Assembly: GCF_001182825.2 (NCBI RefSeq)
Contig: NZ_LFYO02000002.1
Span: forward strand, 682,001-746,000
From: Streptococcus sp. X13SY08
GTDB lineage: Bacteria; Bacillota; Bacilli; Lactobacillales; Streptococcaceae
Length of the DNA stretch: 64,000 nt
Reading direction: 5' to 3'
Shown piece by piece: positions 1 to 64,000 of the stretch (position 1 is the stretch's first letter; every line of letters starts with the position of its first letter). The translations under genes and the position numbers were made by a program. The notes under the pieces are model-generated. The model had not been told where the DNA came from, did not search any database, and worked only from the letters and a program-made list of their open reading frames with translations.

Positions 1-138
1 AAATTTGATGAAAAACGTAGACGCTTGGTCTTGAAGAATTTCTCAAAAAATATGGGAAGCATCATCCAAATTGACGATATCAAACGCATTCGTATGGTGC
101 CTGATACCATTCGCAACTCACAAAAGTTTTCAAAATAA
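1..138 (+). CDS. C-terminal end of an unrecognised protein (5' part outside window)
   Basis: An open frame runs from the first base to a TAA at 136-138 and encodes 45 residues, basic at first and ending SQKFSK. I do not recognise the family from this fragment. A strong terminator follows at once, so this is the last gene of its transcription unit. The short ORFs in the AT-rich stretch after it look like noise. Confidence 0.6.
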   Translation, partial: KFDEKRRRLVLKNFSKNMGSIIQIDDIKRIRMVPDTIRNSQKFSK

Positions 139-146
139 TCTTAGTG

Positions 147-180
147 AATCTCCAATTTTGGAGATTTTTTCTTTTTATTT
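147..180 (+). terminator. Rho-independent terminator of the upstream gene
   Basis: AATCTCC and GGAGATT form a 7-bp stem around an AATTTT loop, followed by a long T-rich run. It lies 9 bp after the stop of the first gene. Confidence 0.85.
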
Positions 181-296
181 TTTTATAAATAGTACAATAT
201 ACTTTTATTTTTGTATAATTCAAACGACTAAATCAATCTATTTTAATGATTATGCAACACGCTCCATTTTATGCATAATAATATTTATTTTCAACC

Positions 297-344
297 TTGT
301 TTTCATCAGTTGATTGTGCTAGAATATCGTCAAAAACGTTTACA
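297..344 (+). promoter_or_regulatory. Promoter with cre-like CcpA site for the surface carboxypeptidase
   Basis: The -35 box TTGTTT (297-302) is followed after 17 bp by TAGAAT (320-325) with a TG extension. CAAAAACGTTTACA at 331-344 matches 12 of 14 positions of the cre consensus TGWAANCGNTNWCA. It lies just downstream of the start point, where bound CcpA would block transcription. Catabolite repression is inferred from the motif only. Confidence 0.6.
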
Positions 345-367
345 AACGCTGTAAAAAGGAGGTTCTC

Positions 368-2846
368 ATGAAAAAGTTTACAGTAGCACAAAAGACACTT
401 TTAAAAGGAGTGTCCACTTCTTGTTTATTGGTCTGCAGCCTTGCACTCGCCCAACATGCAAAAGCAGAAGAAGCAAGCAAAAGCATGGATACAAGCATAC
501 CTAGTAGCTTGACTACGCAGCCCACAGTGCTTGAAGCTACCGCATCTGACAGCTCTGCTATGAACCAACAGGAAACAAATCTAAGTGGCGAAGTATCTCC
601 TGTTGATGAGCCTAAGCCAGTTGCTGCGCCGACAACTGAAGCAATTGAGCTCGTTACAGAAGAAAATAGCGGAGCTCAAAGTAAAGGAAAATTTGACTAC
701 AAATTACCCATTCTCATCAACAATACACACGCTGATGAGCAGCCTGGTATTGATGTTGTGCGGGGCCTCTTCAAAGAATTTGCTCAAAAATCCCTTATTC
801 GCTACCAAGCTGTAGATGAACATAACCAACCAAAAGAAGTGACAATTGATGTCATGAAATTGCTGGAAAAAGTCATATTACTTTTCAACTTCACTGAAAA
901 TCCTGATGGGGATGTCAATAATACCCGAGCTCTGGCAAATGGGCTAGATCCAAATCGCGATACAGGTTATCAAACCAATCCTGAAACCAGAGCTATTGTA
1001 GAACAGATGACAAAATGGAATCCGATCGCAGTCTTTGATATCCACGGTTTTGTCAAAGAATTTCTGATTGAACCCGCTACTCCTCCACATGACCCAAACT
1101 TTGAATACGATATCTTTGAAGATGACTTGGTTGCAGAAGCTCGTGCTATGGGGCGAGCAGGTATTACCAACTCTAAATACGAAGGTTACATCATTCCGAA
1201 ATTCGATTACGGTTCAGGATGGGATGATGCATTTTCAGGCTATACTGCGGTCTATGCACTCTATCATGGTATTTTAGGACACACCATTGAAGTCCCTGAA
1301 ACCAATCAAGAATCCTACAAGGCTGGATTCTTTGCAGTCCTTGCAGGAATTGATTATGATTTACAAAACAGTGATAGGTTGATGGTCAATCGCTTGCGCT
1401 ACTATTCTCGCGATGTCAATAAAGTTGAAGCACTTTCTGCAGAAACACCTCTGGTAACAGTTGATGGTACGGTCAAAGGCCTTATCAAGGGTGACCACGC
1501 AACTTTCTTCCCTGATTATTATGTCATTCCGATGGAATTGTCCGCCAAAAATGATATTGACCAAGCCTTCAAAATGATTGATTACTTCCGTCGTAATGGT
1601 GTTCTCCTCAGCCAGTTAACAGAAGACACTGCTGAATACAAAAAAGGCGATTTGGTCATTGACATGGCACAAGCCAAACGTGGCTATGCCAACCATGTGC
1701 TCTATAAAGGTTCCAATGAATCTGAATGGCCTGCTATGTACGCCGAGTTAGTCATGAATTTCCCAGCTATGCGCGGTTTCAAAGCTGACGCTATCTATCA
1801 AGCAGGGCAATTCGATGGAAAATTAGGTCCCGTAACCATTTCCCAAGCTCCTCGAACTACGGAATTAGGTAAACAATCCTATTATATTATTTCCAATAAC
1901 TCACTTCCTGCTGTCCAATCTGTCAATTACGCCCTTAAAAATGGAAAATCTGTTTACTTGACAGACGATGGCTTTATTGTAGATCAAGCTACTATCAAAG
2001 AGCTGGTAGGCCTCTATCCATTATTTGCACAAGCAACCAATAAAAAACCGATTGGGCAAGTCATGAAACCTAAGAAAATCTACGCACCTGGTAATCCTAA
2101 TCAAGGTCTTGGCTTTCACTCTGTTTCAGAAGTCACACTAGGTTTATTGCAAATGGGATTTGAAGTCGTGACAAATGTAGAAGATGCCGATGTCATTGTC
2201 TTGGATAATGACCAATTCGATAAGGATATTTTGGGCAAAAAACCTGTTATCATTATGGGCGGAGTAGCCATGGCACGCTTAGAGCAACTTGGTTTACTCT
2301 CAGGATTTGATGCAGCCATGAACGATGAAGAAAATGGCTATGCCTATGAAGGTTTGATGAACATCAGCTTAGATGATCGCAATCCATATACTAGTGGCTA
2401 CAATGCAAATGCACTCTCCTATGCTAATTCGGGCAGCTGGATTGAAGCGATTCCTGCTGCCAAGTTATGAAGGTTTAGCCAACAAGACTGTTGCCATCAG
2501 TGGAGATTTTATGGGACAACCAATCTTCGCAGGTAATCCACTGAACAAAACTCATACCATTCATTTCTATCGTTGGGTAAGTAACGCTATTTTCGGAATT
2601 GATTTGACCGCATTTACTGATGAACAGGAGGATAAAACTGGACAAGCACACATCATTTCTCATAAAGATGCTCAACAAGCTACTGTTCAAATGGTGAGTG
2701 TCAAATCTTAATCTTCTTCTCAATCAAGCTCAGCAAAACTCCCTACTACGGGACAAGAAGATTCAAGTATGATCGCTATTAGCGGATTTCTACTCCTCTT
2801 TGGCAGTGCCTATCTCAGCATCCGCCGCCGCAACACTGCAAATTAA
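368..2846 (+). pseudogene. LPXTG-anchored surface zinc carboxypeptidase (M14 family), broken
   Basis: The start at 368 has a strong AAGGAGG site. The frame opens with a signal peptide (residues 1 to about 33) and a Ser/Thr/Glu-rich linker. M14 motifs follow: HADE at 121-124 (zinc His and Glu), NPDG at 178-181, R187, NRD at 196-198, H226 (zinc His) and the candidate catalytic Glu in HTIEVP near 308. The frame breaks near 2465 (TGA at 2468-2470). Reading continues one frame over to a TAA at 2709-2711, then in frame through the sorting signal LPTTG (2739-2753), a hydrophobic segment, an RRR tail and a TAA at 2844. Few residues lie between linker and HADE, so some N-terminal domain may also be lost. 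An intact protein would trim peptides at the cell wall. The product here would be released, unanchored and truncated. Confidence 0.88.
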
Positions 2847-2858
2847 CTCACATACTCT

Positions 2859-2887
2859 TAGAGTGGACAAACGGTTCCACTCTTTTT
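2859..2887 (+). terminator. Terminator of the M14 carboxypeptidase gene
   Basis: AGAGTGG pairs with CCACTCT around a 10-nt loop and is followed by TTTT. Confidence 0.75.
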
Positions 2888-2902
2888 GAGTTTCGGAATA
2901 CC

Positions 2903-2926
2903 AAAAAAGCGAGCATCTGCTCGCTT
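2903..2926 (-). terminator. Terminator of the U32 peptidase gene
   Basis: AAGCGAGCA and TGCTCGCTT form a perfect 9-bp stem. On the minus strand a T run follows it, and it lies 10 bp beyond the stop of the U32 gene. Confidence 0.85.
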
Positions 2927-2935
2927 GATTCAGTA

Positions 2936-4156
2936 TTAGGCTCGTACTGTCACGGCTTGTCCATCTTCCTTGTAAAGATTGATGAGACCAGATTTGCAGG
3001 CACGAACCATATCTCCTGGAAAGACTTCCTGAGGCACATTAATAGTCAAAAGTTCCATTGGACGATTGGCACGATCAATTGGCATTCCTTCAGAATCATG
3101 CAAATCTTGAATGTTCGTCACAAAATGTCGGAAACCTGAACCATAGAACTCCACTTGGTCCCCTTCATTGATGACATTACGCTGACGAATGGTAGCCTTC
3201 ATCGTTGCTTTATCAGAATCAACAACTTCTGCGATAAATTTGTATTGTGGGATTTTGCGACGAGCGCCGAAAAGTTGTTCATTTTCGGTTGGAGCTTGAT
3301 AGTAGAAACCTGTTGCCAATTCACGTTGCGCCACTTTCCACAGTTCATCAATCAAATCCTGCTTAATGGCCTCAAACTTAGCTGGGCTTTCCAAATAAGC
3401 ATCCACCGCAGCTTTATAGCAGTTCGTAACAGTAGAAACATAGTGAACTGACTTCATGCGTCCTTCGATTTTAAGGCTATCCACACCATTTTCAATCATG
3501 TCTGGAATATGGTCAATCATACACATATCAACTGCAGACATGGAAAATTCTTCAGGCACCTCTCCTTTGATGGAACGACGTTCCTCCCCAAATGGTAAAT
3601 CATAGAGGTTATACTTCCAACGACAAGATTGGGAACAGCCACCAAGGTTGGCATCGCGATTACTCATGTGATTAGACAAAACACAGCGTCCTGAGTAAGA
3701 AATACACATAGCACCATGAACAAAAGCTTCGATTTCTACGCTGGTACGCTTGCGAATCTCTGCTAGCTCTGCCATGGTGACTTCACGCGCCAAGACAACA
3801 CGTGTCAAGCCTAACTGTTTCCAAAATTCAAAGGTTTCATAATTGGTTGAAGAGGCTTGAGTAGACAGATGGATTTCCAAGCCTGGGGCCTCTGTTGCAC
3901 AAATCATAATGAGCGCTGGATCAGAAACAATGACGGCATCAAGTCCCAAATCACGCAACTCGCGGAACCAAGCACCCGCACCTTCTTCATTTCCCTCATG
4001 CGTCACCATGTTAGCAGCTACATAAAACTTGGCATCGCGCGCATGCGCGTAGTCAATGCCCTCCTTCAATTCTTCCATGGAGAAATTTCCCGCACGACTA
4101 CGCAATCCATAGGCTTGACCACCTACAAAGACAGCGTCTGCACCATAATCAATGAC
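2936..4156 (-). pseudogene. U32 family peptidase / tRNA hydroxylation-type protein, 5' end lost
   Basis: The open frame gives 389 residues from an internal Met and reads back to IDYGADAVFVGG at 4153. The usual first 25 or so residues (KPEVLAPAGTLEKL type) are missing and a TGA stands in frame at 4160-4162. U32 hallmarks are present: the LSTQAS stretch, AFVHGAMCISYSGRC with its conserved Cys, and GGCSQSCRW. These cysteines likely bind an Fe-S cluster as in TrhP/RlhA-type RNA hydroxylation proteins. The family is about 428 residues, so only the N-terminus is gone. The break abuts the structured element at about 4157-4428, which probably caused it. The gene follows a second U32 gene in the same direction, the usual tandem arrangement. 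Initiation at an internal Met would drop the first beta strand of the barrel. Confidence 0.8.
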
Positions 4157-4428
4157 ATATCAATTTTTTCTTTCTATTTTTAAGATAGTAAGTTTCATTT
4201 TATTTTTAACAAAAACATATCCCATCTCCGACGATATCCGTAGAAAGCCAATCTTTCTACGGATATCTAGTGCAACTCTTAGCCAATTTCCCATAAGAAT
4301 TGGCGTTGTCTGATGTGACGTAGCCATCAGACATAGAGTTGCCTATTTACAAGATAGTAAGATGTTTTTTCTTTATCTTATAAGTGATGAAGCCTTGAAA
4401 CAGCAACTCAATCTTCATCACTTTTTTT
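4157..4428. repeat. Structured insertion element with direct repeats and nested hairpins
   Basis: This stretch separates two U32 genes and interrupts the second. AAGATAGTAAG occurs at 4182-4192 and again at 4351-4361. Between the copies lies a perfect 15-bp hairpin (4233-4247 with 4253-4267, loop CCAAT). Next is a three-way structure: outer stem 4272-4281 with 4334-4342 (one bulge), enclosing hairpins 4282-4288/4298-4304 and 4307-4315/4325-4333. Downstream, AAGTGATGAA (4382-4391) pairs with TTCATCACTT (4414-4423) followed by T7, a terminator in plus orientation although no plus-strand gene ends here. It has no transposase. It resembles the small dispersed repeats known in streptococci, but I cannot assign it to a named family. 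Confidence 0.65.
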
Positions 4429-4430
4429 AT

Positions 4431-5360
4431 TTATTTGACCTTATTGCGGTCGTATTCGTAAAATCCAGTATCTAACCCATGCTCAGCCGGATGCAATTTA
4501 CGCACAGCTTCATCCAATAAAAAGGCTTGATCGTAAGTGAACGGACCTGCTTGCAGCATTTCTTTTGCTTGGACAAATAACTTAGCGATTTCCACAAAAT
4601 TTTGTCCTGGACAGAAAATTCCGTCCAATTTCCAGTTGCAATAGCCATGGTCCACCAATTCAGTCAACTTACTCATCATATTGATATCATTGTTAATGAA
4701 AATATGGGTCCCATGCTTGTCTTCAAAAATAGAATGATGGCTTTTTGGATCGCCAGGTTCTGACAAGAAAAGACCACGTTCTTTAGACTTATCAGTCTCC
4801 TCACTGTGGGTAAAATTGTAATAATTTTGGAGGAGAGAACGTTTTGAATGATGAATGACAGATACGCCATAGACCAATATTTCTGCTGGAATTTCTAGAT
4901 TTTCGGAGATATCGAACAGTTCTTCTGATGGAATCTCACGCGCCAAGACTGCTTCAACTGCACCATGGTCTTTCCAGAAGTTAATCTGGCGACTAGAGGT
5001 CACAAAAACGGACGTATCGTAAATCAACTTAAAATTGTATCCGTCACGCTTATTGATATAGAAGATGCCTGCATCTCCCACCACCAAATAATCCACTTTG
5101 ATTTCCTTCATCAATTCCATGAAAGGTTGGATATTATCCATCATTTCTTGGTGCATGAGGGCGTTGGCTGCGACTGTCAATTCCTTACCAGCCTCGTGAA
5201 CGAGCTCTGCTATTTGACGCAATTCTTCATAAGTAAATGTTTTAGGCAAACGAAGAGCATAGTCCGCTTCACCTACATAAATGCGGTCAACTCCTGCTGC
5301 CAGAAGTTCTTTAACTTGCTCAAGGCTTTCTGCCGTTGCTGTAATGATTATATTTTTCAT
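4431..5360 (-). CDS. U32 family peptidase-like protein (short paralogue)
   Basis: A complete 309-residue U32 protein opening MKNIIITATAESLEQVKELL. The barrel strands include GVDRIYVGEADYALR, VDYLVVGDAGI and LKLIYDTSVFVTS, and the later motif is EILVYGVSVIHHSKRSLLQNYY. In that motif the Cys residues of the longer paralogue are not conserved. It is the leading member of the U32 pair and normally works with the longer one; here the partner has lost its 5' end. A TATACT box lies only 6 nt before the ATG and there is no clear Shine-Dalgarno sequence, so the mRNA may be leaderless. Substrate is unknown; the pair is often annotated as proteases, but related proteins act in tRNA or rRNA modification. 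Confidence 0.85.
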   Translation of the reverse strand: MKNIIITATAESLEQVKELLAAGVDRIYVGEADYALRLPKTFTYEELRQIAELVHEAGKELTVAANALMHQEMMDNIQPFMELMKEIKVDYLVVGDAGIFYINKRDGYNFKLIYDTSVFVTSSRQINFWKDHGAVEAVLAREIPSEELFDISENLEIPAEILVYGVSVIHHSKRSLLQNYYNFTHSEETDKSKERGLFLSEPGDPKSHHSIFEDKHGTHIFINNDINMMSKLTELVDHGYCNWKLDGIFCPGQNFVEIAKLFVQAKEMLQAGPFTYDQAFLLDEAVRKLHPAEHGLDTGFYEYDRNKVK

Positions 5361-5366
5361 GTGAAT

Positions 5367-5372
5367 AGTATA
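5367..5372 (-). promoter_or_regulatory. -10 box of the U32 gene, leaderless mRNA candidate
   Basis: TATACT on the minus strand, with TG two bases upstream, ends 6 nt before the ATG at 5358-5360. Transcription would start at or next to the start codon. No Shine-Dalgarno sequence is visible. Confidence 0.5.
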
Positions 5373-5518
5373 TCAAAATCTTTGCATAGTGATGAGTGAT
5401 TTCAGAGATTTTAATGATCTGACTTTTCTCATTTCTTTGTCATGATTCTGTAACATTTCTGACACATAAAACCAGTAATGTTATGGTATCATCGTAAGGC
5501 AGAAATAAAGGAGACCTT

Positions 5519-5830
5519 ATGGCATTACCAAACTATAGGTCTGACCACCAGTATGAGAACACTACCCCGAAAGAGAATCTGGTCAGCTACCAAGAATACC
5601 ATGCAAGCAATTATCAACAACAACAGTTAAGAGAAGTTTTATTTTTCGTAAATATTACTATTTTTGCAATTCTTACTGTTTTTTCAGCTTATATTTATTT
5701 GACGTTAGAGATTCCAATTTTTATCGCTTTCATTTTAGCCACTGCTACTGGTGCACTAGGATTAAAGTTGGTACAATTTGCTACCAAAAGACAATACCAA
5801 AAGTTTCGCAAAAAGAAATACGGTCGCTAG
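5519..5830 (+). CDS. DUF3270-like small membrane protein
   Basis: 103 residues with a Gln/Tyr-rich soluble N-terminus (1-35), two membrane helices (about 40-62 and 66-85) and a basic C-terminus ending KKKYGR. It matches my memory of the streptococcal DUF3270 family; function is unknown. The start at 5519 is set by AAAGGAG seven bases upstream. It stands alone, with divergent U32 and convergent ytxH neighbours. The 110 bp after it hold nothing I recognise until the shared terminator. Confidence 0.7.
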   Translation: MALPNYRSDHQYENTTPKENLVSYQEYHASNYQQQQLREVLFFVNITIFAILTVFSAYIYLTLEIPIFIAFILATATGALGLKLVQFATKRQYQKFRKKKYGR

Positions 5831-5950
5831 ATCGTTTTTTTATTTATTCCTTTGTAGAGACAGAGATTCTTTTTTAGAAAGTCAAAGTCAATAGTCTTGC
5901 CTTGTTTACAACAAGAAAAAAGCTTCCTAAACGATTTTACAAAAGTGACA

Positions 5951-5978
5951 AAAAAGCATTGGGTGCCCAATGCTTTTT
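5951..5978. terminator. Bidirectional terminator
   Basis: GCATTGGG TG CCCAATGC with A5 on the left and T5 on the right, so it can act on both strands between the convergent DUF3270 and ytxH genes. Confidence 0.85.
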
Positions 5979-5979
5979 C

Positions 5980-6426
5980 TTATAAATTGATTTCGATTTC
6001 GTCTTGGACAACAATATCTTCAGCGAGATCTACTTCGTCCTCTACAAATTCTTCCATATCCTTTGTAGTAGATTCTTTTTGATCTGCTAATTTACTTTTC
6101 AGTTGTCCAAATTTTTCAAGCGATTGATCTTTCAAGACAGTCGCCTTTTCTTTGCCATTTTGGACTAAATCATCCACTGTCAATTCTCCAGATTCAAACT
6201 GTCCTTTGACCTCATTATATTTGTCAACAGCCTGGTCCTTCAAATCTTGGGCACGCTGAAGGATGTCTGCATTGACTTCGTCTGGATGTTCTTGATAATC
6301 TTTAACAAAAGTAACAGCCTTGTTTTTAAATTTTTTGCCTGTTTCAGTTGCAAGAAACACAGCTGCTGCTGCTCCACCTGCTGCACCTAAAATCAAGCTT
6401 GTCAATACTTTAGATGTCTTTGCCAT
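5980..6426 (-). CDS. YtxH domain protein
   Basis: Start placed at 6426 (MAKTSKVLTSLILGAAGG), preceded by GAAAGGA. An upstream in-frame Met gives a longer frame, but that region is coding sequence of the preceding gene. The 148 residues comprise a Gly/Ala-rich membrane segment (about 8-28) with the GKKFKNK motif typical of YtxH, then a long charged helix rich in Asp, Glu and Lys. It is probably a membrane-tethered cell-envelope or stress protein of unknown role. It overlaps the end of the DUF948 gene by 17 bp, implying coupled translation, and is last in hprK-lgt-DUF948-ytxH. Confidence 0.8.
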   Translation of the reverse strand: MAKTSKVLTSLILGAAGGAAAAVFLATETGKKFKNKAVTFVKDYQEHPDEVNADILQRAQDLKDQAVDKYNEVKGQFESGELTVDDLVQNGKEKATVLKDQSLEKFGQLKSKLADQKESTTKDMEEFVEDEVDLAEDIVVQDEIEINL

Positions 6427-6759
6427 TGTTTTTTCCTTTCTTCTTAAAGAGAGATGAGACAACATTAATTGCTGAAAGCGAGCCACCCACTTTAGCAGTT
6501 GTCTTACCAGCTGATGCTGCTTTTGAGGTTAATCCACGGGCTGAAGCATTCAAGTCTGAAACGGATACAGATAAGTCTGCAACAGCTGTAAATAATGGAT
6601 TCAAAGTTTCAACCTTACCATTGACATCGTCCACTAATACATCAAAGTCTGCTGGGCTTCATCCGTCACTGCAGAAATCTTTTTCAATAATAGAACGACA
6701 TAGACTGCAATAGCTACAAAAGCAAGTGCAATTAACAAAACAGAAATTTCAATAATCAT
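6410..6759 (-). pseudogene. DUF948 membrane protein, frameshifted
   Basis: The N-terminus (from 6759) encodes a membrane helix and KKISAVTDEAQQTL, then hits TAG. The remainder continues in another frame from VDDVNGKVETLNPLF to the stop at 6410. Restoring one base near 6641 rejoins the two parts into a normal DUF948 protein of about 115 residues with one N-terminal helix and an amphipathic helix. These proteins are often paired with YtxH proteins, as here. Either a one-base deletion or a sequencing error is possible. Confidence 0.8.
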
Positions 6760-6807
6760 ATATTTTCTCCTTTTAAATGAGAGGGTACAATTAACCAACA
6801 AAACAAT

Positions 6808-7584
6808 TTAGGCTTGATACCAAGGGAGTTCTTTTGTTTTGCGACGATAGAGGAATAAACCAATTCCCAAGAGAATCAGGAAAGCAGATAACCATTGAGA
6901 GACACGCAAACCACCAAGCATGAGACTATCTGTTCGCATCCCTTCAATCACAAAACGACCAATTCCATACCAAACTAGGTAAAAAAGAGTGATTTCGCCA
7001 CGTTTAAAGAAGTGTGGACGTCGTCTCAGAATTACAAGAATGATAAACCCTAAAAGGTTCCAAAGTGATTCGTAGAGGAAGGTTGGCATACGATAACTAC
7101 CATCAATATACATCTGATCACGAATAAAACTTGGTAAATAGTTCAGATGTTCAACTTTAGCACCAAAGGCTTCCTGATTAAAGAAATTTCCCCAGCGACC
7201 AATAGCTTGTGCAATCATAACAGGCGGAACTGCTACATCAAGGAAATCCCATGTATCAATAAAGCGATGGCGAGTGAAGAAAATCAAGACTAAAAGTCCT
7301 GCAATCAAACCGCCATAAATAGCGATTCCCCCATTCCAAATAGCGAAAATCTCTGCCAAATGATCCTTATAATAATCCCAAGAAAAAATGACATAATAAA
7401 GACGTGCTCCAATAATGGCGATGGGAAAGGCAATGAGGATAAAGTCTAAGATATCATCGGACGATATTTTCTTACGCGGCGCTTCTTTAGAAGCTAGGTA
7501 AACTGCTAGAATCAAGCCAGTGACAATACAGAGTGCATACCAACGAATTTCTAGCGGTCCCAATTTCAATGCAATGGGATCCAT
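6808..7584 (-). CDS. lgt: Prolipoprotein diacylglyceryl transferase
   Basis: 258 residues, full length. A polytopic membrane enzyme that transfers diacylglycerol from phosphatidylglycerol to the lipobox Cys of prelipoproteins, the first step of lipoprotein maturation. The signature [13 protein letters not shown] is present, as are the conserved His-containing TRHRF stretch and the C-terminal [12 protein letters not shown] motif. It would modify the lipoproteins encoded in this window (PpiA, the DUF1307 protein and others). It lies 2 bp after hprK, a pairing usual in streptococci. Confidence 0.96.
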
Positions 7585-7586
7585 TC

Positions 7587-8519
7587 TTAGTTCTCCTCCT
7601 TATTCTTTTCAATCAAAGAAGCTAAGCGCTGTTCAAAACTCTTGGTTGCGTCAAAGCCCATTTGTTTCGCGCGATAATTCATGGCTGCAGCCTCAATGAC
7701 CACGGAAATATTGCGACCTGTTTTTACAGGGATACGAATTTGTGGAATTTCGATACCCGCAATTTCAATGGTATCGCCACTATTTCCCAACCGATCAAAG
7801 ATTTTCCCTTTATCATAATTTTCGAGGTAGACAGCCAATTGAACTTCGGAGGATTCTTTTACAGCACTGGCACCATAGAGACTCATGATGTCAATAATAC
7901 CGACGCCACGAATTTCCAATAAGTGGCGCAGAATTTCCGCAGGCTCACCCCAAAGGGTCACATCGTCTTTAGCGTAGACATCGACGCGATCATCGGCTAC
8001 CATACGGTGTCCACGCTTGACCAACTCAAGGCCAGTCTCACTTTTACCGATTCCAGAATCTCCCTGAATTAAGACTCCCATGCCATAAACATCCATCAAA
8101 ACACCGTGGACGCTCGTGCGCGTAGCCAAACGAGAATCTAGATAAGAGGTTAATTCTCCAGAAAGTCGACTAGTCGGCATGTGACCTTGCAAAATAGCAA
8201 TATCTTCTTCCTTAGCAGCCTGAAACATCTCCTCTGGAATCTCCAAACCACGCGCCACCACAAAAACCGGCGTGTCTGGATGAAACATTCGTCGAAGTAC
8301 TTGGTAGCGATTGTGACTGGCCATGGCCATCAAATATGACCACTCCTTCATCCCAATCAGCTGGAGACGTTCAGGAGAATAGTAATCAAAATACCCCGTC
8401 ATTTCAAGCCCAGGACGTGAAATATCAGCCGTTTTGATTTCTTTTTTCAAGGATTCTTCGGTACCATATGCGCATTCTACACGAACATTGTCCGTCAAAT
8501 CTTTTACTAAAACAACCAT
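7587..8519 (-). CDS. hprK: HPr kinase/phosphorylase
   Basis: 310 residues, normal length. It phosphorylates Ser46 of HPr at high ATP and fructose bisphosphate and removes the group when phosphate is high, so it drives CcpA-dependent catabolite repression. The Walker A motif GDSGIGKSE is near residue 155. The HPrK signature with [15 protein letters not shown] and the C-terminal KTGRN segment are intact. It leads the operon with lgt. Its activity matters for the cre-like sites before the M14 and lactate oxidase genes. Confidence 0.96.
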
Positions 8520-8546
8520 AGTTACCTCTCTTTTCTATTCCCTAAC

Positions 8547-8552
8547 ATTATA
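8547..8552 (-). promoter_or_regulatory. -10 box of hprK
   Basis: TATAAT on the minus strand, 27 bp before the hprK ATG, with GAGAGG as ribosome site between. No good -35 box at standard spacing. Confidence 0.5.
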
Positions 8553-8587
8553 TCACAAGAAGACGCTTTCTTCCTTTGTAAAGAAAT

Positions 8588-8611
8588 GAAAAAAAAGCGA
8601 TTACTCGCTTT
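8588..8611 (-). terminator. Terminator overlapping the Nudix stop codon
   Basis: AAAGCGA and TCGCTTT pair around TTAC; on the minus strand a run of T follows. The loop contains the Nudix stop codon. Confidence 0.7.
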
Positions 8612-9122
8612 CCTTCTGTATATAGTCCAATATTTGCTCTTTTTGATTTTGAAAAACCAATTGCTTTTCTAAGAAAGCTGGCAAGTCTTCCTTAGTAACC
8701 CAAGCATGGTCGTCCGTTTCACCCTCTTGATAACGAATATCCTTGCTTCCAGACACTGTTGCAAGATAGGTTTCAAAATTGGTCAAGTGTTGCGGTTCAC
8801 TAAACCCAAAAAGGAATTCCAATTCCTTGGTCACTAAGCCCGTCTCTTCCGTAAGCTCTCGCTCTGCTGCCTGTCTCCCTGTCTCACCAGCCAAAACAGA
8901 ACCACCCGCTCCTACTTCGTAAACATTGGGATGATGTTCCTTTGTCGCTGCGCGTCTCACAAAAAGCCAGCTATTATCCTCATGGCAGACCCATACATTG
9001 ATAGCCATATGATACCAGCCACTTCCATCTGGGAAGGCTGCACGATTAAGCAGGACTCCCCTAACTTGATGACCTTCTTTGTCATAGGCATCCCACATTT
9101 CTTTTGGAGTTTTTACTGCCAT
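8601..9122 (-). CDS. Nudix hydrolase
   Basis: 173 residues. The Nudix box GX5EX7REUXEEXGU is complete: G-SVLAG-E, seven residues, then RELTEETGL, so it should hydrolyse a nucleoside diphosphate linked to another moiety. The layout (WDAYDKEG, then LLNRAAFPDGSGWYHMAINVWV) resembles IDI-like/YfcD-type Nudix proteins. Substrate cannot be read from sequence. The ORF starts inside the 3' end of the PspC-like gene (41-bp overlap), so the two are likely co-transcribed. Confidence 0.85.
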   Translation of the reverse strand: MAVKTPKEMWDAYDKEGHQVRGVLLNRAAFPDGSGWYHMAINVWVCHEDNSWLFVRRAATKEHHPNVYEVGAGGSVLAGETGRQAAERELTEETGLVTKELEFLFGFSEPQHLTNFETYLATVSGSKDIRYQEGETDDHAWVTKEDLPAFLEKQLVFQNQKEQILDYIQKESE

Positions 9123-9312
9123 GGTGTCTGTAGGGTAAAAAATAGGCTAAGGCTACATAAGCAAGCACTAACAAAAATTTATGATCAACAAAGATCAGTA
9201 TCGCCAAGAACAAGGCACGCAACCATTTTGGATCCCAAACAAAACGCTTAGCAATACCTGCAAAGACACCACTAATCCATCTTCCTTGTCGTTCTTTATA
9301 AAATCCTAACAT
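9082..9312 (-). CDS. PspC domain membrane protein
   Basis: 76 residues. The N-terminus (FYKERQGRWISGVFAGIAKRF) and the following helix fit the PspC domain, which in Firmicutes usually belongs to envelope-stress systems. The membrane segment LLVLAYVALAYFLPY spans about 47-61. The last 15 residues are polar and overlap the Nudix start, so the natural end may once have been near LPY. It lies after a gene for a SHOCT-like/adhesin-like protein, a combination seen in envelope-stress clusters. Confidence 0.72.
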   Translation of the reverse strand: MLGFYKERQGRWISGVFAGIAKRFVWDPKWLRALFLAILIFVDHKFLLVLAYVALAYFLPYRHHGSKNSKRNVGCL

Positions 9313-9350
9313 CTATATTCCTTTCATCGTTAAGAGACCATCTGTCGTTC

Positions 9351-9998
9351 TCATTTGAAAATGTAAAAAATTATCTCCCCTTCTACTCGTCCTTTAATAC
9401 CTTGTTTTTTAGGAACTTGTACTTGGACATGGGCATGTGCTAGCTGGATTGTCATAAATTGAGAAAAACTACCTGTAGAAGTCAGACGGACATCCTGTTG
9501 TTTTTTGCTCGTCTGACTATGAATAGAAATATCTTCAAAAGGAAGAAAATCCAAGCGTGCATCCGCGCAACCCAGATCCAAATCTAACACCGACATCCAT
9601 TTTTCCGGTAAGGCAAACGTTAACTGACAAGGCAATCCTGTTTCAAAGAGCAGCTTCTCCTCCTCAATAAAAATTTGTGCCAATTTAGCTAAATCCGCCT
9701 CATGTGGATACAAAATGGACAAATGAATTTGATCTTTTTTATTTTTAATGAAGTGAATCCGCCCTTCTGTTAGGCGAATAGTCATGGCTTCGATGGTATC
9801 AAAACTGTACTCTTGCTTACGTTTTGAGGAAGAAAAGACCTTGAAGCTGGGAAGAGTAAAATTGAGCTTGGAACGTTCCTCGACAAAAGTGAAATCGCCC
9901 TCTTCTGCCAACTCTAAAAAACAGGCTCTCGCCTCTTCCTTGGTCAAGATACCTTTTTCATACAACTCTATCAAGCGCTTTTCTTGTTCTTTTCCCAT
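9351..9998 (-). CDS. Hypothetical protein with DUF4097-like C-terminus
   Basis: 215 residues, soluble, no signal peptide. The N-terminus (EKRLIELYEKGILTKEEA) resembles a short SHOCT-like helical motif. The C-terminal half, rich in beta strands and ending with GRVEGEIIFYIF, resembles the DUF4097/LiaG-type beta domain. With the downstream PspC gene this suggests an envelope-stress role, by context only. The start at 9998 is preceded by GAGGTGAG, and TATAAT lies about 35 bp upstream. Confidence 0.65.
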   Translation of the reverse strand: MGKEQEKRLIELYEKGILTKEEARACFLELAEEGDFTFVEERSKLNFTLPSFKVFSSSKRKQEYSFDTIEAMTIRLTEGRIHFIKNKKDQIHLSILYPHEADLAKLAQIFIEEEKLLFETGLPCQLTFALPEKWMSVLDLDLGCADARLDFLPFEDISIHSQTSKKQQDVRLTSTGSFSQFMTIQLAHAHVQVQVPKKQGIKGRVEGEIIFYIFK

Positions 9999-10040
9999 AC
10001 ACTCACCTCAATTCTCTATACTATTATAGCATGCTCACTG

Positions 10041-10069
10041 AAAAAGAAATCAGCCCAAGGACTGATTTC
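10041..10069 (-). terminator. Terminator of the SprT-like gene
   Basis: GAAATCAG pairs with CTGATTTC around an 8-nt loop; on the minus strand TTTTTC follows. Confidence 0.8.
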
Positions 10070-10073
10070 AAAC

Positions 10074-10505
10074 TTATTCTTTGATAAGAAGACCACGGCA
10101 TTTTCCACAGCGGTATTTAGCAAGGTCAATACGACGCTTTCGCACATAGACTTGACCACATGTCTGACAATAATAGGAGCGAACAATTCCAGCCTGCAAG
10201 GGCAAAGCTGGTGCATAGCGCAACCCATTAACTGCTTTTAACAAATCCTTAAAATCATGATCGCCATGCTTATACCCCTTTTTCTCAAAATAAAGATGGT
10301 AATGGCAAAGTTCATGTCGAACAATCTTCCGAAATACATCGAAACCATGTTGTTCTAACATTTGGACATTAAAATCTAGATGACCATCTTTCGGAAAAAA
10401 TCGTCCACCTGTGGAGCGCAATCGATTATTCCAATACGCTTGATGCTTAAAAGGCTTTCCGAAATCTTCGAGAGAGACTTGCTGAACATAATCAGTGAGA
10501 TTCAC
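10074..10505 (-). CDS. SprT-like family protein (metalloprotease fold)
   Basis: 143 residues. The zinc motif HELCHYH is near residues 64-70 and a C-terminal zinc ribbon has CQTCG and CGKC. This is the SprT-like architecture; bacterial function is poorly known. The start overlaps the end of tex by 14 bp, so translation is probably coupled. The gene appears intact although tex upstream is broken. Confidence 0.88.
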
Positions 10506-12566
10506 GAGAGGCCACCAAGGTCAAATTAACCTTTTCACGCGACTGATCTAGTTTGTGCACCCAAACGGTTACCAAATCACCCACTGACACGACCTGACTT
10601 GGATGCTTGATGAAGGTCTTGCTCATATTGGAAATATGAATGAGCCCATCTTCATGAATCCCGATATCAACAAAGGCACCGAAGTCCACAACGTTACGAA
10701 CTACGCCTTCCAATTTTTGCCCAATTTGCAAGTCTTTGAAGTCTAGAACATCTTGACGAAGAACAGGAGCTGCAAAATCATCTCGCAAATCGCGACCAGG
10801 CTTGAGCAAATCGGCGATAATATCTTTCAGAGTTTCTTGACCTATACCCAATTTCTCCGCTGTTTCAGCTACATTTACCGCCTGCAATCGACCTTGAGCA
10901 GCTTCATCTAAAATAGCAATATCAAGTAAATCAAAGAGTTCCTCAACTGCCTTATAAGACTCTGGGTGGACACCAGTATTATCGAGGATATTGTCGCCAT
11001 TTGGAATGCGTAAAAATCCTGCAGCTTGCTCAAAGGCTTTATCGCCTAAGCGTGGTACTTTTTTCAGCTGAGAACGGGTTTTCAATGCACCATTTTCTTC
11101 GCGGTACTTAACAATATTTTCAGAAATGGTCTTGTTGAGTCCTGCTACGTGAGCAAGGAGGGCTGGACTAGCCGTATTAACATTGACACCGACTTGGTTG
11201 ACTACCGTATCCAAGACAAAATCTAGACCTTCGCTCAGTTTTTTTTGATTCACATCGTGCTGGTATTGACCAACACCAATAGATTTTGGATCGATTTTAA
11301 CCAACTCTGCTAGTGGGTCTTGGAGACGTCTTGCAATGGAAATAGCAGAGCGTTTCTCAACCGTTAAATCTGGAAATTCATGACGTGCCAATTCAGAAGC
11401 AGAATAAACAGAAGCGCCACTTTCATTGACAATAACATAACTAATATCCGGAAACTCTGTCAAAATTTCTGCTACAAAGCTTTCAGATTCACGGCTAGCA
11501 GTCCCATTTCCGATAGCAATAATTTCAACATCATACTGCCCCAACAAGTCTGCTAAATCTTTTTTAGCTTGAGCAATCTGACCGTTTGAAGCTGGTTTGA
11601 CAGGATAGATAACTTGCGTCGTCAACAGTTTCCCAGTTTGGTCCACCACTGCAAGCTTAGCACCTGTACGAAATGCAGGGTCAAATCCCAAAACAGTCTT
11701 GCCTTTCAAAGGTGGTACCAAGATGAGATTGCGCAGATTTTCAGAGAAAAGCTTGATGGCTCCCTCTTCTGCCTCTTCTGTCAATTCTGTACGTACACGA
11801 CGTTCCATGGCTGGTATGATTTTTTTCTTAACAGCTTGAGCAATCGCTTCTTCAATGTAGGCATTTTTTTGTGGAAAACGAACTGCAAAGAAACGCAAGA
11901 TCTTATCCAGATTGTGCTCAAAACCAACTTTGAGAGCCCCAATTTTTTCTCCACGGTTGAGAGCAAGAGTACGATATCCTTGCATTTTAGCGACTTTTTC
12001 TGAGAAATCATAATAAATCTGAAAAACTAACTTTTCATCTGCTGCAGCATCTTTGAGTTCTGAAACGATGACTGAGTTTTGGAGAATTTCTTGATAAGTC
12101 CAAGAACGTAGTTTGGTATTTTCAGAAATGGCTTCTACTAAAATATCCACTGCTCCAGCTAAACAGCTAACAGCTGTGTCAAATCCTTCAGTCATAAAAT
12201 TCTCAGCTTGTTTTTCCAAATCTGACACATTTTGTAGAATGAGGCGCGCCAAGGGAAAGAGTAAAGTTCTTCCACATCAGCTAATTTTTCTGCTTCCTGA
12301 ATAGCTTTTGCAAGCTCAGGTGTTAATTTCCCAAGTTCTTGGATCTTCGTAAGAACTGTTTCCTTACGCTCAGAAAGAGCTGTCAAAGACTTATCCATAT
12401 CGATAATGGTCTTGATGACAACCTCATCCAGATTACCCGTTACTTCCTTTCGGTAGCGCGCGATAAAGGGAATGGTATTGCCTTCGGATGTCAAGGTCAA
12501 TACCGTTTCAATTTGCTTAATCGTTACGCCCAAATCTTGAGCGATTTTCAAATATTTTTCTTCCAT
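10492..12566 (-). pseudogene. tex: Tex-type transcription accessory / S1 RNA-binding protein, internal deletion
   Basis: The N-terminal 117 residues end LADVEELY, then the frame changes. The rest reads from LARLILQNVSDLEKQ through the YqgF-like domain (GFDPAFRTGAKLAVVD), the HhH region (NTASPALLAHVAGLN) and the S1 domain (VVDFGAFVDIGIHEDGLIHIS) to 10492. Family proteins carry about 18-20 more residues at the junction (the LPYKEKRRTKATIAREAG region), so I infer an out-of-frame loss of some 55 nt at about 12249. The junction shares CTC with the expected sequence. Tex binds nucleic acid and RNA polymerase; it is usually dispensable for growth, so decay is tolerable. A perfect promoter (TTACAA-17-TATAAT) lies 7 nt before the ATG. 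Confidence 0.88.
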
Positions 12567-12573
12567 AGTGTCT

Positions 12574-12602
12574 ATTATATCACAAGAATTATTGCCTTGT
12601 AA
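12574..12602 (-). promoter_or_regulatory. Promoter of tex, leaderless mRNA candidate
   Basis: On the minus strand TTACAA (12597-12602), 17 bp, TATAAT (12574-12579). The box ends 7 nt before the ATG at 12564-12566, so transcription should start at the start codon. Confidence 0.7.
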
Positions 12603-12630
12603 GCTATTTCATGCCTTCTAAATCACAAAT

Positions 12631-12657
12631 AAAAGGCCTGAGATTGCTCTCAGACCT
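12631..12657 (-). terminator. Terminator of queT
   Basis: AGGCCTGAGA pairs with TCTCAGACCT around TTGC with one mismatch; on the minus strand TTTT follows. Confidence 0.75.
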
Positions 12658-12675
12658 GCCTCCCATTTTGGGTCA

Positions 12676-13191
12676 TTATTTTGTAAAATCGATTTTTTTT
12701 GCTAACTTTTCAATGACAAGGGCTCCGACCAAGAGCGATGCCAATTCTCCGATTCCTGTCGTAAACCAAGTGAAGAAAAATGGTAAATCATATAAGACTT
12801 TCAATTCCAAGGCAATGGTAAACATAGACAAAGAAAAGAAAAGTGAAAAGTAGAAAAAGGCTTTGTTAAACAGTCCCCCGAATACCCGCTCTGCCATGTA
12901 CCGATGAAAGAGAAGGACACCTAATGCCACAAATACCAAGGTCGATAAACCGCCAACAACCATATCCACTGGGCCAAAGCCAATGAGATTGGAAATCATA
13001 CAGCCAATGGTAATACCGACAATGTACTTAGGCTTGTAAAACGCCAAGAAATTCATCATTTCTGATACGCGGAACTGATAAGCTCCATAAGAAATTGCAT
13101 TAAGCGGTGGAGTAACGGTCAGTACCACGTAAATCGCTGCAACAAGCGCTGTTTGTGCCAGATCGCGAGCAGTCCATTTATTTATATCCAT
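12676..13191 (-). CDS. queT: Queuosine precursor transporter, substrate-binding (S) component
   Basis: 171 residues, about five to six membrane helices. The N-terminus (ARDLAQTALVAAIYVVLTV) and YGAYQFRVSEMMNFLAFY fit the QueT family, the S component of an ECF transporter for preQ1/queuosine precursors. The energising EcfAA'T module would be encoded elsewhere. A preQ1-II riboswitch sits directly upstream, which supports both substrate and regulation. Confidence 0.92.
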   Translation of the reverse strand: MDINKWTARDLAQTALVAAIYVVLTVTPPLNAISYGAYQFRVSEMMNFLAFYKPKYIVGITIGCMISNLIGFGPVDMVVGGLSTLVFVALGVLLFHRYMAERVFGGLFNKAFFYFSLFFSLSMFTIALELKVLYDLPFFFTWFTTGIGELASLLVGALVIEKLAKKIDFTK

Positions 13192-13196
13192 AAGTT

Positions 13197-13272
13197 TCTC
13201 CTTTGGCGGCTAAACCGCGTATAATATGCTTGGCTAAAGGGAGGAAGTGCCAAGGGTTGCTTTCACAACCCG
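13197..13272 (-). promoter_or_regulatory. preQ1-II riboswitch before queT
   Basis: On the minus strand the core has CTTGG (13250-13254) paired with CCAAG, then CATATTATACGCGG, a loop, and CCGCCAAAGGAG leading to the ATG. This is the preQ1-II (COG4708) arrangement known from Streptococcaceae. The upstream hairpin GGGTTG/CAACCC (13255-13272) is the optional first stem. Pairing of the CGCGG/CCGCC region hides the ribosome site when preQ1 is bound. A TATACT box lies just upstream. Confidence 0.9.
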
Positions 13273-13314
13273 TCTAGTATAGCATATTTAGCAAAAAAAT
13301 GGTAGACTATCACT

Positions 13315-13752
13315 ATGAAACATCTAAAAAAATTACTGCAAAATGAAGTTTTTCTCTATTTAGTTTTCGGAGTGGCTACTACACTAGTTTATATTGCCAC
13401 TCGGACCATTTTGTTTGCCATTATTCCGCAGACACTTCTAGTGGTCTTCATCGCCAACTGTGTAGCTATCACTTTCGCATTTTTTACCAATGATCGTATT
13501 GTTTTCAAACAAAAATCTAGTGGTTGGCTCAAACGAATGATCAAATTTGTGCTAGCCCGCATCTCGACCTTATTCCTAGATATGGTTCTAGCCTATATTT
13601 TCGTGGACGCATTCCCACAAATCATTGGACAATTTGTTGGACACGATATCCAAAAGGTCAATGCTGTTGCTACTTTAATCTCCCAAGTTCTGGTCATTGT
13701 CTTCAATTACGTTCTCAGTAAGCTCTTTGTATTCACTGCTGGTGACAAATAA
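13315..13752 (+). CDS. GtrA-like flippase family membrane protein
   Basis: 145 residues with four membrane helices. The motif FGVATTLVYIATRTILF near the N-terminus and FAFFTNDRIVFK with LSKLFVF near the C-terminus fit the GtrA family. These proteins move polyprenyl-linked sugars across the membrane for surface glycan modification. It is transcribed divergently from queT and stands alone. Confidence 0.87.
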   Translation: MKHLKKLLQNEVFLYLVFGVATTLVYIATRTILFAIIPQTLLVVFIANCVAITFAFFTNDRIVFKQKSSGWLKRMIKFVLARISTLFLDMVLAYIFVDAFPQIIGQFVGHDIQKVNAVATLISQVLVIVFNYVLSKLFVFTAGDK

Positions 13753-13755
13753 AAT

Positions 13756-13788
13756 AAAAAGAGAATAGCCGTCCACTATTCTCTTTTT
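13756..13788. terminator. Bidirectional terminator
   Basis: AAAAAGAGAATAG and CTATTCTCTTTTT form a 13-bp stem around CCGTCCA between the convergent GtrA and B3/B4-domain genes. Confidence 0.9.
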
Positions 13789-13792
13789 TCAT

Positions 13793-14500
13793 TTATAATT
13801 CTACTTCCCTATGTTCAGTAGTCAAGTGTACGATGGACACCTCTTGCCCGAAATAATCTGTCAATAGTTTGCTAAGAGCCTGTGCCGCTTCCTGCGCTCG
13901 CTCTTTTTGTGTGTCATTGATGGCTTCAATCACCAAAACAGCATGTTGGGTGTCTTCTGCCAACATAGTCCTTTTAGCTTCACGCCAGTTTAGATTACGA
14001 CAAATCGCACCTTTATCGTCATAGTAAATCATTTCTTCTGGTAGAGCTGGAGAGTCATCTTCTGCTCCCAATGGGAAAAGTGCCTCGCCACCCTTAGCTT
14101 TTCCGAGATGCATATCTCCAACGATACAGTCCACATCCTCACCACCACACGGTAAGCCATAGGAAAGTGAAATGCTGTTATAGAGATCTACTAAAGGATT
14201 GGTAGGATGAAAATCACGTTCTTGGCTAACCCGTTTTAAAAGCGCTTCAATAGAAGAACGAGCTCCTTTTTTGGTTTTAAATTTGGTGAAGGCTTCCCGC
14301 CACTCTTTGATGACATCATTTTCAGTAAAGCTTTCTTCTTGAATAAAATCCTGTGCCTTTTGACTAGCTTTAGTGAGCAAGTCTTGAAAATAAGGATTCT
14401 TACTCTCGTCAATGTGGTTATCCAAACCAACAATATTTAAAATAGAAATTTGAGCATCTGGAAATACGTCCCAAAACTCTTGATCAACAATAACTTTCAT
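13793..14500 (-). CDS. B3/B4 tRNA-binding domain protein
   Basis: 235 residues dominated by a B3/B4 domain, the fold found in the beta subunit of phenylalanyl-tRNA synthetase where it edits mischarged tRNA. The middle part NPLVDLYNSISLSYGLPCGGEDVD is typical of free-standing members, which may act as editing or tRNA-related factors. The start at 14500 has AAGGAG upstream. It is preceded by a long structured leader (14541-14637). Confidence 0.82.
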   Translation of the reverse strand: MKVIVDQEFWDVFPDAQISILNIVGLDNHIDESKNPYFQDLLTKASQKAQDFIQEESFTENDVIKEWREAFTKFKTKKGARSSIEALLKRVSQERDFHPTNPLVDLYNSISLSYGLPCGGEDVDCIVGDMHLGKAKGGEALFPLGAEDDSPALPEEMIYYDDKGAICRNLNWREAKRTMLAEDTQHAVLVIEAINDTQKERAQEAAQALSKLLTDYFGQEVSIVHLTTEHREVEL

Positions 14501-14540
14501 GTTTTTCTCCTTTTGCCAATAGATTCAATTATTCCTTTCA

Positions 14541-14637
14541 TAGTTAACAGAAGAATCCCCACGATTGCTGTACCCGTGCACGACAAACGACTCCAGCAAT
14601 TGAGTTTCTTCTGACACTCCCCCTCTTTGTGATTATA
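14541..14637 (-). promoter_or_regulatory. Structured mRNA leader of the B3/B4-domain gene, class unknown
   Basis: A TATAAT box (14632-14637, minus) starts a leader of about 120 nt. Nested pairings are visible: outer CAGAAGAA (14606-14613) with TTCTTCTG (14548-14555), then ATTGCTG (14594-14600) with CAGCAAT (14564-14570), enclosing the palindrome CGTGCACG (14575-14582). The order outer stem, internal loop, inner stem and apical loop looks like a ligand- or tRNA-responsive leader. The T-box consensus AGGGTGG is absent and I match it to no named riboswitch. Confidence 0.5.
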
Positions 14638-14673
14638 GCGAATTTTCTTGTATTTGCAACAAAAATCATCCTA

Positions 14674-14713
14674 AAAAGAAGAACCTTAATGAGACATTAG
14701 GATTCTTCTTTTT
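14674..14713 (-). terminator. Terminator of the YihY gene
   Basis: AAAGAAGAA, CTTAATG and their partners CATTAGG and TTCTTCTTT form a long stem with one mismatch; on the minus strand a T run follows. It overlaps the stop codon region of the YihY gene. Confidence 0.75.
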
Positions 14714-15629
14714 TACTTATAATTTGTTTCATTCGTTGGAAAACGGAAATAACATCTCCTCTGCGATGGGTAAATTCATCTACAAAATAGTGTTGAATAG
14801 TCGCATTTAAAACGGCACCGATAATCAAAATATTAGCTAAAAAGACAGACCACAACATGAAGACAAGAATAATCACTGCCGTCACGAAGCGAAAGTCCAA
14901 TAATTTATCTGCGTAACTTTCAACGTAGAGACCAAAAAATTGACCTACCGTGCCCATGACCAGCATAACAAAGATGGCACCCGGAAGAGCAAAACGCATT
15001 TTACGTATGCGCACATTTGGCAAGAAAAAGTAAAGCAGGACCAACCCTAAAAAGAGGGTCACATAAACAGCCAATTCTGTTTGATTGAGCAAACTACGGA
15101 AAAATCCATCTTCCAACTGCAACCAATTGATCAAGCTCTGCAAAAGCGTATTACCAAAGGCAACCATGATGGCACTAAGTGTAATCAGAGCATAAATCGC
15201 TACTCCCAAGAAAAATCCTACGATGTAGCTAATAATCATATCGCGGTGCTTTTCAACGCCATAGGCTTTATTAAATGCCTTTTGCAAGGCATTCATGGAA
15301 CGAGAGATAGTCCATAGAGTAGTGGCAATGGAAATTCCCAACCAAGTAGGGGAAGGTCTACTGAGCACAGATGTGACGATATTTGCAGCCGTTGGATAAA
15401 GTTTTACAGGAATAAAATCTTTGATGAAATCTAAAATCTGCTTTACATCAAACTGCAAGTACGGCAACAAGCTCGCCATCGTCATAAGGATGGGGAAAAT
15501 AGAGACCGTCAAATAGTAACCCACTGCTACACTTGTGATATCCGTTTCTGCACTCTGATAAAAACTCAAAAAGGAAGAAACAAATTTCTTAACTTTCGAT
15601 TCTCTCAGGGTCCTTCCCATTTTTTTCAC
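14697..15629 (-). CDS. YihY/virulence factor BrkB family membrane protein
   Basis: 310 residues with about six membrane helices. Family signatures are AVGYYLTVSIFPILMTMASLLPYL near the N-terminus, ISRSMNALQKAFNKAYGVEK in the middle and a GAIFVMLVMGTVGQFFGLYVESYA helix. It was once called RNase BN in error; the real role is an uncharacterised membrane protein. It lies 13 bp downstream of map in the same direction. Confidence 0.88.
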   Translation of the reverse strand: MKKMGRTLRESKVKKFVSSFLSFYQSAETDITSVAVGYYLTVSIFPILMTMASLLPYLQFDVKQILDFIKDFIPVKLYPTAANIVTSVLSRPSPTWLGISIATTLWTISRSMNALQKAFNKAYGVEKHRDMIISYIVGFFLGVAIYALITLSAIMVAFGNTLLQSLINWLQLEDGFFRSLLNQTELAVYVTLFLGLVLLYFFLPNVRIRKMRFALPGAIFVMLVMGTVGQFFGLYVESYADKLLDFRFVTAVIILVFMLWSVFLANILIIGAVLNATIQHYFVDEFTHRRGDVISVFQRMKQIISKKEES

Positions 15630-15641
15630 TCCTTGACTATT

Positions 15642-16438
15642 CTAATAGGTTCCTTCTTCACCTTGGCTCGTCAAAATAACAGGTCCATCTTTGGTAATAA
15701 CAAATTGGTGCTCATATTGACAAGATAGTCCACCATCAAGCGTCTTATGTGCCCAACCTGTTTCCATATCTGTGTCAATTTCCCAGGTACCAGTGTTGAT
15801 CATTGGTTCTATCGTCAAGACCATTCCCTCTTTAAGACGGAGTCCACGACCAGCACGACCATAGTGTGGCACCATTGGTTCTTCATGCATGGTCGGTCCA
15901 ACACCGTGTCCTACCAAATCACGAACAACGCCATAGCCACGACTTTCCGCATACTCTTGAATAGCTGCACCGATATCCCCAATGCGGTTGCCAACGACCG
16001 CTTTCTCGATACCAATGTACAAGCATTCTTTGGTCACATCCATCAAATCTTTTACTTCTTGGGACACTTGACCAACAGCGTAGGCCCAGCAAGAATCCGC
16101 CAAACCGCCCTTGTAATTTTCAGTGAATTCTTTCATCATCTCAACATTGTTAAAATCCGAGGTTGAAACGTCCACAAATAATGACGTGGAAAAGCATGTG
16201 CTACTTCATCATTTAAGCCACAGCAAGTCGCGTAAGGATAGTCCATCAAATGACCTTCCACACCGATTTGAAGCGGTAACACATTTCCTTCTTTACAGCG
16301 TTTGCGGACATATTCTTCAACTGCCCACATATCCACACCTGGTTTAATCACATCACGTAGACCGATATGAATGCTAGCAAGAAAATCACCTGCTCGGTCC
16401 ATCGCTTCAATTTCACGTTGTGATTTAAGAGTAATCAT
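15642..16438 (-). pseudogene. map: Type I methionine aminopeptidase with internal deletion
   Basis: The N-terminal 85 or so residues (MITLKSQREIEAMDRAG to HAFPRHYL) are followed by a frame change into VDVSTSDFNNVEMMKEF. The remainder carries the metal-binding motifs: GHGVGPTMHEEP, VLTIEPM and YEHQFVIT. The expected junction segment of about 22 residues (the LLKDGDIVKVDMV region with the first metal-ligand Asp) is missing, so I infer an out-of-frame loss of about 65 nt near 16170. The enzyme removes the initiator Met and is normally essential with one copy in streptococci. A second copy or an assembly error is therefore needed to explain this. ATGA overlap couples it to the GNAT gene. Confidence 0.85.
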
Positions 16439-17011
16439 TCTATTTCTTCCTCTTCTAATTTAAAATCCGAGGACCTCATGATAAAGTCCTTATAATCCCG
16501 CATTTTGTGAGTATAGCGGTCACTTCCCTTGTATTGTCGGTTGGCTCTGAAACCAACTTTTTCTGCTACACGCTGGCTGGCTCTATTTTCCAAATGAGTT
16601 CTTAGTAAAATTTCTCGGAGACTAAATTCATAAAAACAAAGATAGACAATGGTTCGCAGTGCTTCTGTCATCAAGCCCTGATTCCAAAAATCCTGATACA
16701 AAAAATAACCAATTTCCGCTTGTTTCGCTTGCACATTCAGCTTCTCCAATCGAATAACTCCGATCATATTCTGCACACTATCTTTCAGACAAATTGCCCA
16801 AATTCCCAAGGGTTCCTTCATAAAAATATGAACTAGCATATGCTGACTCTCTTTTTCGCTCATCATTTGAGGAAAAATAAAACGTAAATTCTCAGAGTTA
16901 GAAGCAATTTTGTAAAAATTTTGTCCGTCACTATCTATAGCGAACAGGCCTTAGATAAAGACGTGAAGTTTCGAGCTCTGCAAATTGAGCCAATTTTGTC
17001 AACGTCTCCAT
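16435..17011 (-). pseudogene. GNAT acetyltransferase, frameshifted
   Basis: From the ATG at 17011 the frame gives LAQFAELETSRLYLRPVR, then stop codons. The remainder continues in another frame (NFYKIASNSENLRFIFPQ, then IGVIRLEKLNVQAKQAEIGYFL and NRASQRVAEKVGF). Together they make an RimJ/RimL-type acetyltransferase of about 185 residues with the shift near 16940. The open part after the shift, from a Met at 16866, could be read alone but lacks the first strands. The stop overlaps the map start, so it may once have been coupled. Confidence 0.72.
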
Positions 17012-17042
17012 GGTATGTTGCCTAAAAAGGAGATAACCCCCC

Positions 17043-18302
17043 TTATTCTTCTACTAAACGAATATCTGCACCCAAGTCTGTCAATTTCTCAATTATATCA
17101 GAATAGCCGCGCAAGATAAATTCGACATTGGTAATTTCAGTTTGTCCATCAGCCATTAAACCGGCTATGACCATAGCTGCACCAGCACGTAAGTCTGTCG
17201 CCTTCACAGGACCACCCGATAAACGATTTCCACCTTTGTAAGAAATGTAGGAACCTGTCGTTTGAATATCTGCTCCTAAACGAGCCAATTCTGCCACCTG
17301 ACCAACCCGTTTTTCATAAATGGTATCAATGATACGACCACTTCCTTTTGCTTTCAGCAAAAGTGGTGTAATAGGTTGTTGCAAATCGGTTGCGAAACCT
17401 GGATAGGGTGATGTTTTGATCGTAACAGCCTTCAAATCCGTTTGCTGCTCGACAAAAATAGAATCCTGTGAAACAGTCATTCGCACGCCCATTTCTTCCA
17501 ACTTGGCAATGTAACTTTCCAAATGCTCATATAGGACGTTATTAATCTGAATTCCCTCTCCAGCTGCCGCTGCAAGAGCAATATAAGTTCCTGCTTCAAT
17601 GCGATCTGGAATGACTTGATGGCGTGTGCCATGCAATTCTTTGACACCCTCAATCGCAATAACATCCGTTCCAGCACCGCGAATATGGGCGCCCATATTG
17701 TTCAAAAGAGTCGCCACATCAATAATTTCTGGTTCACGTGCTGCATTTTCAATCACTGTGCGGCCTTCAGCCTTGACCGCAGCCAATAAAGTATTGATGG
17801 TCGCACCCACACTAACTGTATCCATAAAGATATGAGCACCATGGATTTTTCCAGGGTTTGATTCCAAGTGCATATTGGCACCCTCATAGCTGACACTAGC
17901 TCCCATAGCTTCAAAAGCTTTTAAATGGAGATCAATCGGGCGAGGTCCCAAATCACAACCACCTGGTAAACCAACCACTGCACGACCAAAACGGCCCAAA
18001 AGTGAACCGTAAAAGTAATAAGATGCACGCAAGCTATTGATTTTTCCAAAAGGCATCGGCATATCTTGGACTCCACGTGGGTCAATTTCCAGTGTTTCGC
18101 CATCGCGACGAACGTTTGCCCCCATCGTTTCCATGATATCAATCAAACTATCTACATCACTAATAGCTGGAACGCCGTCTAGTGTCACCACTCCATCTGC
18201 TAAAATAATGGCAGGAATCAATGCTACGACTGAATTCTTCGCACCGCTAACTGTGACCTGTCCCTTCAAAGGCCTTCCGCCGTTAATTACAATTTTTCTC
18301 AT
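17043..18302 (-). CDS. murA2: UDP-N-acetylglucosamine 1-carboxyvinyltransferase (MurA2/MurZ type)
   Basis: 419 residues, full length and intact. It transfers enolpyruvate from PEP to UDP-GlcNAc, the first committed step of peptidoglycan synthesis in the cytoplasm. The N-terminus ([22 protein letters not shown]) with the conserved Lys, and the loop [12 protein letters not shown] with the catalytic Cys, the fosfomycin target, are present. Sequence details ([33 protein letters not shown]) match the second streptococcal paralogue rather than MurA1. Confidence 0.95.
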
Positions 18303-18487
18303 ACAAACTAAAACACTTTCTTCATTTTGTCATTTAGACATACGGTTCATTGTACCATAATTTTCAAAAGACCGCTAGCACTAAACCTGATATCATCCCT
18401 TTTCTTCCGCCGTTACAGTTTATTGTATTGTTTTCTCTATCCATCTAGGTTATAGTATTCCTATCAGAAAATATTTTGGAGAATATT

Positions 18488-18763
18488 ATGAATAAGATGA
18501 AAAAGAAAGTCTACCGTAACACACCTGCCTTCACTTTTATGGCTTGGGGATCCTTCCTTTTCTTTGCTGCATTGATTTTAATTGGTCTTTACACGCTTAA
18601 AGAACCTCTTATGGTTAAAGGTTACTATTTAATAGGAGCTGTTGGTCTGGTCTCCTCTTCTTTCACGGTTTCAAAAGTTGTTCGCGACAATCAAGAAGAT
18701 GAAAATAACTATAATCACCTTCTTCAAGAGGCTGCAACAAAAGAAGAGCAAAAACCATTATAA
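18488..18763 (+). CDS. YiaAB-type two-helix membrane protein
   Basis: Start chosen at ATG 18488 because TTTGGAG lies at the right distance; an upstream in-frame TTG gives four more residues. 91 residues with two membrane helices (about 12-33 and 43-63) and a polar C-terminus. It resembles the YiaA/YiaB two-helix family; function unknown. It stands alone between murA2 and metK. Confidence 0.7.
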   Translation: MNKMKKKVYRNTPAFTFMAWGSFLFFAALILIGLYTLKEPLMVKGYYLIGAVGLVSSSFTVSKVVRDNQEDENNYNHLLQEAATKEEQKPL

Positions 18764-18771
18764 TTGTACTT

Positions 18772-18799
18772 AAAAGGAGTTGGCAAGCCAACTCCTTTT
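18772..18799. terminator. Bidirectional terminator
   Basis: AAAAGGAGTTGG CAAG CCAACTCCTTTT, a perfect 12-bp stem between convergent genes. Confidence 0.9.
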
Positions 18800-18802
18800 A
18801 TC

Positions 18803-19990
18803 TTATAATACTGCTGCTTTTAAAGATTCTACCTTGTCTAATTTTTCCCATGGTAGTTCGATATCAGTGCGTCCCATGTGACCATAAGCCGCCGTTTGTT
18901 TATAAATTGGGCGTTTGAGGTCAAGCATTTTAATGATCCCTGCTGGACGAAGATCAAAATTCTCCCGCACAGCTTTTTCCAAAGCTGACTCAGACACAGT
19001 GGACGTCCCAAAAGTGTCAACACGTACTGAGACTGGATGTGCCACGCCAATAGCATAGGCCAGCTGTACCTCTGCTTTTTTAGCTAGGCCTGCAGCAACG
19101 ATGTTTTTGGCAATGTAGCGAGCCGCGTAAGATGCTGAACGATCCACTTTTGTCGCATCTTTACCTGAGAAGGCGCCACCACCATGACGACTATAACCAC
19201 CATAAGTATCCACAATGATTTTACGACCTGTTAAACCAGAATCCCCTTGAGGACCACCGATAACAAAGCGTCCTGTAGGATTGATGAAAAACTTCGTTTG
19301 GTCGTCAAGATACTTGCTTGGAATAACTGCCTTGATAATCTGATTGATGACATCTTCACGAATTTGTTCGTTCGTTACTTCTGGATCATGTTGAGTCGAA
19401 ATAACCACCGTATCCACACGGACTGGCTGGTCATTTTCATCGTATTCCACAGTTACCTGTGATTTGGCATCTGGACGCAAGTAACTAATGGTGCCATCCT
19501 TGCGAAGTTCTGCTAACTTACGAACCAATTGATGTGATAGTGAGATTGGCAATGGCATGAATTCAGGTGTCTCGTCAATGGCAAATCCAAACATGAGACC
19601 TTGGTCCCCTGCACCAATTAGACTAAGTTCGTCCTGCTCACCATCTCGTACTTCCAAAGCTTCATTCACACCCTGAGCAATATCCGGTGACTGCTCAATC
19701 AAAGATGGATGAACACCAACTGACTCAGCAGCAAATCCATATTCTGCATTTGTATAGCCAATTTCTGCAATCGTGTCACGCACCACACGGTTAATATCCA
19801 CATAGGCAGTGGTTGAAATTTCTCCGAAAACATGAACTGAACCTGTATATACACAAGTTTCGGCTGCTACGTGTGCATCTGGATCTTCTGCTAAAATTGC
19901 GTCCAAAACAGCATCTGAAATCTGATCTGCAATCTTATCCGGATGCCCCTCCGAAACTGACTCAGACGTGAAAAGTTTACGTTCTGACAT
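18803..19990 (-). CDS. metK: S-adenosylmethionine synthetase
   Basis: 395 residues, intact. Makes SAM from methionine and ATP. Signature motifs: [24 protein letters not shown] at the N-terminus (ATP-binding His), [12 protein letters not shown] and GGGAFSGKD (P-loop). The start is preceded by a run of six G in GGGGGGACATTTTTATG. The 5' region is a long structured leader that fits the SMK box, so SAM probably represses translation. Confidence 0.97.
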
Positions 19991-19996
19991 AAAAAT

Positions 19997-20341
19997 GTCC
20001 CCCCTAATTTTTGATTCTTACTTTTTCCTCAGTTGTGCTGAGAATAAAAGAAGAAGTTACCTATTCGCTTCTCTCTATAAGATTTAGCGAGTTACGACTG
20101 TGAAACCAAACTTCGATCGTAAGTGAGATTTCAACTAACAAGGCAACTAGCTAGACCACCATAGTGGTTAGCGTCCATTGACGAAGACGACATGTCTGAC
20201 AATGGTGTTGAGTTACAAAGAACCGACTGAAAGAAAGTTCTTTACTGGCAACATTTATTGCGAGTAAAGACAGTTGGTTTTTACGAGTGTATTCCTTCTC
20301 TCAGAATGTCTTATCGGGACTCAATAACGTTTACTATTGTA
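19997..20341 (-). promoter_or_regulatory. metK leader, probable SMK-box (SAM-III) riboswitch with a long insert
   Basis: A TACAAT box (20336-20341, minus) is followed by AGTCCCGATAAGACATTCTG. The GTCCC (20316-20320) can pair with the ribosome site GGGGGAC (19997-20003), as in SMK boxes of lactic acid bacteria. About 300 nt separate the partners and contain further stems: CTTTACT/AGTAAAG, CCATTG/CAATGG, ACCAC/GTGGT and TTACGA/TCGTAA. Long inserts are known in some streptococcal SMK boxes, but this is a consensus reading without a structure search. Confidence 0.55.
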
Positions 20342-20505
20342 CCACAAAAACCACTGAAATAGGAATTTTCTAAGGATTCAGACCAAAAATAATAGCAGCA
20401 AAAGAAAAATAGTTACAAGATGAGCTTTATCCTACTGAGAAATACTTCCTTTACATAGTGTTTTATTCAATCTCTTCCCTTATAGCTTGTAACATTTGTA
20501 TCTGT

Positions 20506-20543
20506 AAAAAAATAGGTGCCTTCTATCTGGCACCTATTTTTTT
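20506..20543. terminator. Terminator after the CAP-domain gene
   Basis: AAATAGGTGCC and GGCACCTATTT form an 11-bp stem around TTCTATCT with A and T runs on either side. The roughly 160 bp between this and the metK promoter hold nothing I recognise. Confidence 0.88.
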
Positions 20544-20549
20544 ACAATT

Positions 20550-21667
20550 TTATTTGACACCACACCAAGCAATGCCTTCGTATTTCCAACCATGTTGGTC
20601 AACCAGCATATTTTTCTCATTTTCACTGGTGGTATAATGGTGCGAACCAGACTTTAGGCGAGGATTGAAAAGACGATAAAGTGGCTTAGAACCACCTGAA
20701 TACCAAGCGACTCCTTCATCGGTCCAACCATATTCAGAAACCAGAGTATTTTTCTCGTTTTCACTGGTGGTGTAATGATGGTCTTTAAGCGATTTATTGT
20801 AGAGACGATAGACTGGTGCACCGCTAGTTAGTGCATACCAACCAATCCCTTCATATATTCCCCAGCCGGTTCTTACCAGCGTGTCTCGCTCATTGATATT
20901 CGAAGTGTAGAAGTGTTCATGATTATTTTGATTGTAAAGGCGATGCATAGCAATGGCATTTGCCAATGACGTTGTCGGATCTGTGGCTGGTTGATTGGCA
21001 GTAGAAGCTTCTACAACAATATCCTTAGTCACTGAAATTCCGCCAACGCTGTAATGGTTGCCGTTCCAGCCTTCAACCCCGTGATGATTCCATTTGTATC
21101 TGCCTTGGCAATGGTCGTTTGAGATGAAGACCATTGAATAGCTGGGAATTGTGGCACAACGCTACCATTTTGAAAACCGTCAATGATTGTATTGGTAACT
21201 AAATTGAGCGACCTGCGTCGTACCGACACCAATAGTAGGAGTTTTTAGGTCGATTTTCGTATCTCTTAGACGATTTGACTGAACTTCTATGGTTTGAGAA
21301 ACTAATCCATATTGTCCTGTCGCACTTTCATTTAAACCAGTTTTAAGCGAAAATGCTTGCGCGGATGAGCGGTAGTATTGACTGTTGCCAATAAAAGTCC
21401 CCATACCAATATGATGATATTCTGGATTAATCATACTTTCATAATGACCAATTTGTCCTTTTAGAACACCAGTTTTCTTATAGGTAATGTAATCTGATTT
21501 CTCACCGTAAAATTGTTCGATAGCTTGCATCATTGAACTGGAATCGTTTGACCAATTCCAAGCCAAAGCCAAATTCTCTGCAAAGGAGGAGTTGGACTTC
21601 CCAACATCCAGCCACCAAAGAGCAATATCACAAGCAGTAGACCCTTCAACAATGGATTATGTTTCAT
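20550..21667 (-). pseudogene. Secreted CAP-domain / Ig-like / DUF5648-repeat protein, multiply broken
   Basis: An ATG at 21667 with AAGGAGG starts a signal peptide (KHNPLLKGLLLVILLFGG). The frame then jumps to SNSSFAENLALAWNW and the end of a CAP (SCP-like) domain, GHYESMINPEYHHIGMGTF. Most of the N-terminal CAP half is missing. A second shift near 21190 leads into a Big2-type Ig domain (WSSSQTTIAKADTNGIITGLKAGTATIT), and a third near 21050 into three aromatic repeats of the HHYTTSENEKN type. Intact relatives are secreted surface proteins. At least one deletion and two frame changes make it non-functional. Confidence 0.82.
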
Positions 21668-21689
21668 TACATTACCTCCTTAAATGATC

Positions 21690-21850
21690 ATGTCTATATT
21701 CTTTTTAATATTAAGATACAATGAAATAAAAAGTTTACCAAGTAGTTCATCCATTCTAAAATACTTCTTTGTGTTTTTTAGAATAAATCATTACAAATTC
21801 TCCTTTAAAAGCAACTAGCAACATAGACTGAATCGTTTTTCTATTTGCTT
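21690..21850. other. AT-rich spacer between the CAP pseudogene and comEB
   Basis: No gene visible. ATTCTAAAA and TTTTTAGAAT (about 21754-21785) can form an imperfect hairpin that may serve as a terminator for comEB on the minus strand. Confidence 0.4.
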
Positions 21851-21853
21851 TAT

Positions 21854-22321
21854 TTATATAAAATCTGCATCCAGAATAGCTTGCTTAACTTCTTTTAATG
21901 GTAAATGGACTAAATCACAACCTTTCTCTTGATAAAGATAGCGGGCATAATCGTCTATTCGGTATTCATTGATATAGACTACGCGCTTGCATCCTACCTG
22001 TAGAAGCTGTTTAGAGCAATTGAGGCAGGGAAAATGCGTGACGTAGGCTGTGAATCCTTGCGGAATACCTCTCTCCGCTCCTTGTAAGATAGCGTTAACT
22101 TCCGCATGAATGGTCCGCACACAGTGACCATCTACCATAAGACAACCATTATCCAAACAATGCTCTGTTCCCGACACAGAGCCATTATATCCAGTCGCAA
22201 TGACCTTGTTATCTTTGACCAAAACTGCACCGACTTTGGCACGTCTACATGTTGCTCGATTGGCAATCAAGAGCGCCTGCGCTGCAAAATATTGATCCCA
22301 TGCTAAGCGATTATCTGACAT
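21854..22321 (-). CDS. comEB: ComE operon protein 2 / deoxycytidylate deaminase family
   Basis: 155 residues. The zinc deaminase signature is complete: HAEVNAI and PCLNCSKQ with a CxxC. It converts dCMP to dUMP for thymidylate synthesis; in naturally transformable Firmicutes the gene is called comEB but is not required for DNA uptake. The N-terminus (WDQYFAAQALLIANRATC) is typical. It stands alone. Confidence 0.92.
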   Translation of the reverse strand: MSDNRLAWDQYFAAQALLIANRATCRRAKVGAVLVKDNKVIATGYNGSVSGTEHCLDNGCLMVDGHCVRTIHAEVNAILQGAERGIPQGFTAYVTHFPCLNCSKQLLQVGCKRVVYINEYRIDDYARYLYQEKGCDLVHLPLKEVKQAILDADFI

Positions 22322-22394
22322 AGATCACCTCCATTTTTCTCTATTATACTATTTCTTTTCTTTCCCACCAATAAAAAAATCAATTTCTTACTTT

Positions 22395-23053
22395 TTAAAT
22401 GCTTTTCATCTGAAACTCATCGCAGTTGGAGCCATGTTTTTCAATCATATTGCACATGCCTTTGCCCTGCAAGCTTCACATCCAACCGTATATTATGTAG
22501 CTCTTTTTATCGGGTTTCTAACCTTTCCAATCATGGCATTTTTAATCGTAGATCTGTGCTCCCATTTCACTATGCCTTTGATGTTCTCCGAGGACAGCCA
22601 CTCAACTGGGGCAATAACATCTTTTTCACGCTAGTTTTAGGCTTGGTTTATCTAATTTTTTACGAACGCTACCGCCATCCAATAATACAGTTTATACTCT
22701 TAATTGTCTTTACAGCACTGTCCTTTTACTCTGACTGGGGACCACAAGGTGTGCCTCTCATCTTCCTTTTTTACTATATGCGGACGCAAAAGAAAAGGCC
22801 AGTTTTCCCACTCATCGCTCTTTTGCTCTACATGTCTTTTAACTACTGGGTAGCTTATTACCAATATCCTGGGTTGGTGTCTATCTATCTCCCACTATCT
22901 GCCTTAGGAATTCTTTGCGTCATCCCACTCCTTCTTTCCTATAATGGCGAGCGCGGTTACTCACCAATCTGGGTCAAATGGGGCTTTTATCTCTTTTATC
23001 CCCTTCATCTCTTGCTACTTTTTGCCATTCGGTTTTGGATATATGGAATTTAA
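22395..23053 (+). pseudogene. TraX family membrane protein, start lost and internal deletion
   Basis: Coding similarity begins at LNAFHLKLIAVGAM (22395) without an in-frame start codon upstream. It runs to TFPIMAFLIVD near 22551, then continues in another frame as VLPFHYAFDVLRGQPLNWGN to the stop at 23053. About 24 residues are absent at the junction. TraX-like proteins have several membrane helices and in some bacteria act as acyltransferase-like or pilin-acetylation proteins. It is followed 18 bp later by the S66 peptidase remnant. Confidence 0.78.
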
Positions 23054-23071
23054 AATGAGAAAGGACTTGTT

Positions 23072-23456
23072 ATGATTCGATACCCTTCGTTTTCAGAACA
23101 AGCTACAATCGGTGTCACTGCTCCTTCGTCAGGAGTCTCTAAAGAATTGCATCCGCTCTTAGAACAAGCCATTTCTCGGATGAAAGAAAGAGGGTATACT
23201 ATCCAAGTATTACCTAGTACTTGGCAACAAGACCGTGTCCGCTCGACAGATACTCAAACACGCGCCCATGAACAATGATCAAGCAGACTACTCCTACCTT
23301 GATGTTTATCAAGAATTGGCTCAAGATTTGGGGATTCCAATACTCTATGATGTTGACTGTGGTCACCTACCTCCACAAATCACGTTTGTAAATGGTGCCT
23401 GAGCAAGTATTTCTTATGAAAACGGAACTGCTTCGGTGACACAGACCTTTAAATAA
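23072..23456 (+). pseudogene. S66 family LD-carboxypeptidase (MccF/LdcA-like), large deletion and stop
   Basis: The start encodes MIRYPSFSEQATIGVTAPSSG, the usual S66 N-terminus, and reads 68 residues. After a frame change the C-terminal piece reads SYLDVYQELAQDLGIPILYDVDCGHLPPQ with the catalytic-type His in CGH, then a TGA inside TFVNGA*ASISYENG. The middle, some 200 residues with the nucleophile Ser, is gone. Intact members cleave the L,D bond of peptidoglycan peptides or self-immunity substrates. Confidence 0.82.
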
Positions 23457-23526
23457 AGCCCTTTCACTTTTCTTTTTAGGCAACTTCCTATATAATAAAA
23501 CTATAAAGCAAAGCTAGGAGAATCAT

Positions 23527-24065
23527 ATGAAAATTGATGATTTAAAGCAAAGTAAAAACGTGGAAGATCGTCGTGGTTAGTCCTCATCTGGATTTGGAGG
23601 TTATTCAGGTGGTGGTTCAAGCGCTGGCATGGGTATGCTCCTTCGTCTCCTCATGTCTTCTGGTAAAGGAAAATGGATTGCTATTGTCATTATCCTCTTC
23701 ATGGTCTTTGCAGGAGGAAGTGGGCTAGGAGATTTCATCGGACTAGGAACCAATAGTTATCAAAGCAATTACCAAAGCAGCCAGACAACTTCATCCGTCT
23801 CCGATCAAGATGAGGAGTTTGTCAGCAAGGTCTTTGGCTCGACAGAAGATTTTTGGAAACAGACATTTGCTGATGAGGGATTGACCTACACCCCAGCGAC
23901 TCTCGTTCTCTATGATGGTCAAACACCTACTAGCGGATGCGATATTGGTAGTGCCCAAGCTGGTCCTTTCTATTGTCCCGCTGACCAAAAAGTTTATATC
24001 GACTTATCATTCTATCGTGATTTGACGACTAAATACAATGCTGCTGGTGACTTTGCTATGGCGAC
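23527..24065 (+). pseudogene. YpfJ-type neutral zinc metallopeptidase, stop codon and 3' truncation
   Basis: ATG at 23527 reads MKIDDLKQSKNVEDRRG, then TAG at 23578 (CAG in relatives would be a one-base change). The frame then continues through a Gly/Ser-rich segment, a membrane helix (WIAIVIILFMVFAGGSG) and the domain part with TLVLYDGQTPTSGCD and FYCPADQKVYID. The expected zinc motif (HExxH) would follow but the sequence ends near 24065 and runs into a terminator. The catalytic part is therefore lost. Confidence 0.85.
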
Positions 24066-24093
24066 ACCTTCTCAGGCAATATTTAAAATAACA

Positions 24094-24127
24094 AAACAGG
24101 CTCGAGTGCTCGAACCTGTTTTTTCTT
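24094..24127. terminator. Bidirectional terminator
   Basis: AACAGG-TCGAG and CTCGA-CCTGTT pair around TG with opposing single bases, flanked by A and T runs. Serves the M42 gene on the minus strand. Confidence 0.8.
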
Positions 24128-24130
24128 GTC

Positions 24131-25166
24131 TTAATCAACCATTTTGGATTTGAGGTAAGCATCTACCATGGATTCTGTTGCCTGAACAGAATCCATATGA
24201 GTGCGCTCATAGGAGTGACTTGACTCAATACCAGCACCGAGTAAGGCATGTTTCACATCAGCACCTGCACGCATGGCTGCTGAAGCGTCACTTCCATAGT
24301 AAGGGCAAATATCCAATTTATAAGGAATGTTGTTTTCTTTTGCTAAGGCAACTAAATGCTGACGCAATTCATAGTGGTAGGGGCCCGATCCATCTTTGAC
24401 ACAGATAGAAACCGTGTACTCATCTGTCTGCTGATCATCCCCCCGTTGCTCCCATGTCCACTGCCAGGTACTCTACCATCTTAGCTGGCAAACTGGAATT
24501 GGCACCATATCCAATTTCTTCATTATTTGAGAAATAAAAATGAGTTGTGTATGGAAGCGTCACGCCTCCTTCTTTATAGACTTTCAGGAGGTGAATAAGG
24601 AGAGCCGCTGAGACTTTATCATCCAAGTGACGACTCTTTATAAATCCTGATTCTGTTACCGTTGTACGTGGATCAAAGGAAATAAAATCTCCCACTTCAA
24701 TGCCCAGAGCACGCGTCTCATCTGCATTGGTCACTTTTTCATCCAAACGAATTTCCATATTTGTCTGATTGCGTTCAGCAGTATTGGCATCATGATAAAC
24801 GTGAACGGAGGTCTGGTGCATAAGAATGGTCCCTGTATAGGTTTTCCCATTGCTCGCAACATGAATAAGGCAATTCTCCCCTTCGATAGATGGATAGCCA
24901 AATCCGCCCACCAAATCCATTTTGAGGCGACCATCAGGCTTAATCGCACGAACGATGGTACCAAGTGTATCCAAATGTGCTGTGACCACACGGTGAGACT
25001 GGTCATTTTAACCCTTGACAGAAACCATGACGCCACCTTTTGGTGTCTTAACAGCCTCATAGCCAAAGCTCTCTACTTCAGCTTTGATATAGTTCATAAT
25101 CTCCGTTGTAAAGCCTGTTGGAGATGGGGTATTGGTTAATTTCACAATGTAATCAAGTATATTGAT
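24131..25166 (-). pseudogene. M42 family glutamyl aminopeptidase-like protein, broken
   Basis: The pieces give a normal M42 protein of about 345 residues. The N-part (DYIVKLTNTPSPTG) begins right after AAGGAG but has ATC where ATG is expected (25164-25166). A TAA interrupts VKG*NDQSHRVVTAHLDTLG (zinc His in AHLD). A run of six G near 24440 shifts the frame after AVDMGATG. The last part reads DYYELR-type sequence to GIESSHSYERTHMDS with the final zinc His region. So: lost start, one nonsense codon and one homopolymer shift. NEEIGYG with the catalytic Glu is intact. Confidence 0.85.
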
Positions 25167-25254
25167 TATTTTCTCCTTTTTTCTGAATCCTATTATACCA
25201 TTTGATCTCTTTTTTCTGCCATAGGCAAAATAAAAATAACTTAACGAGAATAGT

Positions 25255-25404
25255 ATGAAAAAATTTATTTGAATCATCGGGAAATGACTTTCTTCTGTCG
25301 CCCAAGTCCCTTGATCCCCAGATAGAGCCCCTTTTAAAACAAATCCTGCTGACTTTATACCTGTAGAAAAGCGTATTCAAAAACGTTTTTCCCCAATTCC
25401 TTAA
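25255..25404 (+). other. Possible decayed small ORF with three in-frame TGA codons
   Basis: ATG AAA AAA TTT ATT begins a 49-codon frame that ends at TAA 25402-25404 and contains TGA at codons 6, 11 and 20 and no other stop. If read through it would give a hydrophobic start and a Pro-rich basic tail (SPDRAPFKTNPADFIPVEKR). TGG to TGA changes would explain all three. It lies between the M42 and birA remnants. I do not recognise a family and it may be chance. Confidence 0.3.
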
Positions 25405-25450
25405 AGGCTTGAAAACCAAGGATTTTAACTGTATATGGTATACTAACAGT

Positions 25451-26319
25451 ATGAAAACCTACGAAAAAATTTATCTTATGTTGCTTGATCAACATCAGAC
25501 CATTAGTGGCGAAGATATTGCCAAAGAATTGGGCATTTCTCGCACAGCTGTTTGGAAAGCAATTCAACAACTAGAAAAGAAAGGTGTCTCCATAGACTCC
25601 TCTCGTCATAGCGGATATACCATGCGTACTGGTGACTTGTATATTCAGGAAAATTTAGAAACGGAACTGGGATTCCCTGTCCATATTTCTGAAAAAAGTC
25701 AATCTACACAAATAGACGCACGCGCTGGTCTGGAAGCAGGGCATGCCACACCTAGCCTTTATTTAGCTCCCCAGCAAGGTGCTGCAAAAGGACGATTTGG
25801 ACGCACCTTTTTTACCGATACTGCCGGCATTTATATGTCTCTCCACCTCTCGCCATTGAAGACCTAACAGAAATATCTACTCAGATAAAGTGGGTTAACG
25901 ATATTTATCTTGGCAACCGTAAAATTGCGGGGATCTTAACAGAGGGCATCTCCGATATCGAGTCCCAAACTGTCACAGACCTCATTATCGGGGTTGGCAT
26001 CAATTTTCATGTGACTGATTTTCCACAGGAGATAGCAGAGCGGGCAGGCAGTCTCTTCACCGAACAACCTTCTATCACGCGCAGCCAGCTCATCGTCCGC
26101 ATGTGGCAAAATTTTTTTGATATGACAGAAGATGAATTATTTACTCTCTACAAGGAAAAATCACTCGTTCTTGGTAAACAAGTGACCTTTGCAGAAACAG
26201 GCATAAACTATAGTGGTTCTGCTATTGACCTAACAAAAAACGGCCAACTGGTAGTCAAGCTGGACAATGGGACAGAAAAAATTCTCTCTGGTGGAGAGAT
26301 TAGTCTTTCTTCTTGGTGA
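25451..26319 (+). pseudogene. birA: Biotin-[acetyl-CoA-carboxylase] ligase / BirA, internal deletion
   Basis: Start at 25451 (MKTYEKIYLMLLDQHQ), upstream ATG rejected. The winged helix (EDIAKELGISRTAVWKAI) is intact. The ligase domain has SQSTQIDARA and the biotin-binding GRFGRTFF, reaches YMSLHLSP and then shifts frame. It continues as AIEDLTEISTQIKWVNDIYLGNRKIAGILTEG, GVGINFHVTDF and the C-terminal SH3-like domain to 26319. About 20-25 residues are missing at the junction near 25855. BirA biotinylates acetyl-CoA carboxylase and is usually essential where fatty acids are synthesised. Confidence 0.85.
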
Positions 26320-26503
26320 TGGGGCCAGATAGCTCGACCAAACGGATAAATTTGGTGATGCGATAGCTAAATCGGGGATTACGAAAGACGAAAAATCCAT
26401 ATAAGAGAGCCCAAAAATATTGCCCAGTCAAAATAGCATCATTCATTCAGTAAGTAGCGAGTCCTGTAAAAATAGCGAGGAATATAAACTGTGAAAATCT
26501 CAT
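26300..26503 (-). pseudogene. DUF3272-like small membrane protein with in-frame TGA
   Basis: Minus-strand frame of 67 codons starting MRFSQFIFLAIFTGLATY, then TGA, then MNDAILTGQYFWALYGFFVF and a basic tail. It resembles the streptococcal DUF3272 family. The TATACT box ends 6 nt before the ATG (leaderless candidate). It overlaps the birA 3' end by 20 bp on the other strand. A single Leu or Trp to TGA change breaks it. Confidence 0.6.
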
Positions 26504-26517
26504 AGCTATAGTATAGC

Positions 26518-26544
26518 AAAAAGTCAGCCATTTGGCTGACTTTT
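26518..26544. terminator. Terminator after dnaX tail
   Basis: AAAAGTCAGCC ATTT GGCTGACTTTT, an 11-bp perfect stem. Confidence 0.9.
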
Positions 26545-26559
26545 ATCTTGCTTTCATCC

Positions 26560-28169
26560 TCAATCTTCCAAGACGGTCACATCATCTTGTAAAAATTCAA
26601 ATCCTTGAGGAACTAGTGGTGCTTCTTCCTCTTTTGGTGTAGCTTTTTGCCCTTTAGCCTTGGCAGAAAATTCTGCGCGAATGGCCGTCCAATCTTCGTG
26701 CGCAATGGCTAAAATCTGCGGTGAGAATCCAGCAGCAGCGCTCAAGATATTACCAAACATGGTATTGAGGTTGTCTCTTTTCATCGTCTGCTCTGCATAA
26801 GGAGTGCCTTGTCGGCACCCGATAAGCTCTCAATGACCTCTCCCCAAGCATTTTGCAAGCGGGTCAGATTTTCACGAGCTTGACTTGGATTTTCCATGGC
26901 TTCTTGCAAAATGGAATGAACCTTATTGGTATCCAAACGGTATTTTTTCTTAGCTTGTGGCTTACGAGATGCGGCCTTCACTTCCACTGGTTGGCTGGAT
27001 AATTGTCCCAACTGTGCCTGCAATTTTTGGACTTCTTGTTCTAAGTTGGAAATTTGTTGCAACAAATGGGCTGGCGCTGGCGTATCAGATGCAGGTGCCG
27101 TTTGCACTTCTTCTTCTGTCAACCGAATAGTCATCATCTCTGCGTAAATCTTTGGTTGCGGGCTGGACTTGATATCTTCTAATCCCTTGGTAACCTGCTC
27201 AATCAAATGGAAAATACGTTCCTTAGGCAAGGTTAAGTTTTCCAAAAATTCCTGACTAGAATGCGTATTGTCACCACCTGTTTGCACCATGAGGAGATCG
27301 CGCAGGTAATGGAGCAAGTCGGTTGCAAAGCGCGTCATACTCTTTCCGTTGTCAAAGATGGTTTCCAAGTTTTGCAATGCCTCGGTCGCTCGTCTCTCAC
27401 GAATATGGGTCATGTAATCATCCAAGGCACGCAGGCTAATAGAACCTGTGATTTCCTCGGCAGTTGCTAGTTCCACATGCTGATTAGAGCTGAGACTGAG
27501 AGCCTGATCCAAGATAGACAAGGCATCACGCATACCACCTTCGGCACGGCGTGCAATCATAGACAAGGCTTCATCGTCGTAAGTAATGCCTTCTTTATCC
27601 AATATCCAAGCTAAATGTCGCTTGATATCAATAGTCTTGATGGACTTGAATTCAAAACGCTGTACGCGCGATAAAATAGTCGCTGGAATCTTATGTAATT
27701 CAGTCGTCGCCAGAATAAAGACCACATTTTCAGTTGGTTCTTCCAATGTCTTCAAGAGTGCATTGAAAGCCCCCGTTGACAACATATGAACTTCATCGAT
27801 GATGTAGACTTTGTAAGTCGCAAGACTGGGTGCATAGGTTGACTTATCACGGACATCACGAATTTCATCAACACCATTATTAGATGCCGCATCAATCTCA
27901 ATGATATCTTCCAAACTACCTTCCGTGATGGCCTTACAGATATAGCAATCATTACAAGGCTCACCAGCCACTTGATTGGGACAGTTCATAGCCTTGGCAA
28001 AGATTTTAGCAGCCGATGTCTTACCTGTTCCGCGAGGACCTGAAAAGAGATAGGCATGGCTAATTTTTCCCTGCTCATTAGCCTGACGAAGTGTGGTCGC
28101 TACCACTTCTTGACCGACCATTTCCTCAAAAGTTTGGCTGCGGTATTTACGATAAAGGGCTTGGTACAT
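26560..28169 (-). pseudogene. dnaX: DNA polymerase III subunit gamma/tau, C-terminal frame break
   Basis: The start is set at 28169 ([20 protein letters not shown]) because ATGA overlaps the upstream gene. The AAA+ clamp-loader part is intact: GPRGTGKTSAAK, four zinc Cys in CPNQVAGEPCNDCYIC, DEVHMLS and LSRVQRFEF. The frame ends at 26781 after SGADKALL, 462 residues in. The C-terminal tail (MKRDNLNTMFGNILSAAAGFSPQILA to 26560) is in another frame. The junction appears to lack about 13-25 residues found in relatives. The tail is the tau-specific end that contacts polymerase alpha. A gamma-like product might still load clamps. It is essential in most bacteria. Confidence 0.82.
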
Positions 28170-28666
28170 CAGTCTTTTTCTCCAAACATAGCAAAATTCC
28201 ACTCCGTTTTCTCAGCTAAGATGTCCACAAATGCCTTCAGGTATTTGCAGTCAATAGCATCATAATCACCAACGATTTCAGAATCCAAATCCAGCACACC
28301 CAAGAGATGACCATTTTTCATCATAGGTACCACAATTTCAGACATAGCCGTCGCATCGCAGGAAATGTAATTGGGATGCGTTTTTACATTTTCAACAATC
28401 ATGGTTTCCTGTCTTTGAGCTGATTCTCCACAGACACCCTTTCCAAGGGCAATATGAACGCAGGAAACACCACCTTGGAAGGGTCCCGAAATCAATTCTT
28501 CCCCATCAAATAAGTAAAAACCTGTAAAAACCGAGCGAGGCAGAGCTTGGTTCAAGAGGGCTGATGCATTGGACAAATTAGCCAAAGCATTGGTTTCACC
28601 TTCTAAAAGTGCCTCTAACTGAGCATTTAATAATGTATACGCTGCAATTTTTTCTTTTTTCATCAT
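28169..28666 (-). CDS. GAF-domain free methionine-(R)-sulfoxide reductase
   Basis: 165 residues from ATG 28666; a second ATG follows directly. The GAF domain has the three conserved cysteines of fRMsr: [16 protein letters not shown] and [15 protein letters not shown]. It reduces free methionine-R-sulfoxide to methionine. TATAAT lies 6 nt before the ATG, so the mRNA may be leaderless. Its TGA stop overlaps the dnaX start by one base (ATGA), giving translational coupling as in many streptococci. Confidence 0.88.
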
Positions 28667-28672
28667 GGTCTT

Positions 28673-28678
28673 ATTATA
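28673..28678 (-). promoter_or_regulatory. -10 box of the fRMsr-dnaX operon, leaderless candidate
   Basis: Extended -10 TGCTATAAT on the minus strand ending 6 nt before the ATG at 28664-28666. Confidence 0.6.
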
Positions 28679-28691
28679 GCATAGATTGACT

Positions 28692-28717
28692 AAAAAAGAG
28701 TTGAAATTCGTCAACTC
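28692..28717 (-). terminator. Terminator of the DUF1294 gene
   Basis: GAGTTGA pairs with TCAACTC around a 6-nt loop, then TTTTTT on the minus strand, 60 bp after the DUF1294 stop and just upstream of the fRMsr promoter. Confidence 0.85.
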
Positions 28718-28777
28718 TCATCTATCATTCGTTTCGCTTTCGTTAATAAGCTGATTCATTGATTTCACAGTAGGTCA

Positions 28778-29053
28778 TCAACGCCAAGACCAGATGATAT
28801 AAAACAGAGCCAAATCAAGAATGACTCCGGCAATGAACGCTATCTGGAAATACCATTTTCTTGTCTTATGGTGAAAGAAATAAGCACCGATATAGGCACC
28901 CACGCCCCCAAAAAAATAGGTTATTAGCAGTAATTTTTTTTCTGAAATCCGATAGATCCCTTTTCTGGCTTTTCCTTTATCTAAGCCATACACTAGAAAG
29001 CTAAAAACATTCCAAAATAATAAAAGTAGCATGAAAAATTGTTTAATGTTCAT
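28778..29053 (-). CDS. DUF1294 membrane protein
   Basis: 91 residues with three membrane segments and the family core YGLDKGKARKGIYRISEKKLL and GGVGAYIGAYFFHHKTRKWYF. Function unknown. It stands alone and looks intact. Confidence 0.85.
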   Translation of the reverse strand: MNIKQFFMLLLLFWNVFSFLVYGLDKGKARKGIYRISEKKLLLITYFFGGVGAYIGAYFFHHKTRKWYFQIAFIAGVILDLALFYIIWSWR

Positions 29054-29157
29054 ATTCTTCTATATTTCATTTAGCCAAAATATTGGACTAGTTTCCTCCT
29101 TCTGCCATAGATTTCAGACTCTCTTGACTATCAAATAGAAAAACCAATCCTTTCGGA

Positions 29158-29721
29158 CTAGTTTCTCTTCGCTTGTAAAATACGATATTCTTCTAGATTT
29201 TCTTCTAACCAGGCAATTTGTGCACGGTTACGCGCAATGGCACGTTTCAAAATCAAATAATGACCGTAGTTGTTGGAAATGAATTCTGGATCTGAAAAGA
29301 GAGTATCCTTGCGGATTTCCAGACGCTTGAGGTGTTTGTTCAAGACTTCGATTTGCTCTTCAATCATTCCTGGAATACGTTCGTCATCCATTTTCTTAAT
29401 GAAAAACATTTTCAATGAAAAGATATCGCGGTGCTGTGGCGTATCACGGTTTGGTTCTTCCATCCACTCACTTAGTTTTTCACGACCTAGGTCTGTCAAA
29501 CTATATTGCTTTTCCTTGATGTTGCCAGGAACAGGATGAACTGTAATCCAACCATCTTTGGTCATCCGTTTCAATTCTGGATAAATTTGGCTATGTGCAG
29601 CTTGCCAGAATTCTCCGACTTCTGCTTGAAAATATTCTACAATATGTTTGCCTAGGACAAATTCATCGCCCGTAGACATCACTCCTAGAATAATATGTGG
29701 TAACATTCTTTGTTTTGGCAC
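29158..29721 (-). CDS. PadR family transcriptional regulator
   Basis: 187 residues from GTG at 29721; AGGGAG lies 9 nt upstream, and the ATG at 29706 is an alternative. The N-terminal winged helix has HIILGVMSTGDEFVLGKHIVEYF and SQIYPELKRMTKDGWI. The C-terminal helices (EEQIEVLNKHLKRLE) form the PadR/Vir dimer arm. It follows the udk stop with no gap, so it is expressed with udk. The ligand and target are unknown. Confidence 0.88.
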   Translation of the reverse strand: MPKQRMLPHIILGVMSTGDEFVLGKHIVEYFQAEVGEFWQAAHSQIYPELKRMTKDGWITVHPVPGNIKEKQYSLTDLGREKLSEWMEEPNRDTPQHRDIFSLKMFFIKKMDDERIPGMIEEQIEVLNKHLKRLEIRKDTLFSDPEFISNNYGHYLILKRAIARNRAQIAWLEENLEEYRILQAKRN

Positions 29722-30287
29722 TTAATTTCGCTCCCTTAAAATACTTTCTACTTTTGTGTTGATCAAGTCGATAGGCACGACATTGGTCACTCCTTCTGGA
29801 TTGTGTACTGCTCAATGATACTTTCTAAACTACGTCCGCGCTCCATCATGTCACGCTTGATACAACGGATAATCCGAATATCGTCATCTGTATCTACGAA
29901 GATTTTGATATCCATCAAATCACGTAAACACTCGTCTTCCATAACCAAGATCCCCTCGATGATAAAAACATCTTGCGACTCTCGACGATGGGTTTTTTCG
30001 CTGCGTGTATGTTGTGTATAGTCATAAATTGGAATATCCACTGGACGACCAGCAATCAATTCCTTGAGTTGTTCAATCATGAAGTCAGTATCAAAAGCCA
30101 AAGGATGATCGTAGTTGGTTTTGACACGTTCTTCAAAGGTCAAATGATCTTGATTTTTATAGTAAGAGCCATGCTGAATCATAGCTATTTTTGCATCTGG
30201 AAAATTAGCTAAAATAGCCTGAGATACACTAGTCTTACCGCCTCCAGATCCACCTGTAACACCAATAATAATCGGTTTTCTTGTCAT
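29722..30287 (-). pseudogene. udk: Uridine/cytidine kinase with internal deletion
   Basis: The frame begins [19 protein letters not shown] (P-loop) and proceeds through [21 protein letters not shown] and the [17 protein letters not shown] region to SLESIIEQY. It then hits TGA after TIQKE. The end, [25 protein letters not shown], is in another frame and stops at 29722. About 23 residues between (the [20 protein letters not shown] region of relatives) are missing. Udk salvages uridine and cytidine. Note IRCIKRD where IRRIKRD is usual. Confidence 0.85.
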
Positions 30288-30455
30288 CTTTTTCTCCTAA
30301 TTTGTTCTCTCACTATTTTAACAGAAATCATGGTATAATGAAAGATAGAACCCTCATAATTGTAGAAGTTCTCCCACTTTTTTTATGAAAGCTCTTTCTT
30401 ATATAAATGTGGAGTCTCTTACTAAATCACCCATTCTATTTATAAAGGAGATTCG
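30288..30455 (+). promoter_or_regulatory. Leader and promoter of the Gfo/Idh/MocA gene
   Basis: TATAAT preceded by GG at about 30341-30346 would start a leader of roughly 105 nt. It contains a possible 25-codon frame (ATG at 30385) that overlaps the start of the next gene. Whether it is translated is unknown. Confidence 0.35.
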
Positions 30456-31442
30456 ATGCTAAAACTTGGTATTATCGGAACCAGTCCAATCAGTCATGAA
30501 TTTATTAAAGCTGTATCATTAAGTCATTCGTATACCTTATCAGCTGTCTATTCTCGTAAATTGGAGACAGCTAAAACTTTCGCCCAATCCTATGAAAATA
30601 TAACATTGTTTACAGATGTAAATAAGTTTTTCTCTTCTGACTTAGACGTCATTTACATCGCTAGCCCAAATTCCCTTCATTTCGAGCAAGCAAAAGCTGC
30701 ACTGCAAGCTAAAAAGCATGTTATCGTGGAAAAGCCGATGGTGTCAACCCTTGAAGAACTAGCTATTCTCACCAAGACTGCCCAAGAACATAATGTTTTC
30801 TTATTGGAAGCAGCCCGCAATTACCACGAAAAAGCCTTTGCGACCATCCGAGAATTTTTAGACAGCCAGACAATCTTGGGCGGACAGTTTACCTACGCCA
30901 AGTATTCTTCCAAGATGAAAGATTTATTAGCAGGAAAGATTCCAAATATCTTCTCCGCGGATTTCTCAGGTGGTGCTCTCATGGATTTGGGTGTTTATAC
31001 CCTCTATGCAGCTGTCGGGCTACTAGGTAAACCAAACGCTTCTACTTATACTGCACAACAGCTGCCTAACTCTGTAGATTTGAATGGAACAGGCGTTCTT
31101 ACGTACCCTGATTTTAAGGTCACCATTCGTCCGGGGAAAAATATCTCTGCTTTTGGTGGCAATGAAATTTACACAGCAGATGGCACCTTGGTGCTTGATT
31201 CTTGTGAATGGATTAGCTCTGCTATTTTCCATAAACATGACGGAAGTACGACTGAACTTTCCATCCAAGCAGCCAGCCATCAAATGCAGGAAGAGACGCT
31301 AGCATTTGCCCAAGTAATTGAAAATCAGGACTGGAATTTGGCTCAAAAATGGTTGAGCGATGCACAAGTTGTCCACGAAACTCTTTACTCCATGCGTCAA
31401 GACGCAGGCATCATTTTTAAGGCGGATACACATGTACAATAA
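30456..31442 (+). CDS. Gfo/Idh/MocA family NAD(P)-dependent oxidoreductase
   Basis: 328 residues, intact. Rossmann start LKLGIIGTSPISHEF, the EKPM motif with the conserved Lys (HVIVEKPMVST) and the C-terminal GFO_IDH_MocA domain with GGALMDLGVYTLYAA. Substrate is probably a sugar or sugar-like compound, not predictable. AAAGGAG precedes the ATG. The helicase gene overlaps its last 11 bp, so they form an operon. Confidence 0.88.
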   Translation: MLKLGIIGTSPISHEFIKAVSLSHSYTLSAVYSRKLETAKTFAQSYENITLFTDVNKFFSSDLDVIYIASPNSLHFEQAKAALQAKKHVIVEKPMVSTLEELAILTKTAQEHNVFLLEAARNYHEKAFATIREFLDSQTILGGQFTYAKYSSKMKDLLAGKIPNIFSADFSGGALMDLGVYTLYAAVGLLGKPNASTYTAQQLPNSVDLNGTGVLTYPDFKVTIRPGKNISAFGGNEIYTADGTLVLDSCEWISSAIFHKHDGSTTELSIQAASHQMQEETLAFAQVIENQDWNLAQKWLSDAQVVHETLYSMRQDAGIIFKADTHVQ

Positions 31443-32514
31443 ACTCCCTCAAATCTGGCAAGACCAGTTAAATCAACTGCACTTTACCAGCTTTACACCG
31501 ATTCAAGAAGAGGTTTTTGAGCCTATTTCATCAGGAAAAAATGTTCTGGGAATTAGCCCCACTGGTACAGGCAAGACTTTGGCTTACTTGCTGCCAAGTT
31601 TGCTCAAGCCGACTCCTAAGAAAGCGCAACAATTGCTCATATTAGCTCCCAACACTGAATTGGCAGGACAAATCTTTGAAGTTTGTAAAACCTGGGCAGA
31701 GCCAATCGGCTTAACTCCTCAACTTTTCCTGTCTGGCTCTAGTCAAAAACGACAAATTGAACGCCTCAAAAAAGACCCAGAAATTCTGATTGGAACGCCA
31801 GGAAGAATTTTCGAACTCATCAAACTTAAAAAAGTAAAAATGCTCTCTATCAATAGTATTATTTTGGATGAATTCGATGAATTATTTAGTGATTCACAGT
31901 ACCAATTTGTTGCAAAAATCCTTCATTACGTACCCAAAGACCATCAACTAGTTTATATGAGTGCAACAGCGAAATTCGACCGCGATAAATTGGCAAATGA
32001 TTTGGTGACTATTGACTTGACCCGCGAGCCCTTGGACAATATCAAACATTATTATATGATGGTGGATAAACGTGAGCGCTTAGAATTGTTACGTAAATTC
32101 TCCAATCTTCCTGATTTTCGTGCCCTGACCTTCTTTAATAGTCTATCAGACTTAGGAGCTGCTGAAGAACGCTTAAGCTATAACCAAGCTAATGTTATCT
32201 CCCTTGCCTCCGATGTCAATGTCAAATTCCGCAAGGTCATCATTGAGCGCTTCAAGGAGCACCAAATAACGCTTCTTTTAGCAACTGACTTGGTAGCACG
32301 TGGCATGGATATTGACAATTTGGAATGCATACTTAACTTTGATGTCCCTCGCGACAAAGAGACTTATACTCACCGCTCTGGTCGAACAGGGCGAATGGGA
32401 AAAAAAGGTGCTGTAATTACCTTGGTCACTCACCCTAGCGATCTCAAAACCCTCAAAAAATACGCAACTGTTAGTGAAATCAGCCTTAAAAATCAAGAAT
32501 TTTATATCGTGTAG
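31432..32514 (+). CDS. DEAD-box RNA helicase (YfmL-like)
   Basis: Start at ATG 31432, overlapping the TAA of the oxidoreductase gene. 360 residues, shorter than CshA-type helicases and without C-terminal extension. Motifs: Q motif FTSFTPIQ, motif I GTGKT, motif II DEFD (instead of DEAD), SATAKF motif III, TGxxARGMD-like motif V and HRSGRTGRMG motif VI. It is probably involved in ribosome assembly or RNA decay as for YfmL. Confidence 0.88.
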   Translation: MYNKLPQIWQDQLNQLHFTSFTPIQEEVFEPISSGKNVLGISPTGTGKTLAYLLPSLLKPTPKKAQQLLILAPNTELAGQIFEVCKTWAEPIGLTPQLFLSGSSQKRQIERLKKDPEILIGTPGRIFELIKLKKVKMLSINSIILDEFDELFSDSQYQFVAKILHYVPKDHQLVYMSATAKFDRDKLANDLVTIDLTREPLDNIKHYYMMVDKRERLELLRKFSNLPDFRALTFFNSLSDLGAAEERLSYNQANVISLASDVNVKFRKVIIERFKEHQITLLLATDLVARGMDIDNLECILNFDVPRDKETYTHRSGRTGRMGKKGAVITLVTHPSDLKTLKKYATVSEISLKNQEFYIV

Positions 32515-32519
32515 TTAAG

Positions 32520-32538
32520 AGGTCCTAATGGACCTTTT
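32520..32538 (+). terminator. Terminator of the helicase gene
   Basis: AGGTCC TAAT GGACCT then TTT, 6 bp after the stop. Confidence 0.7.
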
Positions 32539-32559
32539 AGTTTGGCAAGAAGAGGAAGA

Positions 32560-32757
32560 TATTGATCGTTAAAGCTGAAAAATGAATTGAACAGCAATAT
32601 AGACAGGAAAAAGAATTTGCAATCCAGATTTCACATCTCAACTCTGGTCATAAGTTTGAAGTTGCTCGATGCTAACACACCTAAGAATTGTACAGGGAAA
32701 GACTAGTCCTACAGATTATCAAATCTTTTTCACGACTACTGCATTCCCTAGTCAAAA
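32560..32757 (+). other. Intergenic stretch with coding-like remnants
   Basis: No intact gene in the 350 bp before the ABC genes. Short segments look like eroded coding sequence: QQYRQEKEFAIQISHLNSG in one frame (about 32590-32650) and TSPTDYQIFFTTTAFPSQK in another (about 32700-32756). I cannot name the source gene. Confidence 0.3.
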
Positions 32758-32793
32758 AGGGTTTGGAACGATTTTTGTTCCAAACTCTTTTTT
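32758..32793 (+). terminator. Terminator
   Basis: GTTTGGAAC GATTTTT GTTCCAAAC followed by a T run. It ends whatever once occupied the remnant before it. Confidence 0.85.
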
Positions 32794-32866
32794 TGAAAAC
32801 GCTTGACTTGTATGAATGAAATAGTGTAATAAAACTAGATAGTCACTTAGACTTCAGGAGGAACTT

Positions 32867-33607
32867 ATGATTGAATTTCAACAAGTCAGCAAGCAATACG
32901 ACACTACCTTGGCTTTAAAAGGACTCAATTTAACCATTGAAAACGGCGAAATTGGTCATAATGGTGCCGGAAAAACGACCACCATCAGCCTCTTGACTTC
33001 TATTATCGAAGCGACAAGCGGTCAGATTTTTGTAGATGGGATGAACTTAGCAGAGCATCGCAATGACATCAAGAAAAAAATCGCCTATGTGCCAGATTCA
33101 CCTGATATTTTCCTCAATCTTACCGCCGACGAATATTGGCATTTCTTGGTGCAAATTTACGATGTAGACAAGGCTGTGGCAGAACAACGTATCGATCAAT
33201 TAACTAAACTCTTTGATATCGCGGACCGCAAGTATGAAACCATTGATTCCTTCTCGCATGGTATGCGCCAAAAAGTCATTATCATCGGTGCTCTCGTTCC
33301 TAATCCTGATATTTGGATTTTAGATGAGCCATTGACAGGTCTAGATCCTCAGGCCTCTTTTGACCTCAAAGAAATGATGCGCAAACATGCAGAATCTGGA
33401 AGGACCATTCTCTTTTCAACCCATATCCTGTCCGTCGCAGAACAATTATGCGACCGTATTGGAATCCTCAAAAAAGGTGAATTGATTTTCATTGGAACCT
33501 TGGAAAAATTACGTCAAGCCTATCCTGACCAAAACTTGGAAACAATTTATCTACAATTGATTGCCCGCCATGATGAGGATGTGCCGCAAGAAAGTGCAGG
33601 TGAATAA
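32867..33607 (+). CDS. ABC transporter ATP-binding protein, Walker A region shortened
   Basis: 246 residues. GHNGAGKTTT (Walker A), SHGMRQK signature, IWILDEPLTGLD (Walker B) and the switch His in FSTHIL are all present. Directly before Walker A the sequence reads ENGEIGHNGAGK, where relatives have four more residues (IFGFIG type strand). So a 12-nt in-frame loss is likely and would remove the strand that carries the P-loop. It is paired with a membrane protein starting 2 bp later, which is itself broken. The pair resembles EcsA/ABC-2 type exporters of unknown substrate. GGAGG lies before the ATG. Confidence 0.75.
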   Translation: MIEFQQVSKQYDTTLALKGLNLTIENGEIGHNGAGKTTTISLLTSIIEATSGQIFVDGMNLAEHRNDIKKKIAYVPDSPDIFLNLTADEYWHFLVQIYDVDKAVAEQRIDQLTKLFDIADRKYETIDSFSHGMRQKVIIIGALVPNPDIWILDEPLTGLDPQASFDLKEMMRKHAESGRTILFSTHILSVAEQLCDRIGILKKGELIFIGTLEKLRQAYPDQNLETIYLQLIARHDEDVPQESAGE

Positions 33608-33608
33608 G

Positions 33609-35085
33609 ATGAACTGGAAACATGTTTGGAAATTGACTAAAGTCAATCTCCTCTATTCCAACCCACAAGCTTTGGCAAAAGTCCGCAAGAAAAATGCTAA
33701 AAACCCTCTGAAAAAACCAAAGGAAGCTTACAAATCCATTCTGTTTCAGCAACTCGCTGTTATTTTACTCTATTCCAACTTTTTATTTTCCTCCTCATGT
33801 CCATTACATCGGCTTTTTCTACCATGTTCTCGGTCTTCTATAACAGTCACGATACTGAGCTCTATCTTCCACTTCCAGTGACAGAAAGAGAAATCTACCT
33901 AGCTAAGCTCCTATCCTCCATCGGGCTCAACTTGGCCTTTCTGATGCCGACTCTATCACTGTTCATCATCGGCTACTGGAGGATTTTAGGAAACGCTTTT
34001 CTTGCCGTCCCATTTGCACTCTTGCAATTCATCGTACTGGCTCTTTTAAGCATCTTCATTTCTAATTTTTTGGTCCATATATTGGGACGTATGCTGATAA
34101 AAGTGCGTCAAAAGAATATGATTTCAACTGCTCTTATGCTACTTTCTAGCATCGGTGCGGTAGGGATGATCCTCTTCATGCAAAATATGAGTATGGATGG
34201 TTTGGATAAAGCAAACGCCATTCCTGATTTACCCGTAACCCCAGTTATCGTTGGTTTTTACCACATTGCTCGCGCGCCTTTTTCAAGTGCTAGCTTTTTG
34301 CACTATGGGATACTTCTAGCCATGCTGGTCCTCTTCGGCTTCCTAATGGTAAAAAAAGCTATTCCTCAATATTACCAACAACTAGCCGCCATTGATACCA
34401 AGAAAGTGACGGTTCGCAAGAAGAAAAACAATACTAATGCCAGCCTAAAATCTACTCTGATTCGACATCACTTGGGTACACTCAAGGACCCAACCTTGAT
34501 TATGACTAGCTTCATGTCCACTTTTATGTTTCTCATGTTTTTTATTCCCCAACTCCTAAATGGAAACAACTTCTTCTCTAAAGTTTCATTAGAATTCTTT
34601 GGATTGGTACTCGTTGTCGGACTGGCATTGGGTTATATGACTGCTGGTGCTTTCACCATGGTGGGCATGTCTCTAGAACGAGATAACTTCTATTTCCTAA
34701 AAACACTACCAATTGATTTTCACGATTTTCTGCGACAAAAATTCTTTGTCCTGTGGTCCGTGCAAACTCTTATACCTGTTCTAACGTTTGAATTATTTAG
34801 CTTGATTGCGGGACTTCACCCTTTCCTAATTTTCATCTTGGTTCTAGGAATCATGCTAGCATCCTATCCAACCTCGCTTTCCTACTACAAAAAAGACTAT
34901 AAACATTTGACACTCACATGGCAAAATGTCAGCCAACTCTTCAACCGAGGGGGTGGACAGCTCATCATGATGCTCTTATTTTTCCGTGGAAACTTAGTGT
35001 TGTCGTCTTAGCCATCAGCATTGCCATCGTTGTTGGTTTACACTTTTATTATGAAAAGTCGCTCTGGAAACAATTTAAACAATGA
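33609..35085 (+). pseudogene. ABC transporter membrane protein, two frame breaks
   Basis: Start ATG 33609, 2 bp after the ATPase gene. The N-terminus (MNWKHVWKLTKVNLLYSNPQALAKVRKK) is in the first frame until about 33785. Most of the protein then reads in another frame (ITSAFSTMFSVFYNSHDTELYLPLPVTEREIY to about 34990). The last 30 residues (VVVLAISIAIVVGLHFYYEKSLWKQFKQ) are in a third frame and stop at 35085. About nine to ten membrane helices would be expected. The transporter is probably dead. Confidence 0.8.
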
Positions 35086-35117
35086 AAAACGATTAGGAAA
35101 AATCCTAATCGTTTTTT
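35085..35117. terminator. Bidirectional terminator
   Basis: AAAACGATTAGGA and TCCTAATCGTTTT form a 13-bp stem with an AAAA loop between the convergent ABC and GST genes. Confidence 0.92.
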
Positions 35118-35118
35118 G

Positions 35119-35892
35119 CTAAATAAATTGATAATCCGCTGCCAATCCTCGCTGAACAGCTGGACGTTTCGCGATTTTTTCAGCCCATGTGAGTAAATGT
35201 GGATAGGCAAAAGCATCCAAAAATGCTGCAGCTCCTGGATAAACCTCATCCTTTACTAATCGGCCATACCAAGACCAGATGGATATATCGGCAATGCTAT
35301 AATCCTGCCCCGCTACATAAGGTCTCTCTGCCAATAATTGATTGAGCAAATCCAATTGACGCTTGGTTTCCATTGTATAGCGATTGATAGGATATTCCTG
35401 CTCTGTCGGCGCATAATGAAAGAAATGACCAAATCCACCACCGACAAAAGGGGCCGCTCCTGTTTGCCAGAATAGCCAGTTGAGTACTTCTGTCTTTTGC
35501 TTGATATCCTTTGGTAACAATTTCCCATACTTTTCAGCTAGATAAAGTAGAATATTGGCAGATTCAAAAACAGGAATTCCTGTTTCTTGATCCAACATAG
35601 CTGGTATTTTTGAGTTGGGATTGAGTGCTACAAAATCTGAACCAAATTGATCGCCTTGACCAATATTGATGTTGAACAGGTCATAATCAAGGTTAAGCCC
35701 TGCCGCTTTTAGTTCCTCAAGCATAATAGTTACCTTGATCCCGTTGGGTGTTCCCAATGAGTAAACTTGCAGAGGCTTTTCACCTTTTGGTAGGATTTGT
35801 TCAAATCGACTACCCGCAGTTGGGCGATTTCCTGCTCGATTTTCATTCTCATCTTCCCAACGCCAAACGACTGGTTTCTTGTAATCACTCAT
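35119..35892 (-). CDS. yghU: YghU-like glutathione S-transferase family protein
   Basis: 257 residues. Starts with the YghU-type lead (VWRWEDENENRAGNRPTAGSRFE), then the thioredoxin-like GST N-domain (GTPNGIKVTIMLEEL, IPAMLDQETG, ESANILLYLAEKYG) and the helical C-domain (DYSIADISIWSWYGR). It probably reduces disulfides with glutathione or detoxifies electrophiles. Slightly shorter at the C-terminus than the E. coli protein. Looks intact. Confidence 0.88.
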   Translation of the reverse strand: MSDYKKPVVWRWEDENENRAGNRPTAGSRFEQILPKGEKPLQVYSLGTPNGIKVTIMLEELKAAGLNLDYDLFNINIGQGDQFGSDFVALNPNSKIPAMLDQETGIPVFESANILLYLAEKYGKLLPKDIKQKTEVLNWLFWQTGAAPFVGGGFGHFFHYAPTEQEYPINRYTMETKRQLDLLNQLLAERPYVAGQDYSIADISIWSWYGRLVKDEVYPGAAAFLDAFAYPHLLTWAEKIAKRPAVQRGLAADYQFI

Positions 35893-35932
35893 ATGCTTTC
35901 CTCCATTTTTCTTATTTTCTTTTTTAAAAGTA

Positions 35933-36077
35933 TTATTCTTCCTCTAGATAAGCCCAATGACTGTATAGATCAAATATAGAACCAATTGCCACAATAGTGA
36001 TGTTGCATACCATCATTAAAAAATCATAAAAATAATTTGAAAAAATCCAAACCATCTCATTTTTTATCTAGTTTCAT
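35933..36077 (-). pseudogene. Small membrane protein with two poly-A frame breaks
   Basis: After AAGGAAG an ATG at 36077 reads MKLDKK and stops. Adding one A to the A6 run (36060-36065) continues into RWFGFFQIIFMIF, and adding one A to a second A6 run (36018-36023) into LMMVCNITIVAIG and DLYSHWAYLEEE, ending at 35933. The restored product is about 48 residues with one membrane helix pair. Family unknown. It follows the immunity-like gene with 15 bp between. Confidence 0.5.
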
Positions 36078-36092
36078 TACCAAGTCTTCCTT

Positions 36093-36380
36093 TTAGTACT
36101 TACTAAGTCCCATATCTGCCATACGACGATTTTCAGCTAAGCTAATGAGATAGCGTGATAAGTCTACTAATTCTTTGGGTGATCGATACGTCAAAGCAGT
36201 TATTTCTACATTCACATACCTTGATAATTGACCCGCAAAAATATAAAGATTTTCCGTCCTATCTAAACGCGAAGCAAAGTCAAAAAGTATTTCTTTCAAT
36301 TGAATTGAAATAATCCCATCTGGTAAATTATAAAGCTGACTAATGTAGCTATACATTTCTTCTTTATTGGCTTGTTTCAT
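36093..36380 (-). CDS. Small helical protein, bacteriocin-immunity-like
   Basis: 95 residues, soluble, predicted all-helical (KEILFDFASRLDRTENLYIFAGQLSRY). Size and pattern resemble enterocin-A-type immunity proteins, but similarity is weak. The start at 36380 has GGGAGG upstream. With the small membrane protein after it, it could be a remnant of a bacteriocin locus; no bacteriocin precursor was found nearby. Confidence 0.5.
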   Translation of the reverse strand: MKQANKEEMYSYISQLYNLPDGIISIQLKEILFDFASRLDRTENLYIFAGQLSRYVNVEITALTYRSPKELVDLSRYLISLAENRRMADMGLSKY

Positions 36381-36455
36381 ACTGACCTCCCTTTCTTCAT
36401 TATACTATTTCAACACAAAAAAGACCATCCGAAGATGATCTTTTATTTTTACTAA

Positions 36456-37145
36456 TTACAATGAGTTTGTATCAACTTTGATACCAACACCTTGTGTTGT
36501 AGTGATTGTAAGGCTTGTGATGTAAGTACCTTTAGCTGTAGCTGGTTTAGCTTTTACGATAACATCGTTGAAAGCTTTGAAGTTTTCAACCAATTTGTCA
36601 GCTTCAAACGATACTTTACCAATAACCGCTTGAACGATACCTGCTTTGTCAGCACGGTAAGTGATTTTACCACCTTTAGACTCCTCAACTGCTTTTGCAA
36701 CATCCATTGTTACAGTACCAGTTTTAGGGTTTGGCATCAAGTTACGTGGACCAAGCACACGACCAAGACGACCAACAAGTGCCATCATGTCAGGTGTAGC
36801 GATAACCACGTCGAAGTCCAACCAACCACCGTTGATTTTAGCAACGAGGTCATCTTCACCAACGTAATCAGCACCAGCTGCTTTAGCTTCTTCAGCTTTA
36901 GCACCACGTGCAAATACCAATACGCGAGCAGTTTTACCAGTACCGTTTGGCAATACCATAGCGCCACGGATTTGTTGGTCTGCTTTACGAACGTCAATGT
37001 TCAAGTTGTAAGCAACTTCTACAGTTGCGTCAAATTTTGCAAAGTTAGTTTCTTTTGCAAGTGCTACAGCTTCTTCTACGCTGTAAGCTTTTGTGCTGTC
37101 GATTTTCTCAAGAGCAGCAAGCATTTGTTTGCTTTTTTTAGCCAT
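36456..37145 (-). CDS. rplA: 50S ribosomal protein L1
   Basis: 229 residues, complete. Typical L1 sequence with [21 protein letters not shown]-type segment, [15 protein letters not shown] and the C-terminal [15 protein letters not shown]. It forms the L1 stalk of the large subunit and represses its own operon by binding the mRNA. Second gene of rplK-rplA; a candidate L1-binding site lies between the genes. Confidence 0.98.
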
Positions 37146-37165
37146 TTTTTAATTCTCCTTGTAAT

Positions 37166-37200
37166 GTGGTCATACGACTTTCATCTCCCACGTCAGTCAC
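37166..37200 (-). promoter_or_regulatory. Candidate L1-binding autoregulatory site before rplA
   Basis: On the minus strand GTGGGAGATGAAAGTC (37176-37191) lies before the rplA ribosome site and folds with GACCAC. It resembles the L1 target on 23S rRNA and known L1 mRNA leaders. A near copy, GTGGGAGGTAAAAATC, lies in the rplK leader (37712-37727). Confidence 0.6.
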
Positions 37201-37246
37201 TCATCGGATCTGATGAAGTTGAGCGGGTCTAGGGCTGTCTGACAGA

Positions 37247-37672
37247 TTAGTCAGTAACAGTGAATCCCATAGAACGAGCAGTTCCTTCGATCATACGCAT
37301 TGCAGACTCAAGGTTTGCAGCATTCAAATCTGGCATTTTTGTTTCAGCGATTTCTTGTACTTGCGCACGAGTTACTGAAGCAACTTTAATTGTGTTTGGT
37401 GTGCCTGAACCTTTTTCAACACCTGCAGCTTTTTTCAACAATACAGCAGCTGGTGGTGTTTTTGTGATGAAATCAAATGATTTATCCTCATAAACTGAGA
37501 TAACAACTGGAATAATCATACCAGCTTGATCAGCTGTACGAGCGTTAAATTCCTTTGTGAATCCCATGATGTTGATCCCTGCTTGACCAAGTGCTGGTCC
37601 AACTGGTGGAGCTGGAGTAGCTTTACCTGCAGGAATTTGAAGTTTTACAAGTTTTTCGACTTTCTTAGCCAT
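37247..37672 (-). CDS. rplK: 50S ribosomal protein L11
   Basis: 141 residues from the ATG at 37672, the standard length, with AGGAGG upstream; longer upstream Met candidates are rejected. Signature [29 protein letters not shown] and the C-terminal RNA-binding domain to [12 protein letters not shown]. Part of the GTPase-associated centre. Confidence 0.98.
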
Positions 37673-37711
37673 CTTAAAAATCCTCCTATTGTGGTTTTTG
37701 CGGTAATTAAA

Positions 37712-37783
37712 GATTTTTACCTCCCACAAGTATGTGATTTTCACATACTTTCCTATTATACAGATTATCCTTAGAAAAAGCAA
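37712..37783 (-). promoter_or_regulatory. rplK-rplA promoter and leader with L1-like motif
   Basis: On the minus strand TTGCTT (37778-37783), 17 bp, TATAAT (37755-37760). The transcript starts near a perfect 10-bp hairpin AAGTATGTGA/TCACATACTT (37728-37750), followed by GTGGGAGGTAAAAATC (37712-37727), similar in 13 of 16 positions to the motif before rplA. Confidence 0.75.
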
Positions 37784-37805
37784 GAGAAAAAGTTAATTTT
37801 TTCAT

Positions 37806-37829
37806 AAAAAAGAACGCCTTTCAGCGCTC
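37806..37829 (-). terminator. Terminator of the cold-shock gene
   Basis: On the minus strand GAGCGCT pairs with GGCGTTC (two G-U pairs) around GAAA, then TTTTTT. Confidence 0.65.
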
Positions 37830-37839
37830 TCCTCTATTC

Positions 37840-38043
37840 TTATTTAACAACAGTAATATTTGCTGCTTGAGGGCCTTTTTGACCTTCTTTGATTTCAAAT
37901 GTTACCGCTTGTCCATCTTCCAATTTCTTAAATCCATCTGTTTGGATTTCTGAAAAATGGGCAAATACGTCTGCGCCGTTTTCTGCAGAAATAAAGCCAT
38001 AGCCTTTTTCTGAGTTGAACCATTTTACAGTACCTTGCATCAT
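37840..38043 (-). CDS. csp: Cold shock protein
   Basis: 67 residues from ATG 38043 (another ATG follows directly; an upstream GTG is possible). RNP motifs KGYGFI and VFAHFS are intact. A small OB-fold protein that binds RNA and melts structure. About 180 bp upstream are non-coding and provide a long leader, as usual for csp genes. Confidence 0.93.
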
Positions 38044-38225
38044 GTTTGTCACAACCTTTCTAAAAAACTTCTTGTAAAAAAATAGAAAAGGTAGGGAACA
38101 AATCCAGATACATTTAACACTTCATTACTCTGCTACTCTAACAGAGATTGGAGAAAATGTCAAATAAAAATATGAATTCCCAGATAAAAGTTTACTTTTT
38201 GCCAGATTTTTTATAGAATGAAACT

Positions 38226-38582
38226 ATGATATTCTTGAAAATTGCAGCAATTTTATTTCCGATTTTAACCTTGACGGTTTCTATTATCATCGTCAAACTT
38301 TTTGGCTTGCGCAAAAAAGGGCGAAATTTTGCGGATATTGCCTTTCCCATGTTTGCAGTGGAATTTTACCTCATCTCTGACAAGGCTTTCTATCATAGTC
38401 TACTTCCCCATCTCGTGCTAGCCTTGTCACTTCTAGCTCTCGCCATTGCGATTCATTTTTTTTTCCAACGTGGGGAATTTTCATATCATCGCTTTTTCAA
38501 ATTTTTCTGGAGAGCAGGCTTTCTACTGACCTTTTTTATGTATCTAGCTCTGATGATTTCACTATTTTTTATTAAGTCTTAA
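38226..38582 (+). CDS. DUF3397 family membrane protein
   Basis: 118 residues with four membrane helices and the DUF3397 pattern (LRKKGRNFADIAFPMF, FYHSLLPHLVLALSLL, then RGEFSYHRFFKFFWRAGFLLTFF). Function unknown; common in streptococci. Intact. Confidence 0.82.
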   Translation: MIFLKIAAILFPILTLTVSIIIVKLFGLRKKGRNFADIAFPMFAVEFYLISDKAFYHSLLPHLVLALSLLALAIAIHFFFQRGEFSYHRFFKFFWRAGFLLTFFMYLALMISLFFIKS

Positions 38583-38584
38583 AC

Positions 38585-38615
38585 AAAACTGCCTTGCAAT
38601 GCAAGGCAGTTTTTT
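38585..38615. terminator. Bidirectional terminator
   Basis: AAAACTGCCTTGC AAT GCAAGGCAGTTTT, a 13-bp stem between convergent genes. Confidence 0.92.
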
Positions 38616-39002
38616 CTATTCATGGATTTCAAGCGGCAGACCATCTGGGTCAAAGAAGAAAGCCATTTTCTTTCCATCAAAATCATCTATCCGAAGACCT
38701 TGATGCGGGATTTCCAAGCGATCAAATTCAGCTAGACAGGCTTCAACATCGTCGACTGCAAAAGCGAGGTGGCGCAAACCTGTATGCTCTGGATTTGGCA
38801 TAATAGGCCGCAAGGGAGCTTGGGACTTAATAAAAATTTCAAGCACAAAATTTCCTTTTTTGACATTAAAAAGGATGTCATCTTTATCTGGACGAATATG
38901 CTCATCCAATTGCTCAAAACGAAGCTTGTCCACATAAAATTCTCTTGTTTTTTCGTAATCACGTCCGATAATGGCTACATGATGGATGCTGGATGAGTTC
39001 AT
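38616..39002 (-). CDS. VOC family protein (glyoxalase-like)
   Basis: 128 residues with one full VOC domain: HHVAIIGRDYEKTREFYVDKL with a metal His, FVLEIFI with metal Glu, GLRHLAFAVDDV with His and DPDGLPLEIHE with Glu. It matches the GloA2-like type of streptococci; substrate unknown. It lies 1 bp after ftsK in the same direction. Confidence 0.88.
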   Translation of the reverse strand: MNSSSIHHVAIIGRDYEKTREFYVDKLRFEQLDEHIRPDKDDILFNVKKGNFVLEIFIKSQAPLRPIMPNPEHTGLRHLAFAVDDVEACLAEFDRLEIPHQGLRIDDFDGKKMAFFFDPDGLPLEIHE

Positions 39003-39003
39003 G

Positions 39004-41439
39004 TTATTTCTCCAATACTTTTCGAGGCTTGGTGCCTTCAGCTGGTCCGATAACGCCAGCCTCTTCTAATTCTTCCATGAGACGAGTTGCTCGGTTAAAG
39101 CCAACTGACAAACGTCTTTGAATCATAGAAGCACTAGCTTTTTGGGTCTCAATAACCAGAGCCTTTGCTTCTGCAAAAAGAGGATCTCCCTCAGTAGCTC
39201 CGCCATTGCCCGAGGAATCACTATCATTTTCAGATACTTCTCCTGGATCAAAGTTTTCGTCGTACTCCGCTTCTGCTTGGTCCTTAATAAAGGTTACGAT
39301 ACGCTCGACATCATCATCTGAAATAAAGGAACCTTGCAAGCGCATAGGCGCAGACTGACCGATGGGATGGAAAAGCATATCGCCACGTCCGAGAAGTTTC
39401 TCTGCCCCATTTTCACCTAAGATAGTCCGACTGTCCGTTCCAGATGCAACGGCAAAAGCGACACGAGATGGGACATTTGCCTTGATGAGACCGGAAATGA
39501 CGTCAACCGATGGACGTTGGGTCGCCAAAATCATGTGAATACCAGCCGCACGCGCCTTTTGTCCCAAACGAATAATGGCATCTTCGACTTCTTTACTGGC
39601 TACCATCATAAGGTCCGCCAACTCATCCACGATCACTACGATTAGCGGCAGGGGAATTTGTTTTTCTTCCGTCTGGCTATTGAATTCTTCCACCTTGGCA
39701 TTATATCCTTCGATGTTTCGCACGCCGACTTTACTGAAAAGCTCATATCGATTTTCCATCTCGTCCACCACTTTTTGGAGGGCACGGCTAGCCTTCCGAG
39801 GATTAGTTACAACAGGGATCAGCAAATGCGGAATATCATTGTAAACAGATAATTCAACCATTTTGGGATCAATCATCATGAATTTAACCTGATCAGGGCG
39901 CGCTTTCATAAGAATACTTGAAATAATCCCATTAACCGCAACCGATTTACCTGAACCAGTTGATCCGGCTACCAATAGATGCGGCATACGAGTTAAATCA
40001 AAAGTCTGCGCAGAGCCATTAACAGCCTTCCCAAGCGGAACTTCCAACAGTTTGTTAGCATCTGTTTTTGATTGCTCCCATAGTTCACGGAAGGAAACGG
40101 GTGCAATCTCTGCATTTGGCACCTCAATACCGACAAGAGATTTACCTGGAATCGGTGCCTCAATTCGTACATCTTTTGCAGCTAGAGCCAGTGCCAAATC
40201 GTCCGCCAAATTAGAAATCCGATTGACACGTACGCCAACTGCTGGTTTGATTTCATAGCGTGTAACGGATGGTCCGATTTCCGCGCGTTCTACAACGACT
40301 TTTATCCCAAAGCTGGCAAAGGTATCTTCCAAGACCTTGATATTATGGCGAACTAATTTTTTCTCATTGACTTGACTAGTCGCCTTAACTGGGGCAAATA
40401 GATTAATAGATGGTAATTTATAGGCTAAACGTTCTTTAAGTGTGGGTTGTTTGCGAACAGGCGTTACTACTTCCGTCTCTTCTAGAAATTCCTCATCCTC
40501 AGCTAAGAGGACAGGAAATTCATTTTCTGTTTGGAACGGTAAATCTTCCATTGGAAAATCTGGATAATCAATGTTTTCAATCTCATCCGCATAGGGCTCA
40601 TAAGTCGAAATCTGCGGTTCGAAATCTCTTGAAAATTCCTCATCAAAAGTTGAACCAGATGGGATTTCTCCTGTCTCCATATCGATAGCCCGCTTCTCCA
40701 TTGCTTCTGACTCCAGTAAAGCCTGACGAGAAGCCTCTTCTTCCGCTACTAATGCAGCTTGAGCTTCCGCCTCTACACGCGCAGCTTCTTGTGCTTCCAT
40801 ACGAAGACGCTTTTCTTCCTGGCGAATGGCGCGTTTTTCAGCCCGCACATGGTCGTGTTCCTTTTGCTTTTCCCGTGCCATAGCCACAAAATCAGCTAAG
40901 TCATAAACTGTCCAAGGACTCATGAAAAATAGGCCAAAAGCGATCAAGAGGGCACCGATTAAAAAGGAACCTTCATTGGCAAAAAGAAAAGAAATGGGCA
41001 TATAGACGAGAGCACCCAGCATTCCTCCACCCAAAAATTGGCTAACACGGAAGTTGGTCAATTCAGAAATGGCAACTTGAAAGGTCTGACCAAATAAATC
41101 AGCGCCCTTAAAATACCAATCCATATAGGCTTGGAATTCAACCAATATTCCCACAATAAACAAAAGAAATCCTGAAATGACTCCCTCGTGGCGCGCTAGC
41201 CTGTGTCCAAAAAGGAGCAGAATTACCAGACCTGCAATTAAAAGATAGGCCGTCGAACCAGCTACAAAGCGGACCAGATTATAGGCAGTGACACCAAAAA
41301 CACCCAATCTTGTCGCCGCGAAAATCAATAAAAAAACACCCAAAAGTCGCAAGAGAACTTGTTGAATCTTTTGTCTTTGTGCTACCTCTGCCTTGGTTGG
41401 ACGACGAGTAGCTTTTCCTTTTTTCGAATTTTTCTTCAT
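39004..41439 (-). CDS. ftsK: DNA translocase FtsK/SpoIIIE
   Basis: 811 residues, complete. Four to five membrane helices (about 25-190), an acidic, Ala/Glu-rich linker (to about 330) and the RecA-like motor with Walker [14 protein letters not shown], Walker [10 protein letters not shown] and the motif GRGDMLF. A winged-helix gamma domain ([22 protein letters not shown]) ends the protein. It pumps chromosomal DNA through the division septum. Confidence 0.96.
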
Positions 41440-41565
41440 ATTTTCCTCTACTAAGTCTTATCTTATTTATTTTATCACATTTTTGATAGTTTTTCAGAAA
41501 GCATCCATTTTGTTGTATTTTCTTTATTTATTTTGCCTTTGCCAAAAATTTAACATTACTTTCTT

Positions 41566-41583
41566 TGCGAAAGCGCTATAATC
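41566..41583 (+). promoter_or_regulatory. -10 box of the C69 dipeptidase with partial cre-like overlap
   Basis: TATAAT at 41578-41583 is directly preceded by GCGAAAGCGC. The sequence GAAAGCGCTATAA partly matches the cre consensus. Weak evidence. Confidence 0.35.
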
Positions 41584-41614
41584 TTATTGAAAAACATTTA
41601 CGAAGGTGCCTTTT

Positions 41615-43002
41615 ATGAAAGGTAAAAAAACCGCTCTAACATTCTTGAGCATTCTTGCACTGTCCAGCACTTCTTCTACAACATTTGCTTGCACGGGCTT
41701 TATTATCGGAAAAAATCTGACCACTGATGGTACAGCCTATTATGGTCGAACAGAGGATCTTGAACCTCATCACAACAAAACCTTTATCGTCCACGATGCT
41801 AAGAAAAATAAAGCTGGCGCTAAGACGAAGCTGGTTTTAATGAATTCGGTGTATCCATGTCTGCCACTGTCTCTGCCTCAGCTAATAATAAAATCTTAGC
41901 CATCGATCCCTATGTGGAAGATGGTCTCGCCGAGTCATCTATGGCTAGTTTGATCTTGCCGCATGTCAAAACTGCTCGAGAAGGAATTGAAATGATTGCC
42001 AAAGTGGTAGATGAAAAGGGCACTGCTGAAGGTAATATTCTTGTGTTGGCTGATAAAGAAGGGATTTGGTATATGGAAATCCTATCAGGCCATCAGTATG
42101 TTGCCATCAAGTTCCCAGATGATAAGTTTGCTGTCTTTCCTAATACTTTCTTCCTCGGCCATGTAGATTTTTCAGATAATGAACATGTCATTGCCTCAAA
42201 AGACATCGAAACTCTCGCGAAAACAGCTAACAGCTACAAAGAAATCGATGGGCAATTTCATGTAGCACAGTCTTACAACCCACCATTAGATGATGCCAAC
42301 CGTTCTCGTTCCTATTCTGGTATCAAGAGTCTGGACCCTGATAGTAAAGTCACTTATAGAGACGATTACTACGAACTTCTACAAAGCACCAATAAGAAGT
42401 TTGACTTAGAAGACGCCATGGCTCTATAGCGTAACCGTTTTGAAAACTTAGAGCTTAAACCACTTGACCAAATGGAATTGGATAGCAAAGGAAAACCAAG
42501 CTCTAAAGATGCTATTGACGGTTACGCTTATCCTATCTCCAATCAAAATGTCATGGAAGCCCATATTTTTCAACTCAAACCAGAAGTTCCTGCGGAATTA
42601 GGCGGAGGTGTCATGTGGTTATCTATTGGTAGCCCACGTTACGCTCCTTACTTGCCTTAGTATGGCAACATCACAGACACTTATAGTGCCTACCAAGACA
42701 CCAGCACAGACTACAATAAAAACTCTTGGTATTGGACCGTTTCTCACATCTACGATATGGTTGCCAAAAATCCTAAAAAATATGAAGCCGATGTATTGAA
42801 AAAAATCCAAGCTATGGAAGCAGATTACATGAAGGCGATCAAAGAAGAGGAGGCTGACTATATTGCACTTGTCAAAGAAAATCCTGAAAAAGCTGCAACA
42901 GAAAGCACAAAAGATGCTACAAGTCGTGCTAAAGAAGCCTTTAAAGCATGAAAAGCTATTGAAAAAGACATCAGTAAAAAAGCCAATAAAGCTAAAAAAT
43001 AG
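41615..43002 (+). pseudogene. Secreted C69 family dipeptidase, deletion and three stops
   Basis: Start 41615: signal peptide ending TTFACTGFIIG, where the mature N-terminal Cys is the nucleophile of the C69 family. The frame breaks near 41831 with an estimated loss of about 35 residues, then continues EAGFNEFGVSMSATVSA. In-frame stops occur at TAG 42427-42429, TAG 42658-42660 and TGA 42949-42951. Between them the protein is well conserved (LAESSMASLILPHVKTAREG, YSAYQDTSTDYNKNSWYWT) and ends with a Lys-rich helix at 43002. All three stops are explained by one-base transitions. The intact protein would cleave dipeptides outside the cell. Confidence 0.9.
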
Positions 43003-43034
43003 AAAATAGGAGCGCTTCAGCTCCTTTTTACTTC

Positions 43035-43541
43035 TTAAAATTTCTTCTTAGGATGACGATCAATCACCTCTTGATTAGCTGCTAGAGCCCTTTCTCCCTT
43101 CTCAGTTAAGTTCAGTCCACGTACTGTAAAATAGGTAGCCAGTTCAGCCTCAGTCAAGTTGTCCTTGATAGCTTGGTTTAAATCTGCCACTTTCATTTTT
43201 GACAGTCCTGCCACTCCATTTTCCTTCAATATTTTCCGTTTCATACTAGAATTGAGATGGTTGAGAGAGTCAAAAGCTGTTTCTTCATAAGCAAATCCAC
43301 GGTCTAGGAGCATTTTCAAACGCTCAGGTGCATTGATACCATAAATATACTCGAAGTATTTAGGAAACCAAGATTCATTTGTGAAGGTATCAAAGGCAAT
43401 ACGCCATAAAAGAATAATATCACCTGCCAGAAGGTCATTTCCTAAGGATTCCATATTCCGTTTTGGAACAGACTTAAAATCTTCTGTTGCTAAGTCACGC
43501 TCTGGCCAAATATAGGGTTTATTTTCAAAATCTTCGTACAT
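43035..43541 (-). CDS. Hypothetical protein with SAP-like C-terminus
   Basis: 168 residues from ATG 43541 with AAAGGAAAG upstream. The N-terminal half (WPERDLATEDFKSVPKRNMESLGND) is of unknown fold; the C-terminal part (LSKMKVADLNQAIKDNLTEAELATYF) resembles SAP-type DNA-binding motifs. No membrane segment. Function unknown. Intact. Confidence 0.6.
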   Translation of the reverse strand: MYEDFENKPYIWPERDLATEDFKSVPKRNMESLGNDLLAGDIILLWRIAFDTFTNESWFPKYFEYIYGINAPERLKMLLDRGFAYEETAFDSLNHLNSSMKRKILKENGVAGLSKMKVADLNQAIKDNLTEAELATYFTVRGLNLTEKGERALAANQEVIDRHPKKKF

Positions 43542-43648
43542 ATCTTTCCTTTGCTAGAGTGGTATTTGTGTGTCTAGTATATCACAGAGGGCGTTTTTGT
43601 GCTATAATGTGGACTATAATCGGACATTCTCACTCAGAAAGGATTCTT

Positions 43649-44443
43649 ATGAAAAAAATGCTCTACCTTGGGTTAGCCTCAGCCCTATTTTTGACGGCTT
43701 GTTCTAGCCAAAACCAAGAAATGAAATCAAATGCAAACCAAACTTCTACTGAGGTATCAAGTGACACGACCGCTTCTAGCCAATATGCCAAAGATTTAGC
43801 TTATGCCATCAACAATCCCAATGCAGAATTCCCACAATTGTCCTCTGAAGTGGCAGATAATGAGGCTGCAGTCAACATCAAAACCAGCATGGGCGATATC
43901 ACTTTGAAGCTTTTCCCAGAACAAGCTCCGCTGGCTGTGGAAAATTTCCTAACTCATGCCAAAGACGGCTATTATGACGGTGTCATTTTCCACCGGGTCA
44001 TCAATAATTTTATGATTCAAGGTGGCGATCCTGACGGAACTGGTATGGAAGGCCAATCGATCTGGTCTGGAAAATATAAAAAGATAGATGCCGGAAATGG
44101 CTTCAAAAATGAGCCATCAGCTTTCTTATACAATATCCGTGGTGCTCTTTCCATGGCAAATGCTGGTGCAGACACAAATGGCAGCCAATTCTTCATCAAT
44201 CAAAATCCTGCGGACGCATCAAGCCAACTTTCTAGCAGCAAAGTCCCTGCTAAAATCATCGAAGCCTACAAAAATGGTGGCAATCCAAGTTTGGATGGAG
44301 GCTATACCGTCTTTGGTCAAGTGGCTGAAGGCATGGACGTAGTTGATAAAATCGCAGCTGTTGAAACAGATGGTAGCGATAAGCCCACGACAGATGTCAA
44401 AATTGAATCTATCGAAATCATCAAAGATTATCATTTTGAATAA
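43649..44443 (+). CDS. ppiA: Lipoprotein peptidyl-prolyl cis-trans isomerase, cyclophilin type
   Basis: 264 residues from ATG 43649 (AAAGGA upstream); the 54 in-frame codons before it are not coding. Lipobox LTAC at residues 17-20, Ser/Thr linker, then a cyclophilin domain with FHRVINNFMIQGGDPDGTG, GALSMANAGADTNGSQFFI and GGYTVFGQV. It folds secreted proteins at the membrane outside (SlrA-like). It depends on Lgt for lipidation. Intact. Confidence 0.92.
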   Translation: MKKMLYLGLASALFLTACSSQNQEMKSNANQTSTEVSSDTTASSQYAKDLAYAINNPNAEFPQLSSEVADNEAAVNIKTSMGDITLKLFPEQAPLAVENFLTHAKDGYYDGVIFHRVINNFMIQGGDPDGTGMEGQSIWSGKYKKIDAGNGFKNEPSAFLYNIRGALSMANAGADTNGSQFFINQNPADASSQLSSSKVPAKIIEAYKNGGNPSLDGGYTVFGQVAEGMDVVDKIAAVETDGSDKPTTDVKIESIEIIKDYHFE

Positions 44444-44473
44444 GAAAAAAGTCTGGATAATCCAGACTTTTTA
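44444..44473. terminator. Bidirectional terminator
   Basis: AAAAGTCTGGA TAA TCCAGACTTTT between convergent ppiA and mtnN. Confidence 0.92.
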
Positions 44474-45157
44474 TTTTGCTAAGAATCTCAACAGAGTTTG
44501 GGCTGAGCGCTCGCCTGCTTGAATAATGAACTCGCCGAAGATAATGTGAGCGTCGCCCTGAGCGGTGTCGCTCATAGTACGAATGACCAAGAATGGTTTT
44601 CCTGCGTTGACAGCGGCTTGGGCAATAGCTGCTCCTTCCATTTCAACTGCCAATACTTCCGGAAAATGTGCTTTGATATCCGCAATTTTTTCTGCACCTG
44701 CAATAAAGCTATCCCCTGTCGCGATCAATCCGATGTGACTGTTGATTTCCTGCTCTGCTAAAACGGTCTCTAACTTTTCAAGCAAGGCTTGATCTGCCGG
44801 AAAATAGAGTTCCTGCCCTGCCATTTGCCCATAGGCATAACCAAAAGCTGTAACATCCACATCATGATAAGCTAATTTATCCGCCACCACAACGTCGCCA
44901 ATTGCTAGCCCATCTGCTACTGCGCCGGCTGAGCCTGTATTAACAATAGCATCTACGGCAAATGTCTGCGCCAAAATGGCGACCGACATGGCTGACATGG
45001 CTTTTCCAATCCCTGACTGAACAAGGACAACCTCATGCTGACCGAGACAACCTGTGTAATAGGTCCTTCCCAAAATCGTCTCTTCCGCACGGTTTTCCAA
45101 TGATTGTAGGAGAATCTTCAACTCCTGCGGCATGGCCGCGATAATTCCAAATTTCAT
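44471..45157 (-). CDS. mtnN: 5'-methylthioadenosine/S-adenosylhomocysteine nucleosidase
   Basis: 228 residues, complete. MKFGIIAAMPQELKILL, the substrate loop VNTGSAGAVADGL, the catalytic part EVLAVEMEGAAIAQ and IRTMSDTA. It cleaves MTA and SAH, recycling products of SAM use and supplying precursor for LuxS. Last gene of glmU-Nudix-macP-mtnN. Confidence 0.97.
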   Translation of the reverse strand: MKFGIIAAMPQELKILLQSLENRAEETILGRTYYTGCLGQHEVVLVQSGIGKAMSAMSVAILAQTFAVDAIVNTGSAGAVADGLAIGDVVVADKLAYHDVDVTAFGYAYGQMAGQELYFPADQALLEKLETVLAEQEINSHIGLIATGDSFIAGAEKIADIKAHFPEVLAVEMEGAAIAQAAVNAGKPFLVIRTMSDTAQGDAHIIFGEFIIQAGERSAQTLLRFLAK

Positions 45158-45172
45158 GAACTTCTTTCTAAT

Positions 45173-45499
45173 TTAAAAATAAATAACGGCGACAATGAAG
45201 CCAATGACCAGTACAATGACCCAAAAGAGGATTTTATTGACCTTTGAGCGGAACCGATCTTTTTTTATGGTTTCAATGCGACGGCTTTTGATAATAGATT
45301 GCTCAACAGGAATTCGAATAGTCTGACCCTCCTCATAGCCATGATAGGTTTCTTGGTTCTGAAATTCGTCCCACTCGTCTTCATCATAGTCATCGTCATA
45401 TTCGTCGTAGTGATCATCCAACTCTGGCTCATAATAACCAAATCGTTTCTTCCGTTTGGCTTGTTCGATAATATCATCTGTTAAAAGTGGTTTGCGCAT
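45173..45499 (-). CDS. macP: MacP-like activator of class A penicillin-binding protein
   Basis: 108 residues: RKPLLTDDIIEQAKRKKRF, a highly acidic Tyr/Asp-rich region (26-60), the conserved SRRIETIKKDRFRSKVNKILFWVIVLV and one C-terminal membrane helix. The N-terminal LTDDII motif, the membrane-proximal SRRIE and the gene order (glmU-Nudix-macP-mtnN) match pneumococcal MacP, which activates PBP2a. Assignment rests on family pattern and synteny. Confidence 0.82.
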   Translation of the reverse strand: MRKPLLTDDIIEQAKRKKRFGYYEPELDDHYDEYDDDYDEDEWDEFQNQETYHGYEEGQTIRIPVEQSIIKSRRIETIKKDRFRSKVNKILFWVIVLVIGFIVAVIYF

Positions 45500-45505
45500 G
45501 GTCCC

Positions 45506-45990
45506 CTACTTTCTCATCAATTCAAGATGTTGAATAGCCATGATGGTCTTGGCATCGCAGATTTGACCTGAAGTAATCATTTCTTTGGCTTCTTCAAGGG
45601 TCACATAGCAAAGCTCAATCACTTCATCTTGATCCTGAGGACGCGGATTTTCTACCTTGACCAGGTTATCTGCTAAGTAAAGGCGCAAACGTTCATTACA
45701 AAAGCCAATGGCAGAGTAAAAATCGTAGAGTAACATCAAAGAATCTGATGTATAACCAGTTTCCTCTTCCAATTCACGCAGAGCGGCTGCTTCTTCGCTA
45801 CCAGCTTCACCTCTAAAATAAGCTTATCTTCTGGGGTGACTGCAAGGACGCAGACAGCTCCTTTGTGGAAAATCAATTCTCGCTTGGCTTGACCGAGACC
45901 GTTCGGTAATTCCACATCATCCACAACAACATCAAAAATGTGTCCCTTGAAAATTTCCTTACGATGAATGGTTTTTTCTTCAAATTGCAT
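45506..45990 (-). pseudogene. Nudix hydrolase (ADP-ribose pyrophosphatase type), internal deletion
   Basis: Start 45990 (MQFEEKTIHRKEIFKGHIFDV). The frame proceeds to KLILE and shifts. It continues as GEAGSEEAAALRELEEETGY (Nudix box remnant) and ends at 45506 with MIKE/ILELMRK-like tail. About 20-22 residues (the QYRKAIERTSYEIPAGKLE region with the first Gly of the Nudix box) are missing. Position between glmU and macP is conserved in streptococci. Confidence 0.86.
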
Positions 45991-46025
45991 ACGATTTTCC
46001 GACAGGTAGCCTGTCATCCTTTTCT

Positions 46026-47452
<1,427 letters not shown>

Positions 47453-47489
47453 ATATCATATACATTCAGCAAGCGCTGGATTTGTACAA

Positions 47490-49622
47490 CTAAGAAACTT
47501 CTTTCTCCGCATGCTCATTGATAGAATCAATTGTATAGATAATACTCTGTAACACAGGGCGTTGATACTCGAACAGCTGCACTAAACTTCCAAAAGACTT
47601 AAAGGGTTCTTTTTGGAGCTTCTCTTTTTCAAGATATCCGTTTTTTATAATATAATCTACAATCAACTTAATAAACTCAATTTGATTACTATTCAAACTT
47701 TGATTAGTAAGAAATTGAGAAAACGCTTCAATAGCTGTCTTTCTATCTAAACCAACGATTTCCCTAACCAATCGTGTAACGGATTTAGAAGCAAATTCTC
47801 TCTCATACTGCTCTTTTGATCCTAGTTTTTTCCAGAATATTTCTTGCAAAGATTCGACATCTGTTTCCGTTAATTCTTGATTGTGATAAAGCTTATAGAC
47901 TGCTGTTTGATGCAAATGTTCTTTTAAATAGTACTCAACTTTTTCACGATAACTCCTTAAATCATTGACGTCCAAGAGTGCTTATTGATCATCAACAACA
48001 GAGAGAATTCCGTCTTCAAAATTTGTATAATAAATTTTTTTCGAATCTCTATCAATAAATTGCAGAAAATCCCTCAATGCTGTTCGAATTTTTTCTAATT
48101 TTCGAATAGTGACAGTTGACCAATATTCTTCATTTTGAATCTCTTTTATTAGACTTAACTTTGCAAATATTTGAGGAATATTAGAAATCGCTTGTAGACT
48201 TTTAGCTGTCACAATAACCTGTTTAATGTGTAGACTAGCACTTCCATTAACCAGTGTTGCTAATTCAATGCAATGCATCCACACATCAAACCGTTTGGCT
48301 AACTCATCATCATCGTCAGGAAGTATCAAAGGAGTAAGATTATTTTTAATTTCCTCACTTTCAATGATTCCTAATTGATTCCAAGATTCTGAATTTCTAT
48401 AAGCTATCACTGTTTTCAGGTTCATTCGTACTCTAAAATCCTCATTATTTAACCCCTGAAGTTTGTGGATTATTTGAGAAATCAGTTCTTCTCTAAATTT
48501 CTGATGTTCTGCATTCTGGAACTGAGAAGCTCGCAACTCACGGATCAAATCGACTCGAATATTATAGAGTCGTTGTGTCAATGGCAAAACCTCATTTCCC
48601 ATACCTGTCTGACTATCTTCACGGAAATAATCAAAATTATCTCCATAATCAAAAATGAAAAACAAATCTTTATCTATGCCTGGTCCATATAAGTCAGTGC
48701 AAAGACGTGTTCCTCGACCAATCATCTGCCAAAATTTAATCTTCGAGCGAATTTTTTTGAAGAATACGAGATTGGCAACCTCTGGAACATCAATACCCGT
48801 GTCCAGCGTATCAACCGATACAGCAATTTGAGGCTCCTGTTCTTTTATCGAAAATTCATCAATCAATTGCCGATAATGCTTTACACTATAGTCAATGACT
48901 TTTATGTAATCATTTCCTTTCTCTGGACAACGCTGGTGGAAAATTTCTTTAATATAGTCAGCATGAGCGTGATTTTTTGCAAAAATAATGGTTTTTCCAA
49001 TGTCGTCACCTGATGCCGTTCGAAACCCCTTTTCCATCAACTCCTGCAGTACAATCTCTACAGTAGATTGATTGAATATACGAAAGTTGAACTCATTGCC
49101 ATCAATGTCTTTTGGTGGTACATCATCTTCAAATTGATCATCAAAATAGGCTTGTTCCTCAGCAGATAAATCATCATAGTGCAAGCCATCTGTCGGTAAT
49201 TTCAACTTTGTTTCAATCGATTGATAGGAAACCAGATAATGGTCTTTTACAGCCTGTTTCAAATCATAAGCGTAAGTAGGCACACCATTTTCAAGAATAA
49301 AAAATTGATATGTATTTTTGTCGATATCGTCACGAGGAGTTGCCGTTAATCCCACAACTTTGGCATCAAAATACTCAAAAATCGATTTATATTTTTGATA
49401 AATACTTCTATGAGATTCGTCAATAATAATCAAATCAAAATGGCCTACTGTAAATAATTTTCCATGTTGCTCACCTTCTATCTGATCAATAGCATTGAGC
49501 ATTGTCGGATAGGTTGAAAAAACCATCCGGCTCGTATGGTCGGTTTTGGGATTATCCAGCAAATTGCAAAGTGTAAGATCCGGTAACAACTGATTAAAAG
49601 AACGGTAGGCCTGACGAACTAA
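47490..49622 (-). pseudogene. hsdR: Type I restriction endonuclease HsdR, 5' truncated, with one stop
   Basis: The remaining part reads from LVRQAYRSFNQLLPD (49622) through the SF2 helicase motifs DESHRS (II), TATPRDD (III), DTLDTGIDVP (V) and QMIGRGTRL (VI). A TAA interrupts it at 47982-47984 (SVVDDQ*ALLDVND), and it ends at 47490. The nuclease and motif I regions (about 400 residues) are absent. Directly upstream is a truncated hsdM, so hsdS and both flanks were removed by one deletion. HsdR normally translocates and cuts unmethylated DNA. Confidence 0.88.
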
Positions 49623-50189
49623 TGGCTGGATCGGAAATCACATCATGAATCGTAGGTTGCATCAACTCTACAATCATCTTGATAATATGACGAGGTGTCC
49701 TAAATTGTCCATTTGTTCCAGCTTGCGCAAGCTTAGACAATAGGTACTCATAAGTGTCCCCTAAATATCCTTATCATCTGTTGGTAAATCATCCAAGGCA
49801 GCAATAGCTTTTTGTAATGTTGCAGGTTTGTTGATTTGGAAAATGCCATCTTTCATATATTTAGAAAAAGCAGTATCATCTTGATTCCCCTGAATTGTTT
49901 TCATAAATGGGAAGATTTCTTGCTGCATCAGCTGATACATATTCTGTGCATTCCCCATATTTTTGAATACATTCCAGCGATATTCTGGCTTATCCACTGG
50001 AAAAATACCATTATATGGAATCCCTAAAAGTGTTGCATCTGCTTCTTTTACAAGTTCCACGTTATCTAAATCTTTCATGAACAATAAATAGGTCAATTGT
50101 TCAATGTTTGTCAATGGATTTGTTGATCCTTCTGTCCACAACATTTCCCAAAGAGAATCAATTTTATTCTTTATTTCGTTGGTAATCAT
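49623..50189 (-). pseudogene. hsdM: Type I methyltransferase HsdM, frameshifted and 3' truncated
   Basis: From 50189 (TNEIKNKIDSLWEMLWTEGS): the N-terminal helical domain to DLPTDDKDI, then TAG and a frame shift, and GDTYEYLLSKLAQAGTNGQFRTPRHII in the other frame up to HDVISDPA at about 49624. There it joins the middle of hsdR. The AdoMet motifs after DPACGSG (the methyltransferase core) are missing; the DPPY region is gone. Confidence 0.87.
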
Positions 50190-50320
50190 CGTCAATTCCT
50201 TTTGCACGTTTTCTTTATTATAGCACACTTACAATTAAAAACGGCTGTCTTCACAAAAGCTATTTTATTTTTTCTTTTGTACAAGTACATTTGAAAACTG
50301 CATGAATATTTCAATCAAAA

Positions 50321-50334
50321 AGTTAACGTTTTCA
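50321..50334 (-). promoter_or_regulatory. cre-like CcpA site before lactate oxidase
   Basis: On the minus strand TGAAAACGTTAACT matches 13 of 14 positions of TGWAANCGNTNWCA. It lies about 20 bp upstream of a candidate -35 TTGATT. Control of lctO by CcpA is known in streptococci; here it is inferred from the motif. Confidence 0.65.
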
Positions 50335-50439
50335 ATTTTCAGACAAATTACTTGATTATTAAAAAATCCGTGATAATCTGCATCAGTGAGAGTTCTCATT
50401 ATTTGCGAATTACAATTTTTTTATAAAAGGAGAAATATG

Positions 50440-51582
50440 ATGACATTTGCTACTAGTAGAGCAGAGGGACCTGTTGATTTTATCAATGTCTTTGATTTGG
50501 AAAAGATGGCGCAACAAGTTATCCCAAAGGGAGCTTTCGGCTATATTGCAAGCGGAGCAGAGGATACTTTTACATTACATGAGAATATTCGCTCTTTCAA
50601 TCACAAACTGATTGTTCCGCATTCTCTTAAGGAGGTTGAAAATCCTTCGACTGAAGTGACCTTTGATGGCGACAAATTGACTTCTCCCATCATCATGGCA
50701 CCTGTGGCTGCCCACAAATTAGCCAATGAACAAAGAGAGGCTGCTTCTGCTAAAGGAGTTCGTGATTTTGGAACGATTTATACCACTAGCTCCTATGCTA
50801 CTATGGACTTGCCGGAAATTTCTCAAGCCTTAGATGGGACACCTCACTGGTTCCAATTCTACTACAGTAAAGATGATGCCATCAACCGTCATATCATGGA
50901 CCGTGTCAAGGCAGAAGGTTACAAAGCCATTGTCCTTACTGCTGACGCTACTGTCGGTGGTAATCGCGAAGTGGATAAACGTAATGCTTTTGTCTTTCCA
51001 GTCGGTATGCCCATCGTGCAAGAATACCAATACCTCCCAAATGGTGCCGGAAAAACCATGGATTATGTCTACAAATCTGCTAAGCAAGCCCTGTCACCAA
51101 AAGATGTTGAATACATTGCCCAATACTCTGGCTTGCCAGTCTATGTCAAAGGTCCTCAATGTGCTGAAGATGTGTACCGTGCCCTAGGGGCTGGTGCTTC
51201 TGGTATTTGGGTTACCAACCACGGTGGTCGTCAATTGGATGGGGGACCTGCTGCCTTTGATTCTCTACAAAAGGTGGCAGAAGCTGTTGACCGACGTGTT
51301 CCAATCGTCTTTGATTCTGGCATTCGTCGCGGCCAACATGTCTTTAAAGCCTTGGCATCATGTGCTGATTTGGTAGCGCTTGGACGACCTGTTATCTATG
51401 GATTAGCCATGAGCGGTAGCATTGGTACACGACAAGTATTTGAAAAAATTAACGAGGAATTGAAAATGGTCATGCAACTAGCAGGTACGCAGACCATTCA
51501 AGATGTCAAACATTTCAAACTTCGCCACAATCCGTATGACTCCTCTATTCCATTTAACCAAGATGCTTTGAAACTAGACTAA
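50440..51582 (+). CDS. lctO: L-lactate oxidase
   Basis: About 380 residues; ATG 50440 is favoured over 50437 by its 7-nt distance from AAAGGAG. FMN-dependent alpha-hydroxy acid oxidase: GYIASGAEDTFTLHEN, PIIMAPVAAHKLA, the catalytic pair region NHGGRQLDGG (His/Arg) and FDSGIRRGQHVFKALA (FMN phosphate). Converts lactate and O2 to pyruvate and hydrogen peroxide. The C-terminus is at PYDSSIPFNQDALKLD. Intact. Confidence 0.94.
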   Translation: MTFATSRAEGPVDFINVFDLEKMAQQVIPKGAFGYIASGAEDTFTLHENIRSFNHKLIVPHSLKEVENPSTEVTFDGDKLTSPIIMAPVAAHKLANEQREAASAKGVRDFGTIYTTSSYATMDLPEISQALDGTPHWFQFYYSKDDAINRHIMDRVKAEGYKAIVLTADATVGGNREVDKRNAFVFPVGMPIVQEYQYLPNGAGKTMDYVYKSAKQALSPKDVEYIAQYSGLPVYVKGPQCAEDVYRALGAGASGIWVTNHGGRQLDGGPAAFDSLQKVAEAVDRRVPIVFDSGIRRGQHVFKALASCADLVALGRPVIYGLAMSGSIGTRQVFEKINEELKMVMQLAGTQTIQDVKHFKLRHNPYDSSIPFNQDALKLD

Positions 51583-51607
51583 AAAAGAGCCTTTCGGCTC
51601 TTTTTTT
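51583..51607. terminator. Bidirectional terminator
   Basis: AAAAAGAGCC TTTC GGCTCTTTTT directly after lctO. Confidence 0.9.
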
Positions 51608-51624
51608 CATGTTGATCTAATATC

Positions 51625-52514
51625 TTATTTGTCGACTAATAAAGGTTGGTCATTCTCCATCAAAAATGGTTTGGTAGAGCCGCTTGTATCCACATCGTAT
51701 TTATCCATCAAATAGGTCACAACCTCTTCTGCATTTGCAAATTTCAAGACCTGATATGGATCTTCAAATGAAATTTTTTCGATGAATAAGACCCCTTCTT
51801 CTGCTGGGACTAAAACACCTACATGTCCAATAAATAATTTAGTCGCATCTGGATCTATTTGGTCATGAAACCAGACAGAAATCATGCGGAGATTTCCTGT
51901 ATGAAATTCAACTCCCTGCTGCTTCCAGTAAGCTTGGACTTTTTGGCTATGAAGAGTTGTATCCGTGATATTGTCCGTTGCAACTGCCCCAAAAAGGGTC
52001 TTAAAATCTGCTATTTCCCGATCTGTAAAGGCACTATTTTTGGGAGCAGATGCTATAGCATCCTTATCCGTAAAGAGAAGGCTATCGTCGAAACCACCGG
52101 TGTTTTTTACCGATATCAAGGAGTGGAGTAAGCTAAAAGCAGTCAAGCGACAGTTAAAACCTGAAAAATTCGGAAATTGTTGAAACCATTTTTCACTGAT
52201 TGAAGCAACATCATACCCTGGTACAAGTTCTTTTGAATGACCATATCCCGATTGAACTAAACTGTCTGTCGGTACATGATCGTTGTAAAACGTCACTTGT
52301 TCTAAAAATCGGTCAACATCCACTTTAGGCAACTCTTTTTCCAAAGCTCTTGCCAAGTCGGCTTGACTGTTTGAGTCCAAAAGATTGGAATAAGTGATGC
52401 CAGACGCCGATTTTTTTGAGTGATGGCTGCTTCTGCCTTTGAAATATTGGTCTGATTCGTACAAGCTGTTAGGATACGCAATCCTCTTAGTAAGATAAAG
52501 ATTGATTTTTTCAC
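51625..52514 (-). pseudogene. DUF4300-like lipoprotein, poly-A frame break
   Basis: GTG at 52514 with GAGGGG upstream starts KKSIFILLRGLRILTACTNQ (lipobox LTAC). At an A7 run (near 52411) the frame shifts; adding one A continues as KSASGITYSNLLDSNSQADL. The rest (GYDVASISEKWFQQFPNFSGFNCRLTAFSLL to the end at 51625) is conserved in the DUF4300 family, which is of unknown function. The stop of the ASCH gene precedes the GTG by 1 bp. Confidence 0.75.
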
Positions 52515-52515
52515 C

Positions 52516-52963
52516 TTATTTCCCCTCTGGATAAACTACTTTAAATTCTTCGCAAACGATCAGACTATCTTCTGAGAAAAGAATATCAATTTCTGCCAAC
52601 CATTTGCTAAATAATGCCACATGAACCCGACGCCAATATTCCAAAGACAAATCACCTTCTCCCTCTTTTTTTTGCATGCTCTTTAGGAACATCTTTAAAG
52701 GGAACAAGAGCAATTTTCGTCGTCTCAATGATACAAACAGCCTTACCTTGACTATCCATAATCAGACTGGTATCACCAATTTATCCAATGGCTTCATCGA
52801 AATAAAGGTGTTGGTCATAATCAGAAGCTGTCGCAGTCTTTACGCCTTCCAAAACTAGCTGAGCTAACGTATCTGGCTCATCTCCAAAAGCCCAAGCATC
52901 CACCTCATCACCAATATCAGGATTGATAGCTTTATAAGCTTGCCACATCTTTTCTGGTGTCAT
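52516..52963 (-). pseudogene. ASCH domain protein, stop codon and poly-A frame break
   Basis: Start 52963 (MTPEKMWQAYKAINPDIGDEVDAWAFG). A TAA stands at 52781 after FDEAIG. Reading on gives GDTSLIMDSQGKAVCIIETTKIALVPF, and an A8 run near 52668 then shifts into EGEGDLSLEYWRRVHVAL, ending at 52516. ASCH domains bind RNA and are found in YhfF-like proteins. One nonsense change and one extra A break it. Confidence 0.82.
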
Positions 52964-53032
52964 ATTTTCTTCCTTCTTGCTTGTCAATTGCAATTATTAA
53001 AATAAGCAGAGTCATTTTGATTTCCCCTACTG

Positions 53033-53272
53033 CTACTTTGAGGCGATGCCAACCAGCAGTTTGAAGGCTTTTCGGTTTTTATGCTGTTTCTTAAAACCCT
53101 CACGCAGGTCCAAAATATATACCGTCCGACCTAGCCACAAGCGTAAATAGAAAGAGATCGGTTTGATAGGACCAGCAATTCCTTTAACTTCATGTTCTCT
53201 ACCATCTTCATTTTCAAATTCGGTGCGGATAAACCATATATTCCCTAGACCGATTTCTACGTATTTTTTCAT
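53033..53272 (-). CDS. DUF3977 family protein
   Basis: 79 residues from ATG 53272 (GGAG at proper distance; an upstream Met is possible). MKKYVEIGLGNIWFIRTEFENEDG and the tail (FKKQHKNRKAFKLLVGIA) fit DUF3977. Function unknown. It overlaps the last bases of the SDR gene. Confidence 0.75.
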   Translation of the reverse strand: MKKYVEIGLGNIWFIRTEFENEDGREHEVKGIAGPIKPISFYLRLWLGRTVYILDLREGFKKQHKNRKAFKLLVGIASK

Positions 53273-53976
53273 TTCAAGCTCCAACCGCCATCCATTTTGA
53301 CGATTTCACCCTGCATGGAGGCGAGTTTGCCAGAAGCCAGCATGAGGGTCAGCTCTGCGATTTCACTCGGTTCAGTCCAGCGTCCGATTGGGGTTTCTTT
53401 TGCGACCCAATCAGATAAGCCGCCTGGTTCAAAATCAGCCGCTGTCATAGCTGTTTTGACTGCGCCTGGTGCAATGCCAAAAATTTGAATCCCTTCTTTG
53501 ACATAATCCAGTGCCAACTGACGCGTAAAGCCAGCCAAGGCATGTTTAGAAGACGTGTAAGCAGAGCCACCGCCACCTGCCAGAAAACTAGCAATGGAGC
53601 ACATATTGATGATGATCCCTGACTTTTTCTCCGCCATTTTGACTAAATAATGACGAGTGATGCGAGTAGCCGCTAAAAAATTCACCGTCCAAACTTGTTC
53701 AAAGACATCTTCAGAAAGGTCTAGATGAGGCAAATAGTCGTCGAGAATTCCAGCGGTATTACATAGGATATCTACATCAGCTACAAAATCGTAGAGCGCG
53801 GCCAAATCTGTCGCTAGGTCTAACTGTAAAAAATAAAATTCTCCCGTCAAAGGGGACAAGTCTGGTTTACCCGACTTGTCAACGCCATAGACTGCGTAGC
53901 CATTTTCCAAAAAAAGACGCGCCTGAGCAAGGCCAATCCCACTGGACACGCCTGTGATAAGGACGCGCTTAGTCAT
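53269..53976 (-). CDS. SDR family 3-oxoacyl-ACP reductase-like protein
   Basis: 235 residues from ATG 53976, overlapping the DUF2829 stop. Cofactor motif TGVSSGIG, catalytic YTSSK (Tyr-Lys), NTAG and the C-terminal GEIVKMDGGWSLK. Probably a reductase of unknown substrate; it lies outside a fatty-acid cluster. Intact. Confidence 0.88.
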   Translation of the reverse strand: MTKRVLITGVSSGIGLAQARLFLENGYAVYGVDKSGKPDLSPLTGEFYFLQLDLATDLAALYDFVADVDILCNTAGILDDYLPHLDLSEDVFEQVWTVNFLAATRITRHYLVKMAEKKSGIIINMCSIASFLAGGGGSAYTSSKHALAGFTRQLALDYVKEGIQIFGIAPGAVKTAMTAADFEPGGLSDWVAKETPIGRWTEPSEIAELTLMLASGKLASMQGEIVKMDGGWSLK

Positions 53977-54205
53977 GCACTTCCACCCAATCTTCAGCCA
54001 GTACATCGCATGGGATCGGACTCCACATGGAAAATCCTTCCCCTTCACCTGTCACATTGATAAGGAAATAGGGTGTTGCTTCTAGTTTTTGGCCGTTGAC
54101 TTCGATGGTGTCAAAGAGCTGTACATAGTTCTCCGCTCCGCCCCATCCTGTGCGCACATACTTTTTCTTAGCTTTGAGTCCTGGTAAAATTTCTTCAAAT
54201 GTCAT
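53969..54205 (-). CDS. DUF2829 family protein
   Basis: 78 residues: MTFEEILPGLKAKKKYVRTGW, typical of DUF2829, also common in phages. Function unknown. Leads a three-gene operon with the SDR and DUF3977 genes. Confidence 0.85.
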   Translation of the reverse strand: MTFEEILPGLKAKKKYVRTGWGGAENYVQLFDTIEVNGQKLEATPYFLINVTGEGEGFSMWSPIPCDVLAEDWVEVHD

Positions 54206-54252
54206 GAATTTCTCCTTGCTGTCTGATTTTCTATATTATAGCAAATTATGGC

Positions 54253-54279
54253 AAAAAAGTAGCCACAGGGGCTACTTTT
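54253..54279. terminator. Terminator after the Bce-type permease
   Basis: AAAGTAGCC pairs with GGCTACTTT around an ACAGG-type loop with A and T runs on either side. Confidence 0.85.
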
Positions 54280-56294
54280 CTATTGCTCAATAATGCGGTG
54301 ATAGGATTTTGAAGTAATCATATAAACCAGCAAATAAATGCCTACGTATCCAAGAACTGTCAAAACGGTGACCTGCAGCATATAGGCTTCATTGGTTACG
54401 CCTAGAAGAATTAGAATTTTATAGAGCATCTTGTAGGCAAAGGCCAAGTGCAGTACAGCCATACCGATAGGTAGGAAAAAGACGGTTAGCACTTGCTTGC
54501 TGATGCTGCGTTTAGTTTGGCTTTTGTCCAAGCCAACTTTTTGCAGAATTACAAATCGATCACGGTCTTCATATGCTTCTGAGATTTGCTTATAATAAAT
54601 CACCAAAATGGCTGCAATTAAGAAGGCCAATGATAGAAACATCCCAATAAAGAAGAGGGAGCCAGCTAGGGCAAAGAATCCTTTAATCATTTCTGATCTA
54701 GCCGAATAAGAAAAGGCACTATTAAAATCAGTTGCATCCAACCCCTTACGCGCAAGATCACTAAAATCACCTTGTCGAGAAATTTGTTCCTCATCACTCA
54801 AATCAGAATCAATCGCGATATAGTACTGTTCTGTACTAGAATCTAGGTAAGCTGCAACATCTGGAACAACAAAATAATAGGTTTGTGGAGTTACCATGCT
54901 TGCAAAGCTTGACAGTTTTCCCGTTAAGAAATTTTCTGAAAGAACATCTTTAATGGTTACCTTTTGACCATCAATAGAAAGAGCTTGACCAGACTTCAAG
55001 GACACATTATTTCCGAAAAAGAGAGCTTGTCCATCTAAAAGTTCAATGGTTTTTCCAGTCATTTTCTGATAGTCTTGAACTGAAAAGATATACATCAGCC
55101 CCTGAACTTCAAAAGAATTCCCAGATATGATTTCCTGATCGACCGTCTCGAGCTGCTCATCTTGAATGGATTTCAAAAATTTCATGCGATAGATATAAGT
55201 ATCGCTCGTGACCTTGCCCAGATTAGCTTTTTCCAATAAGCCGTCCTTACAATTCTGGACTCGCTCTGCATTTGATAGATTTTGACTACCGTCTTTGGGA
55301 CTCACATTACTTAGCTCGATTCTGAAATCACTAGGATTTTGTTGAGACACGTAATCATAGCCGCCAGTAAAAATATTGATACCACCAACTAAAGTCACTA
55401 ACACCATGGTCGATAAAATGGTGATGGTGGCAAGACCCATAGCATTTTTTCGCATACGGAAAATCAGGTTGGAAACGGAGATAAAATTAGTAGGTTTATA
55501 ATAGTAGCTTGGTCGACCTTTCAAGAAGTGCAAGAAAGTAATAATACCAGCATTAAAAAGCAAATAAGTAGCGACGATAACTAGGATGACAGCAACAAAG
55601 AAAGTGACAATGGCATTAACAGGTGACTGGACACTTTGAGCCAAATAGTAGCCGCTTCCTAAGAGAATAAGCCCCAAAATGGTCTGAACAACCATCCAAA
55701 AAGTCCAGCTTTTCCCTCACCTCTGCGCTGATTTCTAACCAAATTCAAAGAAGTGGTTAGCCCTAATTTCCCCGCATTTAAAATAGACGTCAATGAAAAG
55801 ATGGCTGCAAAGTAAAGACAGACAAGGACTAGAGTCGACAGCCGGAAAGTGGAAACCAAAACAACTGGCATCCGCATCAATTTTAGTAAGATGGCATAAA
55901 ATAAATTATCTAAAATCACACCAAGCAATAAACCAAACACTACAGTTATAGCTGCAAAAATCATGGTTTCCATGGTCGTCATCAACAATAAATGCTTTTT
56001 CTCAAGCCCCAAAATGCTATAAAGACCAAATTCTTTGGAACGATTTTTAATGACAAAACTATTAGCATATAAAGCGGTTAGGGCAACAACCAGCATGACC
56101 ACGACCATGCCAAAGTTCATGACCCGTACCACAGCATCTCCAGCATATACTTGAGCAAGGTTAGGATTGAATGTCAAGGAGATGAATAGATAGGATAAAG
56201 CAACAGAGAGTATCGTTACCAGTGCAAAAGGGGAATAAAGTCTTTTATTTTTTAAAAGATTGGACCAGGCCAAGTTCCGTGTCATTTTCCACAT
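54280..56294 (-). pseudogene. Bce-type ABC transporter permease (FtsX family), frameshifted
   Basis: Start 56294 (MWKMTRNLAWSNLLKNKR), overlapping the ATPase stop. The N-terminal 200 residues run to GEGKAGLFG, then the frame shifts near 55690 and the rest (LQTILGLILLGSGYYLA to 54280) follows. Together about 660 residues with ten helices and a large extracellular domain between helices 7 and 8 (IFTGGYDYVSQQNPSDFRIE on), the BceB layout for sensing and removing peptide antibiotics. One small indel breaks it. Confidence 0.88.
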
Positions 56295-56295
56295 A

Positions 56296-57053
56296 TCACT
56301 CACCTCGATTCGCCATGACGGTTAAGGTATCAGAGATAGCCTGAAACATTTCTTGGTCGGTCTTATCTCCGCGGAAAATTTGGTTATAGAGAATGCCATC
56401 ACGTATGAAAATGATACGTTTGGCACGGCTGGCTGCAGTCGTTGAATGTGTCACCATGAGAATAGTTTGTCCCATCTCATTGATAGCATCAAAAACATCC
56501 AAAAGTGTGGCAGCTGATTTGGAATCCAAAGCTCCAGTCGGTTCATCTGCTAAGACAATTTCTGGATCGGTGATGATTGCACGCGCTACTGCTACCCGTT
56601 GCTGCTGACCACCTGAAATTTCGTAGGGCATTTTATCCTTTAGATTGGCAATGTGAAGCTGATTAAGAACTTCCAACACTCGTTTGTTCATTTCTCCAAT
56701 AGGCACCCGTGATAACGCTAAGGGTAGGAGAATATTATCTTTAACAGACAGAGTGTCCAATAGATTGAAATCTTGGAAGACGAATCCTAGTTTTTCTCGA
56801 CGAAAATTTGACACATCTTTATTTTTAATAGTCTGCGTATCTTGACCATTGAACAAAACATTTCCCGCGGTCGGCTTATCCAGCATGGCTAAAATATTGA
56901 GCAAAGTGGATTTACCAGAACCTGATTCACCCATAATAGCGACATACTCACCCTCATCTACAGTAAAATGGATATCCTTAAGCGCCTCGACTTGGTTAGC
57001 TTGGAAACGAGACTGGTAAATTTTTTAACATGTTGCACATCTAAAAGTGTCAT
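56296..57053 (-). pseudogene. Bce-type ABC transporter ATP-binding protein, poly-A frame break
   Basis: ATG 57053 reads TLLDVQHVKKF, then the frame is off. Adding one A to the A6 run (57021-57026) restores KIYQSRFQANQVEALKDIHF, then MGESGSGKSTLL (Walker A), [14 protein letters not shown] (signature), [10 protein letters not shown] (Walker B) and TH at the switch, to 56296. The ORF from 56934 alone lacks the first strands. It is paired with the permease and preceded by a BceR-type box. Confidence 0.88.
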
Positions 57054-57137
57054 GATAGCTCTCTTTTTATCTTTCGTTTATAGCCTTATATTACGCTTTT
57101 CCACTTCCATCAACCATAGCTTTAACTTGCGTTTTCC

Positions 57138-57151
57138 TTACATTTTTGTAA
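57138..57151 (-). promoter_or_regulatory. BceR-type operator
   Basis: TTACA AAAA TGTAA fits the TNACA-N4-TGTAA motif described for BceR-like regulators and is extended by one more pair to CTTACA/TGTAAG. It lies 85 bp upstream of the Bce ATPase gene and 12 bp before the sensor kinase's stop, i.e. between the regulator genes and the transporter genes. Confidence 0.75.
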
Positions 57152-57162
57152 GAATCCCATCG

Positions 57163-58146
57163 TTAATCTAGCGACAACTGTTCCTGTTTTAATCTCAAAC
57201 GAATTTCTGTCCCTACGCCCACTTCTGAAGTCAGGATCAGCGGAATACCCAGCTGATCTGCGATTTTTCTCGATAAATATAAACCCAAACCAGATGATTG
57301 TTGAGTCAACCGACCATTATAACCAGAAAATCCACGGTCAAAAACCCGTTCCAAATCGCTCTTAGCAATGCCAATACCGGTATCTGCAATCACTAAATCT
57401 TCACCATCTAAGTAGATGGAAATCTTACCATTTCGTGTATATTTGACAGCATTGGATAAAAATTGCTCCAGTAAGAGACTAAACCATTTTTTATCGGTCA
57501 CGAGAATTTTATTAAGATTACCCAATTCCAGACTAATCTGCTGTTGAATAAAAAAGATTGAAAATTTTTTGACAACCTGATGAACCAAGCCACCCAGCTC
57601 TGCCTTTTCCAAGAGCAAATCCTCGTGAAAGGACTGCAGACGCAAATAGTTGAGGACCAGACCTGTATACTGCTCAATTTTAAAAACTTCTTGAGTCAAG
57701 GCCTGCTTATGACGTCCCGCCTCTAAATCAGCCACTAGAAGCTGGCCGGCCGCGATAGGTGTCTTCATCTGATACGCCCACATAGTGTAATAATCTTCTA
57801 AATCTTCACGATCTTGACGAACCTGATATTCCAATTCCCTGACGCGTTGACTAACTTGTGCTAAACGTTCTTGCAAAGTGACTTGTGCTACATTACTTGA
57901 GACGACTATTTCGTCATGAAGAATCCGTTCAACAAGGCGCCACTGTCCTAGTAAATCAACCAAACTAGTCAAAAGAGCAATAATGAACAATAAGAGTAAT
58001 ACATAACGCGTCAACTCTCGTTCTAAGTTAAAAACCTGACTAATCATGAGTAAAATTAGAAAAAATCCAACATATCCCAGTAAGAAAGGCGCTCGGTCTC
58101 GCATCCAAGAAAGAAAAAATCGAATCATTTTTTTATCTTTAGCCAT
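57163..58146 (-). CDS. Bce-type intramembrane-sensing histidine kinase lacking the phospho-acceptor His
   Basis: 327 residues from ATG 58146, overlapping the regulator's stop. Two membrane helices with a very short loop (about 15-60), typical of BceS-like kinases that sense through the transporter. The dimerisation motif reads MWAYQMKTPIA; relatives have His where this has Tyr (TAT, one transition from CAT). The ATPase domain has QFLSNAVKY (N box), IADTGIGI (G1) and SSGLGLYL (G2). Without the His it cannot autophosphorylate, so signalling is probably dead although the frame is open. Confidence 0.85.
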   Translation of the reverse strand: MAKDKKMIRFFLSWMRDRAPFLLGYVGFFLILLMISQVFNLERELTRYVLLLLFIIALLTSLVDLLGQWRLVERILHDEIVVSSNVAQVTLQERLAQVSQRVRELEYQVRQDREDLEDYYTMWAYQMKTPIAAGQLLVADLEAGRHKQALTQEVFKIEQYTGLVLNYLRLQSFHEDLLLEKAELGGLVHQVVKKFSIFFIQQQISLELGNLNKILVTDKKWFSLLLEQFLSNAVKYTRNGKISIYLDGEDLVIADTGIGIAKSDLERVFDRGFSGYNGRLTQQSSGLGLYLSRKIADQLGIPLILTSEVGVGTEIRLRLKQEQLSLD

Positions 58147-58819
58147 GCTTAACCATCCCATAGCCGACTCCTTTTTTGGTGAGAATCAAATTTTCCAACC
58201 CCATATCCGCTAACTTTCTCCGCAAGCGTGCCACATTAACCGTCAAAGTATTGTCATCAATGAACAAATCGCTATTCCATAGCTCTTTCATGAGCTCGTC
58301 GCGACTGACAATGACTTGCGGCCTCTCAAATAGCACCCGCAAAATTTGAAATTCATTTTTGGTCAAATCCTCTGTCTGTCCAGCAAACGTCACTTGCATG
58401 GTCTTTAAATCCAAGGAAATATCCTCAAATATCAAAACTGTCTGTTCGCCAATAAAGTCATAGGTACGCCGCAATAGTCCCTGAATCTTTGCCAAAAGAA
58501 CACTCATATCAAAAGGCTTGGTCACATAATCATCCGCCCCCATATTGATAGCCATGACAATATCCATAGGTTGATCATGGGAAGATAGAAAAATGATAGG
58601 CAAACGCGATTCTTTCCGAATCTCTTGACACCAGTAATAGCCATTAAAAAAGGGCAAGGGAATATCAAGTAATACTAAGTGTGGACTAAAATCTCTCACC
58701 TGCTGTAAAATAGCCTGAAAATCTTCTACCTCTGCGACTTCATAGCCCCAATTCCTCAAATTTTCCGTCACCAAATGGCTGATTGTCGCATCATCCTCCA
58801 CAATTAAAATCTTTTGCAT
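58139..58819 (-). CDS. Bce-type response regulator (OmpR family)
   Basis: 226 residues from ATG 58819; the upstream Met is rejected. Receiver domain with VEDD near the start, phospho-Asp in LVLLDIPLP, KPFD Lys, and a winged-helix output domain (TKNEFQILRVLFERPQVIVSRDELM, LTVNVARLRRKL). IPLP where relatives often have ISLP or ITLP. Frame intact. It would bind the BceR-type box at 57138. Confidence 0.9.
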   Translation of the reverse strand: MQKILIVEDDATISHLVTENLRNWGYEVAEVEDFQAILQQVRDFSPHLVLLDIPLPFFNGYYWCQEIRKESRLPIIFLSSHDQPMDIVMAINMGADDYVTKPFDMSVLLAKIQGLLRRTYDFIGEQTVLIFEDISLDLKTMQVTFAGQTEDLTKNEFQILRVLFERPQVIVSRDELMKELWNSDLFIDDNTLTVNVARLRRKLADMGLENLILTKKGVGYGMVKHG

Positions 58820-58972
58820 AGAGGCACTCCTTCGTTCGTTCTTTTTTCTATTATAAAGTATTTTCACCTCAAAATATAGTTAAAAGAGTAGCTTTGACTT
58901 CACACTTTTGTCAGTTTTTGCAAAACTTTCTTCTCTAGGCTATAATGAGGTGAGAAACAAGAAAGAGACGCT

Positions 58973-60145
58973 ATGGGAAATTTACTAAATTACGTGGAGG
59001 AAACCTCCTTTGACACCTTTTATGATTTGGCGATCAACGAGCTGGATATCCTTGTCTTGACTGAATTGGCTTATCTGCCCTTTGATGAATTAATTCCCTA
59101 TGATTTTTCTGTGGAAAAAAGCATTCGACTAGACAAGCTAGCTCATCTTTTCTACGAAAAATTCCAAGGACACTATCCTCCCTTGTCTATGGTGACCAAG
59201 GAACGTCTGCGACTCATGGATTTGATAGCTAAAAGCCGCCGCTTTCAGTATCTTCATGCTTTCGGCTATATCAATGATTACAATCTGGAACAGCAAAAAC
59301 AGTTTGCAGCACTTTGCTTTAAGCTGAAACCCAATCAATATCTCGCCATTTTCCGAGGAACAGATGACACCATCATCGGTTGGAAGGAAGATTTTCATAT
59401 GGCCTATATGACCGAAATACCTGCCCAAACTTCCGCACGAAACTATTTGAAAAAATTGATAGAAAGTCTCCCGAGAGGAATGTTTACAATTGCTGGTCAT
59501 TCCAAAGGAGGTAATTTAGCCATCTATGCTGCTAGCCAGCAGGACATAGCATTGCAAAATCAAGTAACCACTGTCTACAATTTTGACGGTCCTGGCTTGC
59601 ACCAAAGCGTACTAGATTCAGAAGGTTTTTCTCGAATTCAATCTAAGATTGTTTCCATCATCCCCCAACAATCCGTAATTGGAAAAATGTTCCTGACGCC
59701 TCAAGAGACTCATATCGTAAAAAGTAATGTGACAGGTCTCAAACAGCATCTTCTCCTCACTTGGACTGTCAAACGTAGAGCACTCGTGCCCGTCAAAAAT
59801 GTCTCACCAAATAGCATGCAAATGGACTTAACCCTGAAAACTTGGATGTCTAGCTTGACCGAAAAGGAATTAAAAGAATTTTTCGACCTGATTTTCGGAA
59901 TGCTTACCCAAGCAGGCATCTATCGATTTGGCGATTTGACTGTTGACACACTACAAAAGCTACGTCTCATCCGTCAAAATCAGAAAAATCTCACGCCAGC
60001 GCAGCAAGAAATGCTAGATCGAATGATCCGACTCTTGATTGACACCCGTTATCAAATCTGGAAAGAAAATCATCCTCGCCACATTGCATTTGGACTCCAT
60101 CAGCTAAAAGAACAATTTTCCCGTGAAAAACGCAAAAAACCTTAG
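58973..60145 (+). CDS. Mbeg1-like / DUF2974 lipase-like protein
   Basis: 390 residues, cytoplasmic. Alpha/beta hydrolase part with IFRGTDDTIIGWKEDF and nucleophile elbow GHSKGGNLA (near 180), then NFDGPGLHQSVL. Matches the DUF2974 family of Firmicutes; function unknown. It is divergent from the regulator gene. Intact. Confidence 0.85.
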   Translation: MGNLLNYVEETSFDTFYDLAINELDILVLTELAYLPFDELIPYDFSVEKSIRLDKLAHLFYEKFQGHYPPLSMVTKERLRLMDLIAKSRRFQYLHAFGYINDYNLEQQKQFAALCFKLKPNQYLAIFRGTDDTIIGWKEDFHMAYMTEIPAQTSARNYLKKLIESLPRGMFTIAGHSKGGNLAIYAASQQDIALQNQVTTVYNFDGPGLHQSVLDSEGFSRIQSKIVSIIPQQSVIGKMFLTPQETHIVKSNVTGLKQHLLLTWTVKRRALVPVKNVSPNSMQMDLTLKTWMSSLTEKELKEFFDLIFGMLTQAGIYRFGDLTVDTLQKLRLIRQNQKNLTPAQQEMLDRMIRLLIDTRYQIWKENHPRHIAFGLHQLKEQFSREKRKKP

Positions 60146-60160
60146 AACACTAAGGTTTTT
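60134..60160 (+). terminator. Terminator of the Mbeg1-like gene
   Basis: AAAACCTTAG AACA CTAAGGTTTT, overlapping the stop codon. Confidence 0.88.
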
Positions 60161-60267
60161 AATATCCTTATAAATATCATCTTTTTCATAATATAAAGGA
60201 ACTAAAAATGATGTCCCAATGACTATTAATACTAGCAACATGTTTACGTTCCATTCTAGTCTAAAGT

Positions 60268-60921
60268 CTAAGCGTTTGAGCAAGAAGTAAATAGCATTCT
60301 TTCCTTGTCCAACTCCATCTTCAAAGTATAAGACTGAGCATCAACAGGCTCAATATAGCCCAAAATAGCTAATGCCTCGACAAAAATATCCTTACGTTTC
60401 TGAATCACCCGCTCCTTACGCGCAAACTTCAATAGAAAAGTCGTCATATACTTGAGTGCATAGGCTTGATTCACATCACCCAGCAAATCATAAAGTTTTT
60501 GTTGCTTTGGAGACAATGGCAGAGCTTCTTTTAAGCGATAAAAATACCCTTGCAAGGTCAGTTCTTCCTGCAAGAAATCTACTGCTTCTCGCAAAATAAC
60601 CGCGTTGGTTTCATTAGTCAAATCCTGCCAGATAAATCGTTTCTTCACGTCTTCAAAAACAGGCGATTCTGTATCTATAAAAAATTCTTGACCAAATGCT
60701 AGCTGATCATTGTCTGTCACTAGCTCAAAAGCGTTGGAATAGCGGCGATTGTTACGCACAATATAGCCCGCATCAATATACTCTTCTAAACTGTGCTCAA
60801 GATTTTTCTTTTCAGGAAATGCACTTTTTATTTCTCGCAAAATAACTTCTTCATGATTCGCTAGATAGTTGACGATGTTTTTGAAAAATGTCTGCTTACT
60901 GGGATTGTAAATGGCAATCAT
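60268..60921 (-). CDS. DUF1803 family protein
   Basis: 217 residues, soluble: MIAIYNPSKQTFFKNIVNYLANHEEVILREIKSAFP and LEEYIDAGYIVRNNRRY (winged-helix-like). Streptococcal DUF1803 family, function unknown. Stands alone. Intact. Confidence 0.78.
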   Translation of the reverse strand: MIAIYNPSKQTFFKNIVNYLANHEEVILREIKSAFPEKKNLEHSLEEYIDAGYIVRNNRRYSNAFELVTDNDQLAFGQEFFIDTESPVFEDVKKRFIWQDLTNETNAVILREAVDFLQEELTLQGYFYRLKEALPLSPKQQKLYDLLGDVNQAYALKYMTTFLLKFARKERVIQKRKDIFVEALAILGYIEPVDAQSYTLKMELDKERMLFTSCSNA

Positions 60922-61047
60922 GATCTATGCTTCACTACTTATCTTTTATTCATTATAACAAATCCATACTGGTTTTGAAATAAGTCTAAATTGATATCTA
61001 ACAATAATTTTGTTATACTGAGACCTACTATAAAAAAGGATATTGTT

Positions 61048-61539
61048 ATGAAGAAATCAATTATTCTCTCTCTTACTGCTTTACTTGCTGTCCTTCTACT
61101 AACAGCTTGTTCTTCCCTTACTGGAAAAAAAGGATATTTTCAATTAATCACGGAAGTGACAGATTCACGTATTACTTATCGCTATAGTCAGGATGAAATT
61201 TTACAGCAAACCATCGAATCAACCAACCTCTACTCTAATCTAGGCATCAAATCTGCCAAAGAAGCTAAAGAATTAATGCAAGATAGTTTCGCTCAGTATT
61301 CAAACATTAAAGGGGTGTCTTACAAGATAGCTTACAAGGATACCTATGTTGTCCAAACAGTGGCTATTGACTACGAAAAAGCTGATGCAGCTGAATTAGC
61401 TAAAATCCCTAAACTCGGTGACCAACTACCCAAAGAAGACCAAGGAAGTTACAAAAAAATGAAAGAATTTTTGGTCGATCAAGTAGGTTATACTGAAGTA
61501 AAAGATGGAAAATTCATCCATTTGAAAACTTCAAAATAA
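61048..61539 (+). CDS. DUF1307-like lipoprotein
   Basis: 163 residues from ATG 61048 (AAAAGGA upstream; 19 in-frame codons before it are rejected). Signal peptide with lipobox LLTAC, then a small domain (EVTDSRITYRYSQDEILQQTIES) of the YehR/DUF1307 type. Anchored outside the membrane after Lgt processing. Function unknown. Intact. Confidence 0.8.
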   Translation: MKKSIILSLTALLAVLLLTACSSLTGKKGYFQLITEVTDSRITYRYSQDEILQQTIESTNLYSNLGIKSAKEAKELMQDSFAQYSNIKGVSYKIAYKDTYVVQTVAIDYEKADAAELAKIPKLGDQLPKEDQGSYKKMKEFLVDQVGYTEVKDGKFIHLKTSK

Positions 61540-61547
61540 TAGACATC

Positions 61548-61600
61548 AAAAAACACGACTAGCTAACTCACCAAATGTGCGGAGTTTCTAGTCGTGTTTT
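61548..61600 (+). terminator. Terminator of the DUF1307 gene
   Basis: AAAACACGACTAG with CTAGTCGTGTTTT, a 13-bp stem with further inner pairing (AACTC/GAGTT) around a 14-nt loop. Confidence 0.88.
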
Positions 61601-62057
61601 AGTGTAAAAAAATATTTTTAGCAATAAATAAGCATTTAAGCATATTACTGTTTATTTCGAGAATAAACATACACGCTCAGTACTACTTATGCACCATAGA
61701 GACGAGCAACTTCCATCAACCGCTCATGAGCATAAAACCACTGATAAATGGAGAAACAGACAATCCAAACAAGCGTTGCAGTAATTTCAATTATTTTTTC
61801 TGCGACATATTTTATTTATTCATCTTATTTTATCGTTAATTAGTAACATTTACAACAAAAACGTTTCCTCTCAGAAATCTAGCTATTTGGATATCAATGA
61901 AGATAAAAACTAGACTGCAAAAAAGAGTTTGGGACAAACATCCCAGACTCTTTTTCTTGTTCAAATCGCAATAGGCGAGTATTTTAGACCGATAATCAAG
62001 CATAAGAAACGCTAATCGGTTGGAGATCCATTCAGCTATTTCTGTCCCACTATTTTC
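61601..62057. other. Gene-free stretch with coding remnants
   Basis: No intact gene over 450 bp. On the minus strand 61687-61812 reads VAEKIIEITATLVWIVCFSI, then YQWFYAHERLMEVARLYGA and a stop, without a start codon. This looks like the end of a small membrane protein. Nearer the lipoprotein gene, minus-strand codons IAEWISNRLAFLMLDYRSK (around 61990-62040) are also coding-like. Confidence 0.4.
61918..61961. terminator. Bidirectional terminator-like hairpin
   Basis: AAAAAGAGTTTGGGA and TCCCAGACTCTTTTT pair with one mismatch around CAAACA. Similar stems follow other genes here (32758). Confidence 0.8.
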
Positions 62058-62533
62058 CTATTTTTGCCATGTTTCAGGAGTTTCTAACCAATTGCGTTCA
62101 GATTCTGCCAACGGCAGCTTAATAGAGCCAATGAGCGGGATATTTTCAATATAAATATCCTCTTCACCTTGATAGAGATAAAAATGAATTTTGTTACCAG
62201 AATTAGTTTTGAGAACATATTGATAATCTACAATAGCATTTTTAGGTGGACTATCAAATACTGCATAGGGAGAATCTGTTTCTTCAATCTCATCAGTGAT
62301 ATACTCCGAAAATGCTTCCAAGACATCTTGATTTTTTGTCTCTAATACTTTTTTCCATCTCCATTCAAGACAGTTATCATCTCACTATCTCCAATCTCAA
62401 CTGAAAAATTTCCATCTTCTGATACTCGCGCCATTTCCTCACTCTTATTGGCTTCTTTATCTGACCAGCTACCACAAGCTGGCAAAGTGAACAGCGCTAG
62501 CGTGCCTATTCCAAGCAATGCCGCTTTCTTCAT
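62058..62533 (-). pseudogene. Lipoprotein after the MacB-like exporter, poly-A frame break
   Basis: Start 62533 (KKAALLGIGTLALFTLPACGS, lipobox LPAC). At an A6 run (about 62350) the frame ends at NGDGKKY. Adding one A continues as VLETKNQDVLEAFSEYITDE to 62058. Together about 158 residues. Family unknown. It lies 42 bp after the permease gene and is probably part of the same operon. Confidence 0.72.
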
Positions 62534-62575
62534 AGAGAACCTCCTTTTAAGAGACTGAACTTTTTCCTATTATTC

Positions 62576-63829
62576 TTATTCGTAACGAAGGGCTTCGATA
62601 GGATCCAACTTAGAGGCTTTATTTGCAGGGAGAACACCGAAAACAATCCCTACTGCTGCTGAAAAAGCAAGACTACCTAACACGACTGGAACTGAAATCA
62701 CAGCCTTGACACCTTCACCCATGGTACCTGATACGTTGACCAAAATCACAACGACTTGTGCCAATAAGAGCCCAATACCCCCACCGAGAGTCGTAAGTAC
62801 GATGGATTCAATCAAGAATTGTGTCAAAATATTGCTTCTGGTTGCACCAAGTGCCTTGCGCAGACCAATTTCCCGCGTGCGTTCTGTGACCGATACTAAC
62901 ATGATATTCATCACTCCGATACCACCGACCAAGAGAGAAATCCCGGCAACAGAACCTATAAAGAGGGTAATGCCACTCATAGCTTTGCTGTACTGTTCTG
63001 CTACTGCTGACATATCATAAATATCGTATTTGGCTTCTTTTAGTCCTGTTGCTCTTGTCAAATACTCTGCCGCAGCATATCCGATTTCGCTAGCATGTTC
63101 CACATCTTCCGTATGTATAAATAGATCAGCATTTTCCGAAACACCTTCTTCTGCTACCAATTGCGTATTGGTCACAACGGCGTTACCGCCAGACGCGCCG
63201 CCCATTAAGTTTGGTCCTGTTCCTGCCTCGGGATCTTTATAGACACCAATGACAAGATAATTATGATTTTTAAAACTGATTGTTTGATTGAGAGCGGATG
63301 AAGCATCTCCAAACAATTTCTCAGCCAGTCCTTTATCCAACATAATGACACGAGAAAATTTAGTATAGTCATTCTGTGTGAACTTTCTTCCAGCAATTAC
63401 ATCATATTTTTTGATATCGAAATAAGAATCACTGACACCTTTTATAAAGCTATTTTCTGATTTCTTATTCCCAAAACTCACTTCACTTGAGGTTGAATTA
63501 CTCGTATAATAATTATCCACCCCATCAACCGTCAACAGTCCGTTTAGGATATTTTCCGTCAATGTCGGTTGCTCTTCCGTGCTAACATTTGTCCCCTCTG
63601 TAAAGGCCATAAGCCCATCTTGCGTTGTTTCTGTTGGTGTATTATTGAAATAAACATTGATATCTTTTTGGTCTCCACCTACGATATCAGAAATGTTAGT
63701 ACTCACACCATTACCAAGAGCAACAATCACCACAACTGCAGTAACACCGATGATAATCCCCAACATGGTCAACAGCGACCGCATTTTGTGGGCAAGGATG
63801 GATTTTAGGGCAAATTTCCAATTTTCCAT
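62576..63829 (-). CDS. MacB-like ABC transporter permease
   Basis: 417 residues, intact. N-terminal helix (KMRSLLTMLGIIIGVTAVVVIVALG), a MacB-type extracellular domain (about 45-280), then three C-terminal helices (GSVAGISLLVGGIGVMNIMLVSVTERTREIGLRKALGA, the FtsX motif). Works by mechanotransmission to move substrates outside the membrane; substrate unknown. ATG overlaps the ATPase stop (TAATG). Confidence 0.92.
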   Translation of the reverse strand: MENWKFALKSILAHKMRSLLTMLGIIIGVTAVVVIVALGNGVSTNISDIVGGDQKDINVYFNNTPTETTQDGLMAFTEGTNVSTEEQPTLTENILNGLLTVDGVDNYYTSNSTSSEVSFGNKKSENSFIKGVSDSYFDIKKYDVIAGRKFTQNDYTKFSRVIMLDKGLAEKLFGDASSALNQTISFKNHNYLVIGVYKDPEAGTGPNLMGGASGGNAVVTNTQLVAEEGVSENADLFIHTEDVEHASEIGYAAAEYLTRATGLKEAKYDIYDMSAVAEQYSKAMSGITLFIGSVAGISLLVGGIGVMNIMLVSVTERTREIGLRKALGATRSNILTQFLIESIVLTTLGGGIGLLLAQVVVILVNVSGTMGEGVKAVISVPVVLGSLAFSAAVGIVFGVLPANKASKLDPIEALRYE

Positions 63830-63999
63830 TAGCGAACCTCCTTGCGTGCATCCTCGGTAATAACACCATCTCGAAGAACAATTTTTCGAGTGGCATATTC
63901 TGCAATCTCAGGCTCGTGCGTGACCATGATAATGGTTTTCCCCTCACGATTGAGCTCAGTCAGCAAATCCATAATTTGATTTCCTGTCTTGGTATCCAA
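63829..63999 (-). CDS. MacB-type ABC transporter ATP-binding protein (C-terminal end)
   Basis: Partial: [41 protein letters not shown] and the stop at 63829-63831. The rest lies beyond the window. The switch His is in VTHEPE. Coupled to the permease by TAATG. Confidence 0.9.
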
Positions 64000-64000
64000 A

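Follow-up and report, generated by a model that had tools for sequence, protein, structure and literature searches.

Background

BOX and other small structured repeats are common among streptococci; the way in which they move and the level at which they act, DNA or RNA, are open questions on which the repeat family described here bears. The passages on BOX-type repeats in Croucher et al. (2011; PMC3049150) give approximately 100 BOX copies for the genomes of S. mitis and S. pneumoniae, and state that some BOX repeats encode the stop codon of the upstream gene. According to the same passages, in which sequence models were used, S. suis is the only other streptococcus with BOX-type repeats; one of its families has boxE (mean 115 nt) and boxF (133 nt) modules around boxB, and an E1B1F1 element is located inside an acetyltransferase pseudogene (PMC3049150).

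The structured unit described here, which was found in the gap between two U32 genes, is similar to pneumococcal BOX, as presented in those passages, in being modular, highly folded, without a transposase and placed in gene ends. It may differ in number, with about 100 copies per genome for BOX versus a maximum of at least 17 for the unit (23–150 candidates scored per genome). The S. suis E/B/F repeats, which these passages describe as modules of approximately 115 and 133 nt in permutations (PMC3049150), are also similar to the unit, and loci of S. suis match our family model. In related genomes, arrays of the unit lie between pheS and either an acetyltransferase frame (NCBIfam PaiA, below cut-off) or pheT. 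The S. suis arrays are probably the E/B/F family as it appears in those passages, to judge from the description given there; the pheS-pheT arrays next to an acetyltransferase frame agree with this, so that part of the family has probably already been described. In contrast to E/B/F as presented there, the unit was found by structure across the genus and in two more genera, and its stem letters are specific to the site. In searches of an open-access library, PMC3049150 was the only relevant paper, and neither the wider family nor its structure and covariation were found described; judged by these searches, the family beyond the probable S. suis arrays is probably newly recognised.

REP elements are hairpins with fixed letters at the foot. 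The unit is comparable to REP/REPIN elements (RAYT) in possessing such a hairpin and no coding capacity of its own, and we know of no REP counterpart for its three-way junction. MITEs are marked by terminal inverted repeats and target-site duplications; in the unit, the two arms P1 and P1' do not enclose the long hairpin P4. The letters of pneumococcal BOX presumably lack the arrangement ACTA-hairpin-GTCG.

Results and discussion

Layout of the U32 gap

The window (the whole stretch of 64,000 nt from Streptococcus sp. X13SY08 that was analysed) carries the genes U32-A and U32-B on its minus strand. Between them, read on that strand, lie a hairpin (4413-4423/4382-4392), a first leader motif, the unit (4343-4229), a tail of 36 nt and a second leader motif, followed by U32-B:

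4431..5360, minus strand: U32-A gene (best family match TrhP-like U32 in NCBIfam, below the curated cut-off)
4382..4423, minus strand: hairpin of the U32 gap, with loop ATTGAGTTGCTGTTTCAAGG on the minus strand (inverted repeat; present in relatives without the unit; outside the unit)
4343..4361, minus strand: U32-B leader motif, copy 1, minus-strand sequence CTTACTATCTTGTAAATAG (directly upstream of P1; direct repeat; occurs in leaders of relatives)
4174..4192, minus strand: U32-B leader motif, copy 2, minus-strand sequence CTTACTATCTTAAAAATAG (adjoins the U32-B gene; direct repeat; occurs in leaders of relatives)
2936 to about 4150, minus strand: U32-B gene (approximately 23 N-terminal codons missing; NCBIfam match below the curated cut-off)

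The initial annotation had named two copies of AAGATAGTAAG as repeats bounding the element, and these were found at 4182-4192 and 4351-4361; the full direct repeats on either side of the unit share 17 of 19 letters. The U32-B leader of relatives, CTATCTTG.AAATAG (or TATATTGCAAATAG), directly precedes the ribosome-binding region and the ATG, and both AAGATAGTAAG copies are therefore read as copies of the native leader. The unit of the window sits between two copies of the leader motif, as if it had been inserted in or beside the leader. A tiny stem (CTAT/ATAG; CAAT/ATTG elsewhere) with a loop of about CTTGNA was seen directly upstream of the U32-B ribosome-binding region in many of the genomes examined.

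The element had also been held to truncate the start of the second U32 gene. This could not be maintained, as U32-B's own leader (minus strand CTATCTTAAAAATAGAAAG; compare CTATCTTG.AAATAG and a purine-rich stretch in relatives) is still present between the unit and the gene, and the approximately 23 codons are lost downstream of this leader, away from the unit. The truncation is a short deletion separate from the unit. The U32-B frame retains no ATG, GTG or TTG start before 4105; a broken gene or an error in the assembly may be the explanation.

The 11-bp arms of the gap hairpin (4382-4392/4413-4423) were confirmed. It had been described as an orphan plus-strand terminator at 4382-4428 that forms part of the element; no long plus-strand frame ends there, and no T run follows on the operon strand. 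Counterparts were identified by eye in the same gap of seven relatives (L010, L013, L020, L049, L053, L054 and L055); they differ in their stems and have a loop resembling that of the window hairpin (minus strand, about GAGTTTTGCTATTTCAAGG). The gaps of these relatives show no three-way junction, and the hairpin is therefore considered an older feature outside the unit. In several streptococci it seems to be a conserved motif of the U32 gap in its own right, at the level of either RNA or DNA. The U32 gap of another genome (G079; L059, approximately 1301-1400, reverse complement) contains a different long structured insert, unlike the unit by eye.

Covariance models and structure of the unit

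A BLASTN search of the element had been proposed as a check for many sites with precise ends. No second full-length copy was found by BLAST in its own genome, in 284 genomes of the genus, in plasmids or in phages, and a unit of the suis group likewise found no copy in plasmids. At E≤0.01, 72 of the 284 genomes, its own included, gave matches, which beyond the own copy spanned approximately 20–57 letters; among ten that were inspected, two appear to be coding (L017 and L030) and three are the U32-B leader (L010, L013 and L020). Since the stem letters differ between sites, BLAST is blind to many of them and covariance models were needed. It was these models that revealed the many sites; precise ends were seen at one site only. 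Searches of the BLAST type can thus overlook repeat families of this kind.

In related genomes the same U32 gap holds one or two units whose letters differ and whose parts come in an unchanged order; units in tandem occur between pheS and pheT. Eight such sequences, with the window excluded, were used to build R1, a covariance model of ACTA-P4-GTCG. R2 comprises the parts of R1 plus hairpin B, and R3 is a corrected R2; the window was left out here as well. R3 located the unit of the window at 4306-4229 on the minus strand with 63.5 bits (E 5e-14 per 64 kb). R2 assigned 63.7 bits to the minus strand and 12.6 bits to the plus strand of the same stretch, and R1 scored the unit at 35.8 bits (E 1.4e-8 per 801 bases). 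P4 alone, read on the plus strand, reached 9.3 bits with R1, as expected of a palindrome. A genome-wide R1 scan of the own genome overlooked the unit of the window at the initial search step; direct scoring detects it. On the minus strand, the parts of the unit follow in the order P1, hairpin A, ACG, hairpin B, CTA, P1', ACTA, P4 and GTCG:

4229..4343, minus strand, in the sense of the U32 genes: structured unit from P1 to GTCG (matched by R3 and R1; P1 added from other evidence)
4335..4342, minus strand: 5' arm of P1, minus-strand sequence GCAACTCT (forms 8 Watson-Crick pairs with 4272-4279; same place as P1 in other members)
4307..4333, minus strand: hairpin A, 9 bp, arms 4325-4333 and 4307-4315 (inverted repeat and fold)
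4282..4304, minus strand: hairpin B, with a TATG loop and a bulge in the 3' arm (aligned to helix 1 of the model; ACG starts at 4306, TA at 4281-4280)
4272..4279, minus strand: P1', AGAGTTGC on the minus strand (pairs with 4335-4342)
4268..4271, minus strand: conserved ACTA (model match)
4233..4267, minus strand: P4, a 15-bp perfect hairpin with a 5-nt loop (inverted repeat; model matches)
4229..4232, minus strand: conserved GTCG, the right end of the unit (model match)

Of the stems in the initial annotation, the 15-bp perfect hairpin (4233-4247/4253-4267), the 9-bp stem (4307-4315/4325-4333) and the enclosing stem (4272-4279/4335-4342) were confirmed. Shuffled sequences fold much less stably, with z-scores for the native sequence of −8.4 on the plus and −10.4 on the minus strand, and none of 200 shuffles was as good on either strand. 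Its proposed plus-strand orientation was reversed, as the family models match the minus strand instead. A small RNA encoded on the plus strand is unsupported. A plus-strand small RNA with its own terminator was likewise rejected as a candidate, given that the structure is on the minus strand and the terminator hairpin is the older gap feature. A minus-strand ATG-led short frame (MSDGYVTSDNANS) had also been pointed out; it sits in hairpins A and B, whose letters vary across the family, and was given no weight.

At the Rfam gathering score, the window contains a single match, and 11 family loci contain none:

13189..13286, minus strand: preQ1-II riboswitch (Rfam RF01054, 80.8 bits)

A permissive search of 4100-4500 returned five weak matches, all far under their cut-offs, and a known RNA family was rejected as the identity of the unit on the basis of these Rfam searches of the window, the 11 loci and 4100-4500.

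Distribution and proposed mobility

At E≤0.1, R1 matched 199 of the 284 genomes of the genus. R2 matched 149 of 196 genomes of the family Streptococcaceae at E≤0.001, in 3 of 10 genera, with at least 1–17 matches per genome where there were any. The counts per genome are lower bounds, 23 candidates being scored in each of the 196 genomes and 150 in the searches of the own genome and further ones. The own genome gave at least 15 matches with R2 at E≤1. These are located, with frames read by eye, in lpdA-lplA, recR-ddl, the U32 pair, pdhA-pdhB, grpE-dnaK and carA-carB, downstream of obg, upstream of metK and at a few other sites. NCBIfam placed GrpE, DnaK, dihydrolipoyl dehydrogenase and PdhB above the curated cut-off and a PdhA fragment below it; most other names of flanking genes are a reading of the protein sequences by eye. 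The window itself holds one further copy:

20095..20174, minus strand: another copy of the unit, in decayed form, located upstream of what reads as metK (R3, 36.6 bits, E 3.8e-7)

Among 80 loci of a collection of named genomes that were listed by a pattern scan, the model matched all 15 from Streptococcus, loci named as S. suis among them, and did not match any of the remaining 65. Judged from the named matching records, the family is present in Streptococcus and, by model matches, in two further genera of Streptococcaceae. As an indication of background density, 2 of 30 loci chosen for a TPP riboswitch hold three matches to the unit. No match was found in the 70 viral contigs scored, from at least 80 found by the scan. 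Together with the negative plasmid searches, this led us to reject an origin from a phage or plasmid.

The U32 gap offers a comparison of filled and empty sites. The U32-B leader is uninterrupted (CTATCCTG-CAAATAG) in L078, L079 and L080, and a unit lies between those same halves in L041, L075 and L097. There is no long duplication at the filled site. The three unit-free leader sites still hold a decayed first unit farther upstream, and it is at this single site, the U32 leader, that precise ends of the unit were observed. The number and order of units in arrays vary between species, and the units of an array differ in their P1' letters. Several sites are common to different species.

In two genomes, G033 and G217, near-identical dispersed copies occur at many places within a longer repeat. 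This repeat (L172-L191) is approximately 350 bp long, with a promoter-like TATGATA, inner palindromes and inverted GATACTTTCC/GGAAAGTATC; it holds the unit near its 5' end, without hairpin A inside P1.

Y1 transposases were present in 9 of the 15 genomes searched, and none of their 25 loci contained the unit, so that among the Y1 loci examined no transposase or recombinase was tied to it. A linkage of the REP/RAYT type was rejected on this count.

The suggestion of a mobile repeat without a transposase was supported in substance, by the many sites, the tandem arrays, the one filled and empty site and compensatory changes in the stems (see below). We regard it as probable, if well short of certain, that the unit, one of a family of structured repeats, is a DNA repeat similar to BOX in kind, non-autonomous and either mobile or array-forming. 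The few matches per genome and the sites shared between species fit old, slow elements or a kept function as well as they fit mobility.

Covariation and fold

Compensatory changes in the stems, by which the initial annotation proposed to judge the element, are abundant across the family. In ten members from different sites, double changes occur in 21 of the 25 pairs, 98.4% of 250 cells are paired and there is no one-sided change; none of 500 shuffles paired as well, and shifting the partners by one column reduced pairing to approximately 49%. RNAalifold independently recovered the same 25 pairs (alignment A7, one row of which has two wrong letters). With 99 distinct members, in an alignment fitted to the model, double changes make up 920 of 2320 cells and 91.4% are paired.

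Of 101 R2 matches, 93 were used for the counts of orientation, P1, stop codons and strictly placed P4; the eight that were dropped score 26–34 bits, and two of them are short. The strict P4 count retained 62 distinct hairpins. For the test of P1, which lies outside the models, removal of five members without ACTA within one mismatch left 88, and reduction by similarity left 70. At least five Watson-Crick pairs are present at the expected place in 26 of these 70 non-redundant members, against a mean of 4.1 and a maximum of 10 when P1' was swapped; a P1 of at least 5 bp is absent from its place in 44. The unit of the window has eight P1 pairs at that place.

Folding of single sequences gave the three-way junction plus P4 in 12 of 16 segments; the L138 unit and, in L106, L134 and L150, the second unit folded in this way partly or not at all. 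The letters of hairpins A and B are not conserved in the family. The spacing ACG-hairpin B-CTA-P1'-ACTA-P4-GTCG in the window is identical to that at unrelated genes. The family is a good case for studying how structured repeats spread and yet stay folded.

Placement at genes

Of 65 site-clusters from six genomes and the own genome, 40 have the unit in sense orientation to both neighbours, 9 have it antisense to both and 16 are mixed; the sense bias (40 of 49) has a one-sided p of 4.6e-6. A sense frame ends within 400 nt upstream of 69 of the 93 units, and in 21 of these 69 the stop codon lies 35–46 nt before ACG. At other distances there are 0–2 units per 5-nt bin, with gene ends called mechanically. 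The unit of the window is 125 nt from the U32-A stop codon, not directly after it.

The pyrF-pyrE arrays (names read by eye) numbered 19 after L428, a pyrF-like locus from the viral scan that holds no unit, had been dropped. The last six coding letters of pyrF are AATGCG, AATAGT or AACTCG; in 18 of the 19 distinct arrays the first unit has a P1' that is their exact complement, compared with 4 of 29 later units. When the first units were shuffled among arrays (20000 times), the mean was 7.7 and the maximum 17. Tails of argS agree more loosely with P1' (15 of 24, read by eye). The simplest reading is that the first pyrF unit includes the end of pyrF, and that exchange of the unit also swaps the last codons of the gene. 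One fold with different letters at many sites in core operons, together with arrays whose first unit fits the tail of the preceding gene, amounts to a natural experiment.

This placement could also be understood if the unit were a cis-acting RNA of the operon. The junction and P4 in the mRNA would then be a processing site, stabiliser or attenuator between the cistrons, linked to the termination of translation through P1, which lies where the upstream gene ends. Such an RNA would account for the excess of sense over antisense sites, for units adjoining stop codons, for the pairing of the pyrF tail with P1' and for the conservation of the unpaired letters ACG, CTA, ACTA and GTCG; the sense bias in particular may reflect an RNA function and speaks against a mobile repeat. 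However, the neighbouring genes as read (pheS-pheT, pyrF-pyrE, carA-carB, pdhA-pdhB, nrdE-nrdF, grpE-dnaK, metK, glyQ and obg) share no pathway, the number and order of units in arrays differ between species, and the 11 family loci have no Rfam match. With the pair counts given below, we consider a cis-acting RNA unlikely.

Maintenance of the stems as DNA or RNA

Among the pairs of RNA helices that depart from the Watson-Crick rule, G.U is as a rule the most frequent, and a count of G.U against A.C separates maintenance at the DNA level from maintenance at the RNA level. A search for tRNA as a control yielded nothing among the 30 loci listed, and the TPP riboswitch of the same genus was used in its place (30 loci, 25 distinct sequences). 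It showed 20 G.U and no A.C in 475 cells. The stems of the family contained 57 G.T and 65 A.C in 2320 cells, and 68 G.T and 87 A.C in 1993 cells in an alignment built like that of the control. In the strictly placed P4 hairpins there were 12 G.T and 25 A.C in 806 cells (Fisher p 2e-7 versus the TPP control, as a guide only since the members are related). The argument presumes the right register and independent members. Because G.U is not favoured over A.C, unlike in the riboswitch, we infer that the stems, which are approximately symmetric between the strands, look kept or made as DNA palindromes. It is mainly for this reason that an explanation at the DNA level is preferred.

The unit is approximately 115–125 nt long and consists of a three-way junction (P1, hairpins A and B and fixed joining letters), ACTA, the long perfect P4 and GTCG. 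As a mobile or array-forming DNA repeat, it would be recognised as a DNA hairpin by machinery encoded elsewhere in the cell and tolerated at gene ends within operons, its stems being maintained or rewritten as Watson-Crick palindromes. Since it would be co-transcribed, the folded mRNA may secondarily alter processing or stability between the two cistrons. We put forward tentatively, as a possible extension that is open to considerable doubt, a class of DNA-hairpin repeats throughout Streptococcaceae that is inserted by pairing or copying at gene ends and either provides the upstream gene with its last codons and stop or becomes fused to them. Templated correction or hairpin-specific recombination, acting on the DNA, would keep the stems as perfect palindromes, with letters that turn over completely and a fold that remains fixed.

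Pairing of P1' with the sequence to its left could have another meaning. By analogy with the guide letters of IS200/IS605 and the EBS/IBS pairing of introns, P1' might serve as a short guide, selecting or fixing the insertion point of a DNA element by its pairing with the flank (the 5' arm of P1). P1' does lie at a fixed place by the foot of P4, it pairs with the left flank, which is coding sequence at pyrF and argS, and its letters differ among the units of an array. Both arms could equally belong to one unit and be exchanged together, though, and the argS tails, read by eye, fit less well (15 of 24). As no insertion event was observed and none of the 25 loci of HUH (Y1) transposases held a copy, we think a guide of this type improbable. 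A one-off structured leader of U32-B, unrelated to the other sites, would explain why BLAST found no other full-length copy in the 284 genomes of the genus, plasmids and phages, but is scarcely credible, as it is refuted by the R2 and R3 matches unless these are due to chance, models built without the window match the unit with an E of 1.4e-8 per 801 bases for R1 and of 5e-14 per 64 kb for R3, and its parts are spaced as at unrelated genes.

Other features of the window

At 368-2846, the window contains a frame of 700 amino acids with a signal-like start (368-2470), an overlapping frame that runs to 2711 and an LPXTG-like tail that extends to approximately 2846 (read by eye). Together these have the appearance of a single gene for a surface protein with interruptions at two or more places.
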